Shown here: piece after piece, positions 1 to 46,040 of the stretch | How positions within the stretch are numbered: position 1 is the first letter of the stretch | Layout of the letters: every line of letters starts with the position of its first letter | From: Methylococcaceae bacterium | Lineage (GTDB): Bacteria > Pseudomonadota > Gammaproteobacteria > Methylococcales > Methylomonadaceae | Length of the DNA: 46,040 nucleotides | Assembly: GCA_947506155.1 (NCBI GenBank) | Contig: CANNNV010000004.1 | Coordinates: 1-46,040, forward strand | Direction: 5' to 3' | The notes under the pieces: model-generated | Told to the model about the DNA's origin: nothing | The model's database searches: none | The model's input: the letters and a program-made list of their open reading frames with translations, nothing else | Made by a program: the position numbers and the translations under genes

Positions 1-265
1 AAGATTGGTTCTGTTTGTTGAGAAAACAACGCAGAAATACCAATTTTCAATTTCAAATATCATTTTTTTAGATGTAAAGCCTAAAATTTCAGGCATAAAA
101 TCATCGCTGGGTTATGGTGTTTTTTATATTGGCCACGAAAAACACTACATGTGGTATTTTTAATAATTGTCAACCACTAGAAAAATGAGCGAACGATGAG
201 TGTATGTATTCATAAGTTATATTTTTACATACATTTGAATACATTAAAATCTACTTAGTAGCACC
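1..265. other. Non-coding left edge, downstream of hemY
   Basis: No convincing gene is visible in this AT-rich stretch. It lies beyond the hemY stop, so it may hold the 3' end of the hem transcript. Two weak inverted repeats can be seen. One is GCCT/AGGC around 80-95. The other is a near-palindrome at 138-161, with A5 and T5 ends and one internal mismatch, which could act as a weak bidirectional terminator. Neither is strong enough to call on its own. Confidence 0.4.
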
Positions 266-1495
266 TCAAAATAGCGAGTCAATTCCACTAACAATCGCGC
301 TAGATGCAACTTCCAGCCCTTGCTTATAACATTCGTTGGCTTTGTCTTTGTCGCCTTGGATAAACAACAAATCACCCAAGAGTTGATAAGCCGAAACAGT
401 AGGCTCTATTGAAATACTTTTATTCAAGTAAGTTTCGGCTTTTTGGTTCTCACCGCATCTCACGCTTAACTTGCCCAGCACCGTCAAAAATATCGCATCC
501 CGAGGATGCATAGGCAACCATTGTTCAGCGGTCTCAAGCTGCCTTGCCACATCTAACGACTGTACATTACCAAATAATACCACCAGGGTTTGATCCCAGG
601 TGGTCGACAAAGCTCTGGACAAAACACCTTCAATCTTTGCGCCCGCTTCAGCCTCTATCATGGCGGCGAAATAAATCGCCGAAACGCCTTTCATATTCCT
701 TATGTAATCAGGAATTTCGGACCATAGCGCTTCAATTTCATTAACATTGCCTCGGCCTGCCGCCTGTTTTAACAATTTACTAAAAACTTCGGTCTCTAGC
801 AGCTTTATCTCAGTTTCCATCAGCACTTTATGAGTATTTAAAGATGGAATCAATTTTCGGATGCCTTCCCAATCACCGGCCTGTTGATAAGCTTGGTGTA
901 ATAATTTCAACACACTGGCATGAGTCGGATCTATCGACTGCAAACGGGTCAGCGTTTCCAGCGCTTGTTCAAACTGTTTTTCAGATAAATGCAATTCGGC
1001 CTGAGTCAAGCCTATGGCCACGTCGGAACCTGGAGCCTGGACTGCGGCCTGTTTTAAATATTCATCCCGTTTATCAAATGCACCACGAGATTGCGCCGCT
1101 CTTGCGGCAGTTAAATAATGGATCAACGGAGCGCCACTGTGCGAGGCATGTTTAATCAATACCTTTTCGGCTTTTTCCCAGTTACCTTCCGCAGAATCGA
1201 CTAAGCCAGCAATCAGGGCTTCCTGAGAACGGTTAAATTTGATGCTTTTGCCACGATTTTTGATTTTTCCCGGCAACCTAAGTAGCCAACCCAAGCCTCT
1301 GAAAAGGATATAAAACACAAAAAAACCCATGATCAAACTAACCGCAAAAACGATCAATGAGGTTTCTAAGGACCAATGTCCGATGCCAATCAGCACATAA
1401 CCAGGGTTTTCAAATCCCCCCAGCCATTTATTAGCTAAAAATGCGGCAATAAGTGCAACCAGCAGCGAACCTAAGAAATACATTATATTTTTCAT
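266..1495 (-). CDS. hemY: HemY-like inner-membrane protein of the haem operon
   Basis: HemY is a membrane-anchored TPR-type protein coded with the haem genes in gammaproteobacteria. It is not the protoporphyrinogen oxidase also called HemY in Gram-positives. From the chosen ATG the protein is 409 residues, close to the E. coli length of about 398. It starts with two transmembrane helices (about residues 5-22 and 42-68) separated by a short loop, then a basic stretch and a long helical TPR-like region with the repeat pattern around ALETLTRLQSIDPTHASVLK and the C-terminal LLGDLLFIQGDKDKANECYK. An in-frame ATG 44 codons upstream lies inside hemX and precedes the first membrane helix, so I rejected it. 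The chosen ATG has AGGG at a suitable spacing and follows hemX by 16 bases. Last gene of hemC-hemD-hemX-hemY. Its precise biochemical role is unsettled in the family. Confidence 0.88.
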   Translation of the reverse strand: MKNIMYFLGSLLVALIAAFLANKWLGGFENPGYVLIGIGHWSLETSLIVFAVSLIMGFFVFYILFRGLGWLLRLPGKIKNRGKSIKFNRSQEALIAGLVDSAEGNWEKAEKVLIKHASHSGAPLIHYLTAARAAQSRGAFDKRDEYLKQAAVQAPGSDVAIGLTQAELHLSEKQFEQALETLTRLQSIDPTHASVLKLLHQAYQQAGDWEGIRKLIPSLNTHKVLMETEIKLLETEVFSKLLKQAAGRGNVNEIEALWSEIPDYIRNMKGVSAIYFAAMIEAEAGAKIEGVLSRALSTTWDQTLVVLFGNVQSLDVARQLETAEQWLPMHPRDAIFLTVLGKLSVRCGENQKAETYLNKSISIEPTVSAYQLLGDLLFIQGDKDKANECYKQGLEVASSAIVSGIDSLF

Positions 1496-1511
1496 ATATA
1501 TATGCCCTAGA

Positions 1512-2717
1512 TTATTGTGCGGCAGGTGCAGCGTCAACCGGTTCGACACTTCCACTCTCTTTAACAGGTGGTGCAGCTTCCACTTGGGCTGGCTTAGCTT
1601 TCTCAGCAGGCAGCATGGCTTTATCAACTTCCAGCCTTAGCTTGGTAATATCCCTAAGCATTTTCAGTGACAAACTGATATCGGGAAAATGGCTGCGGAG
1701 TTTTATCGCCGTAAATCGTTCCAGTTCGTTAATAAAACGACTGGTTTCGGAGTTCTGAGCAAAGTTTTTTTCCAGCCATTTTTTTGCATCGACCAGACTG
1801 ATTTGATAAAGCTGTTCATTTTGCTGAACCAAGGCGATTTTGACCATTTCCAGTTTTACGCTTAACTGCTCACGAATAAACTGGGCCTCTTCCGGCGTTA
1901 AAATTTCCTTGATCTGATGCTCAGTATGCCTAATCGTTACCATCTGTCCCAGTTGATCAAGTAAGGCGTGAACGTCCTTATCCGAAGACTCTTGAGTTAC
2001 AGGCTGCGGCGTCAAAGCCTTTCCGGTATAAGGTAAAAATAAAGTCAATCTGTCAATCTGATCTTGCAGCGATTGAATCGACGCATACATGCCAACAATA
2101 TCGGCCACTGCAACATTTTGAATCGCGGTAATATCCTTGGCAATTTGCTCGCGTATTTTGAACGCCCCAGCATCACCGCTTTCTCTAAGACGCTGATCCG
2201 CTGCTTCCAGGGCTTCACGGGTGGTATTAACATCGCCTATTAAATACAGACGCTGATTCGCTATGCTTAACAGGTATTCGGCATCGGCAATTAACCAGTC
2301 GCCACGGGTCTTACCCAGTTGACGCTGCACCTGTTGAATTGCAGCATTTAATTCATTCCGGGTACCATCTAATTTTTCGCTATGTAGCTGGGAAAAATCA
2401 GCCAGAGTTTTAGTAAAATGAGCATCTTTTCCAGCCACATTGGCTTCGACAGTTGCCAGTTGAGATTGAATCGCGGCAAGCTGCGCCTGATAACCGCTGA
2501 TCTGTTTTGACAACTCGATCAACTGCATATCACCTTTATTTACTTCTCCCCCCAAATCAGCCTGCTGGGTTCGTAATTCGTGAAATAAATAGTAGCCCGC
2601 ACCGGCCACACTGATGATAATAAGCAACATGATGACACCCAACCAGAGTCCGCTACGCGACCTGTGAACCTTGTTATTGTCACTCTGCTGTTCTTGTTTT
2701 TCAATCAACTCGGCCAC
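1512..2717 (-). CDS. hemX: HemX, membrane protein of the haem operon
   Basis: This is a 401-residue HemX of the gammaproteobacterial type, often mislabelled as uroporphyrin-III methyltransferase. A polar N-terminus of about 23 residues is followed by one transmembrane helix (about 24-46, LWLGVIMLLIIISVAGAGYY). A long coiled-coil segment comes next, with repeated Q, A, L and E (about 60-140). The helical HemX domain then follows, ending in a low-complexity Pro/Ala/Glu tail. The topology suggests a periplasmic domain held by an N-terminal anchor. Translation starts at GTG directly after the hemD stop, so the two are probably coupled. Function is poorly known; a scaffolding role for haem enzymes has been suggested for the family. 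Identification rests on domain order, length and position between hemD and hemY. Confidence 0.88.
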   Translation of the reverse strand: MAELIEKQEQQSDNNKVHRSRSGLWLGVIMLLIIISVAGAGYYLFHELRTQQADLGGEVNKGDMQLIELSKQISGYQAQLAAIQSQLATVEANVAGKDAHFTKTLADFSQLHSEKLDGTRNELNAAIQQVQRQLGKTRGDWLIADAEYLLSIANQRLYLIGDVNTTREALEAADQRLRESGDAGAFKIREQIAKDITAIQNVAVADIVGMYASIQSLQDQIDRLTLFLPYTGKALTPQPVTQESSDKDVHALLDQLGQMVTIRHTEHQIKEILTPEEAQFIREQLSVKLEMVKIALVQQNEQLYQISLVDAKKWLEKNFAQNSETSRFINELERFTAIKLRSHFPDISLSLKMLRDITKLRLEVDKAMLPAEKAKPAQVEAAPPVKESGSVEPVDAAPAAQ

Positions 2718-2718
2718 G

Positions 2719-3501
2719 CTATTCCCCTGTCACACATGTTATTACTGTCTTGAGAATTGCCGCATCGGTAGGACTCTCCGTCACAACAATTCGATTAAAG
2801 CCCATATCGGCGGCTATACACCTAATTCTATCGCTAACTACCACTAGGGGTATTAAGATCAATAGCCTATTGTTTTTATCACCCAGCATCAAGCTCAGAT
2901 TTTGTAAGGCTTCAGCACTGGTCACGGTAATGACATCTAGCCGGTGTTGGCTAAGCAAGTTGACCACTAGCGAGTTATCAATACAGGGAACTGTTCTTTG
3001 ATAGACTTCCAGATAATTAACGATTGCGCCTCTGCTGCGTAGCGTAGTTGCCAGCTGCTCGCGTCCGCCTACTCCGCGAATTATCAAAAACTTTTGTCCC
3101 TCAACGTGCTGTAGCTCGGGCATTGCCAGCAACGCCTCACTGTTATAACCGTTGTCAGGCACCAAATTGACCGGTAAGCCTGCCATTTTCATAGCGTACT
3201 TTGTTGCCTGACCCACGGCGACAAATCCGCCCCGCCCCGCCTTTTTCAAATGCGCTATTTTGCCACTATTCGCCTTTAGCGCAAAATTTACTGCATTGGC
3301 ACTGATAAAAATAACCCATTGGTATTCGTCCAAACTTTCCAGTGCAGCTGCTATCGCATCGGAATCATCTCTGGCAACAATCTCCAGCGTTGGAAAACGC
3401 ACGGCTATGCCACCTTGCTCTTCAATTAAACTGCTCAAATTTTCCGCCTGATGCTCAGGTCGCGTCACTAAAACATGGACGCTCTGTATAGACTTATTCA
3501 A
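2719..3501 (-). CDS. hemD: Uroporphyrinogen-III synthase
   Basis: HemD closes and isomerises hydroxymethylbilane (the HemC product) to uroporphyrinogen III in the cytoplasm. The family N-terminus [24 protein letters not shown] is present. The rest keeps the sparse HemD pattern: a mid-region [24 protein letters not shown], and a second-half [11 protein letters not shown] followed by [14 protein letters not shown] chose a TTG start giving 260 residues, normal for the family, overlapping hemC by 8 bases. An ATG 18 codons further upstream (3555) would add residues unlike any HemD and overlap hemC by 62 bases. No clear ribosome-binding site precedes the TTG, which fits translational coupling to hemC. 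The sequence is poorly conserved in this family, so context contributes to the call. Confidence 0.87.
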
Positions 3502-4438
3502 GCAGCAGTGCTTGCAAAATTTTATCTGCACCCTGAGCCAATAAATCTTCGGCAATCATTGTTCCGATAGCTTCAGCGCTGTCTTGAGCGCCTGTCCGTT
3601 CAGCCCTATAAATCACCTTACCATCAGGACTACCAACCAAGCCGCGCATAAATAACTGCGCTCCCAGCAATTGTGCAAAACCCGCGATCGGCACTTGGCA
3701 GCCACCATTCAAACGCGCATTCATGGCTCTTTCTGCACTTACACAAACACCGGTTTCACTATCGTGCAACACGCTCAGCATTGCATTAATTTCCGAATCG
3801 TCCAGCCGACATTCGATACCGATAGCGCCTTGACCTATTGCTGGCAAACTGACAGCAGGAGCTAGGCATTGAGTAATGCGCTCAGCCATGCCCAATCGCT
3901 TTAAACCTGCTGTAGCCAAAATAATCGCATCGTATTCTCCGGCATCAAGCTTGGACAAGCGAGTATTAACATTACCTCTTAACGACAATATTTCAGCATC
4001 AGGATAAAGCGCCTTAATTTGGCATTGTCTGCGTAAACTGGAGGTGCCGATTCTGGCATTCGTCGGCAGTTCCTGTAAGCTTGAATAATCCCTGGAAACA
4101 AAAGCGTCTGTAGGATCTTCTCGATTTAGTATAGCGGCCAAATGCAGACCGACCGGAAACTCCACTGGCACATCCTTCATTGAATGCACGGCAATATCGG
4201 CTAAACCTTCCAGCATGCCTTGCTCCAGTTCTTTGACAAATAAACCTTTGCCGCCGATCTTGGCCAAAGGCGCGTCAAGTATCCTGTCACCTTGCGTGGT
4301 CATTTTGACCAACTCTGTTTTGCACCCCGGAAACGCCTGTTCCAACCGCGCTGCAACATGCTCTGCCTGCCACAGCGCCAAAGGACTCCGGCGCGTTGCA
4401 ATACGAATAATTTTCTTAGCCAAAACAACACACCTCAT
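3494..4438 (-). CDS. hemC: Porphobilinogen deaminase (hydroxymethylbilane synthase)
   Basis: HemC polymerises four porphobilinogens into hydroxymethylbilane. Clear family landmarks are [27 protein letters not shown] with the catalytic Asp (residue 89), [19 protein letters not shown], and [13 protein letters not shown], whose Cys247 binds the dipyrromethane cofactor. First gene of the hemCDXY operon, divergent from argH. The start is debatable. The ATG given here has no obvious ribosome-binding site, and a GAGG lies just inside it. A TTG five codons later (4423) has that GAGG at 9-base spacing and would give [15 protein letters not shown], aligning from residue 1 with the E. coli protein and placing the catalytic Asp and Cys at 84 and 242. 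The true start may therefore be 4423. Confidence 0.95.
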
Positions 4439-4507
4439 TATTCAACAACAAATAAACTTATTGTAACCTGTCTAAGACAATATCCGGCTCTGTTATTCAC
4501 CACGAAG

Positions 4508-4523
4508 ACACGAAGTTTCGTGT
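4508..4523. repeat. Perfect 16-bp palindrome between hemC and argH
   Basis: ACACGAAGTTTCGTGT reads the same on both strands and sits in the divergent hemC/argH gap. The left arm is preceded by a further CACGAAGA copy, giving a short direct repeat. It could be an operator for the divergent pair or a piece of a dispersed repeat; the sequence alone does not decide. Confidence 0.4.
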
Positions 4524-4574
4524 ACAGGATGATTAACTTTTAGGTTTTTTTGTTGCGTCATTATCAGTTAGAAC

Positions 4575-4604
4575 TTACCGGAGCGTAAGCTTTAGTTGTA
4601 TAAT
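4575..4604 (+). promoter_or_regulatory. Candidate sigma-70 promoter of argH-cyaA
   Basis: A perfect -10 hexamer TATAAT lies at 4599-4604, with a weak -35 (TTACCG, 4575-4580) 18 bases upstream. The start of transcription would be near 4611, leaving a leader of about 28 bases before the argH ATG. The -35 matches the consensus poorly, so only the -10 is persuasive. Confidence 0.42.
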
Positions 4605-4638
4605 TTAACGCTTTTCAGTTCATCTAAATAAAGCCACC

Positions 4639-6033
4639 ATGAGCAACGTTAACTCCGACAAACTTTCCAGCGCCCGCTTTACCCAGGCAACAGATGCCTT
4701 TGTCGAGATATTTACCGCTTCAGTCAATTTTGATCAGCGCATGGCCAGCCAGGATATTGACGGCTCTATCGCCCATGCCAAAATGCTAGCATCTTGCGGC
4801 ATCCTGACCGAACTGGAACGTGATGATATTATCAGCGGACTTAACCAAATCAGCCAGGAAATCAGTAACGGTGAATTTGTCTGGTCGATACAGCAAGAAG
4901 ATGTGCATATGAACATCGAAGCACGGTTAACTGACTTGATTGGTATAGCCGGAAAAAAACTGCATACCGGACGCTCGCGCAATGATCAGGTGGCAACCGA
5001 CATTCGTCTTTATCTGCGCAGTGAAATCAAACAGATTTCCAGCCAACTTACCCGTTTGCAAACCGCTATTCTGGATTTGGCCGAGCAGCATAGTGATACC
5101 ATTATGCCGGGCTTTACGCATTTACAAGTCGCCCAACCTATCACCTTCGGTCATCACCTGATGGCTTGGTTCGAGATGCTTAAGAGAGATCAGGAAAGAC
5201 TTCAAGATTGCTGCAAGCGCGTCAACATTATGCCGCTGGGCTCTGCTGCACTGGCTGGAACCAGTTACCCGATAGACCGCCAGATGACCTCGGATTTATT
5301 AGGTTTTAGCCGACCTTCAGCAAACTCGCTAGATTCAGTCAGTGACCGGGATTTTGCCATTGAATTTACCGCTGCCGGCAGTTTGATCATGATGCATTTA
5401 TCTCGTTTTTCTGAAGAATTAATCTTGTGGTCCAGTGCTCAATTTGACTTTATCGACATGCCCGATGCATTTTGCACCGGTTCCTCTATCATGCCGCAAA
5501 AGAAAAACCCCGATGTGCCTGAATTGGTGCGCGGTAAATCAGGCCGGGTAACTGGTCATCTGGTTGCACTGCTGATGCTAATGAAAAGCCAACCACTGGC
5601 TTACAACAAAGACAATCAGGAAGATAAAGAACCGCTGTTCGATACGGCAGACACTTTAATTAATTGCTTGCGTGCTTACGCCGACATGGTTCCTCATCTG
5701 GTCGCCAAAAAAGCCAATATGTACAATTCTGCCAAACGTGGCTTTGCAACAGCGACCGACCTTGCCGATTACCTGGTACGCAAAGGTATGGCGTTTCGTG
5801 ATGCGCATGAAGCGGTGGGACTGGCCGTGCGCCTGGGAGTAGAAAGTCAGCGGGATTTATCCGAACTGCCGCTAGCAGAACTACAGAATTTTTCGATGCT
5901 AATTACTGAAGATGTGTTTGACTATTTAACCCTGGAAGGCTCGGTTGCGGCTCGAAAACACATAGGTGGTACCGCGCCTGAAACAGTCAGGCTCGCGATA
6001 CAAACAGCACGAAAAGCGCTGATACCGATGTAG
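4639..6033 (+). CDS. argH: Argininosuccinate lyase
   Basis: ArgH cleaves argininosuccinate to arginine and fumarate, the last step of arginine synthesis. The 464-residue protein carries the fumarase/aspartase superfamily signature [12 protein letters not shown] (about residues 282-293), whose serine is the catalytic one. It also has the family blocks [38 protein letters not shown] and [12 protein letters not shown]. Length matches E. coli ArgH (457). The start codon gives a normal N-terminus, although no strong ribosome-binding site is seen. It is followed after only 4 bases by cyaA, so the two are probably cotranscribed. The hem/argH/cyaA neighbourhood is recurrent in gammaproteobacteria. 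Confidence 0.97.
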
Positions 6034-6037
6034 AAAT

Positions 6038-8845
6038 ATGATTAAACCCCAGCAAGAGCCTATCATCCATTTAGGCTCACCCGGCGAAGAGATCAGCATA
6101 CAGGATCTGCAAACCATAAAACTACGCTTTAAACAGCTAAATCAACTGCGTGAGCAGCGCATTCAAGAATTTTTGCAGCCTCGCCAACACATATTCCTGG
6201 ATTTATTGCCTTTACTTTTTCATGGCAACTTCCCGATGTTACCGGGGTTTATTTCCTTGACCACACCCGCCGGCATATTTAAATACACACCCAGTTTGCG
6301 AACCATTAATGCCGCACGAAAACTGGCAAAAAACTTTAACTATACCCACACTTCGCCGCACATCCATCCCATTGAAGGCTTATTTTTAATGGGTAGCGTT
6401 GGCAGTATTGCCTTTTCCAAAACCAGTGATATGGATATTTGGCTATGTTATCAATCCGATTTACTGTCCGAGGCCATTGCCGAGCTGCAAAAAAAAGCCT
6501 CAGCTATTGAATTATGGGGCGCATCGCTAGGACTGGAAGTGCATTTTTTCCTAATGGATAGCAAGCAATTTCGACTCGGCCAAAATGCGCCGATTTCTAC
6601 AGAAAGCAGCGGACAAACCCAGCATTATCTGCTACTCGAAGAATTCTATCGGACAGCCATTTATATTGCCGGTAAAAGTCCTGCCTGGTGGCTGGTTCCC
6701 CCCCATGAAGAACATAATTACACTCGCTATATCAAACATCTAATAGATAACCTGTTCATCCCCGAACAGGAATTAATTGATTTCGGTGGCTTCGATGCGG
6801 TTCCCGCTGAAGAATTTATCAGCGCAACCCTTTGGCACCTTTATAAATCGCTACACGCGCCACACAAGTCCTTATTAAAATTGTTATTGATGGAATGCTA
6901 TGCCAGCGAATATCCCAAGACTCAATGGCTATGTCAGGACATAAAAACAGCTATTTATCAGGGTAAATCTTTAATTATTGATCTCGACCCTTATTTTCTC
7001 ATTTACCAAAAAGTTGAAAAATACCTGCAAGCAAGCCACAGTCATGAACGCTTAGCCTTGGCTCGCCAAAGCTTTTATTTAAAAGTAATGGGTTCATCCG
7101 AGCGTACTATGGATACCAAGACCCGAGCCATCCGGGAAAAATATATGCACACTATTGCTAAAACTTGGGATTGGCCGAAATCAACGCTTGATCAGCTTAA
7201 CCATCTGCGATTTTGGAACATCCAAAAAGCCACTTCAGAACACACAGTTATCAGACAGGAACTATCCTATTCTTACAGTAAAATCATAGGGTTCGCTAGA
7301 GACCATCTGATTTTACACCAGAAGGACAATGATGATCTTACTTTGATCGGTCGTAAACTCCATTCATTTTTGGATAAAAAGCCGGAGAAAATTGACATCA
7401 TTACCACGCGTTCAGAAGTTCACTCAAAAGAAAACCATTTATCTATCGTAGAAAACCACTTTCCAAAGGGTAACGATGGATGGGCCTTGTATCTGAGAAA
7501 CGTAGCACTGAATACTCATGCGGATGTTGAACCTATACAAAAATGTCGGCATTTAATCGACCTTCTTTGCTGGCTGGTTATCAACGGACTTTATCACAAA
7601 CAACTCCAACTGCTGTTCAGCTCAAATTCGCTCAAAATATCTAATGACGCCTTGTCTTCCACTCTGATGCAAATCAATCTTTTCTTAACCAGAAACTTTG
7701 ATTACGATCCTCCGCTAACCGCCTACAAAACCATCAACACTCCCCTCAGCGCCTTAATTATTATCAATATGGGTGAGGTTGATAGCGACGAACTCTGTGT
7801 TATAAGTGATCGCTCAGACCCACTCAGTTATGGTAAAAGCCGCCAGTGTTTTATCCAGACTATAAACCGGATATCGCTGTCCAGTTGGGGTGAAATCACC
7901 ACTAGCCAGTATGAAGGTATAACTGGGTTATTTAATTGTTTAGCCGACATTATTAATAATAGTAAAAAACCGCTCTCGCTTAACAACCTCAAACTTGTTT
8001 GTCACACGCCAACGCGTGCCACAGGCATTACTCTTCGGCTTAAGCAATTATTTAACACCTTAATTGAGCTTTATCCCGAACAACAGACTAATCATCTGCC
8101 CTGTTATATCTTGCCCGGTGGAACCTCGTTTTATATCTTCCAAGGTAAAAATAAAATTCTAAGCTACCAAGAACTGGCGACAGAAAAACGGTTATTACAA
8201 GAATTAGCTAGACCTCAGGAGCAATTTCGTACAGTTCATTTTGAACCGTCTGTCCTCGCCAATACGCCGATTCATTTGATTTACTCTCTAAATAAACCCC
8301 AGGTCATTCAGCTTTTTTATTATGAAAGCAACGTAAACATCAGTATCTATATTATTGATGAAAAAGGAAGTTTGTATATTCAGCAACATAACAAATCTAA
8401 CCCTGTTCATCTGCTAAGCCACTACGTTGTTTTTTTAGAATCCATCCTCAATCGTAATCTTTTTGAGAGGGTTTTAACCATTGAATATCACGAAATCAGA
8501 AAAAATTCTGCCGGCATTTTTTCTCATCATCCAACACGGATTAAAGCCAGTTCATCAAGTAGCGACTTAACTCTCCGCATCACCGGCGAAGCCCATGCTA
8601 ACGGGATCATCTATACGATTTACTGTAATGAACAAGAATTTTCTTCGCTGGATCATGGCAACCGGGTCTTTGATGTAGTCTATCAACACATACTTCAGTT
8701 TCGAAATAGTACAATCGATTATCCCATTCATATCACTGATATAGACTTGCCGCTTTCAGCACTCCGCATCGACAATTTCGAGCAGCTACAAACTATCCAC
8801 TATTTAAATTACAAACAAAAAATAGAAGAAAAATTTAATATTTGA
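6038..8845 (+). CDS. cyaA: Class I adenylate cyclase
   Basis: CyaA makes cAMP from ATP for CRP-type regulators. The protein is 935 residues, longer than E. coli CyaA (848). The class I catalytic segment is at about 114-138: LFLMGSVGSIAFSKTSDMDIW, with the two metal-binding aspartates at 131 and 133, matching the SSDLDIW motif of enterobacterial enzymes. Other family blocks are YTHTSPHIHPIEGLF, the AIYIAGKSPAWWLVPP segment, and GSSERTMDTKTRAIREKY. The C-terminal half is divergent. Cytoplasmic or membrane-associated. The start codon has no clear ribosome-binding site and lies 4 bases after the argH stop, suggesting translational coupling. No CRP gene is in the window. Confidence 0.94.
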   Translation: MIKPQQEPIIHLGSPGEEISIQDLQTIKLRFKQLNQLREQRIQEFLQPRQHIFLDLLPLLFHGNFPMLPGFISLTTPAGIFKYTPSLRTINAARKLAKNFNYTHTSPHIHPIEGLFLMGSVGSIAFSKTSDMDIWLCYQSDLLSEAIAELQKKASAIELWGASLGLEVHFFLMDSKQFRLGQNAPISTESSGQTQHYLLLEEFYRTAIYIAGKSPAWWLVPPHEEHNYTRYIKHLIDNLFIPEQELIDFGGFDAVPAEEFISATLWHLYKSLHAPHKSLLKLLLMECYASEYPKTQWLCQDIKTAIYQGKSLIIDLDPYFLIYQKVEKYLQASHSHERLALARQSFYLKVMGSSERTMDTKTRAIREKYMHTIAKTWDWPKSTLDQLNHLRFWNIQKATSEHTVIRQELSYSYSKIIGFARDHLILHQKDNDDLTLIGRKLHSFLDKKPEKIDIITTRSEVHSKENHLSIVENHFPKGNDGWALYLRNVALNTHADVEPIQKCRHLIDLLCWLVINGLYHKQLQLLFSSNSLKISNDALSSTLMQINLFLTRNFDYDPPLTAYKTINTPLSALIIINMGEVDSDELCVISDRSDPLSYGKSRQCFIQTINRISLSSWGEITTSQYEGITGLFNCLADIINNSKKPLSLNNLKLVCHTPTRATGITLRLKQLFNTLIELYPEQQTNHLPCYILPGGTSFYIFQGKNKILSYQELATEKRLLQELARPQEQFRTVHFEPSVLANTPIHLIYSLNKPQVIQLFYYESNVNISIYIIDEKGSLYIQQHNKSNPVHLLSHYVVFLESILNRNLFERVLTIEYHEIRKNSAGIFSHHPTRIKASSSSSDLTLRITGEAHANGIIYTIYCNEQEFSSLDHGNRVFDVVYQHILQFRNSTIDYPIHITDIDLPLSALRIDNFEQLQTIHYLNYKQKIEEKFNI

Positions 8846-9039
8846 TATGACGTAGCAACACCTTACAAGATCATCACCACGAGGGTAGTTTTCAAAATCC
8901 TTGCAGAGCGAAATCGCTACTTACGATTCCAGGTCAATAGACTAAGCACCTTACAATTTGATACAATCAACCCTATTCACGGGAGCCTTAGGGTTATCCG
9001 TTTTTGTAAGCTTTTATTTCATCATTCTGGAGAATATTT
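8846..9039. other. Intergenic region before gap
   Basis: There is no gene here. A 13-base inverted repeat, TTGATACAATCAA, lies near 8968. It resembles an FNR site but has a 3-base instead of a 4-base spacer, so I do not call it one. The promoter of gap-pyk must lie here, since the gap start has a good GGAG ribosome-binding site and no upstream gene close enough to read through obviously. Confidence 0.4.
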
Positions 9040-10053
9040 ATGCCAATTAAAGTAGCAATCAATGGTTATGGTCGTATTGGACGTAATATCGTCCGCGCAT
9101 TATATGAGTCAGGCCGTACCAATGAAATTCAAATTGTTGCTATCAATGATTTAGGAGATGCTGCAACGAATGCCCACCTGACTCAATATGATTCAGTGCA
9201 TGGAAAATTTCCTTTCGAAGTCAGTGTTGATGGCGATTACATCGTTATCAACGGCGATAAAATCAAAGTTTTCTCAGAAAGAGACCCTTCAAAACTGCCA
9301 TGGGCAGAACTGGGCATTGAAGTGGTTCATGAATGTACTGGTTTATTTGCCAGCAAAGCCAAAGCCTCCGCGCATATTACTGCCGGCGCAAAAAAAGTAG
9401 TTATTTCCTCACCAGGCGGCAACGATGTTGATGCAACCATTGTTTATGGCGTAAATCACGAAACCCTGAAAGCATCTGACACCGTTATTTCCAATGCCTC
9501 ATGCACAACCAACTGCTTAGCTCCATTAGTTAAACCTTTGCTAGACACCATCGGTGTAGTTCATGGTTTAATGACCACCATTCATTCTTACACCAACGAC
9601 CAGGTTCTGACTGACGTTTATCACAGTGATTTACATCGCGCACGTTCAGCCACACAATCAATGATTCCTACAAAAACCGGTGCTGCTGCCGCTGTGGGTC
9701 TGGTGTTGCCTGAACTGGTTGGTAAAATGGATGGTTTCGCGATGCGCGTACCTACGATTAACGTTTCTGTTGTTGATTTAACTTTCCAAGCCGGTAGAAA
9801 TACCACTAAAGAAGAAGTTGACCAAATTCTGAAAACTGCTTCGGAAGGCTCATTAAAAGGCATACTGAACTTTAACACCTTGCCGTTGGTTTCAATTGAT
9901 TTTAATCATAACCCTGCGTCATCAATTTATGACTCAGCCTTGACCAAAGTCATGAATGGCAACCTAGTAAAAGTTTTATCCTGGTATGACAACGAATGGG
10001 GTTTCTCAAACCGTATGTTGGATACCACCATTGCCTTAGTTAACGCAAAATAA
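9040..10053 (+). CDS. gap: Type I glyceraldehyde-3-phosphate dehydrogenase
   Basis: The enzyme interconverts glyceraldehyde-3-phosphate and 1,3-bisphosphoglycerate with NAD(P), in glycolysis or gluconeogenesis. The 337-residue protein has the Rossmann motif [14 protein letters not shown] (8-21), the catalytic signature ASCTTNCL with Cys155, the partner His182 in [10 protein letters not shown], and the C-terminal [12 protein letters not shown]. All key residues are present. The start has GGAG eight bases upstream. Its stop codon overlaps the pyk start by one base, so gap and pyk form a coupled two-gene unit. Residues INDLGD after the second beta strand are compatible with NAD use, but cofactor choice cannot be settled by eye. 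Confidence 0.96.
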
Positions 10054-11507
10054 TGGACCACCCACACATGTTAAGAAGAACCAAAATTTTAGCCACACTG
10101 GGTCCTGCTACAGACCAACCCGGCGTACTTGAAGGTATGTTTGAAGCAGGCCTGGACTTTGTACGCATGAACTTTTCCCATGGTTCTGCACAAGATCATA
10201 TTAACAGAGCCAATGCTGTTCGTGAACTGAGCCTGAAAACAGGCAGACTAGTCGGTATTTTGGCTGATTTGCAAGGGCCTAAAATTCGTATTGCCCGTTT
10301 TAAAGATACCAAGGTGTTTTTAGATGAGGGACAGGATTTTTCTCTGGACATCAATTTTGACCCTCTGGCTGGGGATAATACCCAAGTCGGAATTACTTAC
10401 GAACCGTTGGCATTAGAAGTAAAGCCGGGTAGCAGACTACTGCTGGATGATGGTCGCATCGTATTGGATGTGGTCAATGTTGAAAACATGCGCGTTAACT
10501 GTAAAGTTATTGTTGGCGGAGATCTCTCTAACAACAAAGGCATCAACCTACTAGGTGGCGGTCTTTCAGCTGCAGCACTAACCGACAAAGACAAAGAAGA
10601 TATTAAAACGATTGCGATCATGAAATGCGATTATGTCGCTATTTCATTTCCGCGCACCGCTGAAGATCTTCATGAAGCTCGTCGTTTACTGGTTGCTGCA
10701 GGTTGTCATGCCGGTATCGTAGCCAAGGTTGAACGGGCTGAAGCTTTAGACGTTATTGACGAAATCATCCTGGCTTCCGATGCAGTCATGGTTGCTCGTG
10801 GTGATCTTGGCGTCGAAATTGGTGATGCTAATTTGCCTGCCGTGCAAAAAATGTTGATTAAACGTACTCGGGAACTCAATCGTGTTGCGATTACCGCGAC
10901 ACAAATGATGGAGTCGATGATCGACAACCCGATTCCTACCCGTGCCGAAGTCTTTGACGTTGCCAATGCAGTTTATGACGGCACTGATGTGATCATGTTA
11001 TCGGCAGAAACAGCATCGGGCAAACACCCGATCAAAGCCATTGAAGCCATGCATCGAGTTTGTATAGAAGCAGAAAAACAAGCCGTAGTGCGTGTTTCAA
11101 GCCATCGTATTGACCAGCGGTTTGAGCGCGTTGATGAAGCCATTGCGATGTCAACCATGTATCTGGCCAACCATACCAAAGTTAATGGCATTGCGGCGTT
11201 AACCGAATCAGGCTCTACACCCTTATGGATGTCAAGAATCAGCTCCGGCATCCCTATTTTCGCGTTTAGTCCTCATTCGGAAACACTCGGCAGAGTCACT
11301 TTATACCGGGGAGTTTTTCCGGTATTGTTTACTCATGACCTTAAAGATCATGCCGAAGTCAACCGGGCAATTTTGGCCAAGCTGAAAAAACGTGGGGTTG
11401 CTGTCAATGGTGATACCTTTATTATCACTAAAGGTGATCTGGAAGGCGAGCAGGGCGGCACCAATGCTTTGAAAGTAGTGACTATCGGGGAAGGTTTAAC
11501 CCCTTGA
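10053..11507 (+). CDS. pyk: Pyruvate kinase
   Basis: Pyruvate kinase converts phosphoenolpyruvate and ADP to pyruvate and ATP. The 484-residue protein shows RRTKILATLGPATD at the N-terminus, VRMNFSHG, ADLQGPKIRIARF, the active-site block GIVAKVERAEALDVIDEI, VMVARGDLGVEIG, ITATQMMESMIDNPIPTRAEV and DVIMLSAETASGKHP. The C-terminal allosteric domain is intact. The ATG used overlaps the gap stop. A second ATG five codons on, giving MLRRTKILATLGPAT, would fit the usual family N-terminus equally well. A strong rho-independent terminator follows at about 60 bases, closing the gap-pyk unit. Confidence 0.96.
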   Translation: MDHPHMLRRTKILATLGPATDQPGVLEGMFEAGLDFVRMNFSHGSAQDHINRANAVRELSLKTGRLVGILADLQGPKIRIARFKDTKVFLDEGQDFSLDINFDPLAGDNTQVGITYEPLALEVKPGSRLLLDDGRIVLDVVNVENMRVNCKVIVGGDLSNNKGINLLGGGLSAAALTDKDKEDIKTIAIMKCDYVAISFPRTAEDLHEARRLLVAAGCHAGIVAKVERAEALDVIDEIILASDAVMVARGDLGVEIGDANLPAVQKMLIKRTRELNRVAITATQMMESMIDNPIPTRAEVFDVANAVYDGTDVIMLSAETASGKHPIKAIEAMHRVCIEAEKQAVVRVSSHRIDQRFERVDEAIAMSTMYLANHTKVNGIAALTESGSTPLWMSRISSGIPIFAFSPHSETLGRVTLYRGVFPVLFTHDLKDHAEVNRAILAKLKKRGVAVNGDTFIITKGDLEGEQGGTNALKVVTIGEGLTP

Positions 11508-11566
11508 AGTTTTACTGACTGAGTGCCTAGTTTCGAAAAGCATACACTCAGTAAACGTTTCATCTT

Positions 11567-11608
11567 AAATGACCTGGAAAATTAATATTCTTCAGGTCAT
11601 TTTTTTTG
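11567..11608 (+). terminator. Rho-independent terminator of gap-pyk
   Basis: A 10-bp stem (AAATGACCTG at 11567-11576 with CAGGTCATTT at 11593-11602) has a 16-base loop and runs directly into a T tract of eight or more. A second, imperfect inverted repeat (ACTGAGTG-type arms) lies just before it, at about 11510-11555. Confidence 0.85.
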
Positions 11609-11637
11609 TAACTGACTCTCAAAACAAGGCGCTTTAA

Positions 11638-12864
11638 ATGACTACTCAACCCCGCCAGACTTTCTATGTCGTTGTGGCATTGGTACTCGGCATCCTCATT
11701 GGCGAACTACTTAACCTGACGCTAGATAGCGCCGAACTGAAGCCGATTATCGCTATTTTTGCCGCGCTGACCGATATTTTCCTGCGTTTAGTAAAAATGA
11801 TTATCGCACCTCTGGTTTTTTCGACGCTAGTGGTGGGCATGGCCAAAATGACCGACATCCAGACCGTTGGACGGGTGAGCCTGAAAGCAATGCTGTGGTT
11901 TTTTTCAGCATCAATATTCAGTCTGTTACTGGGCATGTTGCTAGTAAATGGGTTTGAACCTGGCAGTTCCTTGCACATGGCGTTACCTGAGGCTGGAGCA
12001 AAAATCGGACTACCGGAAGCATCACCGACACTGGGTAACTTTGTTGCGCACATGTTTCCAAAAAGCATCATTGACGCTATGGCCAGCAACGAGATTTTGC
12101 AGATCGTGGTGTTCTCGATGTTCTTTGGCGTAGCCTGCGCCTCTCTGGGCGAACAGGCGCGTCCGACCGTCAAGTTGCTCGATTCGTTAACCCATATCAT
12201 GTTGAAAATCACCGGCTACGTGATGCACTCGGCACCGGTTGCAGTATTTGCCGCTGTGGCCTCAGTAATCGCGCAAAATGGCATCGGTGTTCTGGGCTCA
12301 TACGGCCAGTTTATCGGGGAATTTTATCTCGGATTGTTCCTGCTCTGTATAGCGCTGGGCTGTGTCGGCTTTTTATTTCTTGGACACCGAATCCTGTCTT
12401 TGATTCGACATATCCGCGAACCGATGCTGCTGGCTTTTGGTACCGCCAGTAGCGAAAGCGCTTACCCAAAACTGTTGCAACAACTCGAACGCTTTGGTTG
12501 CGACGAAAAAATCTGCGGCCTGGTGCTACCTCTGGGTTATTCATTCAACCTTGACGGCAGCATGATGTACATGACTTTTGCGGTACTGTTTATCGCCCAG
12601 GCTTACGGCATTGATATGGCGTTAGGCGATCAATTACTGATGCTGCTGACTTTACTATTCACTAGCAAAGGCCTAGCCGGCGTACCCAGAGCATCGCTAA
12701 TTGTCATTGCCGCCACGCTGTCCATGTTTCACATACCCGAAGCCGGTGTATTGTTGCTGTTGGCTGTCGATCAAATTCTTGATATGGGCCGCAGCGCAAC
12801 CAACGTGTTCGGCAACAGCATCGCCGCTGCGATCGTCAGTCGCTGGGAGAAAGCCCTGCGTTAG
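11638..12864 (+). CDS. Dicarboxylate/amino acid:cation symporter (DAACS family)
   Basis: This is an inner-membrane secondary transporter that couples uptake of C4-dicarboxylates or acidic amino acids to Na+ or H+. The 408-residue protein is hydrophobic throughout. It carries the DAACS hallmarks: the serine-rich hairpin GTASSESAYPKL (from residue 268), the GYSFNLDGSMMYM segment with the NLDG sequence at 304-307, the second hairpin LFTSKGLAGVPRAS, and the C-terminal DMGRSATNVFGNSIAAAIVSRW. The last motif places Arg-Ser-Ala-Thr-Asn-Val where DctA and GltP bind substrate, but DctA and GltP/GltT types cannot be separated by eye, so I give no symbol. Single gene after a terminator. In a one-carbon organism such a carrier would import acetate-level or C4 acids, which is inference. 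Confidence 0.92.
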   Translation: MTTQPRQTFYVVVALVLGILIGELLNLTLDSAELKPIIAIFAALTDIFLRLVKMIIAPLVFSTLVVGMAKMTDIQTVGRVSLKAMLWFFSASIFSLLLGMLLVNGFEPGSSLHMALPEAGAKIGLPEASPTLGNFVAHMFPKSIIDAMASNEILQIVVFSMFFGVACASLGEQARPTVKLLDSLTHIMLKITGYVMHSAPVAVFAAVASVIAQNGIGVLGSYGQFIGEFYLGLFLLCIALGCVGFLFLGHRILSLIRHIREPMLLAFGTASSESAYPKLLQQLERFGCDEKICGLVLPLGYSFNLDGSMMYMTFAVLFIAQAYGIDMALGDQLLMLLTLLFTSKGLAGVPRASLIVIAATLSMFHIPEAGVLLLLAVDQILDMGRSATNVFGNSIAAAIVSRWEKALR

Positions 12865-12885
12865 GAGATTTCTCGGTTTACCACT

Positions 12886-12953
12886 AACCCGATTTTCAAC
12901 ATAGTTTTTTTGCTAAAATAAAAACCGTAATTAATATCAACCTGATTTTCAAC
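12886..12953. repeat. 15-base direct repeat upstream of glgP
   Basis: AACCCGATTTTCAAC (12886-12900) recurs as AACCTGATTTTCAAC (12939-12953) with one mismatch and 53 bases from start to start. Both copies lie in the 106-base gap before glgP, the second within 20 bases of the start codon. The region between is AT-rich with a T7 run. The spacing of about five helical turns would suit a dimeric or looping regulator, but a random duplication is possible. Confidence 0.4.
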
Positions 12954-12970
12954 TCCCTAGGGTAAAAAAT

Positions 12971-15478
12971 ATGCCGCATAGAAGCTTTAAGACCAGTAAA
13001 CCCAAATCTACGATTACCGTGCTTCCCGATCTAGGCATGGATGATCAACACCTAATTGCCGATTTCAAACGCTATTACAGTCACCGTCTGGGCCGTGATG
13101 AAAACTGTACCTCGCCGCATTATGCTTATGAGGCGCTGTCACTGGCTATCAGTGACCGGCTGATAGAACGGTGGAAAAGAACCTACAATGTTTACAAAGA
13201 GACAGATTGCAAGAGAGCTTATTATCTGTCGATGGAATTTTTAATGGGCCGCACCTTAAGCAATGCCATGCTAAATCTTGGCATTACTGAATCCGTTGAA
13301 AAAGCCATGTATCAGTTGGGCCTGGAACTTGAGGAACTGGTTGAAAGTGAGCCGGATGCTGGACTCGGCAACGGTGGCTTAGGTCGCTTAGCAGCGTGTT
13401 TTATCGATAGTTGCGCAACTTTGCAGCTACCAGTGACCGGCTACGGTCTGCGTTATGAATATGGCATGTTTTCACAGGATATTATCAATGGTGAACAGGT
13501 AGAAAAACCGGATCATTGGCTGCGTAATGGTAATGTCTGGGAGATTGAACGCCCTGAATACACACATCGAATTAAGTTTGGCGGACACACCGAGTCGCAT
13601 ATTGATGAGTTCGGCAACAAAAGAACCAGCTGGGTAGATACCCAAGATATACTGGCGATTCCCTACGACACTCCGATTCCAGGCTATCAGAACGGCACTG
13701 TAAATACCTTGCGTTTATGGAAGGCGGCAGCAACTGAAGAGTTCAATCTCCAGGAATTTAATGCCGGTGATTACGCGGAATCAGTAGCGGCAAAAAATAC
13801 CGCTGAAAATATTACCATGGTGCTGTATCCAAACGACGCCAATGAAAACGGCAAAGCCTTGCGTTTGCGCCAGCAATACCTGCTGGCTTCTGCCAGCTTA
13901 CAGGATGTGATCGCCACCTGGGTGGGTCGTCACGGCAATGATTTTTCCGAGTTCTCAGCCAAGAACACGTTTCAATTAAACGACACTCATCCGAGCATAG
14001 CAGTTGCTGAATTGATGCGCTTATTGATGGATGTTCATGGCTTAACCTGGAACGAAGCCTGGACGATTACACACAAAACGATGGCCTACACCAACCATAC
14101 GCTGTTGCCGGAAGCGCTGGAACGCTGGTCGGTTAGCCTGTTCAAGCAACTACTGCCTAGATTGATGGAAATCATCTTTGATATTAATGCCCATTTTATG
14201 GCGGAAGTATCAGCACATTGGCCGGGTGATACCGACCGGTTAAGTCGTATGTCCATTATCGAAGAAGGCGGCGAGCAACATGTCAGAATGGCCTATCTGG
14301 CTATAGTCGGCAGTTATTCAGTTAACGGTGTTGCCGCACTGCATTCAAAATTATTGCAGCAAGGCCTGTTCCGGGATTTTTATGAATTTTGGCCGAGTAA
14401 ATTCAATAACAAAACCAATGGCGTCACCCCCCGTCGTTGGCTGGCTGCATGTAATCCTGAACTGGCTGAACTGATTACCGAAACCATAGGCGATGGCTGG
14501 TTGACGAACTTGGTGCTGTTGAAAAATCTTGAGCCTTATGCCGAAGACAAGGAGTTTCGCAGGCGCTGGCGCGAAATCAAGCAAACTGCAAAGCAAAAAC
14601 TGATTGATTTCAAAAAGCTTGAGCATGATGTTGATTTTAATGTAGATGCTATTTTCGATATACAGGTCAAACGTGTTCATGAATATAAGCGTCAGCTGTT
14701 AAATGTGCTGCATGTCATTCATCTATATGACCGTATCAAGCGTGGCGATACCGCAAACTGGACGGATCGCTGTGTATTGATCGGCGGAAAAGCCGCACCT
14801 GGCTATTACATGGCGAAAAAAATCATCAAGCTGATCAATAATGTCTCAAGCGTGATTAATTCCGACCCTGATGTGGGCAAAAAATTAAAATTGGTTTTCC
14901 TGCCTAATTATCGGGTTTCTGCAATGGAAAAAATCTGTCCGGGTGCCGATCTTTCCGAGCAGATTTCCACCGCTGGCAAGGAAGCGTCGGGTACCGGAAA
15001 TATGAAGTTCATGATGAACGGGGCCTTGACTATTGGTACGCTGGATGGTGCAAATATTGAGATTCGCGAAGAAGTCGGCGATGAGAATTTCTTCCTGTTC
15101 GGCTTAACCGAAGATCAGGTTGAAGAAATGAGCCATCACTATGATCCTAATGCGGTGATTGAACAGGATCAGGAGTTGTGCAGGGTTATGAAATTGCTGG
15201 AATGCGGGCATTTTAACCAGTTTGAACCGGGGCTTTTTGATGACATTATGATGTCAATAAGAAGTCCTCAGGATCCCTGGATGACAGCTGCCGATTTTCG
15301 CAGCTTCATTGACGCACAAAAACAAGTAGAAATAGCTTACAAGGATCAGGAGCTATGGACCAAAATGAGTATTTTAAACTGCGCCGGCAGCGGAAAATTT
15401 TCTACCGACAGAACCATCACTGACTACAATAACGAAATCTGGAAATTGTCAGCAGTCAGTGTTGGTAAAAAGCTCTGA
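12971..15478 (+). CDS. glgP: Glycogen/maltodextrin phosphorylase
   Basis: The enzyme releases glucose-1-phosphate from glycogen or other alpha-glucans by phosphorolysis, using pyridoxal phosphate. The 835-residue protein is family GT35, close to the E. coli length (815). Landmarks are YYLSMEFLMGRTLSNAMLNL, GLGNGGLGRLAACF, QLNDTHPSIAVAELMRLL, TNHTLLPEALERW, VKRVHEYKRQLLN and EASGTGNMKFMMNGALTIGTLDGAN, where Lys679 (NMKF) is the PLP lysine. The N-terminal allosteric segment is short. There is no other glycogen gene beside it. The start has AGGG at suitable distance. A hairpin follows the stop. Confidence 0.95.
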   Translation: MPHRSFKTSKPKSTITVLPDLGMDDQHLIADFKRYYSHRLGRDENCTSPHYAYEALSLAISDRLIERWKRTYNVYKETDCKRAYYLSMEFLMGRTLSNAMLNLGITESVEKAMYQLGLELEELVESEPDAGLGNGGLGRLAACFIDSCATLQLPVTGYGLRYEYGMFSQDIINGEQVEKPDHWLRNGNVWEIERPEYTHRIKFGGHTESHIDEFGNKRTSWVDTQDILAIPYDTPIPGYQNGTVNTLRLWKAAATEEFNLQEFNAGDYAESVAAKNTAENITMVLYPNDANENGKALRLRQQYLLASASLQDVIATWVGRHGNDFSEFSAKNTFQLNDTHPSIAVAELMRLLMDVHGLTWNEAWTITHKTMAYTNHTLLPEALERWSVSLFKQLLPRLMEIIFDINAHFMAEVSAHWPGDTDRLSRMSIIEEGGEQHVRMAYLAIVGSYSVNGVAALHSKLLQQGLFRDFYEFWPSKFNNKTNGVTPRRWLAACNPELAELITETIGDGWLTNLVLLKNLEPYAEDKEFRRRWREIKQTAKQKLIDFKKLEHDVDFNVDAIFDIQVKRVHEYKRQLLNVLHVIHLYDRIKRGDTANWTDRCVLIGGKAAPGYYMAKKIIKLINNVSSVINSDPDVGKKLKLVFLPNYRVSAMEKICPGADLSEQISTAGKEASGTGNMKFMMNGALTIGTLDGANIEIREEVGDENFFLFGLTEDQVEEMSHHYDPNAVIEQDQELCRVMKLLECGHFNQFEPGLFDDIMMSIRSPQDPWMTAADFRSFIDAQKQVEIAYKDQELWTKMSILNCAGSGKFSTDRTITDYNNEIWKLSAVSVGKKL

Positions 15479-15487
15479 TATAAAAGA

Positions 15488-15513
15488 AGCTTGGGTTGTC
15501 ATCAACCCAAGCT
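15488..15513. terminator. Hairpin between convergent glgP and narI
   Basis: A perfect 11-bp stem, AGCTTGGGTTG (15488-15498) with CAACCCAAGCT (15503-15513), has a TCAT loop. On the plus strand no T tract follows. On the minus strand it runs into CTTCTTTTAT, so it more likely ends the nar operon while also protecting the glgP message. Confidence 0.6.
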
Positions 15514-15525
15514 ATCGATAAAGCT

Positions 15526-15580
15526 GCGGCGCGCGCCGGCAATACGGCGGGGAATGGGCGCTCGCCGCGCGCCCCTACAC
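15526..15580. repeat. GC-rich palindromic repeat unit downstream of narI
   Basis: This short GC-rich patch contrasts with its surroundings. It contains the self-complementary CGGCGCGCGCCG near 15528-15539 and an inverted repeat GGGCGC (15556-15561) / GCGCCC (15569-15574). It reads like a dispersed REP-type unit in the glgP/narI gap. No second copy of this exact unit was seen in the window. Confidence 0.45.
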
Positions 15581-15591
15581 CCTCTACAAGA

Positions 15592-16269
15592 TTAACGCCG
15601 ACGAACGATTTGATAAGGCCGGGTAATGTAGCCCAGTGGAACGCTCCAGACATGGACTAGGCGACTGAATGGAAAAACCAAAAACAAGGTTTGCCCGAAA
15701 AATAAATGCAATTTAAAGATAAGACCGATCTCGCCAAGCTGATCTGCAGCACCGCTGCGAAAAGTCACAATGCGTTGCGCCCATTCTCCCAGCAACAACA
15801 TGTTTGCACCATCGTAATGGTAAATCGAAATCGGCAAGGTCAACAGACCCAACGCCAACTGTACGCCAATCAGCAATAGAATAAATATATCCATGCGGCT
15901 ACTGGTAGCGCGTATTCGGGCATCGGTTAAACGACGGCGTATCAGGATATAAATACCTCTTAAACACACGCTACCGAAAACGCCACCGGCAACAACAGCC
16001 AGGATTTGTTTTGCCGATGTCGATAAACCCAAAGCATGGTAAACCGCAGGCGGCGTCAACAGGCCGACAAAATGCCCAACAAACAGCAACAGAATGCCAA
16101 TATGGAATAAATTACTGCCCAGTCTTAATTCCTTGGCGCGCAGAAATTGGCTGGAACCAGTGCGCCAGGTGTATTGATCACGGTCATAACGGGCCAGACT
16201 ACCGATAAAAAATACGCTAATCGCGATATAAGGGTAATAACCAAATAATAAGGTATCAAGATAATCCAC
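15592..16269 (-). CDS. narI: Respiratory nitrate reductase gamma subunit (cytochrome b)
   Basis: NarI is the dihaem membrane anchor that takes electrons from quinol and passes them to NarH. The 225-residue protein has about five transmembrane helices and the family N-terminus with GYYPYIAISVFFIGSLARYDRDQYTWRTGSSQ. Haem-ligand histidines are plausible in FHIGILLLFVGHFVGL near residues 56-66 and LFFGQTLFLVFPFSRLVHVW near the C-terminus. Translation starts at GTG with GAGGAG upstream, 10 bases after narJ. Last gene of the nar operon. Confidence 0.94.
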   Translation of the reverse strand: MDYLDTLLFGYYPYIAISVFFIGSLARYDRDQYTWRTGSSQFLRAKELRLGSNLFHIGILLLFVGHFVGLLTPPAVYHALGLSTSAKQILAVVAGGVFGSVCLRGIYILIRRRLTDARIRATSSRMDIFILLLIGVQLALGLLTLPISIYHYDGANMLLLGEWAQRIVTFRSGAADQLGEIGLIFKLHLFFGQTLFLVFPFSRLVHVWSVPLGYITRPYQIVRRR

Positions 16270-16279
16270 GGTAAACTCC

Positions 16280-16981
16280 TCAAAGAGATCGCTGTTGCGC
16301 TTTTAAATATTCATCGCGCGGCGTAATGATAATAGGACTGACAGTCGCCTGGCTTTTGCACGCCTCCCCTGCCCCCATAAAGCTGACGGCTTCTTCTTCC
16401 CAGATTTCATCCATGTTCACCAGGGTTTCATCTTCGCCTTCGGTGGCCGCTTGATGCAGTATTTCTGCCAACGCGTCTGGCTCGCCAGCAAAACCGGCCA
16501 AGGCATCGAAAATGGCGCAAAACTCGCTGCCGCGTTCGGTTAACCGGGCGCCCAATAGACTTAACACTGGCATCGCATCGTGCAATAATTGCCGGGCTTC
16601 TTCCTGTTCCTGTTGCGACAGAAACTCCAAAAATAGCGGGATATAATCCGGCAGTTCATGGGTGGATAGCTCAAAACCATGCGTTTCGTACATCTGCAAC
16701 AAATTAACCATGGCCTGCCCCCGGTCGCGGGATTCGCCATGCACATGCTCAAAAATATGCAGCGACAAGAACCGTCCCCGATCGAATAAGGCCACATAGG
16801 CTTCTTGCGCAACCAGCAGATCAACGCCATGATAACTATCGATCAGAGCCTGCACCGCTTTTTTGGAGGTTTCCGGCAACAGGTTTTCCTGTTCGACAAC
16901 CACAGCCATTTCATCTAATGCCGCTAACATCTCGGCTTCGGGATAGCTTAATAAGTGTGATAGAACTTTTAATGTTTGCAT
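16280..16981 (-). CDS. narJ: Nitrate reductase assembly chaperone
   Basis: NarJ is the cytoplasmic chaperone needed for molybdenum cofactor insertion into NarG and for docking to NarI. The 233-residue, acidic, helical protein has the family pattern VLSHLLSYPEAEMLAAL at the N-terminus, SLHIFEHVHGESRDRGQAMVNL in the middle and ELPDYIPLFLEFLS. These are the standard TorD/NarJ-family landmarks. The ATG has AAGGAA upstream, and the gene sits 9 bases after the narH stop. Gene order narG-narH-narJ-narI is standard. Confidence 0.94.
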   Translation of the reverse strand: MQTLKVLSHLLSYPEAEMLAALDEMAVVVEQENLLPETSKKAVQALIDSYHGVDLLVAQEAYVALFDRGRFLSLHIFEHVHGESRDRGQAMVNLLQMYETHGFELSTHELPDYIPLFLEFLSQQEQEEARQLLHDAMPVLSLLGARLTERGSEFCAIFDALAGFAGEPDALAEILHQAATEGEDETLVNMDEIWEEEAVSFMGAGEACKSQATVSPIIITPRDEYLKAQQRSL

Positions 16982-16990
16982 AATTATTCC

Positions 16991-18625
16991 TTATCTTGCC
17001 GGTTCCACTTTAATAGGAATCTTGATCGGAATGCCGCCAGTGCGTTGCGGTTTGCTGTTGCCGCCGAACAGGTTAGTGTCACTATTGCCGGAAGAACAGC
17101 CGCTACCAAAACTAAAGCCGCAGCCGCCTTGCTCACCATAAGCATCAAAGGTAGAGCTTGCATATTCACGATGACTGGTTGGAACCACAAAGCGATCCTC
17201 GTAATTGGCAATCGCCATATAGCGATACATTTCCTCTACCTGCAACTGAGTCAAACCGACGCGCTCCAACACTTCGGCATTAACCACGCCATCGACGGTG
17301 AGACTGCGCATGTAAGCCCGCATCGCCAGCATCCGCTCCAGACCCAACACCACCGGTTCTTCCTTGCCTGCAGTCAGCAAATTGGCTAAATACTGTACCG
17401 GAATGCGCAAGGAACGCACATCGGGAATATCGCCATCCATGCCGATCTGGTCGTTTTCCGCCGCCGATTGGATCGGCGATAACGGTGGCACATACCAGAC
17501 CATCGGCAGGGTGCGAAATTCTGGATGCAGAGGAAACGCCACTTTCCAGTCTATCGCCATTTTATAGACCGGCGACTCCTTGGCGGCGGTTAGCCAAGAT
17601 TCAGGAATACCGGCAGCTCTGGCTTCCGCAATGACGTCCGGATCAAACGGATCGAGAAATACATCCAGCTGTTGCTGGTACAAATCCTGCTCGTTCTCAC
17701 AGCTGGCTGCCTCTTCGATGCGGTCGGCATCATACAGCAACACGCCTAAATAACGTATCCGGCCGACGCAGGTTTCCGAACACACGGTAGGCTCGCCGGC
17801 TTCGATGCGTGGATAACAGAAGGTGCATTTTTCCGATTTTCCGGTTTCCCAGTTGTAATAGATTTTTTTGTATGGACAAGCCGACACGCACATTCGCCAG
17901 CCCCGGCATTTGTCCTGATCGATCAACACGATGCCGTCTTCTTCGCGCTTGTAAATCGAACCACTGGGACAAGCTGCTACACAGGTTGGATTCAAACAAT
18001 GTTCACACAAGCGCGGCAAATACATCATGAAGGTGTTTTCAAATTCACCGTACATGTCTTTCTGGATGTTGTCGAAATTGGTGTCGCGCGAGCGCGAGGA
18101 AAACTCGGTACCCAGAATCTCCTCCCAGTTCGGACCGCCTTCGATTTTTTCCATGCGCTCGCCGGTAATCACCGAATAGGGTCTGGCCGTCGGCGGATTT
18201 TTCGCTTCCTTGGCGGTATGCAAATGCTGATAATCAAAATCGAAGGGTTCGTAATAATCGTCGATTTCCGGCAAATCGGGGTTGCCGAAAATGTTCCGCA
18301 AAATCTTATGCTTGCTGCCTTGACGCGGTTCTATCTTGCCATTAATTTTTCGTACCCAGCCGCCGTTCCATTTATCCTGATTTTCCCATTGCTGGGGAAA
18401 ACCGATGCCAGGCTTGGTTTCAACATTGTTAAACCAGGCGTATTCAACACCCTTGCGCGAAGTCCAGACGTTTTTGCAAGTAACCGAGCAGGTATGACAG
18501 CCGATACACTTGTCCAGATTTAACACCATGCCTATTTGTGCGCGAATATTGCGCAATCCTTTCCTGGATTGCGTTCCTGCGGAACCGGCTTCGCCGTCCA
18601 AATTTGTTCCAGACAAATTAGTCAT
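16991..18625 (-). CDS. narH: Respiratory nitrate reductase beta subunit (Fe-S protein)
   Basis: NarH is the cytoplasmic four-cluster iron-sulphur subunit between NarI and NarG. Four Cys groups are visible: CIGCHTCSVTCKN, CEHCLNPTCVAACPSG, CRGWRMCVSACPYKK and CTFCYPRIEAGEPTVCSETC. The Trp in CRGWRMC replaces a cysteine, as in other NarH proteins where that cluster is [3Fe-4S]. At 544 residues it is slightly longer than E. coli NarH (512). The excess is an N-terminal Gly/Ser-rich stretch of about 25 residues and a C-terminal tail (GFSFGSGCSSGNSDTNLFGG) ending in a Pro/Ile-rich segment. The start ATG has GAGGA seven bases upstream. A palindromic repeat separates it from narG. Confidence 0.96.
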   Translation of the reverse strand: MTNLSGTNLDGEAGSAGTQSRKGLRNIRAQIGMVLNLDKCIGCHTCSVTCKNVWTSRKGVEYAWFNNVETKPGIGFPQQWENQDKWNGGWVRKINGKIEPRQGSKHKILRNIFGNPDLPEIDDYYEPFDFDYQHLHTAKEAKNPPTARPYSVITGERMEKIEGGPNWEEILGTEFSSRSRDTNFDNIQKDMYGEFENTFMMYLPRLCEHCLNPTCVAACPSGSIYKREEDGIVLIDQDKCRGWRMCVSACPYKKIYYNWETGKSEKCTFCYPRIEAGEPTVCSETCVGRIRYLGVLLYDADRIEEAASCENEQDLYQQQLDVFLDPFDPDVIAEARAAGIPESWLTAAKESPVYKMAIDWKVAFPLHPEFRTLPMVWYVPPLSPIQSAAENDQIGMDGDIPDVRSLRIPVQYLANLLTAGKEEPVVLGLERMLAMRAYMRSLTVDGVVNAEVLERVGLTQLQVEEMYRYMAIANYEDRFVVPTSHREYASSTFDAYGEQGGCGFSFGSGCSSGNSDTNLFGGNSKPQRTGGIPIKIPIKVEPAR

Positions 18626-18655
18626 TTTACGTCCTCTTGCTTGATATATTGGCTA

Positions 18656-18692
18656 GTCATGTCGGGTTACGCTGGCGCTAACCCGACCTACG
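18656..18692. repeat. REP-like palindrome between narG and narH
   Basis: Arms GTCGGGTTA (18661-18669) and TAACCCGAC (18679-18687) flank the imperfectly self-complementary CGCTGGCGC. On the minus strand the unit begins CGTAGGTCGGG, and its TAG is the stop codon of narG. Elements of the form GTAGG(T/C)(T/C)GGGTTAGCG...CGTAACCC are widespread palindromic repeats in proteobacteria. In RNA it would fold into a hairpin directly between the narG stop and the narH ribosome-binding site. Confidence 0.75.
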
Positions 18693-21600
18693 CTTGTTCT
18701 GGCTTCGGTTCTTCCAGCCAATCCACTTTGCTCATTTTGCGAATAATCACAAACTCGTCCCGATTGGAACCGACCGTGCCGTAATAATTAAAGCCGTAAC
18801 TCAGCTGGGCGTAACCACCGATCATATGTGTCGGTTTAAGCGTCGCCCGGGTCACCGAGTTATGAATGCCGCCGCGTCCGCCGGTGGTTTCAGCGCCCGG
18901 CATATTGACGATCTTTTCCTGGGCGTGATACATCATGCACATGCCTTCGGGCACCCGCTGACTGACCACGGCTCTGGCGACCAGCGCGCCATTGACATTA
19001 AACGCTTCTATCCAGTCGTTATCCTTAATCCCGACTTTCGCCGCATCGATTTCACCCATCCACACGATAGGCCCGCCGCGCGACAAAGTCAGCATCAGTA
19101 GATTGTCGGTATAGGTGCTGTGTATGCCCCATTTCTGGTGCGGGGTTAAAAAATTCAACACCAGTTCGTCATTGCCGTTGGGCTTTTGGCCCAAAATCGG
19201 CGTGATCGAGCGGGTATCGACCGGCGGCTTGTAAACGCACAAAGTCTCGCCAAACGCCCGCATCCAGGAGTGATCCTGATAAAACTGCTGACGGCCGGTC
19301 AATGTGCGCCAGGGAATCCGCTCGTGAACATTGGTGTAACAGGCGTTATAACAAACTTGCTCGGATTCCAGTCCGCTCCAGGTCGGCGACGAAATAATCT
19401 TGCGCGGCTGTGCTTGTACATCGCGGAACCGGATTTTGTCGTCTTCGCGAGGCTTTGCCAGATGGGTGTGATCCCGTCCGGTGATTTTGCTCAAGGCCTC
19501 CCAGGCTTTGACTGCGACATGGCCGTTGGTTTCCGGTGCCAGCATCAAAATGACTTCGGTCGCATCAATATCGGATTCGATACGCGGTAAGCCTTTACTA
19601 ATGCCCTCCTCGGTCACCAGATAGTTCAACTCACCCAGTTGCTTGACTTCGGTCTCGGTGTTCCAGGCTATGCCTTTACCGCCATTGCCGATTTTACTGA
19701 GCAATGGCCCCAGCGAGGTGAACATCTTGTAAGTATTAGGATAATCGCGCTCGACCACGACCAACGATGGCATGGTTTTGCCTGGAACCGGCTCGCACTC
19801 ACCTTTTTTCCAGTCCTTGACCTCAAACGGCTGGGCCAGTTCTCCGGGCGTGTCATGCAGCACCGGCACGGTGACGATGTCTTGTTCCAGGCCCAAATGG
19901 CCTACGGTCAATTCCGAGAATTTTTTGGCTATGCCTTTGTAAATATCCCAGTCGGAGCGCGATTCCCAGGCAGGATCGACAGCCTTGGACAAGGGATGGA
20001 TAAACGGGTGCATGTCCGAAGTATTCAGGTCGTTTTTCTCGTACCAGGTTGCGGTCGGCAAAATGATATCCGAATACAAACAAGTCGTGGACATACGAAA
20101 ATCCAGCGTGACCAGCAAATCGAGTTTACCTTCTGCGGCTTTTTCATGCCAGACCACTTCCGACGGCTTGTCGCCGTCATCGCCCAGATCCTTGCCTTGT
20201 ATGCCATGCTGGGTGCCGAGCAAATATTTCAAAAAGTACTCATGACCCTTGCCCGATGAGCCTAATAAATTGGAGCGCCAGACAAACATATTGCGCGGAA
20301 AGTTAAGCGGATTATCCGGATCTTCGCAGGACATTTTTAGACTGCCGTTTTTCAGGCTAGCTACAACATAATCGACCGGCGCTATGCCTGCGGCTTTTGC
20401 AGCGCGCACCACTTGCAAGGGATTGGTCTGCAATTGCGGCGCCGACGGCAACCAACCCATGCGCTCTGATTTGACGTTAAAATCGATCAAACTGCCTTGC
20501 CAGTCTTCAGGCTTGGCGGTCGGCGACAAAATCTCGCTGACTTTAAGGGTTTCGTAACGCCATTGACTGGTGTGATTATAGAAAAACGAGGTGCTGTTCA
20601 TTTGCCGGGGCGGACGTTTCCAGTCCAGACCGAAGGCCAGCGGTAACCAGCCGGTTTGCGGACGCAATTTTTCCTGCCCCACATAATGCGCCCAGCCGCC
20701 TCCGGACTGGCCGACGCAACCGCACAGCATCAGCATATTCATGATGCCGCGATAATTCATATCCATGTGGTACCAGTGATTGATACCTGCCCCCAAAATC
20801 ACCATCGAGCGACCTTTGGTCTTTTCGGCGTTGATCGCAAATTCCCGCGCCACCGCAATCACATTGCTACGCGACACGCCGGTGATTTTTTCCTGCCAGG
20901 CTGGGGTGTACGGAACATCTTCGTCATAAGATGCCGCGACATTGCCGCCTCCCAAACCTCGATCTATGCCGTAATTGGCCACCAGCAAATCAAACACCGT
21001 GGTGGCTAAGACTTCTGTACCGTCGGCCAGGATTATTTTTTTAACCGGCACATTACGCTTTTGAATCGCGTCATGGGCGGAATGGGTGAAATGCGGATGT
21101 TCGGAGCCGCCAAAATACGGAAAACCAACGCTAGCGACCTCGTCTTTAGTGTCGATCAGACTCAGCCGTAGCTTGACCGCCTGATTGTCTGAGGTTTTTT
21201 GTTCTATATTCCACTGCCCGCTTTCGCCCCAGCGAAAACCAATAGAGCCGCAAGGCGGAACAATCTGACCGTTAAGTTCATCATAAGCGACGGTTTTCCA
21301 GTCGGGATTATTGTCCTGACCTAAGCTGCCGGAAAAGTCCGAGGCTCTGAGGAACCTGTCCTGCACATAGTAGCCGTCCTGCTCTTTGAGCATCACCAGA
21401 AACGGCAGATCGGTGTTTTCTCGGACATAGCCATTGAAATATGGGCTTTGCCCTTCGACATGGAATTCTTTTAAGATCACATGGCCTATCGCCATCGCCA
21501 GCGCAGCATCCGTGCCTTGTTTGGGATGCAGCCATAAGTCGGCAAACTTGCTGGCTTCCGAATAATCAGGACTGACCACCACGACTTTCGCGCCTTTATA

Positions 21601-22413
21601 ACGCGCTTCGGTCATGAAATGCGCATCGGGAGTCCGAGTTTGCGGTACGTTAGAACCCCACAGCATTAAAAATCCTGCGTTATACCAGTCCGCTGATTCC
21701 GGCACGTCGGTTTGCTCGCCCCAGGTTTGCGGGGATGCAGGCGGCAAATCGCAGTACCAGTCGTAAAAACTCATGCTGACGCCACCGATCAGCGACAAAT
21801 AACGGCTGCCGGCTGCATAAGACACCATCGACATCGCCGGTATCGGCGAAAAGCCGATGATGCGGTCGGGGCCGAAGGTTTTTGCGGTGTAAATATTGGC
21901 CGCCGCGATGATTTCGTTGACCTCATCCCAGTTGGCCCTAACCAATCCGCCCAAGCCGCGCTTGGATTTGTATTCGGCGCTTTTAAGCGGATCTTCGACG
22001 ATGGATGCCCAGGCGTCTACCGGATCTAAGCTTAATCTGGCTTCACGCCATAATCTAACCAACCGTCCGCGTATCATCGGAAATTTAAGCCGATTGGCGC
22101 TGTACAAATACCAGGAATAACTCGCGCCGCGCGGACAACCGCGAGGCTCGTGATTCGGCAGATCAGGACGGGTGCGCGGGTAATCGGTTTGCTGGGTTTC
22201 CCAGGTTACCAGGCCATTTTTGACATAGATTTTCCAGCTGCAAGAGCCGGTGCAGTTCACGCCATGCGTGGAGCGCACAATCTTGTCATGCTGCCAGCGC
22301 GAGCGGTAACTGTTTTCCCAGCTACGATCTTCATTGGTTACCACTCCGTGAGTGCCGGAGAAGGTGTCTACTTTTTTCTTGAAAAACAGCAAGCGGTCCA
22401 GGAAATGACTCAT
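18688..22413 (-). CDS. narG: Respiratory nitrate reductase alpha subunit (molybdopterin)
   Basis: NarG is the catalytic subunit that reduces nitrate to nitrite at a bis-MGD molybdenum centre on the cytoplasmic side. The 1241-residue protein matches E. coli NarG (1247). The FS0 [4Fe-4S] ligands are visible as His50, Cys54, Cys58 and Cys93 in STHGVNCTGSCSW and PRGCPRG. Asp222 in WYCDLPPASPQTWGEQ corresponds to the Mo-ligating aspartate of the E. coli enzyme. Further landmarks are WGSNVPQTRTPDAHF and CGCVGQSGGGWAHYVGQEK. No twin-arginine signal is evident, so this is the membrane-bound cytoplasm-facing type. ATG start with AGGT upstream. Its TAG stop lies inside a palindromic repeat. Confidence 0.98.
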   Translation of the reverse strand: MSHFLDRLLFFKKKVDTFSGTHGVVTNEDRSWENSYRSRWQHDKIVRSTHGVNCTGSCSWKIYVKNGLVTWETQQTDYPRTRPDLPNHEPRGCPRGASYSWYLYSANRLKFPMIRGRLVRLWREARLSLDPVDAWASIVEDPLKSAEYKSKRGLGGLVRANWDEVNEIIAAANIYTAKTFGPDRIIGFSPIPAMSMVSYAAGSRYLSLIGGVSMSFYDWYCDLPPASPQTWGEQTDVPESADWYNAGFLMLWGSNVPQTRTPDAHFMTEARYKGAKVVVVSPDYSEASKFADLWLHPKQGTDAALAMAIGHVILKEFHVEGQSPYFNGYVRENTDLPFLVMLKEQDGYYVQDRFLRASDFSGSLGQDNNPDWKTVAYDELNGQIVPPCGSIGFRWGESGQWNIEQKTSDNQAVKLRLSLIDTKDEVASVGFPYFGGSEHPHFTHSAHDAIQKRNVPVKKIILADGTEVLATTVFDLLVANYGIDRGLGGGNVAASYDEDVPYTPAWQEKITGVSRSNVIAVAREFAINAEKTKGRSMVILGAGINHWYHMDMNYRGIMNMLMLCGCVGQSGGGWAHYVGQEKLRPQTGWLPLAFGLDWKRPPRQMNSTSFFYNHTSQWRYETLKVSEILSPTAKPEDWQGSLIDFNVKSERMGWLPSAPQLQTNPLQVVRAAKAAGIAPVDYVVASLKNGSLKMSCEDPDNPLNFPRNMFVWRSNLLGSSGKGHEYFLKYLLGTQHGIQGKDLGDDGDKPSEVVWHEKAAEGKLDLLVTLDFRMSTTCLYSDIILPTATWYEKNDLNTSDMHPFIHPLSKAVDPAWESRSDWDIYKGIAKKFSELTVGHLGLEQDIVTVPVLHDTPGELAQPFEVKDWKKGECEPVPGKTMPSLVVVERDYPNTYKMFTSLGPLLSKIGNGGKGIAWNTETEVKQLGELNYLVTEEGISKGLPRIESDIDATEVILMLAPETNGHVAVKAWEALSKITGRDHTHLAKPREDDKIRFRDVQAQPRKIISSPTWSGLESEQVCYNACYTNVHERIPWRTLTGRQQFYQDHSWMRAFGETLCVYKPPVDTRSITPILGQKPNGNDELVLNFLTPHQKWGIHSTYTDNLLMLTLSRGGPIVWMGEIDAAKVGIKDNDWIEAFNVNGALVARAVVSQRVPEGMCMMYHAQEKIVNMPGAETTGGRGGIHNSVTRATLKPTHMIGGYAQLSYGFNYYGTVGSNRDEFVIIRKMSKVDWLEEPKPEQA

Positions 22414-22438
22414 AAGATGTACCTATATTTTGGAGTAA

Positions 22439-22469
22439 CTCGTTCCCACGCTCTGCGTGGGAATGCCGT
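22439..22469. repeat. REP palindrome (TTCCCACGC / GCGTGGGAA) between narK and narG
   Basis: Arms TTCCCACGC (22443-22451) and GCGTGGGAA (22455-22463) flank a 3-base loop, preceded by CTCG and followed by TGCCGTAGGG. A third, partial arm in inverse orientation (TTCCACGCAGGG) lies at about 22480-22491. The same CTCG plus palindrome occurs at 45857-45883, immediately upstream of a RAYT transposase gene. It lies in the gap just upstream of narG and could form a hairpin in the nar mRNA. Confidence 0.82.
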
Positions 22470-22511
22470 AGGGTTTATTTCCACGCAGGGTTGTCACTGT
22501 CATTTGGCATT

Positions 22512-22529
22512 GCGCGAATAAATTCGCGC
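22512..22529. repeat. Second palindrome between narK and narG
   Basis: A perfect palindrome, GCGCGAAT-AA-ATTCGCGC, lies 43 bases from the neighbouring REP, just downstream of the narK stop. Sequences of the form GGGCGCGAAT..ATTCGCGC are a recurrent dispersed palindrome in gammaproteobacteria. Together with its neighbour it makes a compound repeat in the narK-narG gap. Confidence 0.65.
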
Positions 22530-22540
22530 CCACAACATTG

Positions 22541-25216
22541 TTAACAAGGCATAGCCGCTGTTTTTCGCGCGTAATTCCACCAGGTGATGCCGATGCAAAC
22601 AACATAAAAAGCAATAAAACCATACAGCGCGGCATCCGGCGTGCCGGTCATATCAATAGCCGTGCCGTAACTTTTCGGAATAAAAAATGCGCCGTAAGCT
22701 GCAATCGCCGAGCTAAAACCCAGCACCGCCGCCGCTTCTTTGGCCGCATCTTTTTTGGCTTTAGCAATCGCCTCGTCGCCCTGCCCTTTGACCGCACACA
22801 AACGTTCGGTCATAAAGATCACCGGTATCATCCTGAAGGTAGAACCATTGCCTATGCCGGTGGTGATAAACAACAGCATGAACATCGCCAGGAAGCCCCA
22901 GAAATCACCAGGATTTCCGGCTCCGGGCATAAAATGCAACACGCCGAACACCGCAGCTATCATGATCACAAAATTCCATAACGTCACTTGCGCACCGCCC
23001 AGTTTGTCGGCCAACCAACCGCCGACCGGTCTGATCAAGGCGCCAACCAGCGGCCCTAAAAAGGCGTACTGGGTTGGATTGACCTCGGGGAACAAGATTT
23101 TAATCAGCATCGGAAAACCCGCCGCATAACCGATAAACGAGCCGAAAGTGCCGGTATAAAGCCAGCACATCAGCCAGTTATGTTTACGCTTGAAAATGAT
23201 AGACTGTTCCCTGAACGAGGCTTTGGCGGACGCAATGTCATTCATGCCGAACCAGGCCGCGATGCTGGTGGCGATGATAAACGGCACCCAGATGAAACCA
23301 GCGTTTTGCAGCCAGACCGATTTGGTCACACCAGCTTTAACCCAGACTTGCGGGTCGCCACCTAAAGAACCAAATACACCCGCAGCAATAACCAGCGGCA
23401 CTACAAACTGCACGGTGCTAACACCCAGATTACCCAAGCCGGCATTCAAACCTAGAGCCGTGCCTTTTTGTGACTGCGGATAAAAGAAACTGATATTGGC
23501 CATGCTGGAGGCAAAATTGCCGCCGCCAAAACCGCATAACAAGGCCAGGACCACCATTAACAGATAAGGCGTTTCTGGATTTTGCACCGCAAAACCTATC
23601 CATAACGACGGCAATAATAATGAGGCGGTACTGATGGTCGTCCAGCGACGACCGCCAAAAATAGGCACCATGAACGAATAGAATATCCGTAAGGTTGCAC
23701 CCGAAAGCCCTGGTAACGCCGCCAACCAGAACAATTCGTTGGTGGTATATTTAAAGCCGATACTGGGCAGGTTAATAACCACCACACTCCACACCATCCA
23801 CACCGCAAATCCAAGCAATAACGCAGGAATACTGATCCACAGATTACGGGTGGCAATGCGCTTGCCGGTCTTTTCCCAAAAGCTCTTATCTTCAGGATTC
23901 CAGTCGGTCAGCACTAGCGGTGACGGATGACTCAGCTCATGCAAATCTTTGGAGATTTTGGCCAGCTCAGGCACAACCCGGCGTTCCATCCGAACAATGG
24001 AAAAGTGCATCCAAGTCAGCGCGATCGTCATCAACACAAACAGCAGCATGAAGCAGCTGCTCCAGATGCCGGTCAAATCGTTCAGCATGCCGAAAGTCAA
24101 CGGCAGCAAGAAACCACCCAGGCCACCGATCATGCCTACTGCGCCGCCAACCGCGCCGACATTATCGGGATAATACACCGGAATATGCTTGTACACCGCC
24201 GCCTTGCCAAAAGACATGAATAAACCCAGCGTAGAAATCAACAGGATAAAACCCATAGGTTGTAGCGCCAGACTAAAAGCAATATCGCCTTTAGAGCCGT
24301 GTACGATGTACTCGGTTGGTGGGTAAGACAGGAAAAAGGTACAGACCGTGCCAACAATAAACGTCCAGTACATCAATAACCGCGCCCCGTAACGGTCGGA
24401 TAACCAGCCACCTAAGGCCCGAAACAGACTGGCAAAAATGGAATACGCCGCCGCCAGCATGCCCGCCGTCTTGATATCAAAACCGTAAGCACCAACCAGA
24501 TAGCGAGGCAGCCAAAGCGCTAAAGCAACAAAAGCGCCAAACACGCAAAAATAATACAGCGAAAATCGCCAGACCCGCATATCCTTCAGCGGTTCCAGCT
24601 GCTTTAGAAATGATTCAGGTTTGAGGCCGGACTTGCGTCTGGCTTTGAGCATCGGCTCATCTTCAGTGAAAAACCAGAAAACAGCAGCCATCAGCAACAG
24701 CACCAAGGCCCAGATTTGGGCCACCGCATGCCAGCCAAAGGCAACCATCACAAAAGGTGCCGTGAACTTGGTCACCGCCGCGCCGACGTTGCCGAGACCA
24801 AAAATACCCAAGGCCGTACCTTGCTGCTCCCTGGGAAACCAACGAGATACATAAGCGATACCGACTGCAAAGGAACCGCCGGCAACACCGATACCCAAGG
24901 CCGCCACCAGAAACATCGTATAGGTTTCAACCGTGGTCAACAATAAAGTCGCAATAGCCGCTGTCACCATCACCAGCACATAAACGATACGACCGCCGTA
25001 TTGGTCGCTCCAGATGCCCAGCATCAAACGTATCAATGAGCCGGAAAGTATCGGCGTACCGACCAGCAAACCAAATTCAGTCTCGCTTAAACCCAAGTCT
25101 TTCTGAATTTGCAGACCGATAATGGAAAAGATGGTCCAAACTGCAAAACATGTGGTGAAGGCCACCGTACTGGCGGTTAGTGCGTGTTTTTGTTGAGAGG
25201 GATTAATGTCTGCCAC
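22541..25216 (-). CDS. narK: Fused NarK1-NarK2 nitrate/nitrite transporter
   Basis: This inner-membrane MFS protein imports nitrate and exports nitrite for NarGHI. At 891 residues it is twice the usual length, because two complete MFS domains are joined end to end. Half 1 spans about residues 1-430 (AVWTIFSIIGLQIQKDLGLSETEFGLLVG; GNVGAAVTKFTAPF). Half 2 spans about 455-891 (NLWISIPALLLGFAVWMVWSVV; GLGNLGVSTVQFVVPL). Each half has its own glycine-rich nitrate signature region. Fused NarK proteins of this kind are known in denitrifiers such as Paracoccus, where one half behaves as a nitrate/H+ symporter and the other as a nitrate/nitrite exchanger. First gene of the operon, GTG start with AAGGA upstream. 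Confidence 0.94.
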   Translation of the reverse strand: MADINPSQQKHALTASTVAFTTCFAVWTIFSIIGLQIQKDLGLSETEFGLLVGTPILSGSLIRLMLGIWSDQYGGRIVYVLVMVTAAIATLLLTTVETYTMFLVAALGIGVAGGSFAVGIAYVSRWFPREQQGTALGIFGLGNVGAAVTKFTAPFVMVAFGWHAVAQIWALVLLLMAAVFWFFTEDEPMLKARRKSGLKPESFLKQLEPLKDMRVWRFSLYYFCVFGAFVALALWLPRYLVGAYGFDIKTAGMLAAAYSIFASLFRALGGWLSDRYGARLLMYWTFIVGTVCTFFLSYPPTEYIVHGSKGDIAFSLALQPMGFILLISTLGLFMSFGKAAVYKHIPVYYPDNVGAVGGAVGMIGGLGGFLLPLTFGMLNDLTGIWSSCFMLLFVLMTIALTWMHFSIVRMERRVVPELAKISKDLHELSHPSPLVLTDWNPEDKSFWEKTGKRIATRNLWISIPALLLGFAVWMVWSVVVINLPSIGFKYTTNELFWLAALPGLSGATLRIFYSFMVPIFGGRRWTTISTASLLLPSLWIGFAVQNPETPYLLMVVLALLCGFGGGNFASSMANISFFYPQSQKGTALGLNAGLGNLGVSTVQFVVPLVIAAGVFGSLGGDPQVWVKAGVTKSVWLQNAGFIWVPFIIATSIAAWFGMNDIASAKASFREQSIIFKRKHNWLMCWLYTGTFGSFIGYAAGFPMLIKILFPEVNPTQYAFLGPLVGALIRPVGGWLADKLGGAQVTLWNFVIMIAAVFGVLHFMPGAGNPGDFWGFLAMFMLLFITTGIGNGSTFRMIPVIFMTERLCAVKGQGDEAIAKAKKDAAKEAAAVLGFSSAIAAYGAFFIPKSYGTAIDMTGTPDAALYGFIAFYVVCIGITWWNYARKTAAMPC

Positions 25217-25470
25217 GGTATTTCATCCTTTTTTTTAATGTTATCGGCGCACACATTACCACAAAATTAATGACATTTAACACCTTAAAGCAAAAGTACA
25301 CCGTACGTAAGTAAATAACTGTACAAGTTCCTTGTAAATTGAGCGTCAAGTCGCCATAACAGAGTGCAGAATGAAAACTGACATGCTTAGCTCGCCGCTA
25401 GCGAAACCAAGCAATATCTGCAACAATGGCTCAGTCCAGCATAAATTCGGTTAAGAACCCTCCCCATCGC
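25217..25470. other. Divergent control region of narK and the M48 protease
   Basis: This gap between divergent genes must hold the nar operon promoter. I looked for FNR (TTGAT-N4-ATCAA) and NarL heptamer sites and found none convincing. The closest is TTGAGCGTCAA near 25340, whose spacing is wrong for FNR. A short stretch rich in GTAC/GTACG around 25296-25325 contains overlapping inverted repeats. No regulator is coded nearby. Confidence 0.35.
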
Positions 25471-26928
25471 ATGAAATTCAAACTCTCCGCTATGACCCTG
25501 GCTTTGAGCCTGACTCTCTATCCTGCTACACAACAGGCGGTCGAGATCACCAAAATTGACCTGCCCGATCTGGGCGATTCTTCCGGCACTCTGATTTCTC
25601 CGGCTGAAGAAAAAGAGTTTGGCGCCGCTTTTTTTCGCAGCCTGCACTCACAAATCACCATCAACCAAGATGCAGAAATCCAGCAATATATTGAAACTAT
25701 TGGTCAAAGACTGGTTGCCAATAGCGACTTGCCTGGCAATCCATTTCATTTTTTTGTGGTGCTGGAAAATAACATTAACGCTTTTGCAGGACCCGGCGGC
25801 TATATTGGCGTAAATTCGGGTTTAATATTAGTGACCGAAGCCGAAAGTGAGCTGGCCTCGGTTATGGGACACGAAATTGCTCACGTTACCCAGCGCCATT
25901 TGTACCGGGCTTATGAAGCGTCCAGCCGTTTATCGATTCCCACTGTCGCCGCAACTCTGGCAGCGGTCTTATTGGGCACCCAATCCCCGGCGCTGGGACA
26001 GGCAGCTGTCGTAGCAATTCAGGCCGGCAGCGTTCAGTTTCAAATTAATTTTACCCGCGAAAATGAAGCCGAAGCGGATCGTGTCGGTATGCAAACTTTG
26101 GCCGCTTCACAATACGATCCGCGTAGCATGCCCACTTTTTTCGAGCGGCTACAGCAATCTAGCCGCTATTCTGGACAGAATATTCCTGAATTTTTAAGGA
26201 CTCACCCGGTGACGGCCTCGCGTATTTCCGACACCCGGGGACGCGCCGAAACCTATCCTTACAAACAATATCCGGACTCACTCGGCTATCAATTAACCAA
26301 AGCAAAAATTCGGGTACTAACTAGCACCGACAATGCCGACACTCTTAAATATTTCCAACTGCGCATAGATCAAGGCACGACAGAGCAGCGCACCGTTGCT
26401 CGCTATGGACTTGCAATGTGGATGCTTAACGCGCAAAAATTCGTTGAAGCGGAAAATATGTTTCAGCAATTGAGCAAAGCATACCCTAACCAGCCGCAAT
26501 ACTTAACTGGGCTGGCTCGCACCGCGCTGGATGGCAAAAATTACAACCTAGCCTTATCCCGCTATAAGAAACTGACCGAGCAATTTCCCGAGAATGAAGC
26601 CATTAAGCTGGAATATATTAGTTCGCTGCTTAAAGCCGGTAATGCTGCGCTAGCACAGAAAAATTTATTTCTGTTAACACCAAAAACCCAGCACCTACCG
26701 ATGTATTCAGAACTACTGGCGCAAGTTTATAGTGACTTAAATCAGCCTGCCGAATCGCATCGTTACCTCGCGGAATACTACTATGCAACGGGACAAACTA
26801 AAGATGCCATCTTGCAAATTAAACTGGCTCAAAAATCAAAAGGCCTGAATTTCCAGCTATCGTCTATCCTAAATGAGCGGCTTAATTTCTTTTCTAATCA
26901 GGAAGAAGAAGCTCGACGTAACCGTTGA
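25471..26928 (+). CDS. bepA: Periplasmic M48 metalloprotease with TPR domain (BepA-like)
   Basis: This is a zinc metallopeptidase of the BepA/YfgC type, which in E. coli supports assembly and clearance of outer-membrane proteins such as LptD. The zinc motif HEIAH is at residues 134-138, with the third ligand region ENEAEAD at about 197-203. An alanine/glycine-rich, probably membrane-associated segment (ATLAAVLLGTQSPALGQAAVV) lies between. The C-terminal half is TPR-like. I chose the second ATG because it gives a signal peptide directly (MKFKLSAMTLALSLTLYPAT). An ATG 15 codons earlier (25426) would only add a polar extension. Neither start has a strong ribosome-binding site. Monocistronic, with a clear terminator after the stop. 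Confidence 0.87.
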   Translation: MKFKLSAMTLALSLTLYPATQQAVEITKIDLPDLGDSSGTLISPAEEKEFGAAFFRSLHSQITINQDAEIQQYIETIGQRLVANSDLPGNPFHFFVVLENNINAFAGPGGYIGVNSGLILVTEAESELASVMGHEIAHVTQRHLYRAYEASSRLSIPTVAATLAAVLLGTQSPALGQAAVVAIQAGSVQFQINFTRENEAEADRVGMQTLAASQYDPRSMPTFFERLQQSSRYSGQNIPEFLRTHPVTASRISDTRGRAETYPYKQYPDSLGYQLTKAKIRVLTSTDNADTLKYFQLRIDQGTTEQRTVARYGLAMWMLNAQKFVEAENMFQQLSKAYPNQPQYLTGLARTALDGKNYNLALSRYKKLTEQFPENEAIKLEYISSLLKAGNAALAQKNLFLLTPKTQHLPMYSELLAQVYSDLNQPAESHRYLAEYYYATGQTKDAILQIKLAQKSKGLNFQLSSILNERLNFFSNQEEEARRNR

Positions 26929-26947
26929 AAAACCTGGATACAAAGTA

Positions 26948-26980
26948 AACAACAGGCACTGGCTGCCTGTTGTTTTTTTA
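26948..26980 (+). terminator. Rho-independent terminator of the M48 protease gene
   Basis: A perfect 10-bp stem, ACAACAGGCA (26949-26958) with TGCCTGTTGT (26964-26973), has a 5-base loop followed by a run of T ending in TTTTTTTATT. It lies about 20 bases after the stop codon. Confidence 0.92.
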
Positions 26981-27089
26981 TTATATTTATTCCAAGATCT
27001 GTAAAATACTGTAATTGTTACAAAATTATGACAATGTACTCTTTTTCTTACAAAACACTTATTTTTAAATAGACAGAAAAGAGTTAGTT

Positions 27090-27277
27090 GAATAAAATCT
27101 GCGCCTGCTTAACGGACTAAGCACGGTTTAAGACCGAATAAGAGGGGGAATTTAGTCTTTTAGATTAACTGATAATAATAAACTTAAGAGTCACTGCTTG
27201 GAGCAAGTTGTAAAATTTAACAACTAAACAATAATAATAACAGCATCCAACACGCCCGCTTTATGCGGGCTTTTTAT
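27090..27277 (+). ncRNA. Candidate small RNA ending at an orphan terminator
   Basis: No open reading frame accounts for the terminator at 27254-27276, and the preceding gene already has its own. Upstream of it I see a nested fold: GACTAA (27115-27120) pairs with TTAGTC (27152-27157) around a small hairpin CGGT/ACCG (27124-27136), with a purine-rich AGAGGGGGAA next to it. A hairpin CTTG-GAG-CAAG follows at 27197-27207. Two A-rich tracts of the A-R-N type preferred by the distal face of Hfq lie at 27171-27184 and 27221-27243. The start point is not determined; 27090 is nominal. An alternative is simply a backup terminator plus spacer before the convergent TonB gene. Confidence 0.33.
27254..27276 (+). 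terminator. Orphan rho-independent terminator
   Basis: GCCCGC (27254-27259), a 5-base loop TTTAT, GCGGGC (27265-27270) and TTTTTATT. It is compact and strong on the plus strand but lacks a T tract on the minus strand. It therefore does not serve the TonB gene that ends 20 bases away on the minus strand. Confidence 0.8.
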
Positions 27278-27295
27278 TGCCTAAAATTTCTGGCG

Positions 27296-29620
27296 CTACA
27301 GCGTCAAACGCACACCAATCCAACCAGCTCTGGGCGCACCGGGAGATACAAAGCGGCCGTCATTAAATCCTGGCAAGACTTCATTGGCCTGTCCGTAAAC
27401 TCCAAAAGAGTTATAGTTCTTGTCAAAGACATTATTAACTTTACCAAATACGGAAAAATTCTTGGTTACTTTATATTCCGCCGTGGCATTAAACAGCCAG
27501 TAACCGACTAATGGCGCAGTGGTATTGGCCTCATCACCTCTAAAATACTTATTGCCGCTGTAGTTGCCGTCAACACCTAGCGACACGCGCCGCCATAAAT
27601 CAACTCCAACAGCCGCCTTATAAATGTGTTCGGGGATGCCGGGGATTCTGTCGCCCTTGCCAACAGCAATAGCCTCGTCAGTATTCAGCGGGTTCTGTAT
27701 ATCAAAACCATCCATAAACCGGGCATTCAAATAGGTATAGTTGGTCGAAAAATGCCAGTCATCAATGCTGCTGAACAGCTGCGGATAGTTGACCGTTGTC
27801 CCCGCTTCTATGCCGTAGCGGCGGGTCTTGCCCACATTATCGAAATAACCCTGGCTGATAATGCCGCTGGAGGCATCGCGGCGAAAAATAATATCGTTAT
27901 GATTTATCGTATCAAAATAACCCAGATTCCATTTCAAATTCCCCTTGCCTAACAATTTATCCAAATCCCCTCGAACCCCGGCTTCCCAGGTTTTGGCAAC
28001 CACCTGCTGCAAAGGCGGATCGGCCACAAACGAGTTGGGCAATTTACACGGTGCCAAAGGATCTGCACAGCTTAATTCCATCGGCGTAGGTGCGCGCGCC
28101 GACTCGCTGTAACTGCCGTAGACATTCAGGTTATCCCTGATCTGGTAGGTCAATCCGGCAGACGGGTTAAACCGCTCAAAGGTATGAGACCCATCCAGGT
28201 TTTTTAACGGATCGTTTTTATACCTGTCGTCCATGTTGATGTGGATGTGGTTATAACGCCCGGCGACGGTCGCCGTTAAATCCTTGGTAATCGAAAAGCT
28301 GTCGGTCAAAAAAACACCGAACGTTGAGGTATCGGTATGCAGTCGAACCTTGGATTCATCAACAAAAACGCCGCTTTGCGTGGTTCCACGGGTATCGGTC
28401 AGCGAACCCAGTTCGGTATTTGAACCAAAATGGGTATCAGCATAATCATAACTAGCACCTACGGTCAGATTATTTTGATGTTTAAACAAGTCCCTGGCAA
28501 ACGCAGTCTGTAACGTACCCCCCCGACTACGCATATTGGTTTGGCTGGTGTTGTTGGTTGCGCCTTGAACGGCATCATCGGCACGCACCTCATCACCATT
28601 AATATCATCAACTTCCTGCTCATCGAGACCTGGATTTTCGCATAAATTTCCAGCATTACCCGGGAGCTCACAGGCGTCATAATCACTGTTATCGCCATTA
28701 AAGGTTCTGATCCGGTTCTGCCTAAAATAGGTATTACCGCTCACTTCAATATCATCAGCCAGGTCATAGCTACCGGCCAGTTCGGAAAAAAACATCCGCG
28801 TAGTGGTCTGATCGGGATGGGTAAACACCGCAGCCCGATTTTGTTGCTGCAACTGAATAGGCGCTGCACCGTTACCACGCATGTTGTTGTCATTGCCGCC
28901 CAGAGTCAGATCCAAAGACCCCTTATCACCACGCCAGCTCAAGGTGCCGAAGGCCTGATCGGCCTTAGTCGGTGAAAAATCCCGCCAGCCATCTTCCTCA
29001 AAATGATGCAGGTCTAAAAAATATCCCCAGGTACCATTATTCCAGCCACTGCTTAATTCTTCCGAATGCCTACCCCAGGAACCGCCATATGTTTCAATCT
29101 GATGTTTAGGCGCTGAAAACCCGGTTTTAGTTTTAATCGATATTGCACCACCCAAACTGTTCAAACCATAAACTGGGTTAGAGCCAGGATATAAAGCCAT
29201 CGAATCTATCGCCCCTTGGGGAATTAAATCCCAATTAACGGTATCGCCAAACGGTTCGTTAAACCTCACACCATTCACATAAGTTGATAAGCCTTGCGGC
29301 AAACCCAGCAGCGGTGTAGCAACAAAACCACGATAGGAAATATCCGGCTGCAATGGATTATTTTGCGCCTCATTAATATGTACACTACCCAGATAACGGT
29401 TGATATACTCTGCTAGGCTGATGCTTTGGGCTTTTTCCAGCTGCTCGGAAGAAACCGTTTGAATATTGGCGGGTATTTTACTAGCGGCTAATCCATTGCT
29501 TTGCAGCGGCGTGACGCTGACCACGTCTATGATACCCAAATCAAGCGGCTGATCTTTAGCCGAGACTGCACTAGCAGCCGTCAGACCGAGTCCAATTAGT
29601 GTGTATACAAGTTTTTTCAT
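27296..29620 (-). CDS. TonB-dependent outer-membrane receptor
   Basis: This is a 774-residue outer-membrane active transporter. A signal peptide (about 1-21, ending ASAVSA) precedes a plug domain (about 45-165, ANIQTVSSEQLEKAQSISLAEYI and the conserved LNSLGGAISIKTKTG). A 22-strand-type beta barrel follows, ending in RAGWIGVRLTL. The barrel fits the family with GSYSESARAPTPMELSCADP and GIEAGTTVNYP. Two predicted extracellular loops carry cysteine pairs: CELPGNAGNLC near 317-327, followed by a strongly acidic stretch to about 350, and CADPLAPC in the second half. The substrate is unknown. There is no adjacent regulator or TonB-ExbBD. It is divergent from a ZIP metal transporter gene, which makes a metal or metallophore substrate thinkable but unproven. 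Confidence 0.92.
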   Translation of the reverse strand: MKKLVYTLIGLGLTAASAVSAKDQPLDLGIIDVVSVTPLQSNGLAASKIPANIQTVSSEQLEKAQSISLAEYINRYLGSVHINEAQNNPLQPDISYRGFVATPLLGLPQGLSTYVNGVRFNEPFGDTVNWDLIPQGAIDSMALYPGSNPVYGLNSLGGAISIKTKTGFSAPKHQIETYGGSWGRHSEELSSGWNNGTWGYFLDLHHFEEDGWRDFSPTKADQAFGTLSWRGDKGSLDLTLGGNDNNMRGNGAAPIQLQQQNRAAVFTHPDQTTTRMFFSELAGSYDLADDIEVSGNTYFRQNRIRTFNGDNSDYDACELPGNAGNLCENPGLDEQEVDDINGDEVRADDAVQGATNNTSQTNMRSRGGTLQTAFARDLFKHQNNLTVGASYDYADTHFGSNTELGSLTDTRGTTQSGVFVDESKVRLHTDTSTFGVFLTDSFSITKDLTATVAGRYNHIHINMDDRYKNDPLKNLDGSHTFERFNPSAGLTYQIRDNLNVYGSYSESARAPTPMELSCADPLAPCKLPNSFVADPPLQQVVAKTWEAGVRGDLDKLLGKGNLKWNLGYFDTINHNDIIFRRDASSGIISQGYFDNVGKTRRYGIEAGTTVNYPQLFSSIDDWHFSTNYTYLNARFMDGFDIQNPLNTDEAIAVGKGDRIPGIPEHIYKAAVGVDLWRRVSLGVDGNYSGNKYFRGDEANTTAPLVGYWLFNATAEYKVTKNFSVFGKVNNVFDKNYNSFGVYGQANEVLPGFNDGRFVSPGAPRAGWIGVRLTL

Positions 29621-29778
29621 GAATAATCTCAGTTAGATAGTCGGCCATGATAGCCAAAGAATTGCGCAGACACTAGCCACCGGCCAAGAAAAGGAAATAT
29701 TCCTGGATCACCACAAACAACCCAAACCTTGGCTATTTGGTTATAATGCTTCACGCATATCCTAAACAGGAAAACCTG

Positions 29779-30729
29779 ATGACTATAACAATCAAGACGC
29801 TAACAAGATTGCAGCGCTATTTTGAACACCAAATAGCCGCCCTAAAATCCACTGAAAACTATCAGAAGTTACTGGCTCTGCCGCCGCTACAACGCTGGGC
29901 GACAGTGGCTGGATTATTTTTGTTATCACAACTGCTGGTGTTTGGCAGTTTGTATTTGCTTTTTGGCAAGCTGGTGGTTATCGGTTTTCTTGCCAGCATT
30001 CTGGCAGGTTTGGCGACAGGCGTTGGCGCGTTGCCTGCGCTGTTCTTCAAAACCATTTCCAAAAACACCTTCAACAGCATGCTCGGTGCAGCCGCCGGAG
30101 TCATGCTGGCGGCGACGGCCTTTTCGCTGCTGGTTCCTGGCATGAGTTATGGCAACCTGATCTGGCCCGGAAAAGGCATTTACATCGTCTCCATCGGCAT
30201 GATGATCGGCGCCTTATTTTTACATTACGCTGACCGTCAACTACCGCATGTGCATTTTGATTCCATTTCCGATGTGCATTTAAATTCGCTAAAGAAAATT
30301 TGGCTATTCATTATTGCAATCACCATCCATAACTTTCCCGAAGGCATGTCAGTTGGCGTTAGTTTTGGTTCAGGGGAAATGAAAAACGGCGTAGTTCTGG
30401 CTATTGCGATAGCGCTGCAAAATATCCCCGAAGGCCTGGCTGTGGCGCTACCGCTGGTTGGACTAGGCTACAACAAATGGCGAGCGGTAGGCATTGCGAC
30501 ACTGACCGGTTTAGTCGAGCCGATAGGCGGCTTGCTCGGCATCACCATGGTTACCGTTTTTGAACCCATCCTGCCGATAGCGATGGGCTTTGCTGCTGGT
30601 GCAATGTTATTTGTGATCAGCGAAGAAATCATTCCCGAAACCCATTCCAACGGTCGTTCCCGCTATGCCACTTTTGCGTTGATGACTGGCTTCATTATTA
30701 TGATGATGCTGGACAATATGCTCGGTTAA
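29779..30729 (+). CDS. ZIP-family divalent metal transporter
   Basis: This inner-membrane protein is predicted to move Zn2+, Fe2+ or Mn2+ towards the cytoplasm. Both ZIP signature helices are present: HNFPEGMSVGV (about 184-194) and QNIPEGLAVALPL (about 214-226), which form the binuclear metal site. A His-rich loop (HYADRQLPHVHFDSISDVH) lies between the third and fourth helices. An N-terminal extension of about 40 polar residues precedes the first helix, unlike ZupT. I chose the ATG with AGGA eight bases upstream; an earlier ATG at 29737 overlaps a good -10 box (TATAAT, 29742-29747). Only 35 bases separate it from the next gene, another predicted metal transporter. Confidence 0.87.
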   Translation: MTITIKTLTRLQRYFEHQIAALKSTENYQKLLALPPLQRWATVAGLFLLSQLLVFGSLYLLFGKLVVIGFLASILAGLATGVGALPALFFKTISKNTFNSMLGAAAGVMLAATAFSLLVPGMSYGNLIWPGKGIYIVSIGMMIGALFLHYADRQLPHVHFDSISDVHLNSLKKIWLFIIAITIHNFPEGMSVGVSFGSGEMKNGVVLAIAIALQNIPEGLAVALPLVGLGYNKWRAVGIATLTGLVEPIGGLLGITMVTVFEPILPIAMGFAAGAMLFVISEEIIPETHSNGRSRYATFALMTGFIIMMMLDNMLG

Positions 30730-30764
30730 TACTTACACATCACACAATAACTAGAATACGAAAA

Positions 30765-31469
30765 ATGGATCATTTTCAAAGTTATTTACAGCATTTTTTA
30801 AACGCACTGAGCACAGCAACTGTGTTTGAAAATCTTCAAGGCTCTTTACAGCATTTTTTATTATTACTGAACCTTGGCAATGTTACCGAAATATCAACCA
30901 GCGCAGCGACCAGTTTTGCGCTGATTGCGGCAGCTGAAATTGGCGACAAAAGCCAACTGGTTTGTATGACACTAGCCTCGCGGCACCGGGCTATGCCGGT
31001 TTTACTGGGGGCTGTTGCAGCTTTTGCTTTTTTAAACACGCTTGCGGTTGTGTTTGGTGTCGCCATTGCCAATTGGTTGCCGGAATATATTGTCGCAGCC
31101 ATTGTCGCCTTCCTGTTTGCCGGTTTTGGCATTCATTCCTTGCGCGTAGAAATTGAAGATGAAACTGAGGAAGTGAGGGAGAAAAGTGGTCATGGCATTT
31201 TCTTTACCACTTTTTTATTGATTGCCGTCGCTGAATTCGGCGACAAAACTCAACTGGCGGTTGTCGCATTAAGCAGCACCGCCGTGCCTCTTGCGGTATG
31301 GTTTGGTTCAACCGCCGCACTAGCGTCAACATCGGCTCTCGGCATTCTGGCAGGCCGTACTATTTTACAAAAAGTGCCCTTAGGCTTATTGCATAAGGTC
31401 AGCGGAACCCTGTTCCTAATACTATCGGTTGTTGCCGGCTACAGGGCTTATCTCGGCTATGCTGCTTAG
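30765..31469 (+). CDS. UPF0016/GDT1 family cation transporter (TMEM165-like)
   Basis: Members export Mn2+ or exchange Ca2+/Mn2+ for H+; bacterial members include the Mn exporter MneA. The two diagnostic motifs of the inverted repeat are present: AAEIGDKSQL (about 56-65) and VAEFGDKTQL (about 155-164), each in a membrane helix. About six helices in total; 234 residues. The N-terminus of about 45 residues is unusual: it contains an imperfect 20-residue tandem repeat (YLQHFLNAL, then SLQHFLLLL). Probably cotranscribed with the ZIP gene upstream, which suggests coordinated import and efflux of a divalent metal. No manganese riboswitch is seen, and the 35-base gap leaves no room for one. Confidence 0.88.
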   Translation: MDHFQSYLQHFLNALSTATVFENLQGSLQHFLLLLNLGNVTEISTSAATSFALIAAAEIGDKSQLVCMTLASRHRAMPVLLGAVAAFAFLNTLAVVFGVAIANWLPEYIVAAIVAFLFAGFGIHSLRVEIEDETEEVREKSGHGIFFTTFLLIAVAEFGDKTQLAVVALSSTAVPLAVWFGSTAALASTSALGILAGRTILQKVPLGLLHKVSGTLFLILSVVAGYRAYLGYAA

Positions 31470-31656
31470 ATGTTACGCCAACCTGAGCTACGGGATTATG
31501 TGGTTAGTTGATCCATCTTTTTCTGTAAGTCTTTCGCATCTTCTGAGCGCTGATCGTGATTTAACAGCTGCAATTTCTAGGCGCGGATAAATTGAGCCAC
31601 TAAACAGCCTACTATTCAGGTATACTGTGCGGTTTTTCAATTTAACGGAACAATCA
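31470..31656. other. Intergenic region before rph
   Basis: There is no gene here. A TATACT -10-like hexamer at 31621-31626 lies 31 bases before the rph start, but no matching -35 is found at the right distance. No terminator is evident for the upstream transporter pair. Confidence 0.35.
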
Positions 31657-32379
31657 ATGAGACCTAGCGGACGCAACCCAGATCAACTAAGAGACATAAA
31701 ATTTACCTGCGGTTTTACCAAGCATGCAGAAGGCTCGGTTCTGGTTGAGTTTGGTGATACCCGGGTGCTTTGCACGGCCAGTGTCGACCGGAGTGTCCCC
31801 CGTTTTCTTAAAGGCAAAGGCGAAGGCTGGATTACCGCCGAATACGGCATGTTGCCACGCTCGACCCATACCCGGATGGGTCGGGAAGCCAGTCATGGCA
31901 AACAAGGCGGTCGAACTCTGGAAATTCAGCGCTTGATAGGTCGCTCTCTGCGCGCCGCCATTGATTTAAAGGCTCTGGGTGAACATACCATCATGATCGA
32001 TTGCGATGTGCTACAAGCAGATGGCGGAACTCGCACTGCGGCAATTACCGGCGGTTTTGTTGCGCTGTCGCTGGCGATAGAAAAAATGCTTAAACGCAAA
32101 CAAATCAAGGTCAATCCGTTGCATGGTCAGGTTGCCTCGGTTTCCGTGGGTATTTTTAACGGCGTACCGGTACTGGATCTGGATTATGCCGAAGACAGTA
32201 ATGCTGAAACTGACATGAATGTAGTCATGAACGATGCCGGTGCGTTTATTGAAGTACAGGGCACAGCCGAGGGGCATGCGTTCAGAAAAGATGAGCTGGA
32301 CGCCATGCTGGAACTGGCCGGCTCAGGCATTAAAGATTTACTGGAAAAACAACGCTACGCCATAGAAAATCATAAATGA
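31657..32379 (+). CDS. rph: Ribonuclease PH
   Basis: RNase PH trims the 3' ends of tRNA precursors by phosphorolysis. The protein is 240 residues and starts [16 protein letters not shown], aligning with the family start. An in-frame ATG ten codons earlier was rejected for lack of similarity and because GGAA sits eight bases before this one. Landmarks are [73 protein letters not shown] and [17 protein letters not shown]. The C-terminal region is intact, unlike the frameshifted copy of E. coli K-12. It overlaps rdgB by four bases. Confidence 0.96.
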
Positions 32380-32972
32380 GTTTTTCACAAAAAATTGTTC
32401 TAGCCAGTGGCAATCCCGGTAAGATCAGGGAAATACAAGCGATATTGCGGGATCAATCCCTGGTGTTGCAGTCTGAGTTCAATGTGCGGGAATGCGAAGA
32501 AACCGGATCTACCTTTGTAGAAAATGCAATTTTGAAAGCCCGAAATGCAGCCTTCCATTGCAAGTTGCCGGCGATAGCTGACGATTCTGGACTGGTGGTT
32601 GATGCTTTAAACGGTGCGCCCGGTGTTATTTCAGCCCGATATGCAGGGATATATGCCAGTGATCAGGACAATCTGAACAAGCTACTGCAAGAACTTAACG
32701 GTGTTCCAGAACAGCTGCGTACTGCCCGATTTATCTGCGTGATGGTGTTTCTTGAACATGCTAATGATCCCTGCCCTGTGATCGCTCAAGGTGTCTGGGA
32801 AGGTCGTATTTTGGATCATCGAGCCGGTGAAAACGGTTTTGGTTATGATCCAGTATTCTGGGTGCCGGAGCAAAATTGCAGCTCAGCAGAATTATCGGCA
32901 CGAGTTAAAAATTCGCTGAGTCACCGAGGGCAAGCGTTGAGACAACTAACAGAAATGATGAGCCAAAAATAG
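32376..32972 (+). CDS. rdgB: Non-canonical purine NTP pyrophosphatase (Ham1/RdgB)
   Basis: RdgB hydrolyses ITP, dITP and XTP, keeping them out of nucleic acids. The 198-residue protein begins with the substrate motif [15 protein letters not shown] (about 7-21). It continues with [41 protein letters not shown] and the C-terminal [14 protein letters not shown] and [12 protein letters not shown]. All are canonical. Its ATG overlaps the rph stop (ATGA), so translation is coupled. The rph-rdgB pair is common in proteobacteria. Convergent with parB, with only 20 bases between the stops and no obvious terminator. Confidence 0.96.
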
Positions 32973-32992
32973 ACCGGGCACTAATCGGCATC

Positions 32993-33850
32993 TTATTGAT
33001 TTTTAATCTTTTCAAGAATTCCATCCAACTCTTCTAGACTGGAATAAGCAATAACCAGTTTTCCTGCGCCGCTTTCTTTATGCTCAATCACTACTTTTGC
33101 ACCCAGTTTTGCAGTTAAGTCTTCTTGTAAAAGCAAGGTGTCTTTATCTATTTCTCTGACTCTGGGTGCTTTAGCTTCGAGCTGACTTTCCTTAACTAAA
33201 CGCTCAGCAGCCCTGACCGTCAAACCTTCCTTAGCAATCTTGTTAGCTACAATGACTTGCTTTAGCCCCTCCAAAGGCAGTAATGCGCGTGCATGCCCCA
33301 TTTCCAGTTGCCTGCCGATCAATAACTTTTTTACTTCGGGCTGTAGCTCAATTAGTCTCAATAGATTTGTCACCGTAGTGCGTGACTTGCCCACCGCATC
33401 GGCAACTTGTTGATGAGTCATTACAAATTCGTCTAGCAACCGTTTTAATGCATCGGCCTCTTCCAGTGGATTCAAATTTTCCCGTTGAATATTTTCAATC
33501 AGCGCTATCGCCATCGCCGCCCGATCGTCTATTTCCTTAATCACCACCGGTACTTGCTGCAAGCCAGCCAATTGTGCGGCACGCCAGCGCCGCTCTCCAG
33601 CAACTATTTCATATTTTTCCGATGCAAGCTTGCGTACCACTATCGGCTGTATGATACCTTGTGCTGTTATCGATTCCGCTAGCTCCTGCAATTTTTCAGC
33701 GTCCATATCCTTTCTTGGTTGGAATTTGCCCCGCTGCATATACTCGATAGGTAAAGTAAGAAGCTGGTGCTCTCCTTGCTCATCTTGATCGGGAACATTA
33801 CCTAATAAAGCATCCAGTCCTCGATTTAATCCGCGCTTTTTTACAGCCAT
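32993..33850 (-). CDS. parB: Chromosome partitioning protein ParB
   Basis: ParB binds parS sites near the origin and, as a CTP-dependent clamp, loads the segregation machinery with ParA. The 285-residue protein has RGLNRGLDALLGN at the N-terminus, the CTPase core motifs VVRKLASEKYEIVAGERRWRAAQLAG and ALIENIQRENLNPLEEA, a helix-turn-helix (MTHQQVADAVGKSRTTVTNLLRL), and a short C-terminal dimer domain with GAGKLVIAYSSLEELDGILE. The ATG follows the parA stop directly. Last gene of mnmG-rsmG-parA-parB. I saw no parS-like GTTTCACGTGAAAC in the window. Confidence 0.97.
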   Translation of the reverse strand: MAVKKRGLNRGLDALLGNVPDQDEQGEHQLLTLPIEYMQRGKFQPRKDMDAEKLQELAESITAQGIIQPIVVRKLASEKYEIVAGERRWRAAQLAGLQQVPVVIKEIDDRAAMAIALIENIQRENLNPLEEADALKRLLDEFVMTHQQVADAVGKSRTTVTNLLRLIELQPEVKKLLIGRQLEMGHARALLPLEGLKQVIVANKIAKEGLTVRAAERLVKESQLEAKAPRVREIDKDTLLLQEDLTAKLGAKVVIEHKESGAGKLVIAYSSLEELDGILEKIKNQ

Positions 33851-34618
33851 TCACAATTTCTCTTTATTAATCATTTCATTGGCCAACGCGACATAGGCCA
33901 AGGCCCCACGCGAAGATTTATCATAGCTGAGTGCGGGTAAACCATGACTGGGCGCTTCTGCCAAGCGAATATTTCTGGGGATACAGGTTCTAAATACTTT
34001 ATCTCCAAAATAGCGTATCAACTGTTCCGAAACATCCTTGGTCAGGCGATTTCGATCATCGTACATCGTCCTCAAAATGCCTTCCAAATGCAGTTTAGGA
34101 TTGACCGTATCCTGAATATTTTTCAAAGTACTCATCAACGCTGACAGTCCTTCAAGCGCGTAATATTCGCACTGCATCGGTATCAACAGACTGTCAGCCG
34201 CAACCATCGCATTCAAGGTCAACATATTCAACGATGGTGGGCAATCGATCAGAATAAAGTCATAGTCTGCTTTTATCGAAATCAATGCGTCGGCCAGTCG
34301 CCTCTCCCGGTGGTCGGCTTGTATTAAATGCACTTCAGCCGCTGTTAAATCGGAGTTTCCAGGTATCACCGAAAAACCGATATCCGGAAGATTAATAACC
34401 GCCTCACTCGCAGGGACTTCTTCCATCAATAAATCATAACTGGAATAGTTAACTGTCTGCTTATCGACACCACAGCCCATGGCCGCGTTACCCTGGGGAT
34501 CAAGATCTACCAGCAGCACCCGACGCTGTACTGCCGCCAGTGAAGCCGCAAGATTTACGCTGGTGGTCGTTTTTCCTACGCCACCTTTTTGATTGGTTAC
34601 GGCAATTACTTTTCCCAC
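33851..34618 (-). CDS. parA: Chromosome partitioning ATPase ParA
   Basis: ParA is a deviant-Walker ATPase that moves ParB-parS complexes over the nucleoid. The 255-residue protein starts VIAVTNQKGGVGKTTTSVNLA, with the KGGVGKT Walker A motif at about 11-17, followed by LLVDLDPQGNAAMGCG and FILIDCPPSLNMLTLNAM (Walker B). There is no N-terminal DNA-binding extension, so this is the short chromosomal (Soj) type. GTG start with AGGTAAGG upstream, 14 bases after rsmG. It lies directly before parB, as usual. Confidence 0.97.
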   Translation of the reverse strand: MGKVIAVTNQKGGVGKTTTSVNLAASLAAVQRRVLLVDLDPQGNAAMGCGVDKQTVNYSSYDLLMEEVPASEAVINLPDIGFSVIPGNSDLTAAEVHLIQADHRERRLADALISIKADYDFILIDCPPSLNMLTLNAMVAADSLLIPMQCEYYALEGLSALMSTLKNIQDTVNPKLHLEGILRTMYDDRNRLTKDVSEQLIRYFGDKVFRTCIPRNIRLAEAPSHGLPALSYDKSSRGALAYVALANEMINKEKL

Positions 34619-34632
34619 TACCTTACCTCGGC

Positions 34633-35253
34633 CTATTCAGGCAATTCTATTCGTACCAGACATCGTTCAACATCAGTCCCCGGAACACTCACCGATATCA
34701 CCGCGCTTTTCGCTGTTATCTCTGCCAGTTCTTGCTCCAGATTCTGCCCTTTCATTGCTAGTAATACCCCACCCTTCACCAGTAAATGCGAAGTTAATTT
34801 GATTATCTCCGATAAACTGGCAAAAGCCCGCACAAGCACTGCATCATAGCCCTGCTTGGGCTGATGATTTTCTACTCGACTATGAAAAATATCGACATTT
34901 TTAAGCTTTAATTCCAAGACTACCTGCTGGACAAACCGGGTTTTCTTGGCATTGCTATCCAGCAAAGTAAAGCTGATGTCAGGCAGACAGATGGCCAGCG
35001 GGATGCCCGGCAAACCTGCACCGGTACCAATATCAATGATCCGCTTGCCTTCGAGATGAGGAAGTATCGCCAAGCTGTCCAGAATATGCAGCTTCACCAT
35101 TTCCTCACGGTTTCGTATTGCGGTCAGATTATAAGCTTTATTCCATTTTTCAATCAGCTTTATAAAGGCTAGCAACTGCTCTAGCTGTTCGTCAGTAACG
35201 GTCAAGTTTAAGGCTGTTATCCCGGAAACCAGGATGTCTTTACATGCTTCCAT
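34633..35253 (-). CDS. rsmG: 16S rRNA (guanine-N7) methyltransferase RsmG
   Basis: RsmG (GidB) methylates N7 of G527 in 16S rRNA using S-adenosylmethionine. The 206-residue protein has the family start KWNKAYNLTAIRNREEMVKLHILDSLAILPHL, the SAM-binding motif IIDIGTGAGLPGIPLAI (about 90-106) and VLVRAFASLSEIIKLTSHLL. The ATG overlaps the last base of the mnmG stop, so it is coupled to mnmG. Loss of this enzyme gives low-level streptomycin resistance in other bacteria. Confidence 0.96.
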   Translation of the reverse strand: MEACKDILVSGITALNLTVTDEQLEQLLAFIKLIEKWNKAYNLTAIRNREEMVKLHILDSLAILPHLEGKRIIDIGTGAGLPGIPLAICLPDISFTLLDSNAKKTRFVQQVVLELKLKNVDIFHSRVENHQPKQGYDAVLVRAFASLSEIIKLTSHLLVKGGVLLAMKGQNLEQELAEITAKSAVISVSVPGTDVERCLVRIELPE

Positions 35254-37124
35254 CAGGCGCTTTTCTTCTTTAAATAAACCAGTAATAAGGAAATAGCGGC
35301 CGGGGTCATGCCGGGGATGCGTGATGCCTGCCCCAGGGTTTCCGGCCGCTGTTTTTTAAGTTTTTCACTCACTTCATTGGAAAGACCAGGAACGCCGGTG
35401 TAATCAATGATCTCCGGCATACGCAGGTGGTCATAGCGCAAAGCCCGATCTATCTCGGTTTGCTGCCGGTCTATGTAGCCGGCATATTTGGCCTGGATTT
35501 CAACCTGTTCGGCGACCTGGGTATCTATAGTTTCAGCGCCCTGCATAAATGACAATAACTGTTTGACATCAACTTCCGGACGGCGCAGCAACTCCATCAA
35601 GTTTGCTTCCCTCAACAACGGCTTGCCCCAGTATTGCTCGACCTGCTCAGCCTCAGCCGATTCCGTCCTGACCCAAACCTGTTTCAGGTCGCTCTGTAAT
35701 TGCGTAATTGCCTCGCGCTTAAGCTCGAATGCCCGGTAGCGCTGCTCATTGACCAGTCCCAGTTCCCGACCTTTTTCGGTCAAACGCAAATCGGCATTGT
35801 CTTCGCGCAACAGCAAGCGATATTCGGCGCGACTGGTAAACATTCGGTAAGGCTCCTGGGTGCCCCGAGTAATTAAATCGTCTATCATCACGCCGATATA
35901 GGCTTGGTCGCGGCCAGGGCACCAGCTTTCCAGACCCTGAACTAGGCGAGCGGCATTAAGCCCCGCGATCAAGCCTTGCGCCGCCGCCTCTTCATAGCCG
36001 GTCGTGCCATTGACTTGGCCGGCAAAAAACAGCGCGCCCAGGTGCTTGGTTTCCAACGAGGATTTCAAATCACGGGGATCAAAAAAATCATATTCGATCG
36101 CATAACCGGGACGCACGATTTCGGCATTCTCAAAGCCCAGCATCGAGCGCACGAATTCATACTGCACATCAAAAGGCAGACTGGTCGAGATGCCGTTTGG
36201 ATAAATCTCATGGGTAGTCAGACCTTCCGGTTCGACAAAAATCTGGTGCGAATCTCTATCGGCAAAACGCACGACTTTATCTTCAATCGACGGACAATAA
36301 CGTGGGCCTATGCCTTCTATCACGCCCGAATACAACGGCGAACGATCTAGGCCGGCACGGATAATGTCGTGAGTTTTACTGTTAGTGCGGGTGATGTGAC
36401 AGGGAATCTGCCGGGGATGCTGAGCTGGTTTACCGATAAACGAAAACACCGGTACCGGCGTGTCGCCGTGCTGCTCTTCCAGTTTGCTAAAATCTATAGT
36501 TCGGCCATCGATACGCGGCGGCGTACCAGTTTTCAGGCGGTCGATCCGAAACGGCAATTCCCGTAAACGCTCGGATAACGCAATCGAGGCCGGATCGCCC
36601 GCACGACCGCCACTATAATTTTCCAGGCCAATATGTATTTTCCCGCCTAAAAAAGTGCCGGTGGTTAAAATGACTGCTCTGGCGGTAAAGTTCAAACCCA
36701 TCTGGGTTTTAACCCCGGCAACCTTGCCGTTTTCGACGATCAAATCGGACACGGTCTGCTGAAACAAAGCCAGGTTAGGCTGGTTCTCCAGCACAGTTCT
36801 TACCGCCTGTTTGTACAATAGCCGGTCCGCCTGAGCCCGCGTTGCACGGACTGCCGGGCCTTTACTGGCATTCAGGGTACGAAATTGTATGCCACCCAGA
36901 TCAATAGCCTGAGCCATCACCCCGCCCAGCGCATCAATTTCCTTAACCAAGTGCCCCTTGCCTATTCCGCCTATGGCAGGATTGCAACTCATTTGGCCCA
37001 AGGTGTCGATATTTTGCGTCAGCAACAAGGTTTTCGCCCCACACCGGGCCGAGGCCAACGCAGCTTCAGTACCGGCATGGCCGCCGCCCACCACAATCAC
37101 ATCAAAATCTTTTCTAAATTTCAC
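35253..37124 (-). CDS. mnmG: tRNA uridine 5-carboxymethylaminomethyl modification enzyme MnmG
   Basis: MnmG (GidA) is the FAD protein that, with MnmE, builds the cmnm5 group on the wobble uridine of certain tRNAs. The 623-residue protein has the dinucleotide fold [21 protein letters not shown] (9-29), then [78 protein letters not shown] and the C-terminal [19 protein letters not shown]. All are canonical. GTG start, with only a weak AGAG/TAGATAG ribosome-binding site. First gene of mnmG-rsmG-parA-parB, divergent from the arfA-like gene. Confidence 0.97.
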
Positions 37125-37197
37125 TAGCGCTATCTACTCTTAAAAAATGGTATATTGTGTCACACACACAAACTTGTCTTATTATAAGAGGTAATCC

Positions 37198-37413
37198 ATG
37201 AAAAAACGTAAAAATCCGCAAGGGACAGAATATGTTCCTAACCAAAATCCGGTTGCAAAGTACGCGCACCTGTTTAATAAAGCGCAAACTTTTTGCGACA
37301 AAAGCAAGTACAGTCGCAAAGCCAAACACCAACGGCAGGAGGTTAGTCCAATAATTTTATCCGGAATTATTGGACTAGCCTCTTGTTTCAACTTGAGCGA
37401 AATTACTACTTGA
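37198..37413 (+). CDS. arfA: ArfA-like alternative ribosome-rescue factor
   Basis: ArfA recruits RF2 to ribosomes stalled on messages lacking a stop codon, as a backup to tmRNA. The ORF is 71 residues (E. coli ArfA 72). It contains a polar N-terminus, a central LFNKAQTFCDKSKYSRKAKH (25-44) resembling the E. coli core [22 protein letters not shown], and a hydrophobic tail (SPIILSGIIGLASCF) as in full-length ArfA, where it makes the protein unstable. The ATG has an AGAGG ribosome-binding site. A hairpin of about 21 bp starts at codon 47, just after the basic core, and would truncate the message. This combination is the known E. coli arfA logic. Similarity is short, so the call relies on core, length and hairpin together. 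Monocistronic, divergent from mnmG. Confidence 0.78.
   Translation: MKKRKNPQGTEYVPNQNPVAKYAHLFNKAQTFCDKSKYSRKAKHQRQEVSPIILSGIIGLASCFNLSEITT
37336..37385 (+). promoter_or_regulatory. Long hairpin inside the arfA-like coding sequence
   Basis: The 5' arm (37336-37356) pairs with the 3' arm (37365-37385) over 21 positions, all Watson-Crick except G-U wobbles at 37343/37378 and 37338/37383. The loop is the 8-base TTATCCGG. Only a weak T-rich stretch (CTTGTTTC) follows, so cleavage by RNase III within the duplex looks more likely than termination. The message would then end near codons 50-58, without a stop codon. Coding constraint alone does not require such complementarity. Confidence 0.85.
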
Positions 37414-37504
37414 ATAATCAACTGCCACTAATCGAAAAAGTCTATTGAACCGCCCAACCGAGACTTTAATCGGCTTTCCAGAATAATTTTATCAAGAGGA
37501 CGTT

Positions 37505-40156
37505 ATGCGCAACCTGAAGTTTTTACCCGCGCTCATTGGAGCGATACTTTTAATTACTGCCATTTTATTTGTCGTCTTCCATTTCATCTTCCTTGATCTG
37601 TTTGTTGACTTATGGTGGTATCAATCCTTAAAACTTGAAGCCTATTTTTGGCTAAGACTGCTGTACAAATTCTTTCTTTCCGGCGGCGTAACCCTGGGAT
37701 TTTTTGTCATTTTCTTTTTTCATTTCTGGATAGCTTCGCGCTATTTGGGCTTGAATCCACCGAACGAGATATTAAACAACATAGACAAACGCCAACACTT
37801 CCAGCGTTTTGCCGACACCTTTATGAATGGCTCGGCCAAGGTGTACACACCGATATCCCTGGTGCTGGCTATATTTGTTGCGATTCCTTTTTATGATCAG
37901 TGGGAATCAACTTTACTGTTCTTTTTTGGCACAGATTCTGGCGTAATCGATCCGGTTTACGGCAAGGATGTCGGCTTTTATATGCTGTCTTATCCGACCT
38001 ACATGCTGATTCAGCAAAACCTGTTGACCACCGCTACGCTGATTTTCAGCATGGTCGGTATTTTATATTGGCTAGAACATATTTTCATACCCAATCAAAG
38101 CGAGAAATTCCAGTTAGGCGCCAAAATACATTTAACGGTTCTGGTCGGTTTTGTCATTGCGTTTGTGGTATGGGGTTTCATGTTGGATCGTTTTACCCTG
38201 CTGTACACCAATAGCCACGAACCGGTTTTTTATGGCCCGGGCTTTATCGAATTACGCTATCAATTACCGTTGATCTGGCTGAAAATTATTACTTTCGTAG
38301 CGACAGCAATCACCGCCGGCTTGTTTATTTTTTCAGAAAAGCATCGGGTAAAAGCCCCATTTTTAATTGCACTAACCATCTTCCTTTTTGCCGTCGCCTT
38401 ACCGAAGATTGAATTTATTCCGGCTTTAATGCAGAAATATATCGTCAATCCAAATCCGGTAAAAAGCAATAACTCACCGATGCAAAATAACATTGACGCA
38501 ACCTTGGCGGCTTACGATTTAAAGAATATCAAAACCATTGAAGTGCCTATCAAGCTGGATGCAGCACAGGATATAGCAACCTGGAGTACGCAAAAACATT
38601 TCGAAAATATTCCGGTATGGGATCGAGAATTTATCATAGACAGTTATAAGCAGTTACAGGAGATCAGGCCTTATTACAAAATCCTATCTGTTGATGAGGA
38701 TCGCTATTTTATTCTCGACCATATCCGGCAGGTCGATCTCGCGGCACGGGAAATCAACATTTCCAAGCTGCCACCCGAAGCGCAAAACTGGGAGAATATT
38801 CATTTGCGCTACACCCATGGTTACGGTGCTGTCGTCACCCCGGCTGCACAGGATGCCGACAACCCGTTAATCTGGTATTTGCGCGATTTAAACCTGCACT
38901 CCGATGTCGGCTTTACCGTCAAACATCCCGACATCTACTATGGTCTGGAACACTACCATTATGCGGTAGTCCCCAACAAGCTCAACGCCGAAGGCATTGC
39001 CGGCTCGGAGCCGAGCATCACCGATACTTATCACGGTGAAGGCGGGATTCCAATACCCTCTCTGTTTAGAAAAGCCTTGCTGGCTTTTTATTTCAACGAT
39101 GAAAAAATCTTCTTTTCATCCAATATCACCACCCAAAGCAAGATCAAGATCCGCCAAAATATAACCCAGCGCATCAACACGCTAACTCCTTTTTTACATC
39201 TGGATAAAGACCCTTACCTAGTGATAACCAAGGATAGGTTCTACTGGATACAAGATGCCTACACCTTATCCAACAAATATCCGGTAGCCAAGCCGGCAGG
39301 CGATGACTTTCTCGAAGGTCATCAGGATTTCAACTACATTCGCAATTCAGTCAAGATTGTTGTCGATGCCTATGATGGCGATGTCGATTTTTATATTTCC
39401 GATCCTTCGGATGCGATTATTCAGGCTTACAGCAGCGCCTATCCTGGCTTATTTAAAAATCTGGACGAGATGCCCGCCGACTTAAAAATTCATCTGCGCT
39501 ATCCCCGTGATCTTTATTATTTACAGATGAAAGTCTATGCAAAATATCACCAGAATAGTCCTGAACTATTCTACGAACAGGCCGAAACCTGGGCTCAGGC
39601 CAATGTCCGTGGCCAACCGGTACTGCCTTATTATCAGACTATGGATTTTGGCAACTGCAAGGATACTGAAGAATTTGTACTCATTAACCCAATGACACCA
39701 GTTAACCGAAACAATCTCAGCATGATAGGAGTTGCCGGAACATTGGATAAAACCAACTGTGGCGCCGATTACAAACCCGGCATTACGGTCTATAAATTCG
39801 GCAAGGATGTTCAGGTCAATGGCCCCGCACAAGTTGAAGCGCTGATTAACCAGAATCCTGAAATTTCCGAACAATTCTCCTTATGGGATCAGCATGGTTC
39901 CATTGTGGAACTGGGGCGCATGATTATTCTACCCATGGGCAATACCGTTTTATATGTCCACCCTATTTATCTGGCCTCAACCGACAACAAAATCCCTGAA
40001 TTAACCCGGGTCATCGTGTCTATAGGTAATGAAGTGGTGATGGATAAAACCTTATGGTCGGCTTTTAACCGCTTGAAACAAATTTATCTGAAAAGCGCTG
40101 CCGAAAGCGATGGCTCAGAAACACCGAAAGCCATTAGCGCACCGGGTAACAACTAA
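37505..40156 (+). CDS. UPF0182 family membrane protein
   Basis: This is an 883-residue protein of the UPF0182 family, whose function is unknown. About seven N-terminal transmembrane helices (residues 1-310) are followed by a large, presumably extracytoplasmic domain (about 320-850). That domain contains the family-type blocks NIPVWDREFIIDSYKQLQEIRPYYKI, LRYTHGYGAVVTPA, YYGLEHYHYAVV and HLRYPRDLYYLQMKVYAKYH. The usual acidic C-terminal tail is short here (ESDGSETPKAISAPGNN). ATG with AGAGGA upstream. A glycosyltransferase gene begins 8 bases after the stop, so the two are probably cotranscribed. Confidence 0.9.
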   Translation: MRNLKFLPALIGAILLITAILFVVFHFIFLDLFVDLWWYQSLKLEAYFWLRLLYKFFLSGGVTLGFFVIFFFHFWIASRYLGLNPPNEILNNIDKRQHFQRFADTFMNGSAKVYTPISLVLAIFVAIPFYDQWESTLLFFFGTDSGVIDPVYGKDVGFYMLSYPTYMLIQQNLLTTATLIFSMVGILYWLEHIFIPNQSEKFQLGAKIHLTVLVGFVIAFVVWGFMLDRFTLLYTNSHEPVFYGPGFIELRYQLPLIWLKIITFVATAITAGLFIFSEKHRVKAPFLIALTIFLFAVALPKIEFIPALMQKYIVNPNPVKSNNSPMQNNIDATLAAYDLKNIKTIEVPIKLDAAQDIATWSTQKHFENIPVWDREFIIDSYKQLQEIRPYYKILSVDEDRYFILDHIRQVDLAAREINISKLPPEAQNWENIHLRYTHGYGAVVTPAAQDADNPLIWYLRDLNLHSDVGFTVKHPDIYYGLEHYHYAVVPNKLNAEGIAGSEPSITDTYHGEGGIPIPSLFRKALLAFYFNDEKIFFSSNITTQSKIKIRQNITQRINTLTPFLHLDKDPYLVITKDRFYWIQDAYTLSNKYPVAKPAGDDFLEGHQDFNYIRNSVKIVVDAYDGDVDFYISDPSDAIIQAYSSAYPGLFKNLDEMPADLKIHLRYPRDLYYLQMKVYAKYHQNSPELFYEQAETWAQANVRGQPVLPYYQTMDFGNCKDTEEFVLINPMTPVNRNNLSMIGVAGTLDKTNCGADYKPGITVYKFGKDVQVNGPAQVEALINQNPEISEQFSLWDQHGSIVELGRMIILPMGNTVLYVHPIYLASTDNKIPELTRVIVSIGNEVVMDKTLWSAFNRLKQIYLKSAAESDGSETPKAISAPGNN

Positions 40157-40164
40157 AGGCCCCA

Positions 40165-40995
40165 TTGATAAAAATTTCAGTTGTTATTCCCAGCTACAAT
40201 CGCCGTGACTTATTAAGGCGCGCACTGTTGTCCGTCTATGGCCAAACCCTGCTACCGGCTGAGGTTTGGGTCATAGATGACGGCTCGACCGATGGCACTG
40301 ATCTGATGGTCAGCCAGGAGTTTCCTCTAGCAAACTATTATTACCAGAAAAATCTTGGCGTCAGCTCGGCACGTAACCAAGGCATAGAAAAAGCTACCGG
40401 GGACTGGCTGGCTTTTTTGGATTCTGATGATGAATGGCTGGCTGAAAAACTGTACAAGCAAACAGCGGCATTAACGAACCACCCTGAATACAAGATTTGC
40501 CACACCGAAGAAAACTGGATACGTAACGGAAACCCGGTTAAGGTTCCGCAAAAATACGCCAAAACCGGTGGTTGGATATTCAACCAGTGTTTGCCACTTT
40601 GTGCAATCTCGCCATCCACCGTCTTACTGCATCGCTCGGTATTTGCCGATGTAGGCTTATTCAACACCGAATTACCCGCCTGTGAGGACTATGATCTGTG
40701 GCTAAGAATTAGCGCAGTTTATCCGGTTTTACTAGTCGGACAAGCGCAAATAAACAAACATGGCGGTCATGATGATCAGTTGTCTAATGCCTACTGGGGC
40801 ATGGATCGATTTCGGATCAGCGCCCTACAAAAAACACTGGCAGCAGGCCAGTTATCCGAACCAAACAGGCAAGCTGCGGTCGCTATGCTGGTAAAAAAAG
40901 CTAAAATTTATCTTGCCGGTGTGATTAAGCGCGGGAAAATCAACGAAGCCGATTATTACCAACAACTCATTAAGCGCTACGATTCGACATCTTAA
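40165..40995 (+). CDS. Family 2 glycosyltransferase
   Basis: This 276-residue GT-A fold glycosyltransferase transfers a sugar from a nucleotide donor to an unknown acceptor. It starts ISVVIPSYNRRDLLRRALLSVYGQT, with VWVIDDGSTDGT (35-46), the SSARNQGIEKATGDWLAFLDSDDEW block containing the DxD metal site at residues 86-88, and the acidic PACEDYDLWLRIS segment that would supply the catalytic base. There are no membrane helices. Translation starts at TTG, preceded by AAGG; no ATG fits, because the beta-strand motif begins at residue 4. It follows the UPF0182 gene by 8 bases. Resembles small GT2 enzymes of lipopolysaccharide or exopolysaccharide synthesis. Confidence 0.9.
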   Translation: MIKISVVIPSYNRRDLLRRALLSVYGQTLLPAEVWVIDDGSTDGTDLMVSQEFPLANYYYQKNLGVSSARNQGIEKATGDWLAFLDSDDEWLAEKLYKQTAALTNHPEYKICHTEENWIRNGNPVKVPQKYAKTGGWIFNQCLPLCAISPSTVLLHRSVFADVGLFNTELPACEDYDLWLRISAVYPVLLVGQAQINKHGGHDDQLSNAYWGMDRFRISALQKTLAAGQLSEPNRQAAVAMLVKKAKIYLAGVIKRGKINEADYYQQLIKRYDSTS

Positions 40996-41051
40996 TCAAC
41001 AAACCGCAAAACCAAATTGTAATCGGAATTTTTTTGTGAGGGGATTTAACC

Positions 41052-41453
41052 ATGCAGCAAACCTTAAAAGCAAAACACGAGCTACGCTTGTATGAGCTTA
41101 AAAAAGCAGCGGATGAATTTCTTGAATTCACCGAAAATTTAACGCTACTTGCCGTGGTTAATCAAAAGGCGCTGGAGATAACTCAGGCCGTTGCTGTGCT
41201 GCAACAGGATTTGGCTGAAGATAATATTAATGCTTCAGAGGCGGCGATCTTGCTGGACGAAATTGTCGATGCCGATGCAATGAGTGAGTTGGAAGTGTTG
41301 GTGCTGTCAGCAACAGCAAGTATTGAAAATGTCCAGATAACCGAGTTCTTAACTGAAATCATGGACAAAGTTGAGCATAAATATAATCGGCTACTTGAAA
41401 AAGCGCATGCCTATAATGCGCTGCTTCTAAGCAACGAGCATGAAATAAGTTGA
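41052..41453 (+). CDS. Small helical protein of unknown function
   Basis: I do not recognise this 133-residue protein. It is acidic and almost entirely predicted helix, with heptad-like Leu/Ala/Val spacing (LYELKKAADEFLEFTENLTLLAVVNQKALEITQAVAVLQQDL). A middle segment is rich in Asp/Glu/Ala (EDNINASEAAILLDEIVDADAMSELE), and a C-terminal helix ends EHEIS. There is no signal peptide, membrane helix or cysteine. A strong GAGGGG ribosome-binding site precedes the ATG, so it is very likely expressed. It lies 56 bases after the glycosyltransferase and converges on dsbA. A coiled-coil or bundle-forming partner protein is a reasonable guess. Confidence 0.72.
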   Translation: MQQTLKAKHELRLYELKKAADEFLEFTENLTLLAVVNQKALEITQAVAVLQQDLAEDNINASEAAILLDEIVDADAMSELEVLVLSATASIENVQITEFLTEIMDKVEHKYNRLLEKAHAYNALLLSNEHEIS

Positions 41454-41460
41454 GCACCTG

Positions 41461-41476
41461 TAACTTGCTCAAGTTA
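41461..41476. repeat. Palindrome between convergent genes
   Basis: TAACTTG-CT-CAAGTTA lies in the 44-base gap between the helical protein gene and dsbA. No T tract follows on either strand, so it is at best a weak terminator for both convergent messages. Confidence 0.45.
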
Positions 41477-41497
41477 AATCATGTACGCTGCTAACTA

Positions 41498-42118
41498 TTA
41501 TTTTGCCTTGCTTTCCTGCGCTATTAGTTGATTGATAACCTCTATCATTTTTTCATGAGATCCAGCTACAGGACCATTCGTTTTGTACTTGCCATTAATA
41601 ACAATTGCAGGAACACCGGTTATACCGTAACGACTGGCTGTGGTTGTTGCCTGGCGCATTTTGGCATCAACCAAAAATGAATTATAAGCGTCATGAAATT
41701 CACTTTCATTAACGCCGCGCGCAACAAAAAACTTAGCCAACTGCTCTTCGGTTTCAAGGTTTTGTTTTTTGTTTTGTATGGCATCAAAAAAATCCGTATG
41801 AATTTTATCGACGACACCCAATGCCTCAGCAGTGAAATACGCTTTAGCATGTTTTCCCCACAGCTCACTGAAGACAGCGGGTTGACGGATAAATTCAACA
41901 TTTTTGGGCAGAGTTTTCAGCCATTGTTGCAGTAGCGGTTCAAAGCTTAAGCAATGCGGGCAGCCATACCAGAAAAATTCAATAACTTCAATTTTATCAG
42001 GATTATGAGTGGGTTGTGCCGGTGTCAGGGTTTCATAACCAATAGATTCGGCTTTTAACAAAGCTGAACAAGAAAGTAATAAAATCAATAAGCTGGTTTG
42101 GATCGTTTTTTTAAGCAT
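41498..42118 (-). CDS. dsbA: Periplasmic thiol:disulfide oxidoreductase DsbA
   Basis: DsbA introduces disulfide bonds into exported proteins. The 206-residue protein has a signal peptide with a Cys near its end (LLILLLSCSALLKAES), the active site FFWYGCPHCLSFEP with CPHC at 53-56, the helical insertion domain, and the cis-proline loop GITGVPAIVINGKY. It follows the cytochrome c4 gene by 43 bases on the same strand. The cytochrome c4-dsbA order next to a divergent engB is shared with Pseudomonas. The cysteine in the signal region is not in a clear lipobox. Confidence 0.95.
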   Translation of the reverse strand: MLKKTIQTSLLILLLSCSALLKAESIGYETLTPAQPTHNPDKIEVIEFFWYGCPHCLSFEPLLQQWLKTLPKNVEFIRQPAVFSELWGKHAKAYFTAEALGVVDKIHTDFFDAIQNKKQNLETEEQLAKFFVARGVNESEFHDAYNSFLVDAKMRQATTTASRYGITGVPAIVINGKYKTNGPVAGSHEKMIEVINQLIAQESKAK

Positions 42119-42161
42119 GGCTAATTCTCTGTAAGATTTATCGGGTAAATTCGTCCTACAC

Positions 42162-42818
42162 TTATTTCATCATTGATATACGGTAAGAAACGGCTTTTAT
42201 TTCCTGATCGGTCATTTTTCTTGCAATCATGTGCATAATATTTTCAGCATTATTACTGCGTGCACCGGATTTAAAATCAGTAAGCGTTTTGATTAAATAG
42301 TCGGCATGTTGTGATTTTAGAACCGGAAATGAAGCCGGTTTATTACCCTCACCAAAAGGACCGTGGCAAGCGATGCAGGCGGACACTTCTCTTTTCAAAT
42401 CTCCATTACGGTACAAATCACTGCCTTGGGCAATGGTAGCATGGATATCTTTGTTAGATTTATCTGCGGTATCGTCAGAATCTGGGGTAGGCAAGGCATT
42501 TTCGGAAACTTTTTGTGTCGCGTAATAAGCAGAAATATCGGCTATATCTTCATCGGTTAATGCCATCGCCATCGCTGACATCATCGGATCATTACGTTTC
42601 CCGTCTTTAAAAGCGTGTAACTGTTGTTGAAGATAAGAGGAATGTTGCTGCGCAAGTTTAGGAAATGCGGCAACCAGGCTATTGCCATTTTCTCCGTGAC
42701 AACTGGCACAGGAGGCTGATTTTTGTTTTCCTGCGTTAATATTGCCTTCTGCATGTAAAATACCTGCAGCACTGGTTAACACCAGAAAAATTGAAAGTAC
42801 CTGCAATTTTTTCTTCAT
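42162..42818 (-). CDS. Dihaem cytochrome c4
   Basis: This is a periplasmic electron carrier with two class I c-type domains, probably donating to a terminal oxidase. A signal peptide (1-23, ending ILHA) is followed by haem sites CASCH (37-41) and CIACH (148-152). The axial methionines are plausible in RNDPMMSAMAMALT and NAENIMHMIARKMT. The linker (TPDSDDTADKSNKDIH) is acidic. Length is 218 residues, slightly longer than typical c4 (about 190). I chose the ATG with GGGGA upstream; the TTG one codon earlier is not needed. First gene of a pair with dsbA, which would oxidise periplasmic thiols. Confidence 0.93.
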   Translation of the reverse strand: MKKKLQVLSIFLVLTSAAGILHAEGNINAGKQKSASCASCHGENGNSLVAAFPKLAQQHSSYLQQQLHAFKDGKRNDPMMSAMAMALTDEDIADISAYYATQKVSENALPTPDSDDTADKSNKDIHATIAQGSDLYRNGDLKREVSACIACHGPFGEGNKPASFPVLKSQHADYLIKTLTDFKSGARSNNAENIMHMIARKMTDQEIKAVSYRISMMK

Positions 42819-42846
42819 CAAGTTCCCCTTCGGAATAGTTAATTAT

Positions 42847-42874
42847 TGTAGGGCGAGTTTTTGTCGTCCCTACA
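42847..42874. repeat. Inverted repeat between cytochrome c4 and engB
   Basis: TGTAGGGCGA (42847-42856) and TCGTCCCTACA (42864-42874) form an almost perfect hairpin with one bulged base and a short loop. It sits in the divergent gap. It could be another dispersed REP-like unit (GTAGGG ends recur near 15575 on the minus strand and at 22469) or an operator for the divergent pair. Confidence 0.5.
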
Positions 42875-42926
42875 GCTCGGTGCATAAATAATTTTACTCT
42901 AAATAGTAACTCTAAGCGAGACAACG

Positions 42927-43562
42927 ATGAACCCAGTTTACACTCAAGCAAAATTTATTAACAGTTCACCACATCTCAGCAATACGCCGACAGATCAAGG
43001 TATGGAAGTGGCTTTTGCCGGACGTTCAAATGCCGGAAAATCCAGCGCGATAAATACCTTAACCCGGCAGCACGGATTAGCGCGGATCAGTAAAACACCG
43101 GGCAGAACGCAGATGCTTAATTTTTTTGAAATTAATGAACGGCAACGCTTTGTTGATTTACCCGGTTACGGTTATGCCAAAGTGCCATTAGCGGTAAAGA
43201 AACAGTGGCATGCGCTGATGGAAACCTACTTAACCAGTCGCAAGTCGCTATGCGCCATTATTCTGGTGATGGATGTGCGTCATCCTTTAACTGAATTTGA
43301 CTGGCAGATGATAGAGTGGTGCGAACATACCGGATTACCGCTGCATATATTGCTAACCAAAGCGGATAAGTTGAATTACGGCGCGGCTAAAAACACCTTG
43401 CTGCAAGTACAAAATGAATTAAAAGATGCCAATTTTCCATTAACGATACAGTTATTTTCAGCATTGAAAAAAACCGGTATTGATGAGGTGCATAAAGCAC
43501 TGGATCAATTGTTTAATCCGCCCGTTGACTCCGCTCAGGGAACGGATCACGCCATCCTTTAA
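42927..43562 (+). CDS. engB: Ribosome biogenesis GTPase EngB (YihA/YsxC)
   Basis: EngB is an essential GTPase for late 50S subunit assembly. The 211-residue protein has the G1 loop GRSNAGKSS (32-40), the G2 region ISKTPGRTQMLNFFEI, G3 DLPGYGYAKVP, G4 LTKADKL and the G5-like LFSALKKTGI. It starts at the usual position with AAFxxS-type residues (QAKFINSSPHL). The last 13 or so residues (PPVDSAQGTDHAIL) look atypical: they are encoded by a sequence resembling a dispersed repeat (see 43521-43545). Divergent from cytochrome c4-dsbA. Confidence 0.96.
   Translation: MNPVYTQAKFINSSPHLSNTPTDQGMEVAFAGRSNAGKSSAINTLTRQHGLARISKTPGRTQMLNFFEINERQRFVDLPGYGYAKVPLAVKKQWHALMETYLTSRKSLCAIILVMDVRHPLTEFDWQMIEWCEHTGLPLHILLTKADKLNYGAAKNTLLQVQNELKDANFPLTIQLFSALKKTGIDEVHKALDQLFNPPVDSAQGTDHAIL
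43521..43545. repeat. Dispersed-repeat-like sequence at the engB 3' end
   Basis: A 25-base stretch containing GACTCCGCTCAGGGAACGG has inverted ends CCGTT/AACGG. Strings of this type (CTCCGCTCAGGGAACGG) recur widely as intergenic repeats in bacterial genomes. Here it is within the reading frame of engB and supplies part of its C-terminus. Confidence 0.5.
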
Positions 43563-43635
43563 ACCTCGTAGCACCTCAGGAAAACCAGCGCACCCAGGGA
43601 TTCCCCGCCTAGATGTTTACTTCTGGCGGTTTGCT

Positions 43636-44478
43636 TTAGAGACCGATAAGACGCTTACTAAATTTACTAAGCTTGGCATTGTTGAAATATTCATTAGCCA
43701 GTAGTGATGACAGATGTAAATCGACAAAACTTTTTGAATCTTGATCAAAAATATGCTCACGAAGAACACCTTCTTTGACAAAACCCAAGTGCGCGGTAGC
43801 TGCAATGGCTATTTGATTATCTTGATAGATGACTGAGCAGAGTTTATTTAGCTTAAGTAGACGGAATGCAAAATCTATTATCAACAGCGAGGCTTCTAAG
43901 GCAAAACCCGGTTTTGGATCAATTAAACCGATTACCAATTCAGCTCGCCGAAAGGGTAGAGAAAAATCTACCAGACTAATAAAGCCTAGTTTATTACCTT
44001 TTGTATCGTTAATTGTCCAATGTAATGCGCTACTGGTGAGCAAGTTTGCATTTTCTTCGGCATCCAATAATGCTATCAATTCCTGATCGCTGCCTATTTT
44101 TTTTGCAAAGCGATGAAATTTCAACATAAACTCGCTATCGCTCCAGCACGTTTTAACAAAAAAAGCATCCGCTCGCCCTCTTCGTTCAAGCGTGACATTC
44201 TTACCAGATAAAGGCAATTGAAAATGGCTGCCAAGCAGCCACAACGTCTGTTGAATCACTGGTTTTGTTGCATGTGCTGGCGAAGATGCTAGTACCTGCC
44301 GCGCCATCTCGTGTTGACATAAAGACCAGTAAATGCGGCTTGCCAACAAAAGACCATCAAGTGCATCGGCTTCGATAGCCGGTTTAAGTTGCTCCAATGC
44401 GCCTAGCGCATTGCCGTTACGATAACTGGTATTGGCTTGAGTTAACAACTGAACCAATTGGTGTGTAAGATCTGTCAT
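43636..44478 (-). CDS. GNAT acetyltransferase with helical N-terminal domain
   Basis: This is a 280-residue, two-part protein. Residues 1-90 are helical and TPR-like (LLTQANTSYRNGNALGALEQLKPAIEADALDGLLLASRIYWSL). Residues 95-265 form a GNAT domain of the RimJ/RimL type: VTLERRGRADAFFVKTCWSDSEFMLKFHR, LGFISLVDFSLPFRRAELVIGLIDP, and the typical C-terminal VIYQDNQIAIAATAHLGFVKEGVLREHIF. The acceptor is unknown. The helical domain could select a protein partner or substrate. It converges on engB and is not clearly part of an operon. Several family members next to sugar or biofilm loci have this layout, but nothing here fixes the role. Confidence 0.83.
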   Translation of the reverse strand: MTDLTHQLVQLLTQANTSYRNGNALGALEQLKPAIEADALDGLLLASRIYWSLCQHEMARQVLASSPAHATKPVIQQTLWLLGSHFQLPLSGKNVTLERRGRADAFFVKTCWSDSEFMLKFHRFAKKIGSDQELIALLDAEENANLLTSSALHWTINDTKGNKLGFISLVDFSLPFRRAELVIGLIDPKPGFALEASLLIIDFAFRLLKLNKLCSVIYQDNQIAIAATAHLGFVKEGVLREHIFDQDSKSFVDLHLSSLLANEYFNNAKLSKFSKRLIGL

Positions 44479-44555
44479 AAATTCATTAATTTGTGTGCGC
44501 GATTATTGCTAACAATCCAACCTATGTGACTTAATTTTGATCATACAAAATTGGG

Positions 44556-44783
44556 CTACATACCAGCTCTATGTTGTTGATAATCAATCGGTACCGGTAA
44601 CTCCTTGTGCTGACTATTCAATACAGCCACCCATTCGTCAGTAATAACACATAACTGCTTAAATACGTCTACTTCATTATCACCATGACAACAATATTCA
44701 ATCAAGCCTAAAGCTGAACCCAAATAACAGCTATCTTCCTCAGACCATTCCACTATTTTCAAGTATCTATCACTATCTTTCAT
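44556..44783 (-). CDS. hicB: HicB-like antitoxin (short form)
   Basis: This 75-residue protein has the HicB N-terminal fold: DRYLKIVEWSEEDSCYLGSALGLI followed by a helix (DVFKQLCVITDEWV). It would neutralise the HicA toxin coded just upstream. It lacks the C-terminal ribbon-helix-helix or helix-turn-helix found in longer HicB proteins, so self-regulation through DNA binding is not expected from this chain alone. Its AGGAGAGG ribosome-binding site is inside the last codons of hicA, and the genes are 4 bases apart, so they are coupled. The toxin-first order is usual for HicAB. Confidence 0.8.
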   Translation of the reverse strand: MKDSDRYLKIVEWSEEDSCYLGSALGLIEYCCHGDNEVDVFKQLCVITDEWVAVLNSQHKELPVPIDYQQHRAGM

Positions 44784-44787
44784 GAAG

Positions 44788-44976
44788 TTAAACCTCTCCT
44801 AGCTTTTGTTTGACTAATTTTTCTTGATACGGTTTTGCGTCATCACCCAATCTGCCAGAAATGGTAATTCGAGCGCCACTAGGGTGCTCATAATTTCGAT
44901 GACTACCTTTACCACCACGGCTAACAAAACCAACTTTTTCTAAACTATTCAATAACTCTCTAATTTTTAATGGCAT
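44788..44976 (-). CDS. hicA: HicA-type toxin (mRNA interferase)
   Basis: This 62-residue protein has a double-stranded-RNA-binding-like fold and is predicted to cleave mRNA independently of the ribosome. It matches the family closely: KIRELLNSLEKVGFVSRGGKGSHRNYEHPSGARITISGR. The catalytic histidine is in KGSHRNYEH at residue 26. The C-terminus (KPYQEKLVKQKLGEV) is the usual closing helix. It is the first gene of the pair with the short HicB antitoxin. No clear ribosome-binding site precedes the ATG, consistent with weak expression of the toxin. Confidence 0.87.
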   Translation of the reverse strand: MPLKIRELLNSLEKVGFVSRGGKGSHRNYEHPSGARITISGRLGDDAKPYQEKLVKQKLGEV

Positions 44977-45178
44977 TTTATTACGCTAAACTTAATCTCA
45001 CTACAAGTTACCAAATCTCACCGTTCAATGTAACATAAACTTAAGGTGTAAAAAAACTAACCAATCCCTCGGCCGGACGTTCGAAGTCGTCTAAATCGTC
45101 AAGTAGCAGCTCTGCTAAGTATTGCTAATACGATACGCGGATGTTAATATTTCCCAAAATGGGAGAAGCAAATAAGCC
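44977..45178. other. Divergent gap between hicAB and higBA
   Basis: About 200 bases have no gene. A GC-richer patch (CGGCCGGACG near 45070) interrupts AT-rich sequence. The palindrome described at 45152-45164 is the only clear signal. Both toxin-antitoxin promoters must lie here. Confidence 0.4.
45152..45164. promoter_or_regulatory. Candidate HigA operator
   Basis: TCCCA-AAA-TGGGA is a perfect inverted repeat 14 bases before the higB start codon. Antitoxins of this class bind short palindromes over their own promoter and start region. The GGGAG at its right edge also serves as a weak, rather distant ribosome-binding site, so binding would also mask translation signals in the DNA-level sense. 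Confidence 0.5.
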
Positions 45179-45487
45179 ATGCGGATTATCGCTAAAAGCA
45201 CTTTAAAGAAATTTTGGGAACAGCCCCAATATAGTGATTCTCAAGCGCCACTGGAAAGTTGGCATGAAGAAGCATTGAAAGCAATATGGACATCACCACA
45301 GGCGGTTAAGGTTAATTATGGTAATGCCAGTATTTGCGCTAATAATCGAGTGGTTTTTAACATCGGTGGCAATAAATACAGGCTGGTGGTTGAAATGCAG
45401 TACAGAGCTTGTATTGCATGGGTAAAATTTATCGGTACCCATGAACAATATAACAAGATTGATGTGGAGAACGTAAGTGAATATTAA
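45179..45487 (+). CDS. higB: HigB-type toxin (mRNA interferase)
   Basis: This 102-residue toxin belongs to the HigB class of ribosome-dependent mRNA interferases with a RelE-like fold. The family pattern is clear: RIIAKSTLKKFWEQ at the start, APLESWHEEALKAIWTSPQAVK, ICANNRVVFNIGGNKYRLVVEMQY and VWVKF-type IAWVKFIGTHEQYNKID near the end. Its 3' end overlaps higA by 11 bases. A palindrome sits just upstream. Active conserved basic and aromatic residues appear intact. Confidence 0.92.
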   Translation: MRIIAKSTLKKFWEQPQYSDSQAPLESWHEEALKAIWTSPQAVKVNYGNASICANNRVVFNIGGNKYRLVVEMQYRACIAWVKFIGTHEQYNKIDVENVSEY

Positions 45488-45833
45488 GCCTATCCGTAAC
45501 GACGTAGACCTTGCGCTTACATTTAAGCGTCTTGAGGTGATATTTCAAGCCAACGAGGGAACGCCGGAAGCGGAAGAAATGGAGGTTCTAGTGGCCTTGG
45601 TGGAGGCTTATGAAAACAAATACTATCCCATTAGTTCAGCAGATCCTATTGAGGCTATTAAGTTCCGTATGGAGCAACAAGGCCTTACGCCACGCGATCT
45701 TGAGGCATACATTGGCTCCAGTGGTCGGGTTTCTGAAGTGCTAAATCGTAAACGCTCATTGAGTCTACGCATGGTTAAGCGTCTACATGACGGGTTGCGA
45801 ATTCCCTATGAAAGCTTATTGTCCGATGCGTAA
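45477..45833 (+). CDS. higA: HigA-type antitoxin with helix-turn-helix
   Basis: This 118-residue antitoxin pairs with HigB. The N-terminal half (KPIRNDVDLALTFKRLEVIFQANEGTPEAEEMEVLVALVEAYENKYYPI) is the partner-binding segment typical of the family. The C-terminal half is an XRE-like helix-turn-helix (KFRMEQQGLTPRDLEAYIGSSGRVSEVLNRKRSLSLRMVKRLHDGLRIPYESLL). GTG start inside the end of higB, so it is translationally coupled. Likely represses the pair through the palindrome at 45152-45164. Confidence 0.93.
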   Translation: MNIKPIRNDVDLALTFKRLEVIFQANEGTPEAEEMEVLVALVEAYENKYYPISSADPIEAIKFRMEQQGLTPRDLEAYIGSSGRVSEVLNRKRSLSLRMVKRLHDGLRIPYESLLSDA

Positions 45834-45856
45834 TCATTAAAATCTTCCTCAATTTT

Positions 45857-45890
45857 CTCGTTCCCACGCTCCTGCGTGGGAACGCATACG
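45857..45890. repeat. REP palindrome upstream of the RAYT gene
   Basis: CTCG, then GTTCCCACGC (45860-45869), a TCCT loop and GCGTGGGAAC (45874-45883), followed by GCATACG. It is the same unit as at 22439-22469. Location immediately before a RAYT gene is typical for the REP family mobilised by that transposase. Confidence 0.88.
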
Positions 45891-45901
45891 GACGCTGAAT
45901 A

Positions 45902-46040
45902 ATGGGTAGAAGCCGCTACAAAATAACCCAACCCCAACAGGCGCACTTCGTCACCCTGACAGTGTTGCACTGGATTCCGGTATTCACCCGCCCTGATACC
46001 GTCAACATCCTGCTCGATTCCCTGCGTTTTTTAAGCAAGG
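45902..46040 (+). CDS. REP-associated tyrosine transposase (RAYT), 5' part
   Basis: This reading frame runs off the window after 46 codons: MGRSRYKITQ, then HFVTLTVLHWIPVFTRPDTV and NILLDSLRFLSK. The start MGRSRYK(I/V), the HFVT-T beta strand and WxPVFTRP are characteristic of TnpA-REP/RAYT proteins, single-strand-specific Y1 relatives of IS200/IS605 transposases. The HUH motif and catalytic tyrosine lie beyond the window, so activity cannot be judged. A REP palindrome sits 12 bases upstream of the start. Confidence 0.82.
   Translation, partial: MGRSRYKITQPQQAHFVTLTVLHWIPVFTRPDTVNILLDSLRFLSK

Follow-up and report, generated by a model that had tools for sequence, protein, structure and literature searches.

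The stretch of DNA analysed here (the window, an entire contig, C4, of 46,040 bp from a 2.86-Mb draft genome, G000, of a relative of methane oxidisers, in 226 contigs and 90% complete) ends in what is best read as a real RAYT with its cognate REP, belonging to a mobile REP-RAYT-REP unit. It is probable that the window breaks off within the left part of such a unit and that the unit rides partly in defence operons; our confidence in this explanation as a whole is good rather than full, because the evidence on sites is confined to left flanks. The habit of the relatives of residing in defence operons is the surprising part. The features of the window are as follows.

18688-22413, minus strand: narG, downstream of the solo REP; named from sequence, relatives found.
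22439-22464, minus strand: in the narK-narG spacer, a solo REP belonging to the class found beside the RAYT; in the narG direction its form is that of a right end (GCATTCCCACGCAGAGCGTGGGAACGAG).
22541-25216, minus strand: narK-type nitrate transporter gene composed of two MFS halves, lying upstream of the solo REP; named from sequence.
45179-45487, plus strand: higB-like toxin gene (PF09907), directly upstream of the unit.
45477-45833, plus strand: higA-like antitoxin gene (HTH_3); the REP begins 23 bp past its stop.
45853-46040, plus strand: 188-bp repeat, 99% identical to positions 11015-11202 of contig C94 (the end of that contig), with differing flanking DNA.
45857-45889, plus strand: left end of the unit, a REP hairpin with a CTCG foot (CTCGTTCCCACGCTCCTGCGTGGGAACGCATAC); the right end, seen on contig C68 and in relatives, is its inverse.
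45902-46040, plus strand: RAYT (tnpA-REP) gene, first 46 codons, ended by the contig end.

The palindrome CTCGTTCCCACGCTCC(T)GCGTGGGAA was confirmed at the two window sites where the sequence-only reading had placed it, beside the RAYT (45857-45883) and in the nar operon (22439-22464). Before the RAYT, on the plus strand, the CTCG foot lies at 45857-45860 and the arms GTTCCCACGC and GCGTGGGAAC at 45860-45869 and 45874-45883; the full read of 45857-45889 is CTCG-TTCCCACGC-TCCT-GCGTGGGAA-CGCATAC. In the nar operon CTCG lies at 22439-22442 and the arms, with one mismatch, at 22442-22451 and 22455-22464. A chance palindrome was ruled out by the arm count, since the arm CGTTCCCACGC with at most one mismatch occurs five times in the window against 0.56 expected, and none of 100 shuffles reached five. 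Across the 2.86-Mb draft, the palindrome pattern was found at six sites and its reversed-pattern control at none, and the exact arm gave 22 matches versus three for the control (17 separate sites by our count). The two outcomes that the sequence-only reading had named as speaking against it were a palindrome absent elsewhere and a truncated RAYT beside a REP of a different class; the palindrome does occur elsewhere, the RAYT is free of mutations in its 46 codons and its REP is of the same class.

The window piece of the RAYT (46 aa) is 96% identical to a complete RAYT of genome G036 and is too short to match any family. A mutated gene was rejected as an explanation of its length, as the reading frame is broken off by the contig end, in C4 and C94 at one and the same base. 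The genome contains at least two left ends of the unit, on C4 and C94, which are 99% identical and have unrelated upstream DNA: higBA on C4, and on C94 the stretch after an S1-domain/Tex-like gene, named from sequence. Contig C68 opens within a RAYT gene, of which it has the final 66 codons, nearly identical to the RAYTs of G036; 11 bases past the stop is an inverted REP ending in CGAG, the right end of the unit. A complete unit is assembled nowhere in this genome, the left and right ends being on separate contigs, and assembly breaks within the repeated gene would explain the incomplete copies. The proposed check that the complete RAYT keeps its HUH motif and tyrosine could be made in part: the tyrosine is present in the C-terminal part on C68 (YIHQNPVKRGY), and no HUH-bearing middle piece of this RAYT was found in the assembly. 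On C25 a decayed RAYT C-terminus adjoins a REP. We also noted that the left end on C94 (10899-11202, or 5900-6203 of locus L088) comes after the first codons of what we read as another RAYT-like frame (MERSRYKIF...), a relic with its own degenerate REP upstream, so that one RAYT is nested at the remains of another. Other Y1 genes of the genome lie on C20, C40, C71, C113 and C138; those on C40 and C113 were rejected as partners of the REP, being clearly other RAYT subtypes, and those on C20, C71 and C138 were read by eye only.

The relatives analysed are the best 80 of 214 loci; the RAYTs against which similarity was ranked include several from restriction operons. The RAYT and REP counts, end alignment, orientation, neighbour clustering, identity, tree and selection analyses leave out 19 loci that failed the strict RAYT pattern. 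Four duplicate loci (L093, L110, L126 and L146) account for 7 of 75 RAYT rows, which leaves 68 distinct RAYTs; gene calls are our own longest-ORF calls, in which small ORFs are unreliable. The unit in these relatives is about 615 bp long and consists of a REP, a RAYT of 176 aa with HUH and Tyr motifs, and an inverted REP. Within 200 nt, 64 of the 68 distinct RAYTs have a REP of the same class upstream, 65 have one downstream and 62 have one on both sides; the RAYT of L119 is the single case with a REP on neither side. In the closest members the upstream arm begins 42 nt before the ATG and the downstream arm 10-12 nt past the stop. At close upstream spacing there are 36 RAYTs, and in most of them similarity is bounded by CTCG...CGAG and the sequence outside is unrelated.

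The residues H60, H62 and Y138 (A1 numbering) are invariant in all eight aligned relatives. All five complete relatives score above the NF047646 cut-off of 80 (95.6-103.2 bits) and none of the five matches NF033573; the one member searched against Pfam had no match at 0.001. A profile search of the PDB matched TnpA-REP 4er8 (E = 9e-7), and a structure predicted with low confidence (pLDDT 64.6) likewise appears to match 4er8 and IS200/IS605 transposases. The HuH motif varies, with NHCH in many members and NHLH or NHMH in others; the Y motif is YIHQNP or YIHHNP, and WQ is present. The best 80 of the 214 loci span 57-100% identity and are hosted by Gamma- and Betaproteobacteria, Desulfuromonadales, Hydrogenedentota and other bins. 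RAYTs of many gammaproteobacterial families, of Nitrotoga, of Advenella and of an Acidobacteriota bin have the same hairpin beside them; it is also found in a bin placed in Myxococcota by the tree tool and, on the upstream side only, in a Desulfuromonadales bin. REP copies in other genomes reach at most 101 pattern matches (G021), a count over both strands in which self-paired sites are counted twice, and REPs proper, which often exceed 100 per genome, are more abundant than the 17 exact-arm sites found here. In one locus (L083, contig C11 of G022, positions 1-6000) dense REP arrays surround a single RAYT and overlap predicted frames, with 39 arm matches at up to one mismatch between 438 and 4260.

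Among 61 genomes, 29 have both RAYT and REP, 23 neither, four only the RAYT and five only the REP (Fisher p = 3e-8, kinship ignored), and the copy numbers of the two correlate (Spearman 0.72, kinship likewise ignored); the reversed-pattern control was zero in each genome. With a REP of one class on both sides of 62 of the 68 RAYTs, the RAYT and the REP are, on the evidence of their distribution, cognate. This bears out the earlier suggestion that the RAYT is linked to the REP family beside it.

Restriction genes are frequent neighbours of the relatives. Clustering of neighbours at the 65 distinct loci, with a Pfam check of one representative each, found HsdR, HsdS and HsdM at 21, 15 and 11 loci respectively. 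Genes of the hsd type were present in the examined DNA at 22 of these loci and at four of the 19 pattern-failing ones (L115, L129, L131 and L155), that is at 26 of 84, always co-oriented with the RAYT, and were absent from the examined DNA at 58; short HsdR matches in L094 and L124 were discounted, as they overlap or adjoin the RAYT. By our reading the RAYT lies between hsd genes at 14 of the 22 loci, and by our count it stands directly before hsdR, or is parted from it only by RhuM or Fic genes, at 15. Accessory genes at hsd loci are RhuM, Fic and YhcG-type nucleases. At a 50% identity cut the HsdR proteins separate into ten clusters, some proteins being partial and one cluster resting on a 103-aa fragment, and 15 changes of the restriction label are needed on the RAYT tree, at least ten of them forced by well-supported branches, which makes several separate entries into restriction loci probable. 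Shuffled labels need 20.4 changes on average, with 5 of 500 shuffles as low as 15, so by this measure the label is also clustered on the tree.

In one lineage of eight loci (lineage A), identities are about 76-92% for the RAYT, 77-93% for HsdR, 83-93% for HsdM and 37-65% for HsdS. The identities of RAYT and HsdR rise and fall together in most pairs of this lineage, which suggests that the cassette travels as one and the unit rides in it; HsdS does not follow them. Over all 197 pairs the Spearman correlation between RAYT and HsdR identity is 0.60. Two loci from one sample, L080 in a Methylomonas bin and L141 in a Methylophaga bin, share RAYT at 99%, HsdR at 98%, HsdM at 99% and HsdS at 34% identity; this may be a recent transfer of the cassette with a change of specificity, or a binning error or contamination.

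As a control for the bias of the ranking, relatives were also retrieved with the window's own 46 codons, giving 72 RAYT loci. Six of the 72 RAYTs have one of the listed HSDR_N matches no more than 5 kb away, where 0.58 would be expected (p = 3e-5); among these six, the pair in G031 is a weak partial match. Canonical RAYTs of another subtype were also found near HSDR_N, at 5 of 127 loci against 1.11 expected (p = 0.006, again among the matches listed), and part of the association is thus general to RAYTs. The link with restriction is a property of the relatives and not of the window, since the known left flanks in this genome are higBA and the S1/Tex-like stretch.

Other defence loci contain the unit as well. 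In L128 (4057-8299) the RAYT is flanked by cas7c and cas4 of a type I-C CRISPR operon, and in L084 (1-4442) by cas10 and csm3 of a type III-A one; in L168 it stands beside a type III methylase, and in L102 DdmD is two genes upstream of it; by position, clustering and tallies, L130 resembles L128, and L121 and L169 resemble L168. PADLOC, applied to 142 of the 144 proteins within two genes of RAYTs without type I restriction, gave 152 families, with type III methyltransferase (3 members) and Cas8c (2 members) among the commonest listed; a distant control of 142 of 174 proteins, chosen by order, gave 62 families, at least one of them from the same CRISPR operon (Csm5 of L084). These tallies show the 25 commonest families and are not meant as rates. 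When near proteins were scanned singly, six of the first ten matched and four did not; a further ten gave one DdmD and nine without a match.

Of the RAYTs whose two neighbours share an orientation, 33 have that orientation too and five the opposite one (15 to 1 at restriction loci, 18 to 4 elsewhere). Taken singly, 49 of 60 upstream and 45 of 65 downstream neighbours are co-oriented, against a baseline of 329 of 472 adjacent pairs, so that there is no downstream excess. Behind this pattern there may be read-through expression, selection against antisense insertion, or insertion on one strand at replication forks; IS200/IS605 elements are described, in the part of PMC6006769 available to us, as targeting the lagging strand template.

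It is nearly an even question whether the defence association needs a special cause, or whether it reflects survivorship in islands that tolerate insertions and travel often, where small mobile genes would accumulate. The enrichment of the other RAYT subtype near HSDR_N, the ranking of the 80 loci by likeness to RAYTs that partly come from restriction operons, and the defence families obtained from distant genes of the same loci (62 versus 152 near the RAYT) are all in keeping with such a bias. The placement within operons and the full co-orientation with hsd genes seem, however, stronger than residence in an island would predict.

For the mobility of the unit, the sites occupied here were looked up in congeners. 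All 19 congener loci with the C94 flank lack both RAYT and REP (17 cover at least 840 bp downstream and two about 260 bp), and all four long higBA matches lack the unit, each with 1,500 bp of downstream DNA covered; both comparisons concern the left flank only. Five short, weak higBA matches, possibly not orthologous, are also without the unit. Copies in different flanks and congener sites free of the unit, as expected of a mobile element, were thus found for left flanks, and the absence in congeners could be loss. Genes are cut at the borders of the unit in two loci. In L100 a truncated hsdR start is followed by the unit and then by a second hsdR start, and in L079 a second copy of the unit truncates an ORF that we read as KilA-N-like and is followed by an apparent hsdM tail. 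Several copies per genome were also seen: besides the two near-identical left ends in G000, the genome G036 has three intact RAYTs in one locus and G024 two identical copies in tandem, which does not fit a single-copy, immobile, housekeeping-like gene. The dS of 0.51-0.67 between the G036 copies indicates that these are old, maintained genes and no fresh duplicates, and dN/dS is 0.02-0.09 in all 15 pairs of six RAYTs, the three G036 copies included, as is typical of maintained genes; the G024 tandem could be a duplicate made by recombination.

A domesticated, immobile RAYT of the classical REPtron kind, which spreads REPs only, gains extra copies by homologous recombination between REPs and crosses species only with whole operons, would account for part of these data, and we consider it a rather doubtful explanation of the whole. 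The available part of Corneloup 2021 (PMC8266576) describes RAYTs as single-copy in most cases and mobility of tnpA-REP as being without evidence. In the accessible part of PMC3390384, Pseudomonas RAYTs track the strain tree and are stable and syntenic in nine genomes, with one extra copy possibly of lateral origin. The parallel identities of RAYT and HsdR in lineage A and the identical tandem pair of G024 also agree with an immobile RAYT. It accords poorly with the 99% identity of the left ends on C4 and C94, which stand in unrelated flanks that occur without the unit in congeners, with the presence of the unit beside HsdR of ten clusters and at CRISPR and type III restriction loci, and with the genes truncated at its borders. 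The mobile REP-RAYT-REP unit accommodates these observations better, and the proposal of an active or recently active system holds to that extent: the two left ends point to recent movement of the RAYT unit, while recent seeding of the nar operon is not borne out, as described below.

REPs also occur inside restriction genes. In the central linker of hsdS they are in frame in L079 (position 7504, on the RAYT strand), L097 (8737; it reads LLSF-PRSGVGTQ-GEVEW) and L116 (24), and the hsdS homologues in L096 and L101 are without a REP. At one linker of hsdR they are in frame, in two reading frames, in L095 (2686), L097 (12348) and L116 (4028). Together with the truncated genes at unit borders, these sites make it plausible that REPs serve as points of operon reshuffling. 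One could go further and regard the unit as a selected part of defence operons, in which hairpins between methylase or specificity genes and restriction genes tune expression, or REPs recombine hsdS halves and accessory genes. The co-orientation with hsd genes at 22 of 22 loci, the position before hsdR at 15 of these, the in-frame REPs, the purifying selection on three co-resident copies and the divergence of HsdS in lineage A beside well-conserved HsdM and HsdR would all fit. We nevertheless think it unlikely, since the position of the unit varies (between M and S, between S and R, or after R), most loci have no hsd genes, type I systems work without the unit, and a successful selfish gene is also expected to be under purifying selection. 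HsdS, moreover, varies fast in type I systems generally. Equally improbable in our view is the broader proposal that REP-RAYT units are a recurrent selected module, which would enter defence operons (type I and III restriction, CRISPR and others) in the orientation of the operon, set the ratio of protective to attacking genes by its hairpins, supply in-frame REP linkers for the reshuffling of hsdS and hsdR and travel across phyla in cassettes; if true, it would explain the spread of a supposedly domesticated transposase.

The second window site had been taken as a sign that the system recently seeded the nar operon. This REP lies in the 127-bp narK-narG spacer, 25 bp before the start of narG. 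Among 27 narG loci of 24 genomes, a hairpin of the same class precedes narG in five (G000, G004, G007, G008 and G046, the last belonging to another family), the spacers of G007 and G008 holding hairpin pairs; one-arm remnants are found in the narK-narG spacer of G001, G002 and G016, and the G009 spacer has a hairpin of similar design with a different stem. The remaining loci have other spacer sequence, several with other inverted repeats. On account of these congener hairpins the nar REP was rejected as a recent product of the window RAYT; it looks old and shared rather than freshly made by the copy 23 kb away, and is most likely inherited, given the same-class hairpins in the same spacer of congeners. 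A second palindrome (of the GCGCGAATAAATTCGCGC type) lies beside the nar REP at 22500-22535 of the window, with similar ones in the G002 and G016 spacers. From this palindrome and the similar or other inverted repeats of congeners, the narK-narG spacer is, as judged by its sequence, a place where several repeat families settle. The genome also has a second narG on C42 (12731-13156; 87% identity over the 142 aa searched), which has no REP upstream. A regulatory role of the nar REP, as a hairpin maintained by selection and not a trace of transposition, would suit the recurrence of the class in the same spacer of five genomes and of other inverted repeats in further congeners, and is improbable in view of at least nine congeners with unrelated spacer DNA, three with only a one-arm remnant and the hairpin-free second narG of the same genome.

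The mobile unit that we favour would work as follows. It would be a self-contained mobile REPtron of about 615 bp, consisting of an outward-facing REP with its CTCG foot, a 176-codon gene for a HUH/Tyr single-strand transposase and an inverted hairpin with its CGAG end. We infer that the transposase acts on single-stranded DNA, where it recognises the hairpins and cuts at their feet, and that it moves the entire unit to new sites by autonomous transposition; it would also move single or paired REPs, and solo REPs, that of the nar operon included, would be old products or remnants of ends. The unit would reach distant bacteria in part by riding in chromosomal defence operons (type I and III restriction, CRISPR and DdmDE), in which it would sit between or beside genes and be co-oriented with the hsd genes. 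Plasmids and phages were rejected as main vehicles: at E <= 1e-30 a single plasmid record among 72,556, from Salinivibrio and 562 kb long, had a relative, at E <= 1e-20 none of 50,697 phage records did, and no relative was confirmed among viral contigs.

Hitchhiking in restriction or CRISPR cassettes offers a testable route by which REP/RAYT systems reach new genomes, and residence in defence operons may be how a supposedly immobile gene family moves between species. The in-frame REPs of the hsdS linker tie the repeat system to the evolution of restriction specificity. With its compact form, sharp ends, one hairpin conserved across lineages and near-identical copies in one genome, the unit is tractable for a transposition assay. 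Searches on restriction, hsdS and defense islands, which covered few subscription journals, yielded no paper placing RAYTs within restriction or CRISPR operons and none on hsdS with REPs or on a tyrosine transposase with a defense island; publications that name both RAYTs and restriction systems, PMC3390384 among them, draw no link between the two in their available parts.

Among known systems, REP-flanked RAYTs have been described as units recalling transposons (Nunvar 2010, PMC2817692, in the part available). As far as the accessible parts of that paper and of PMC8266576 go, the REPtrons formed by RAYT/TnpA-REP genes share with the present unit a HUH/Tyr gene between two inverted REPs and further REPs in the genome, and the RAYTs of the unit are members of NF047646. 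REPtrons have a GT[AG]G foot, whereas the unit has CTCG; it also differs in its few REPs, in having several copies in some genomes and in the evidence pointing to movement as a unit. The TIRtrons or TIRYTs (Di Nocera 2013, PMC3733652, from the portion available) resemble it in having a RAYT-like gene between non-GTAG terminal inverted repeats and moderately abundant solo repeats; here, unlike there, the repeat is itself a near-perfect hairpin, and the GGGGWSAS motif was not seen in the ends aligned. IS200/IS605 elements have the same Y1 HUH fold, terminal hairpins and multiple copies, but their Y motif is YxxxQ, whereas the unit has YIHQNP (class 2) and no second gene such as tnpB inside. Closest by motifs, as judged from its description, appears to be TnpA-Y1 subclass 2.6, which is Bertels group 5 (Quentin 2018, PMC6006769). 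According to the part of that paper available, this subclass shares YIH[QN]NP, WQ, a median length of 179 aa (176 here) and atypical flanking hairpins that are copied elsewhere. Its motif is NH[LIV]H, whereas many members here have NHCH, and it is mostly found in Bacteroidetes, with 41% identity between intragenomic copies, whereas the present unit is mostly found in Gammaproteobacteria and has one strongly conserved hairpin.
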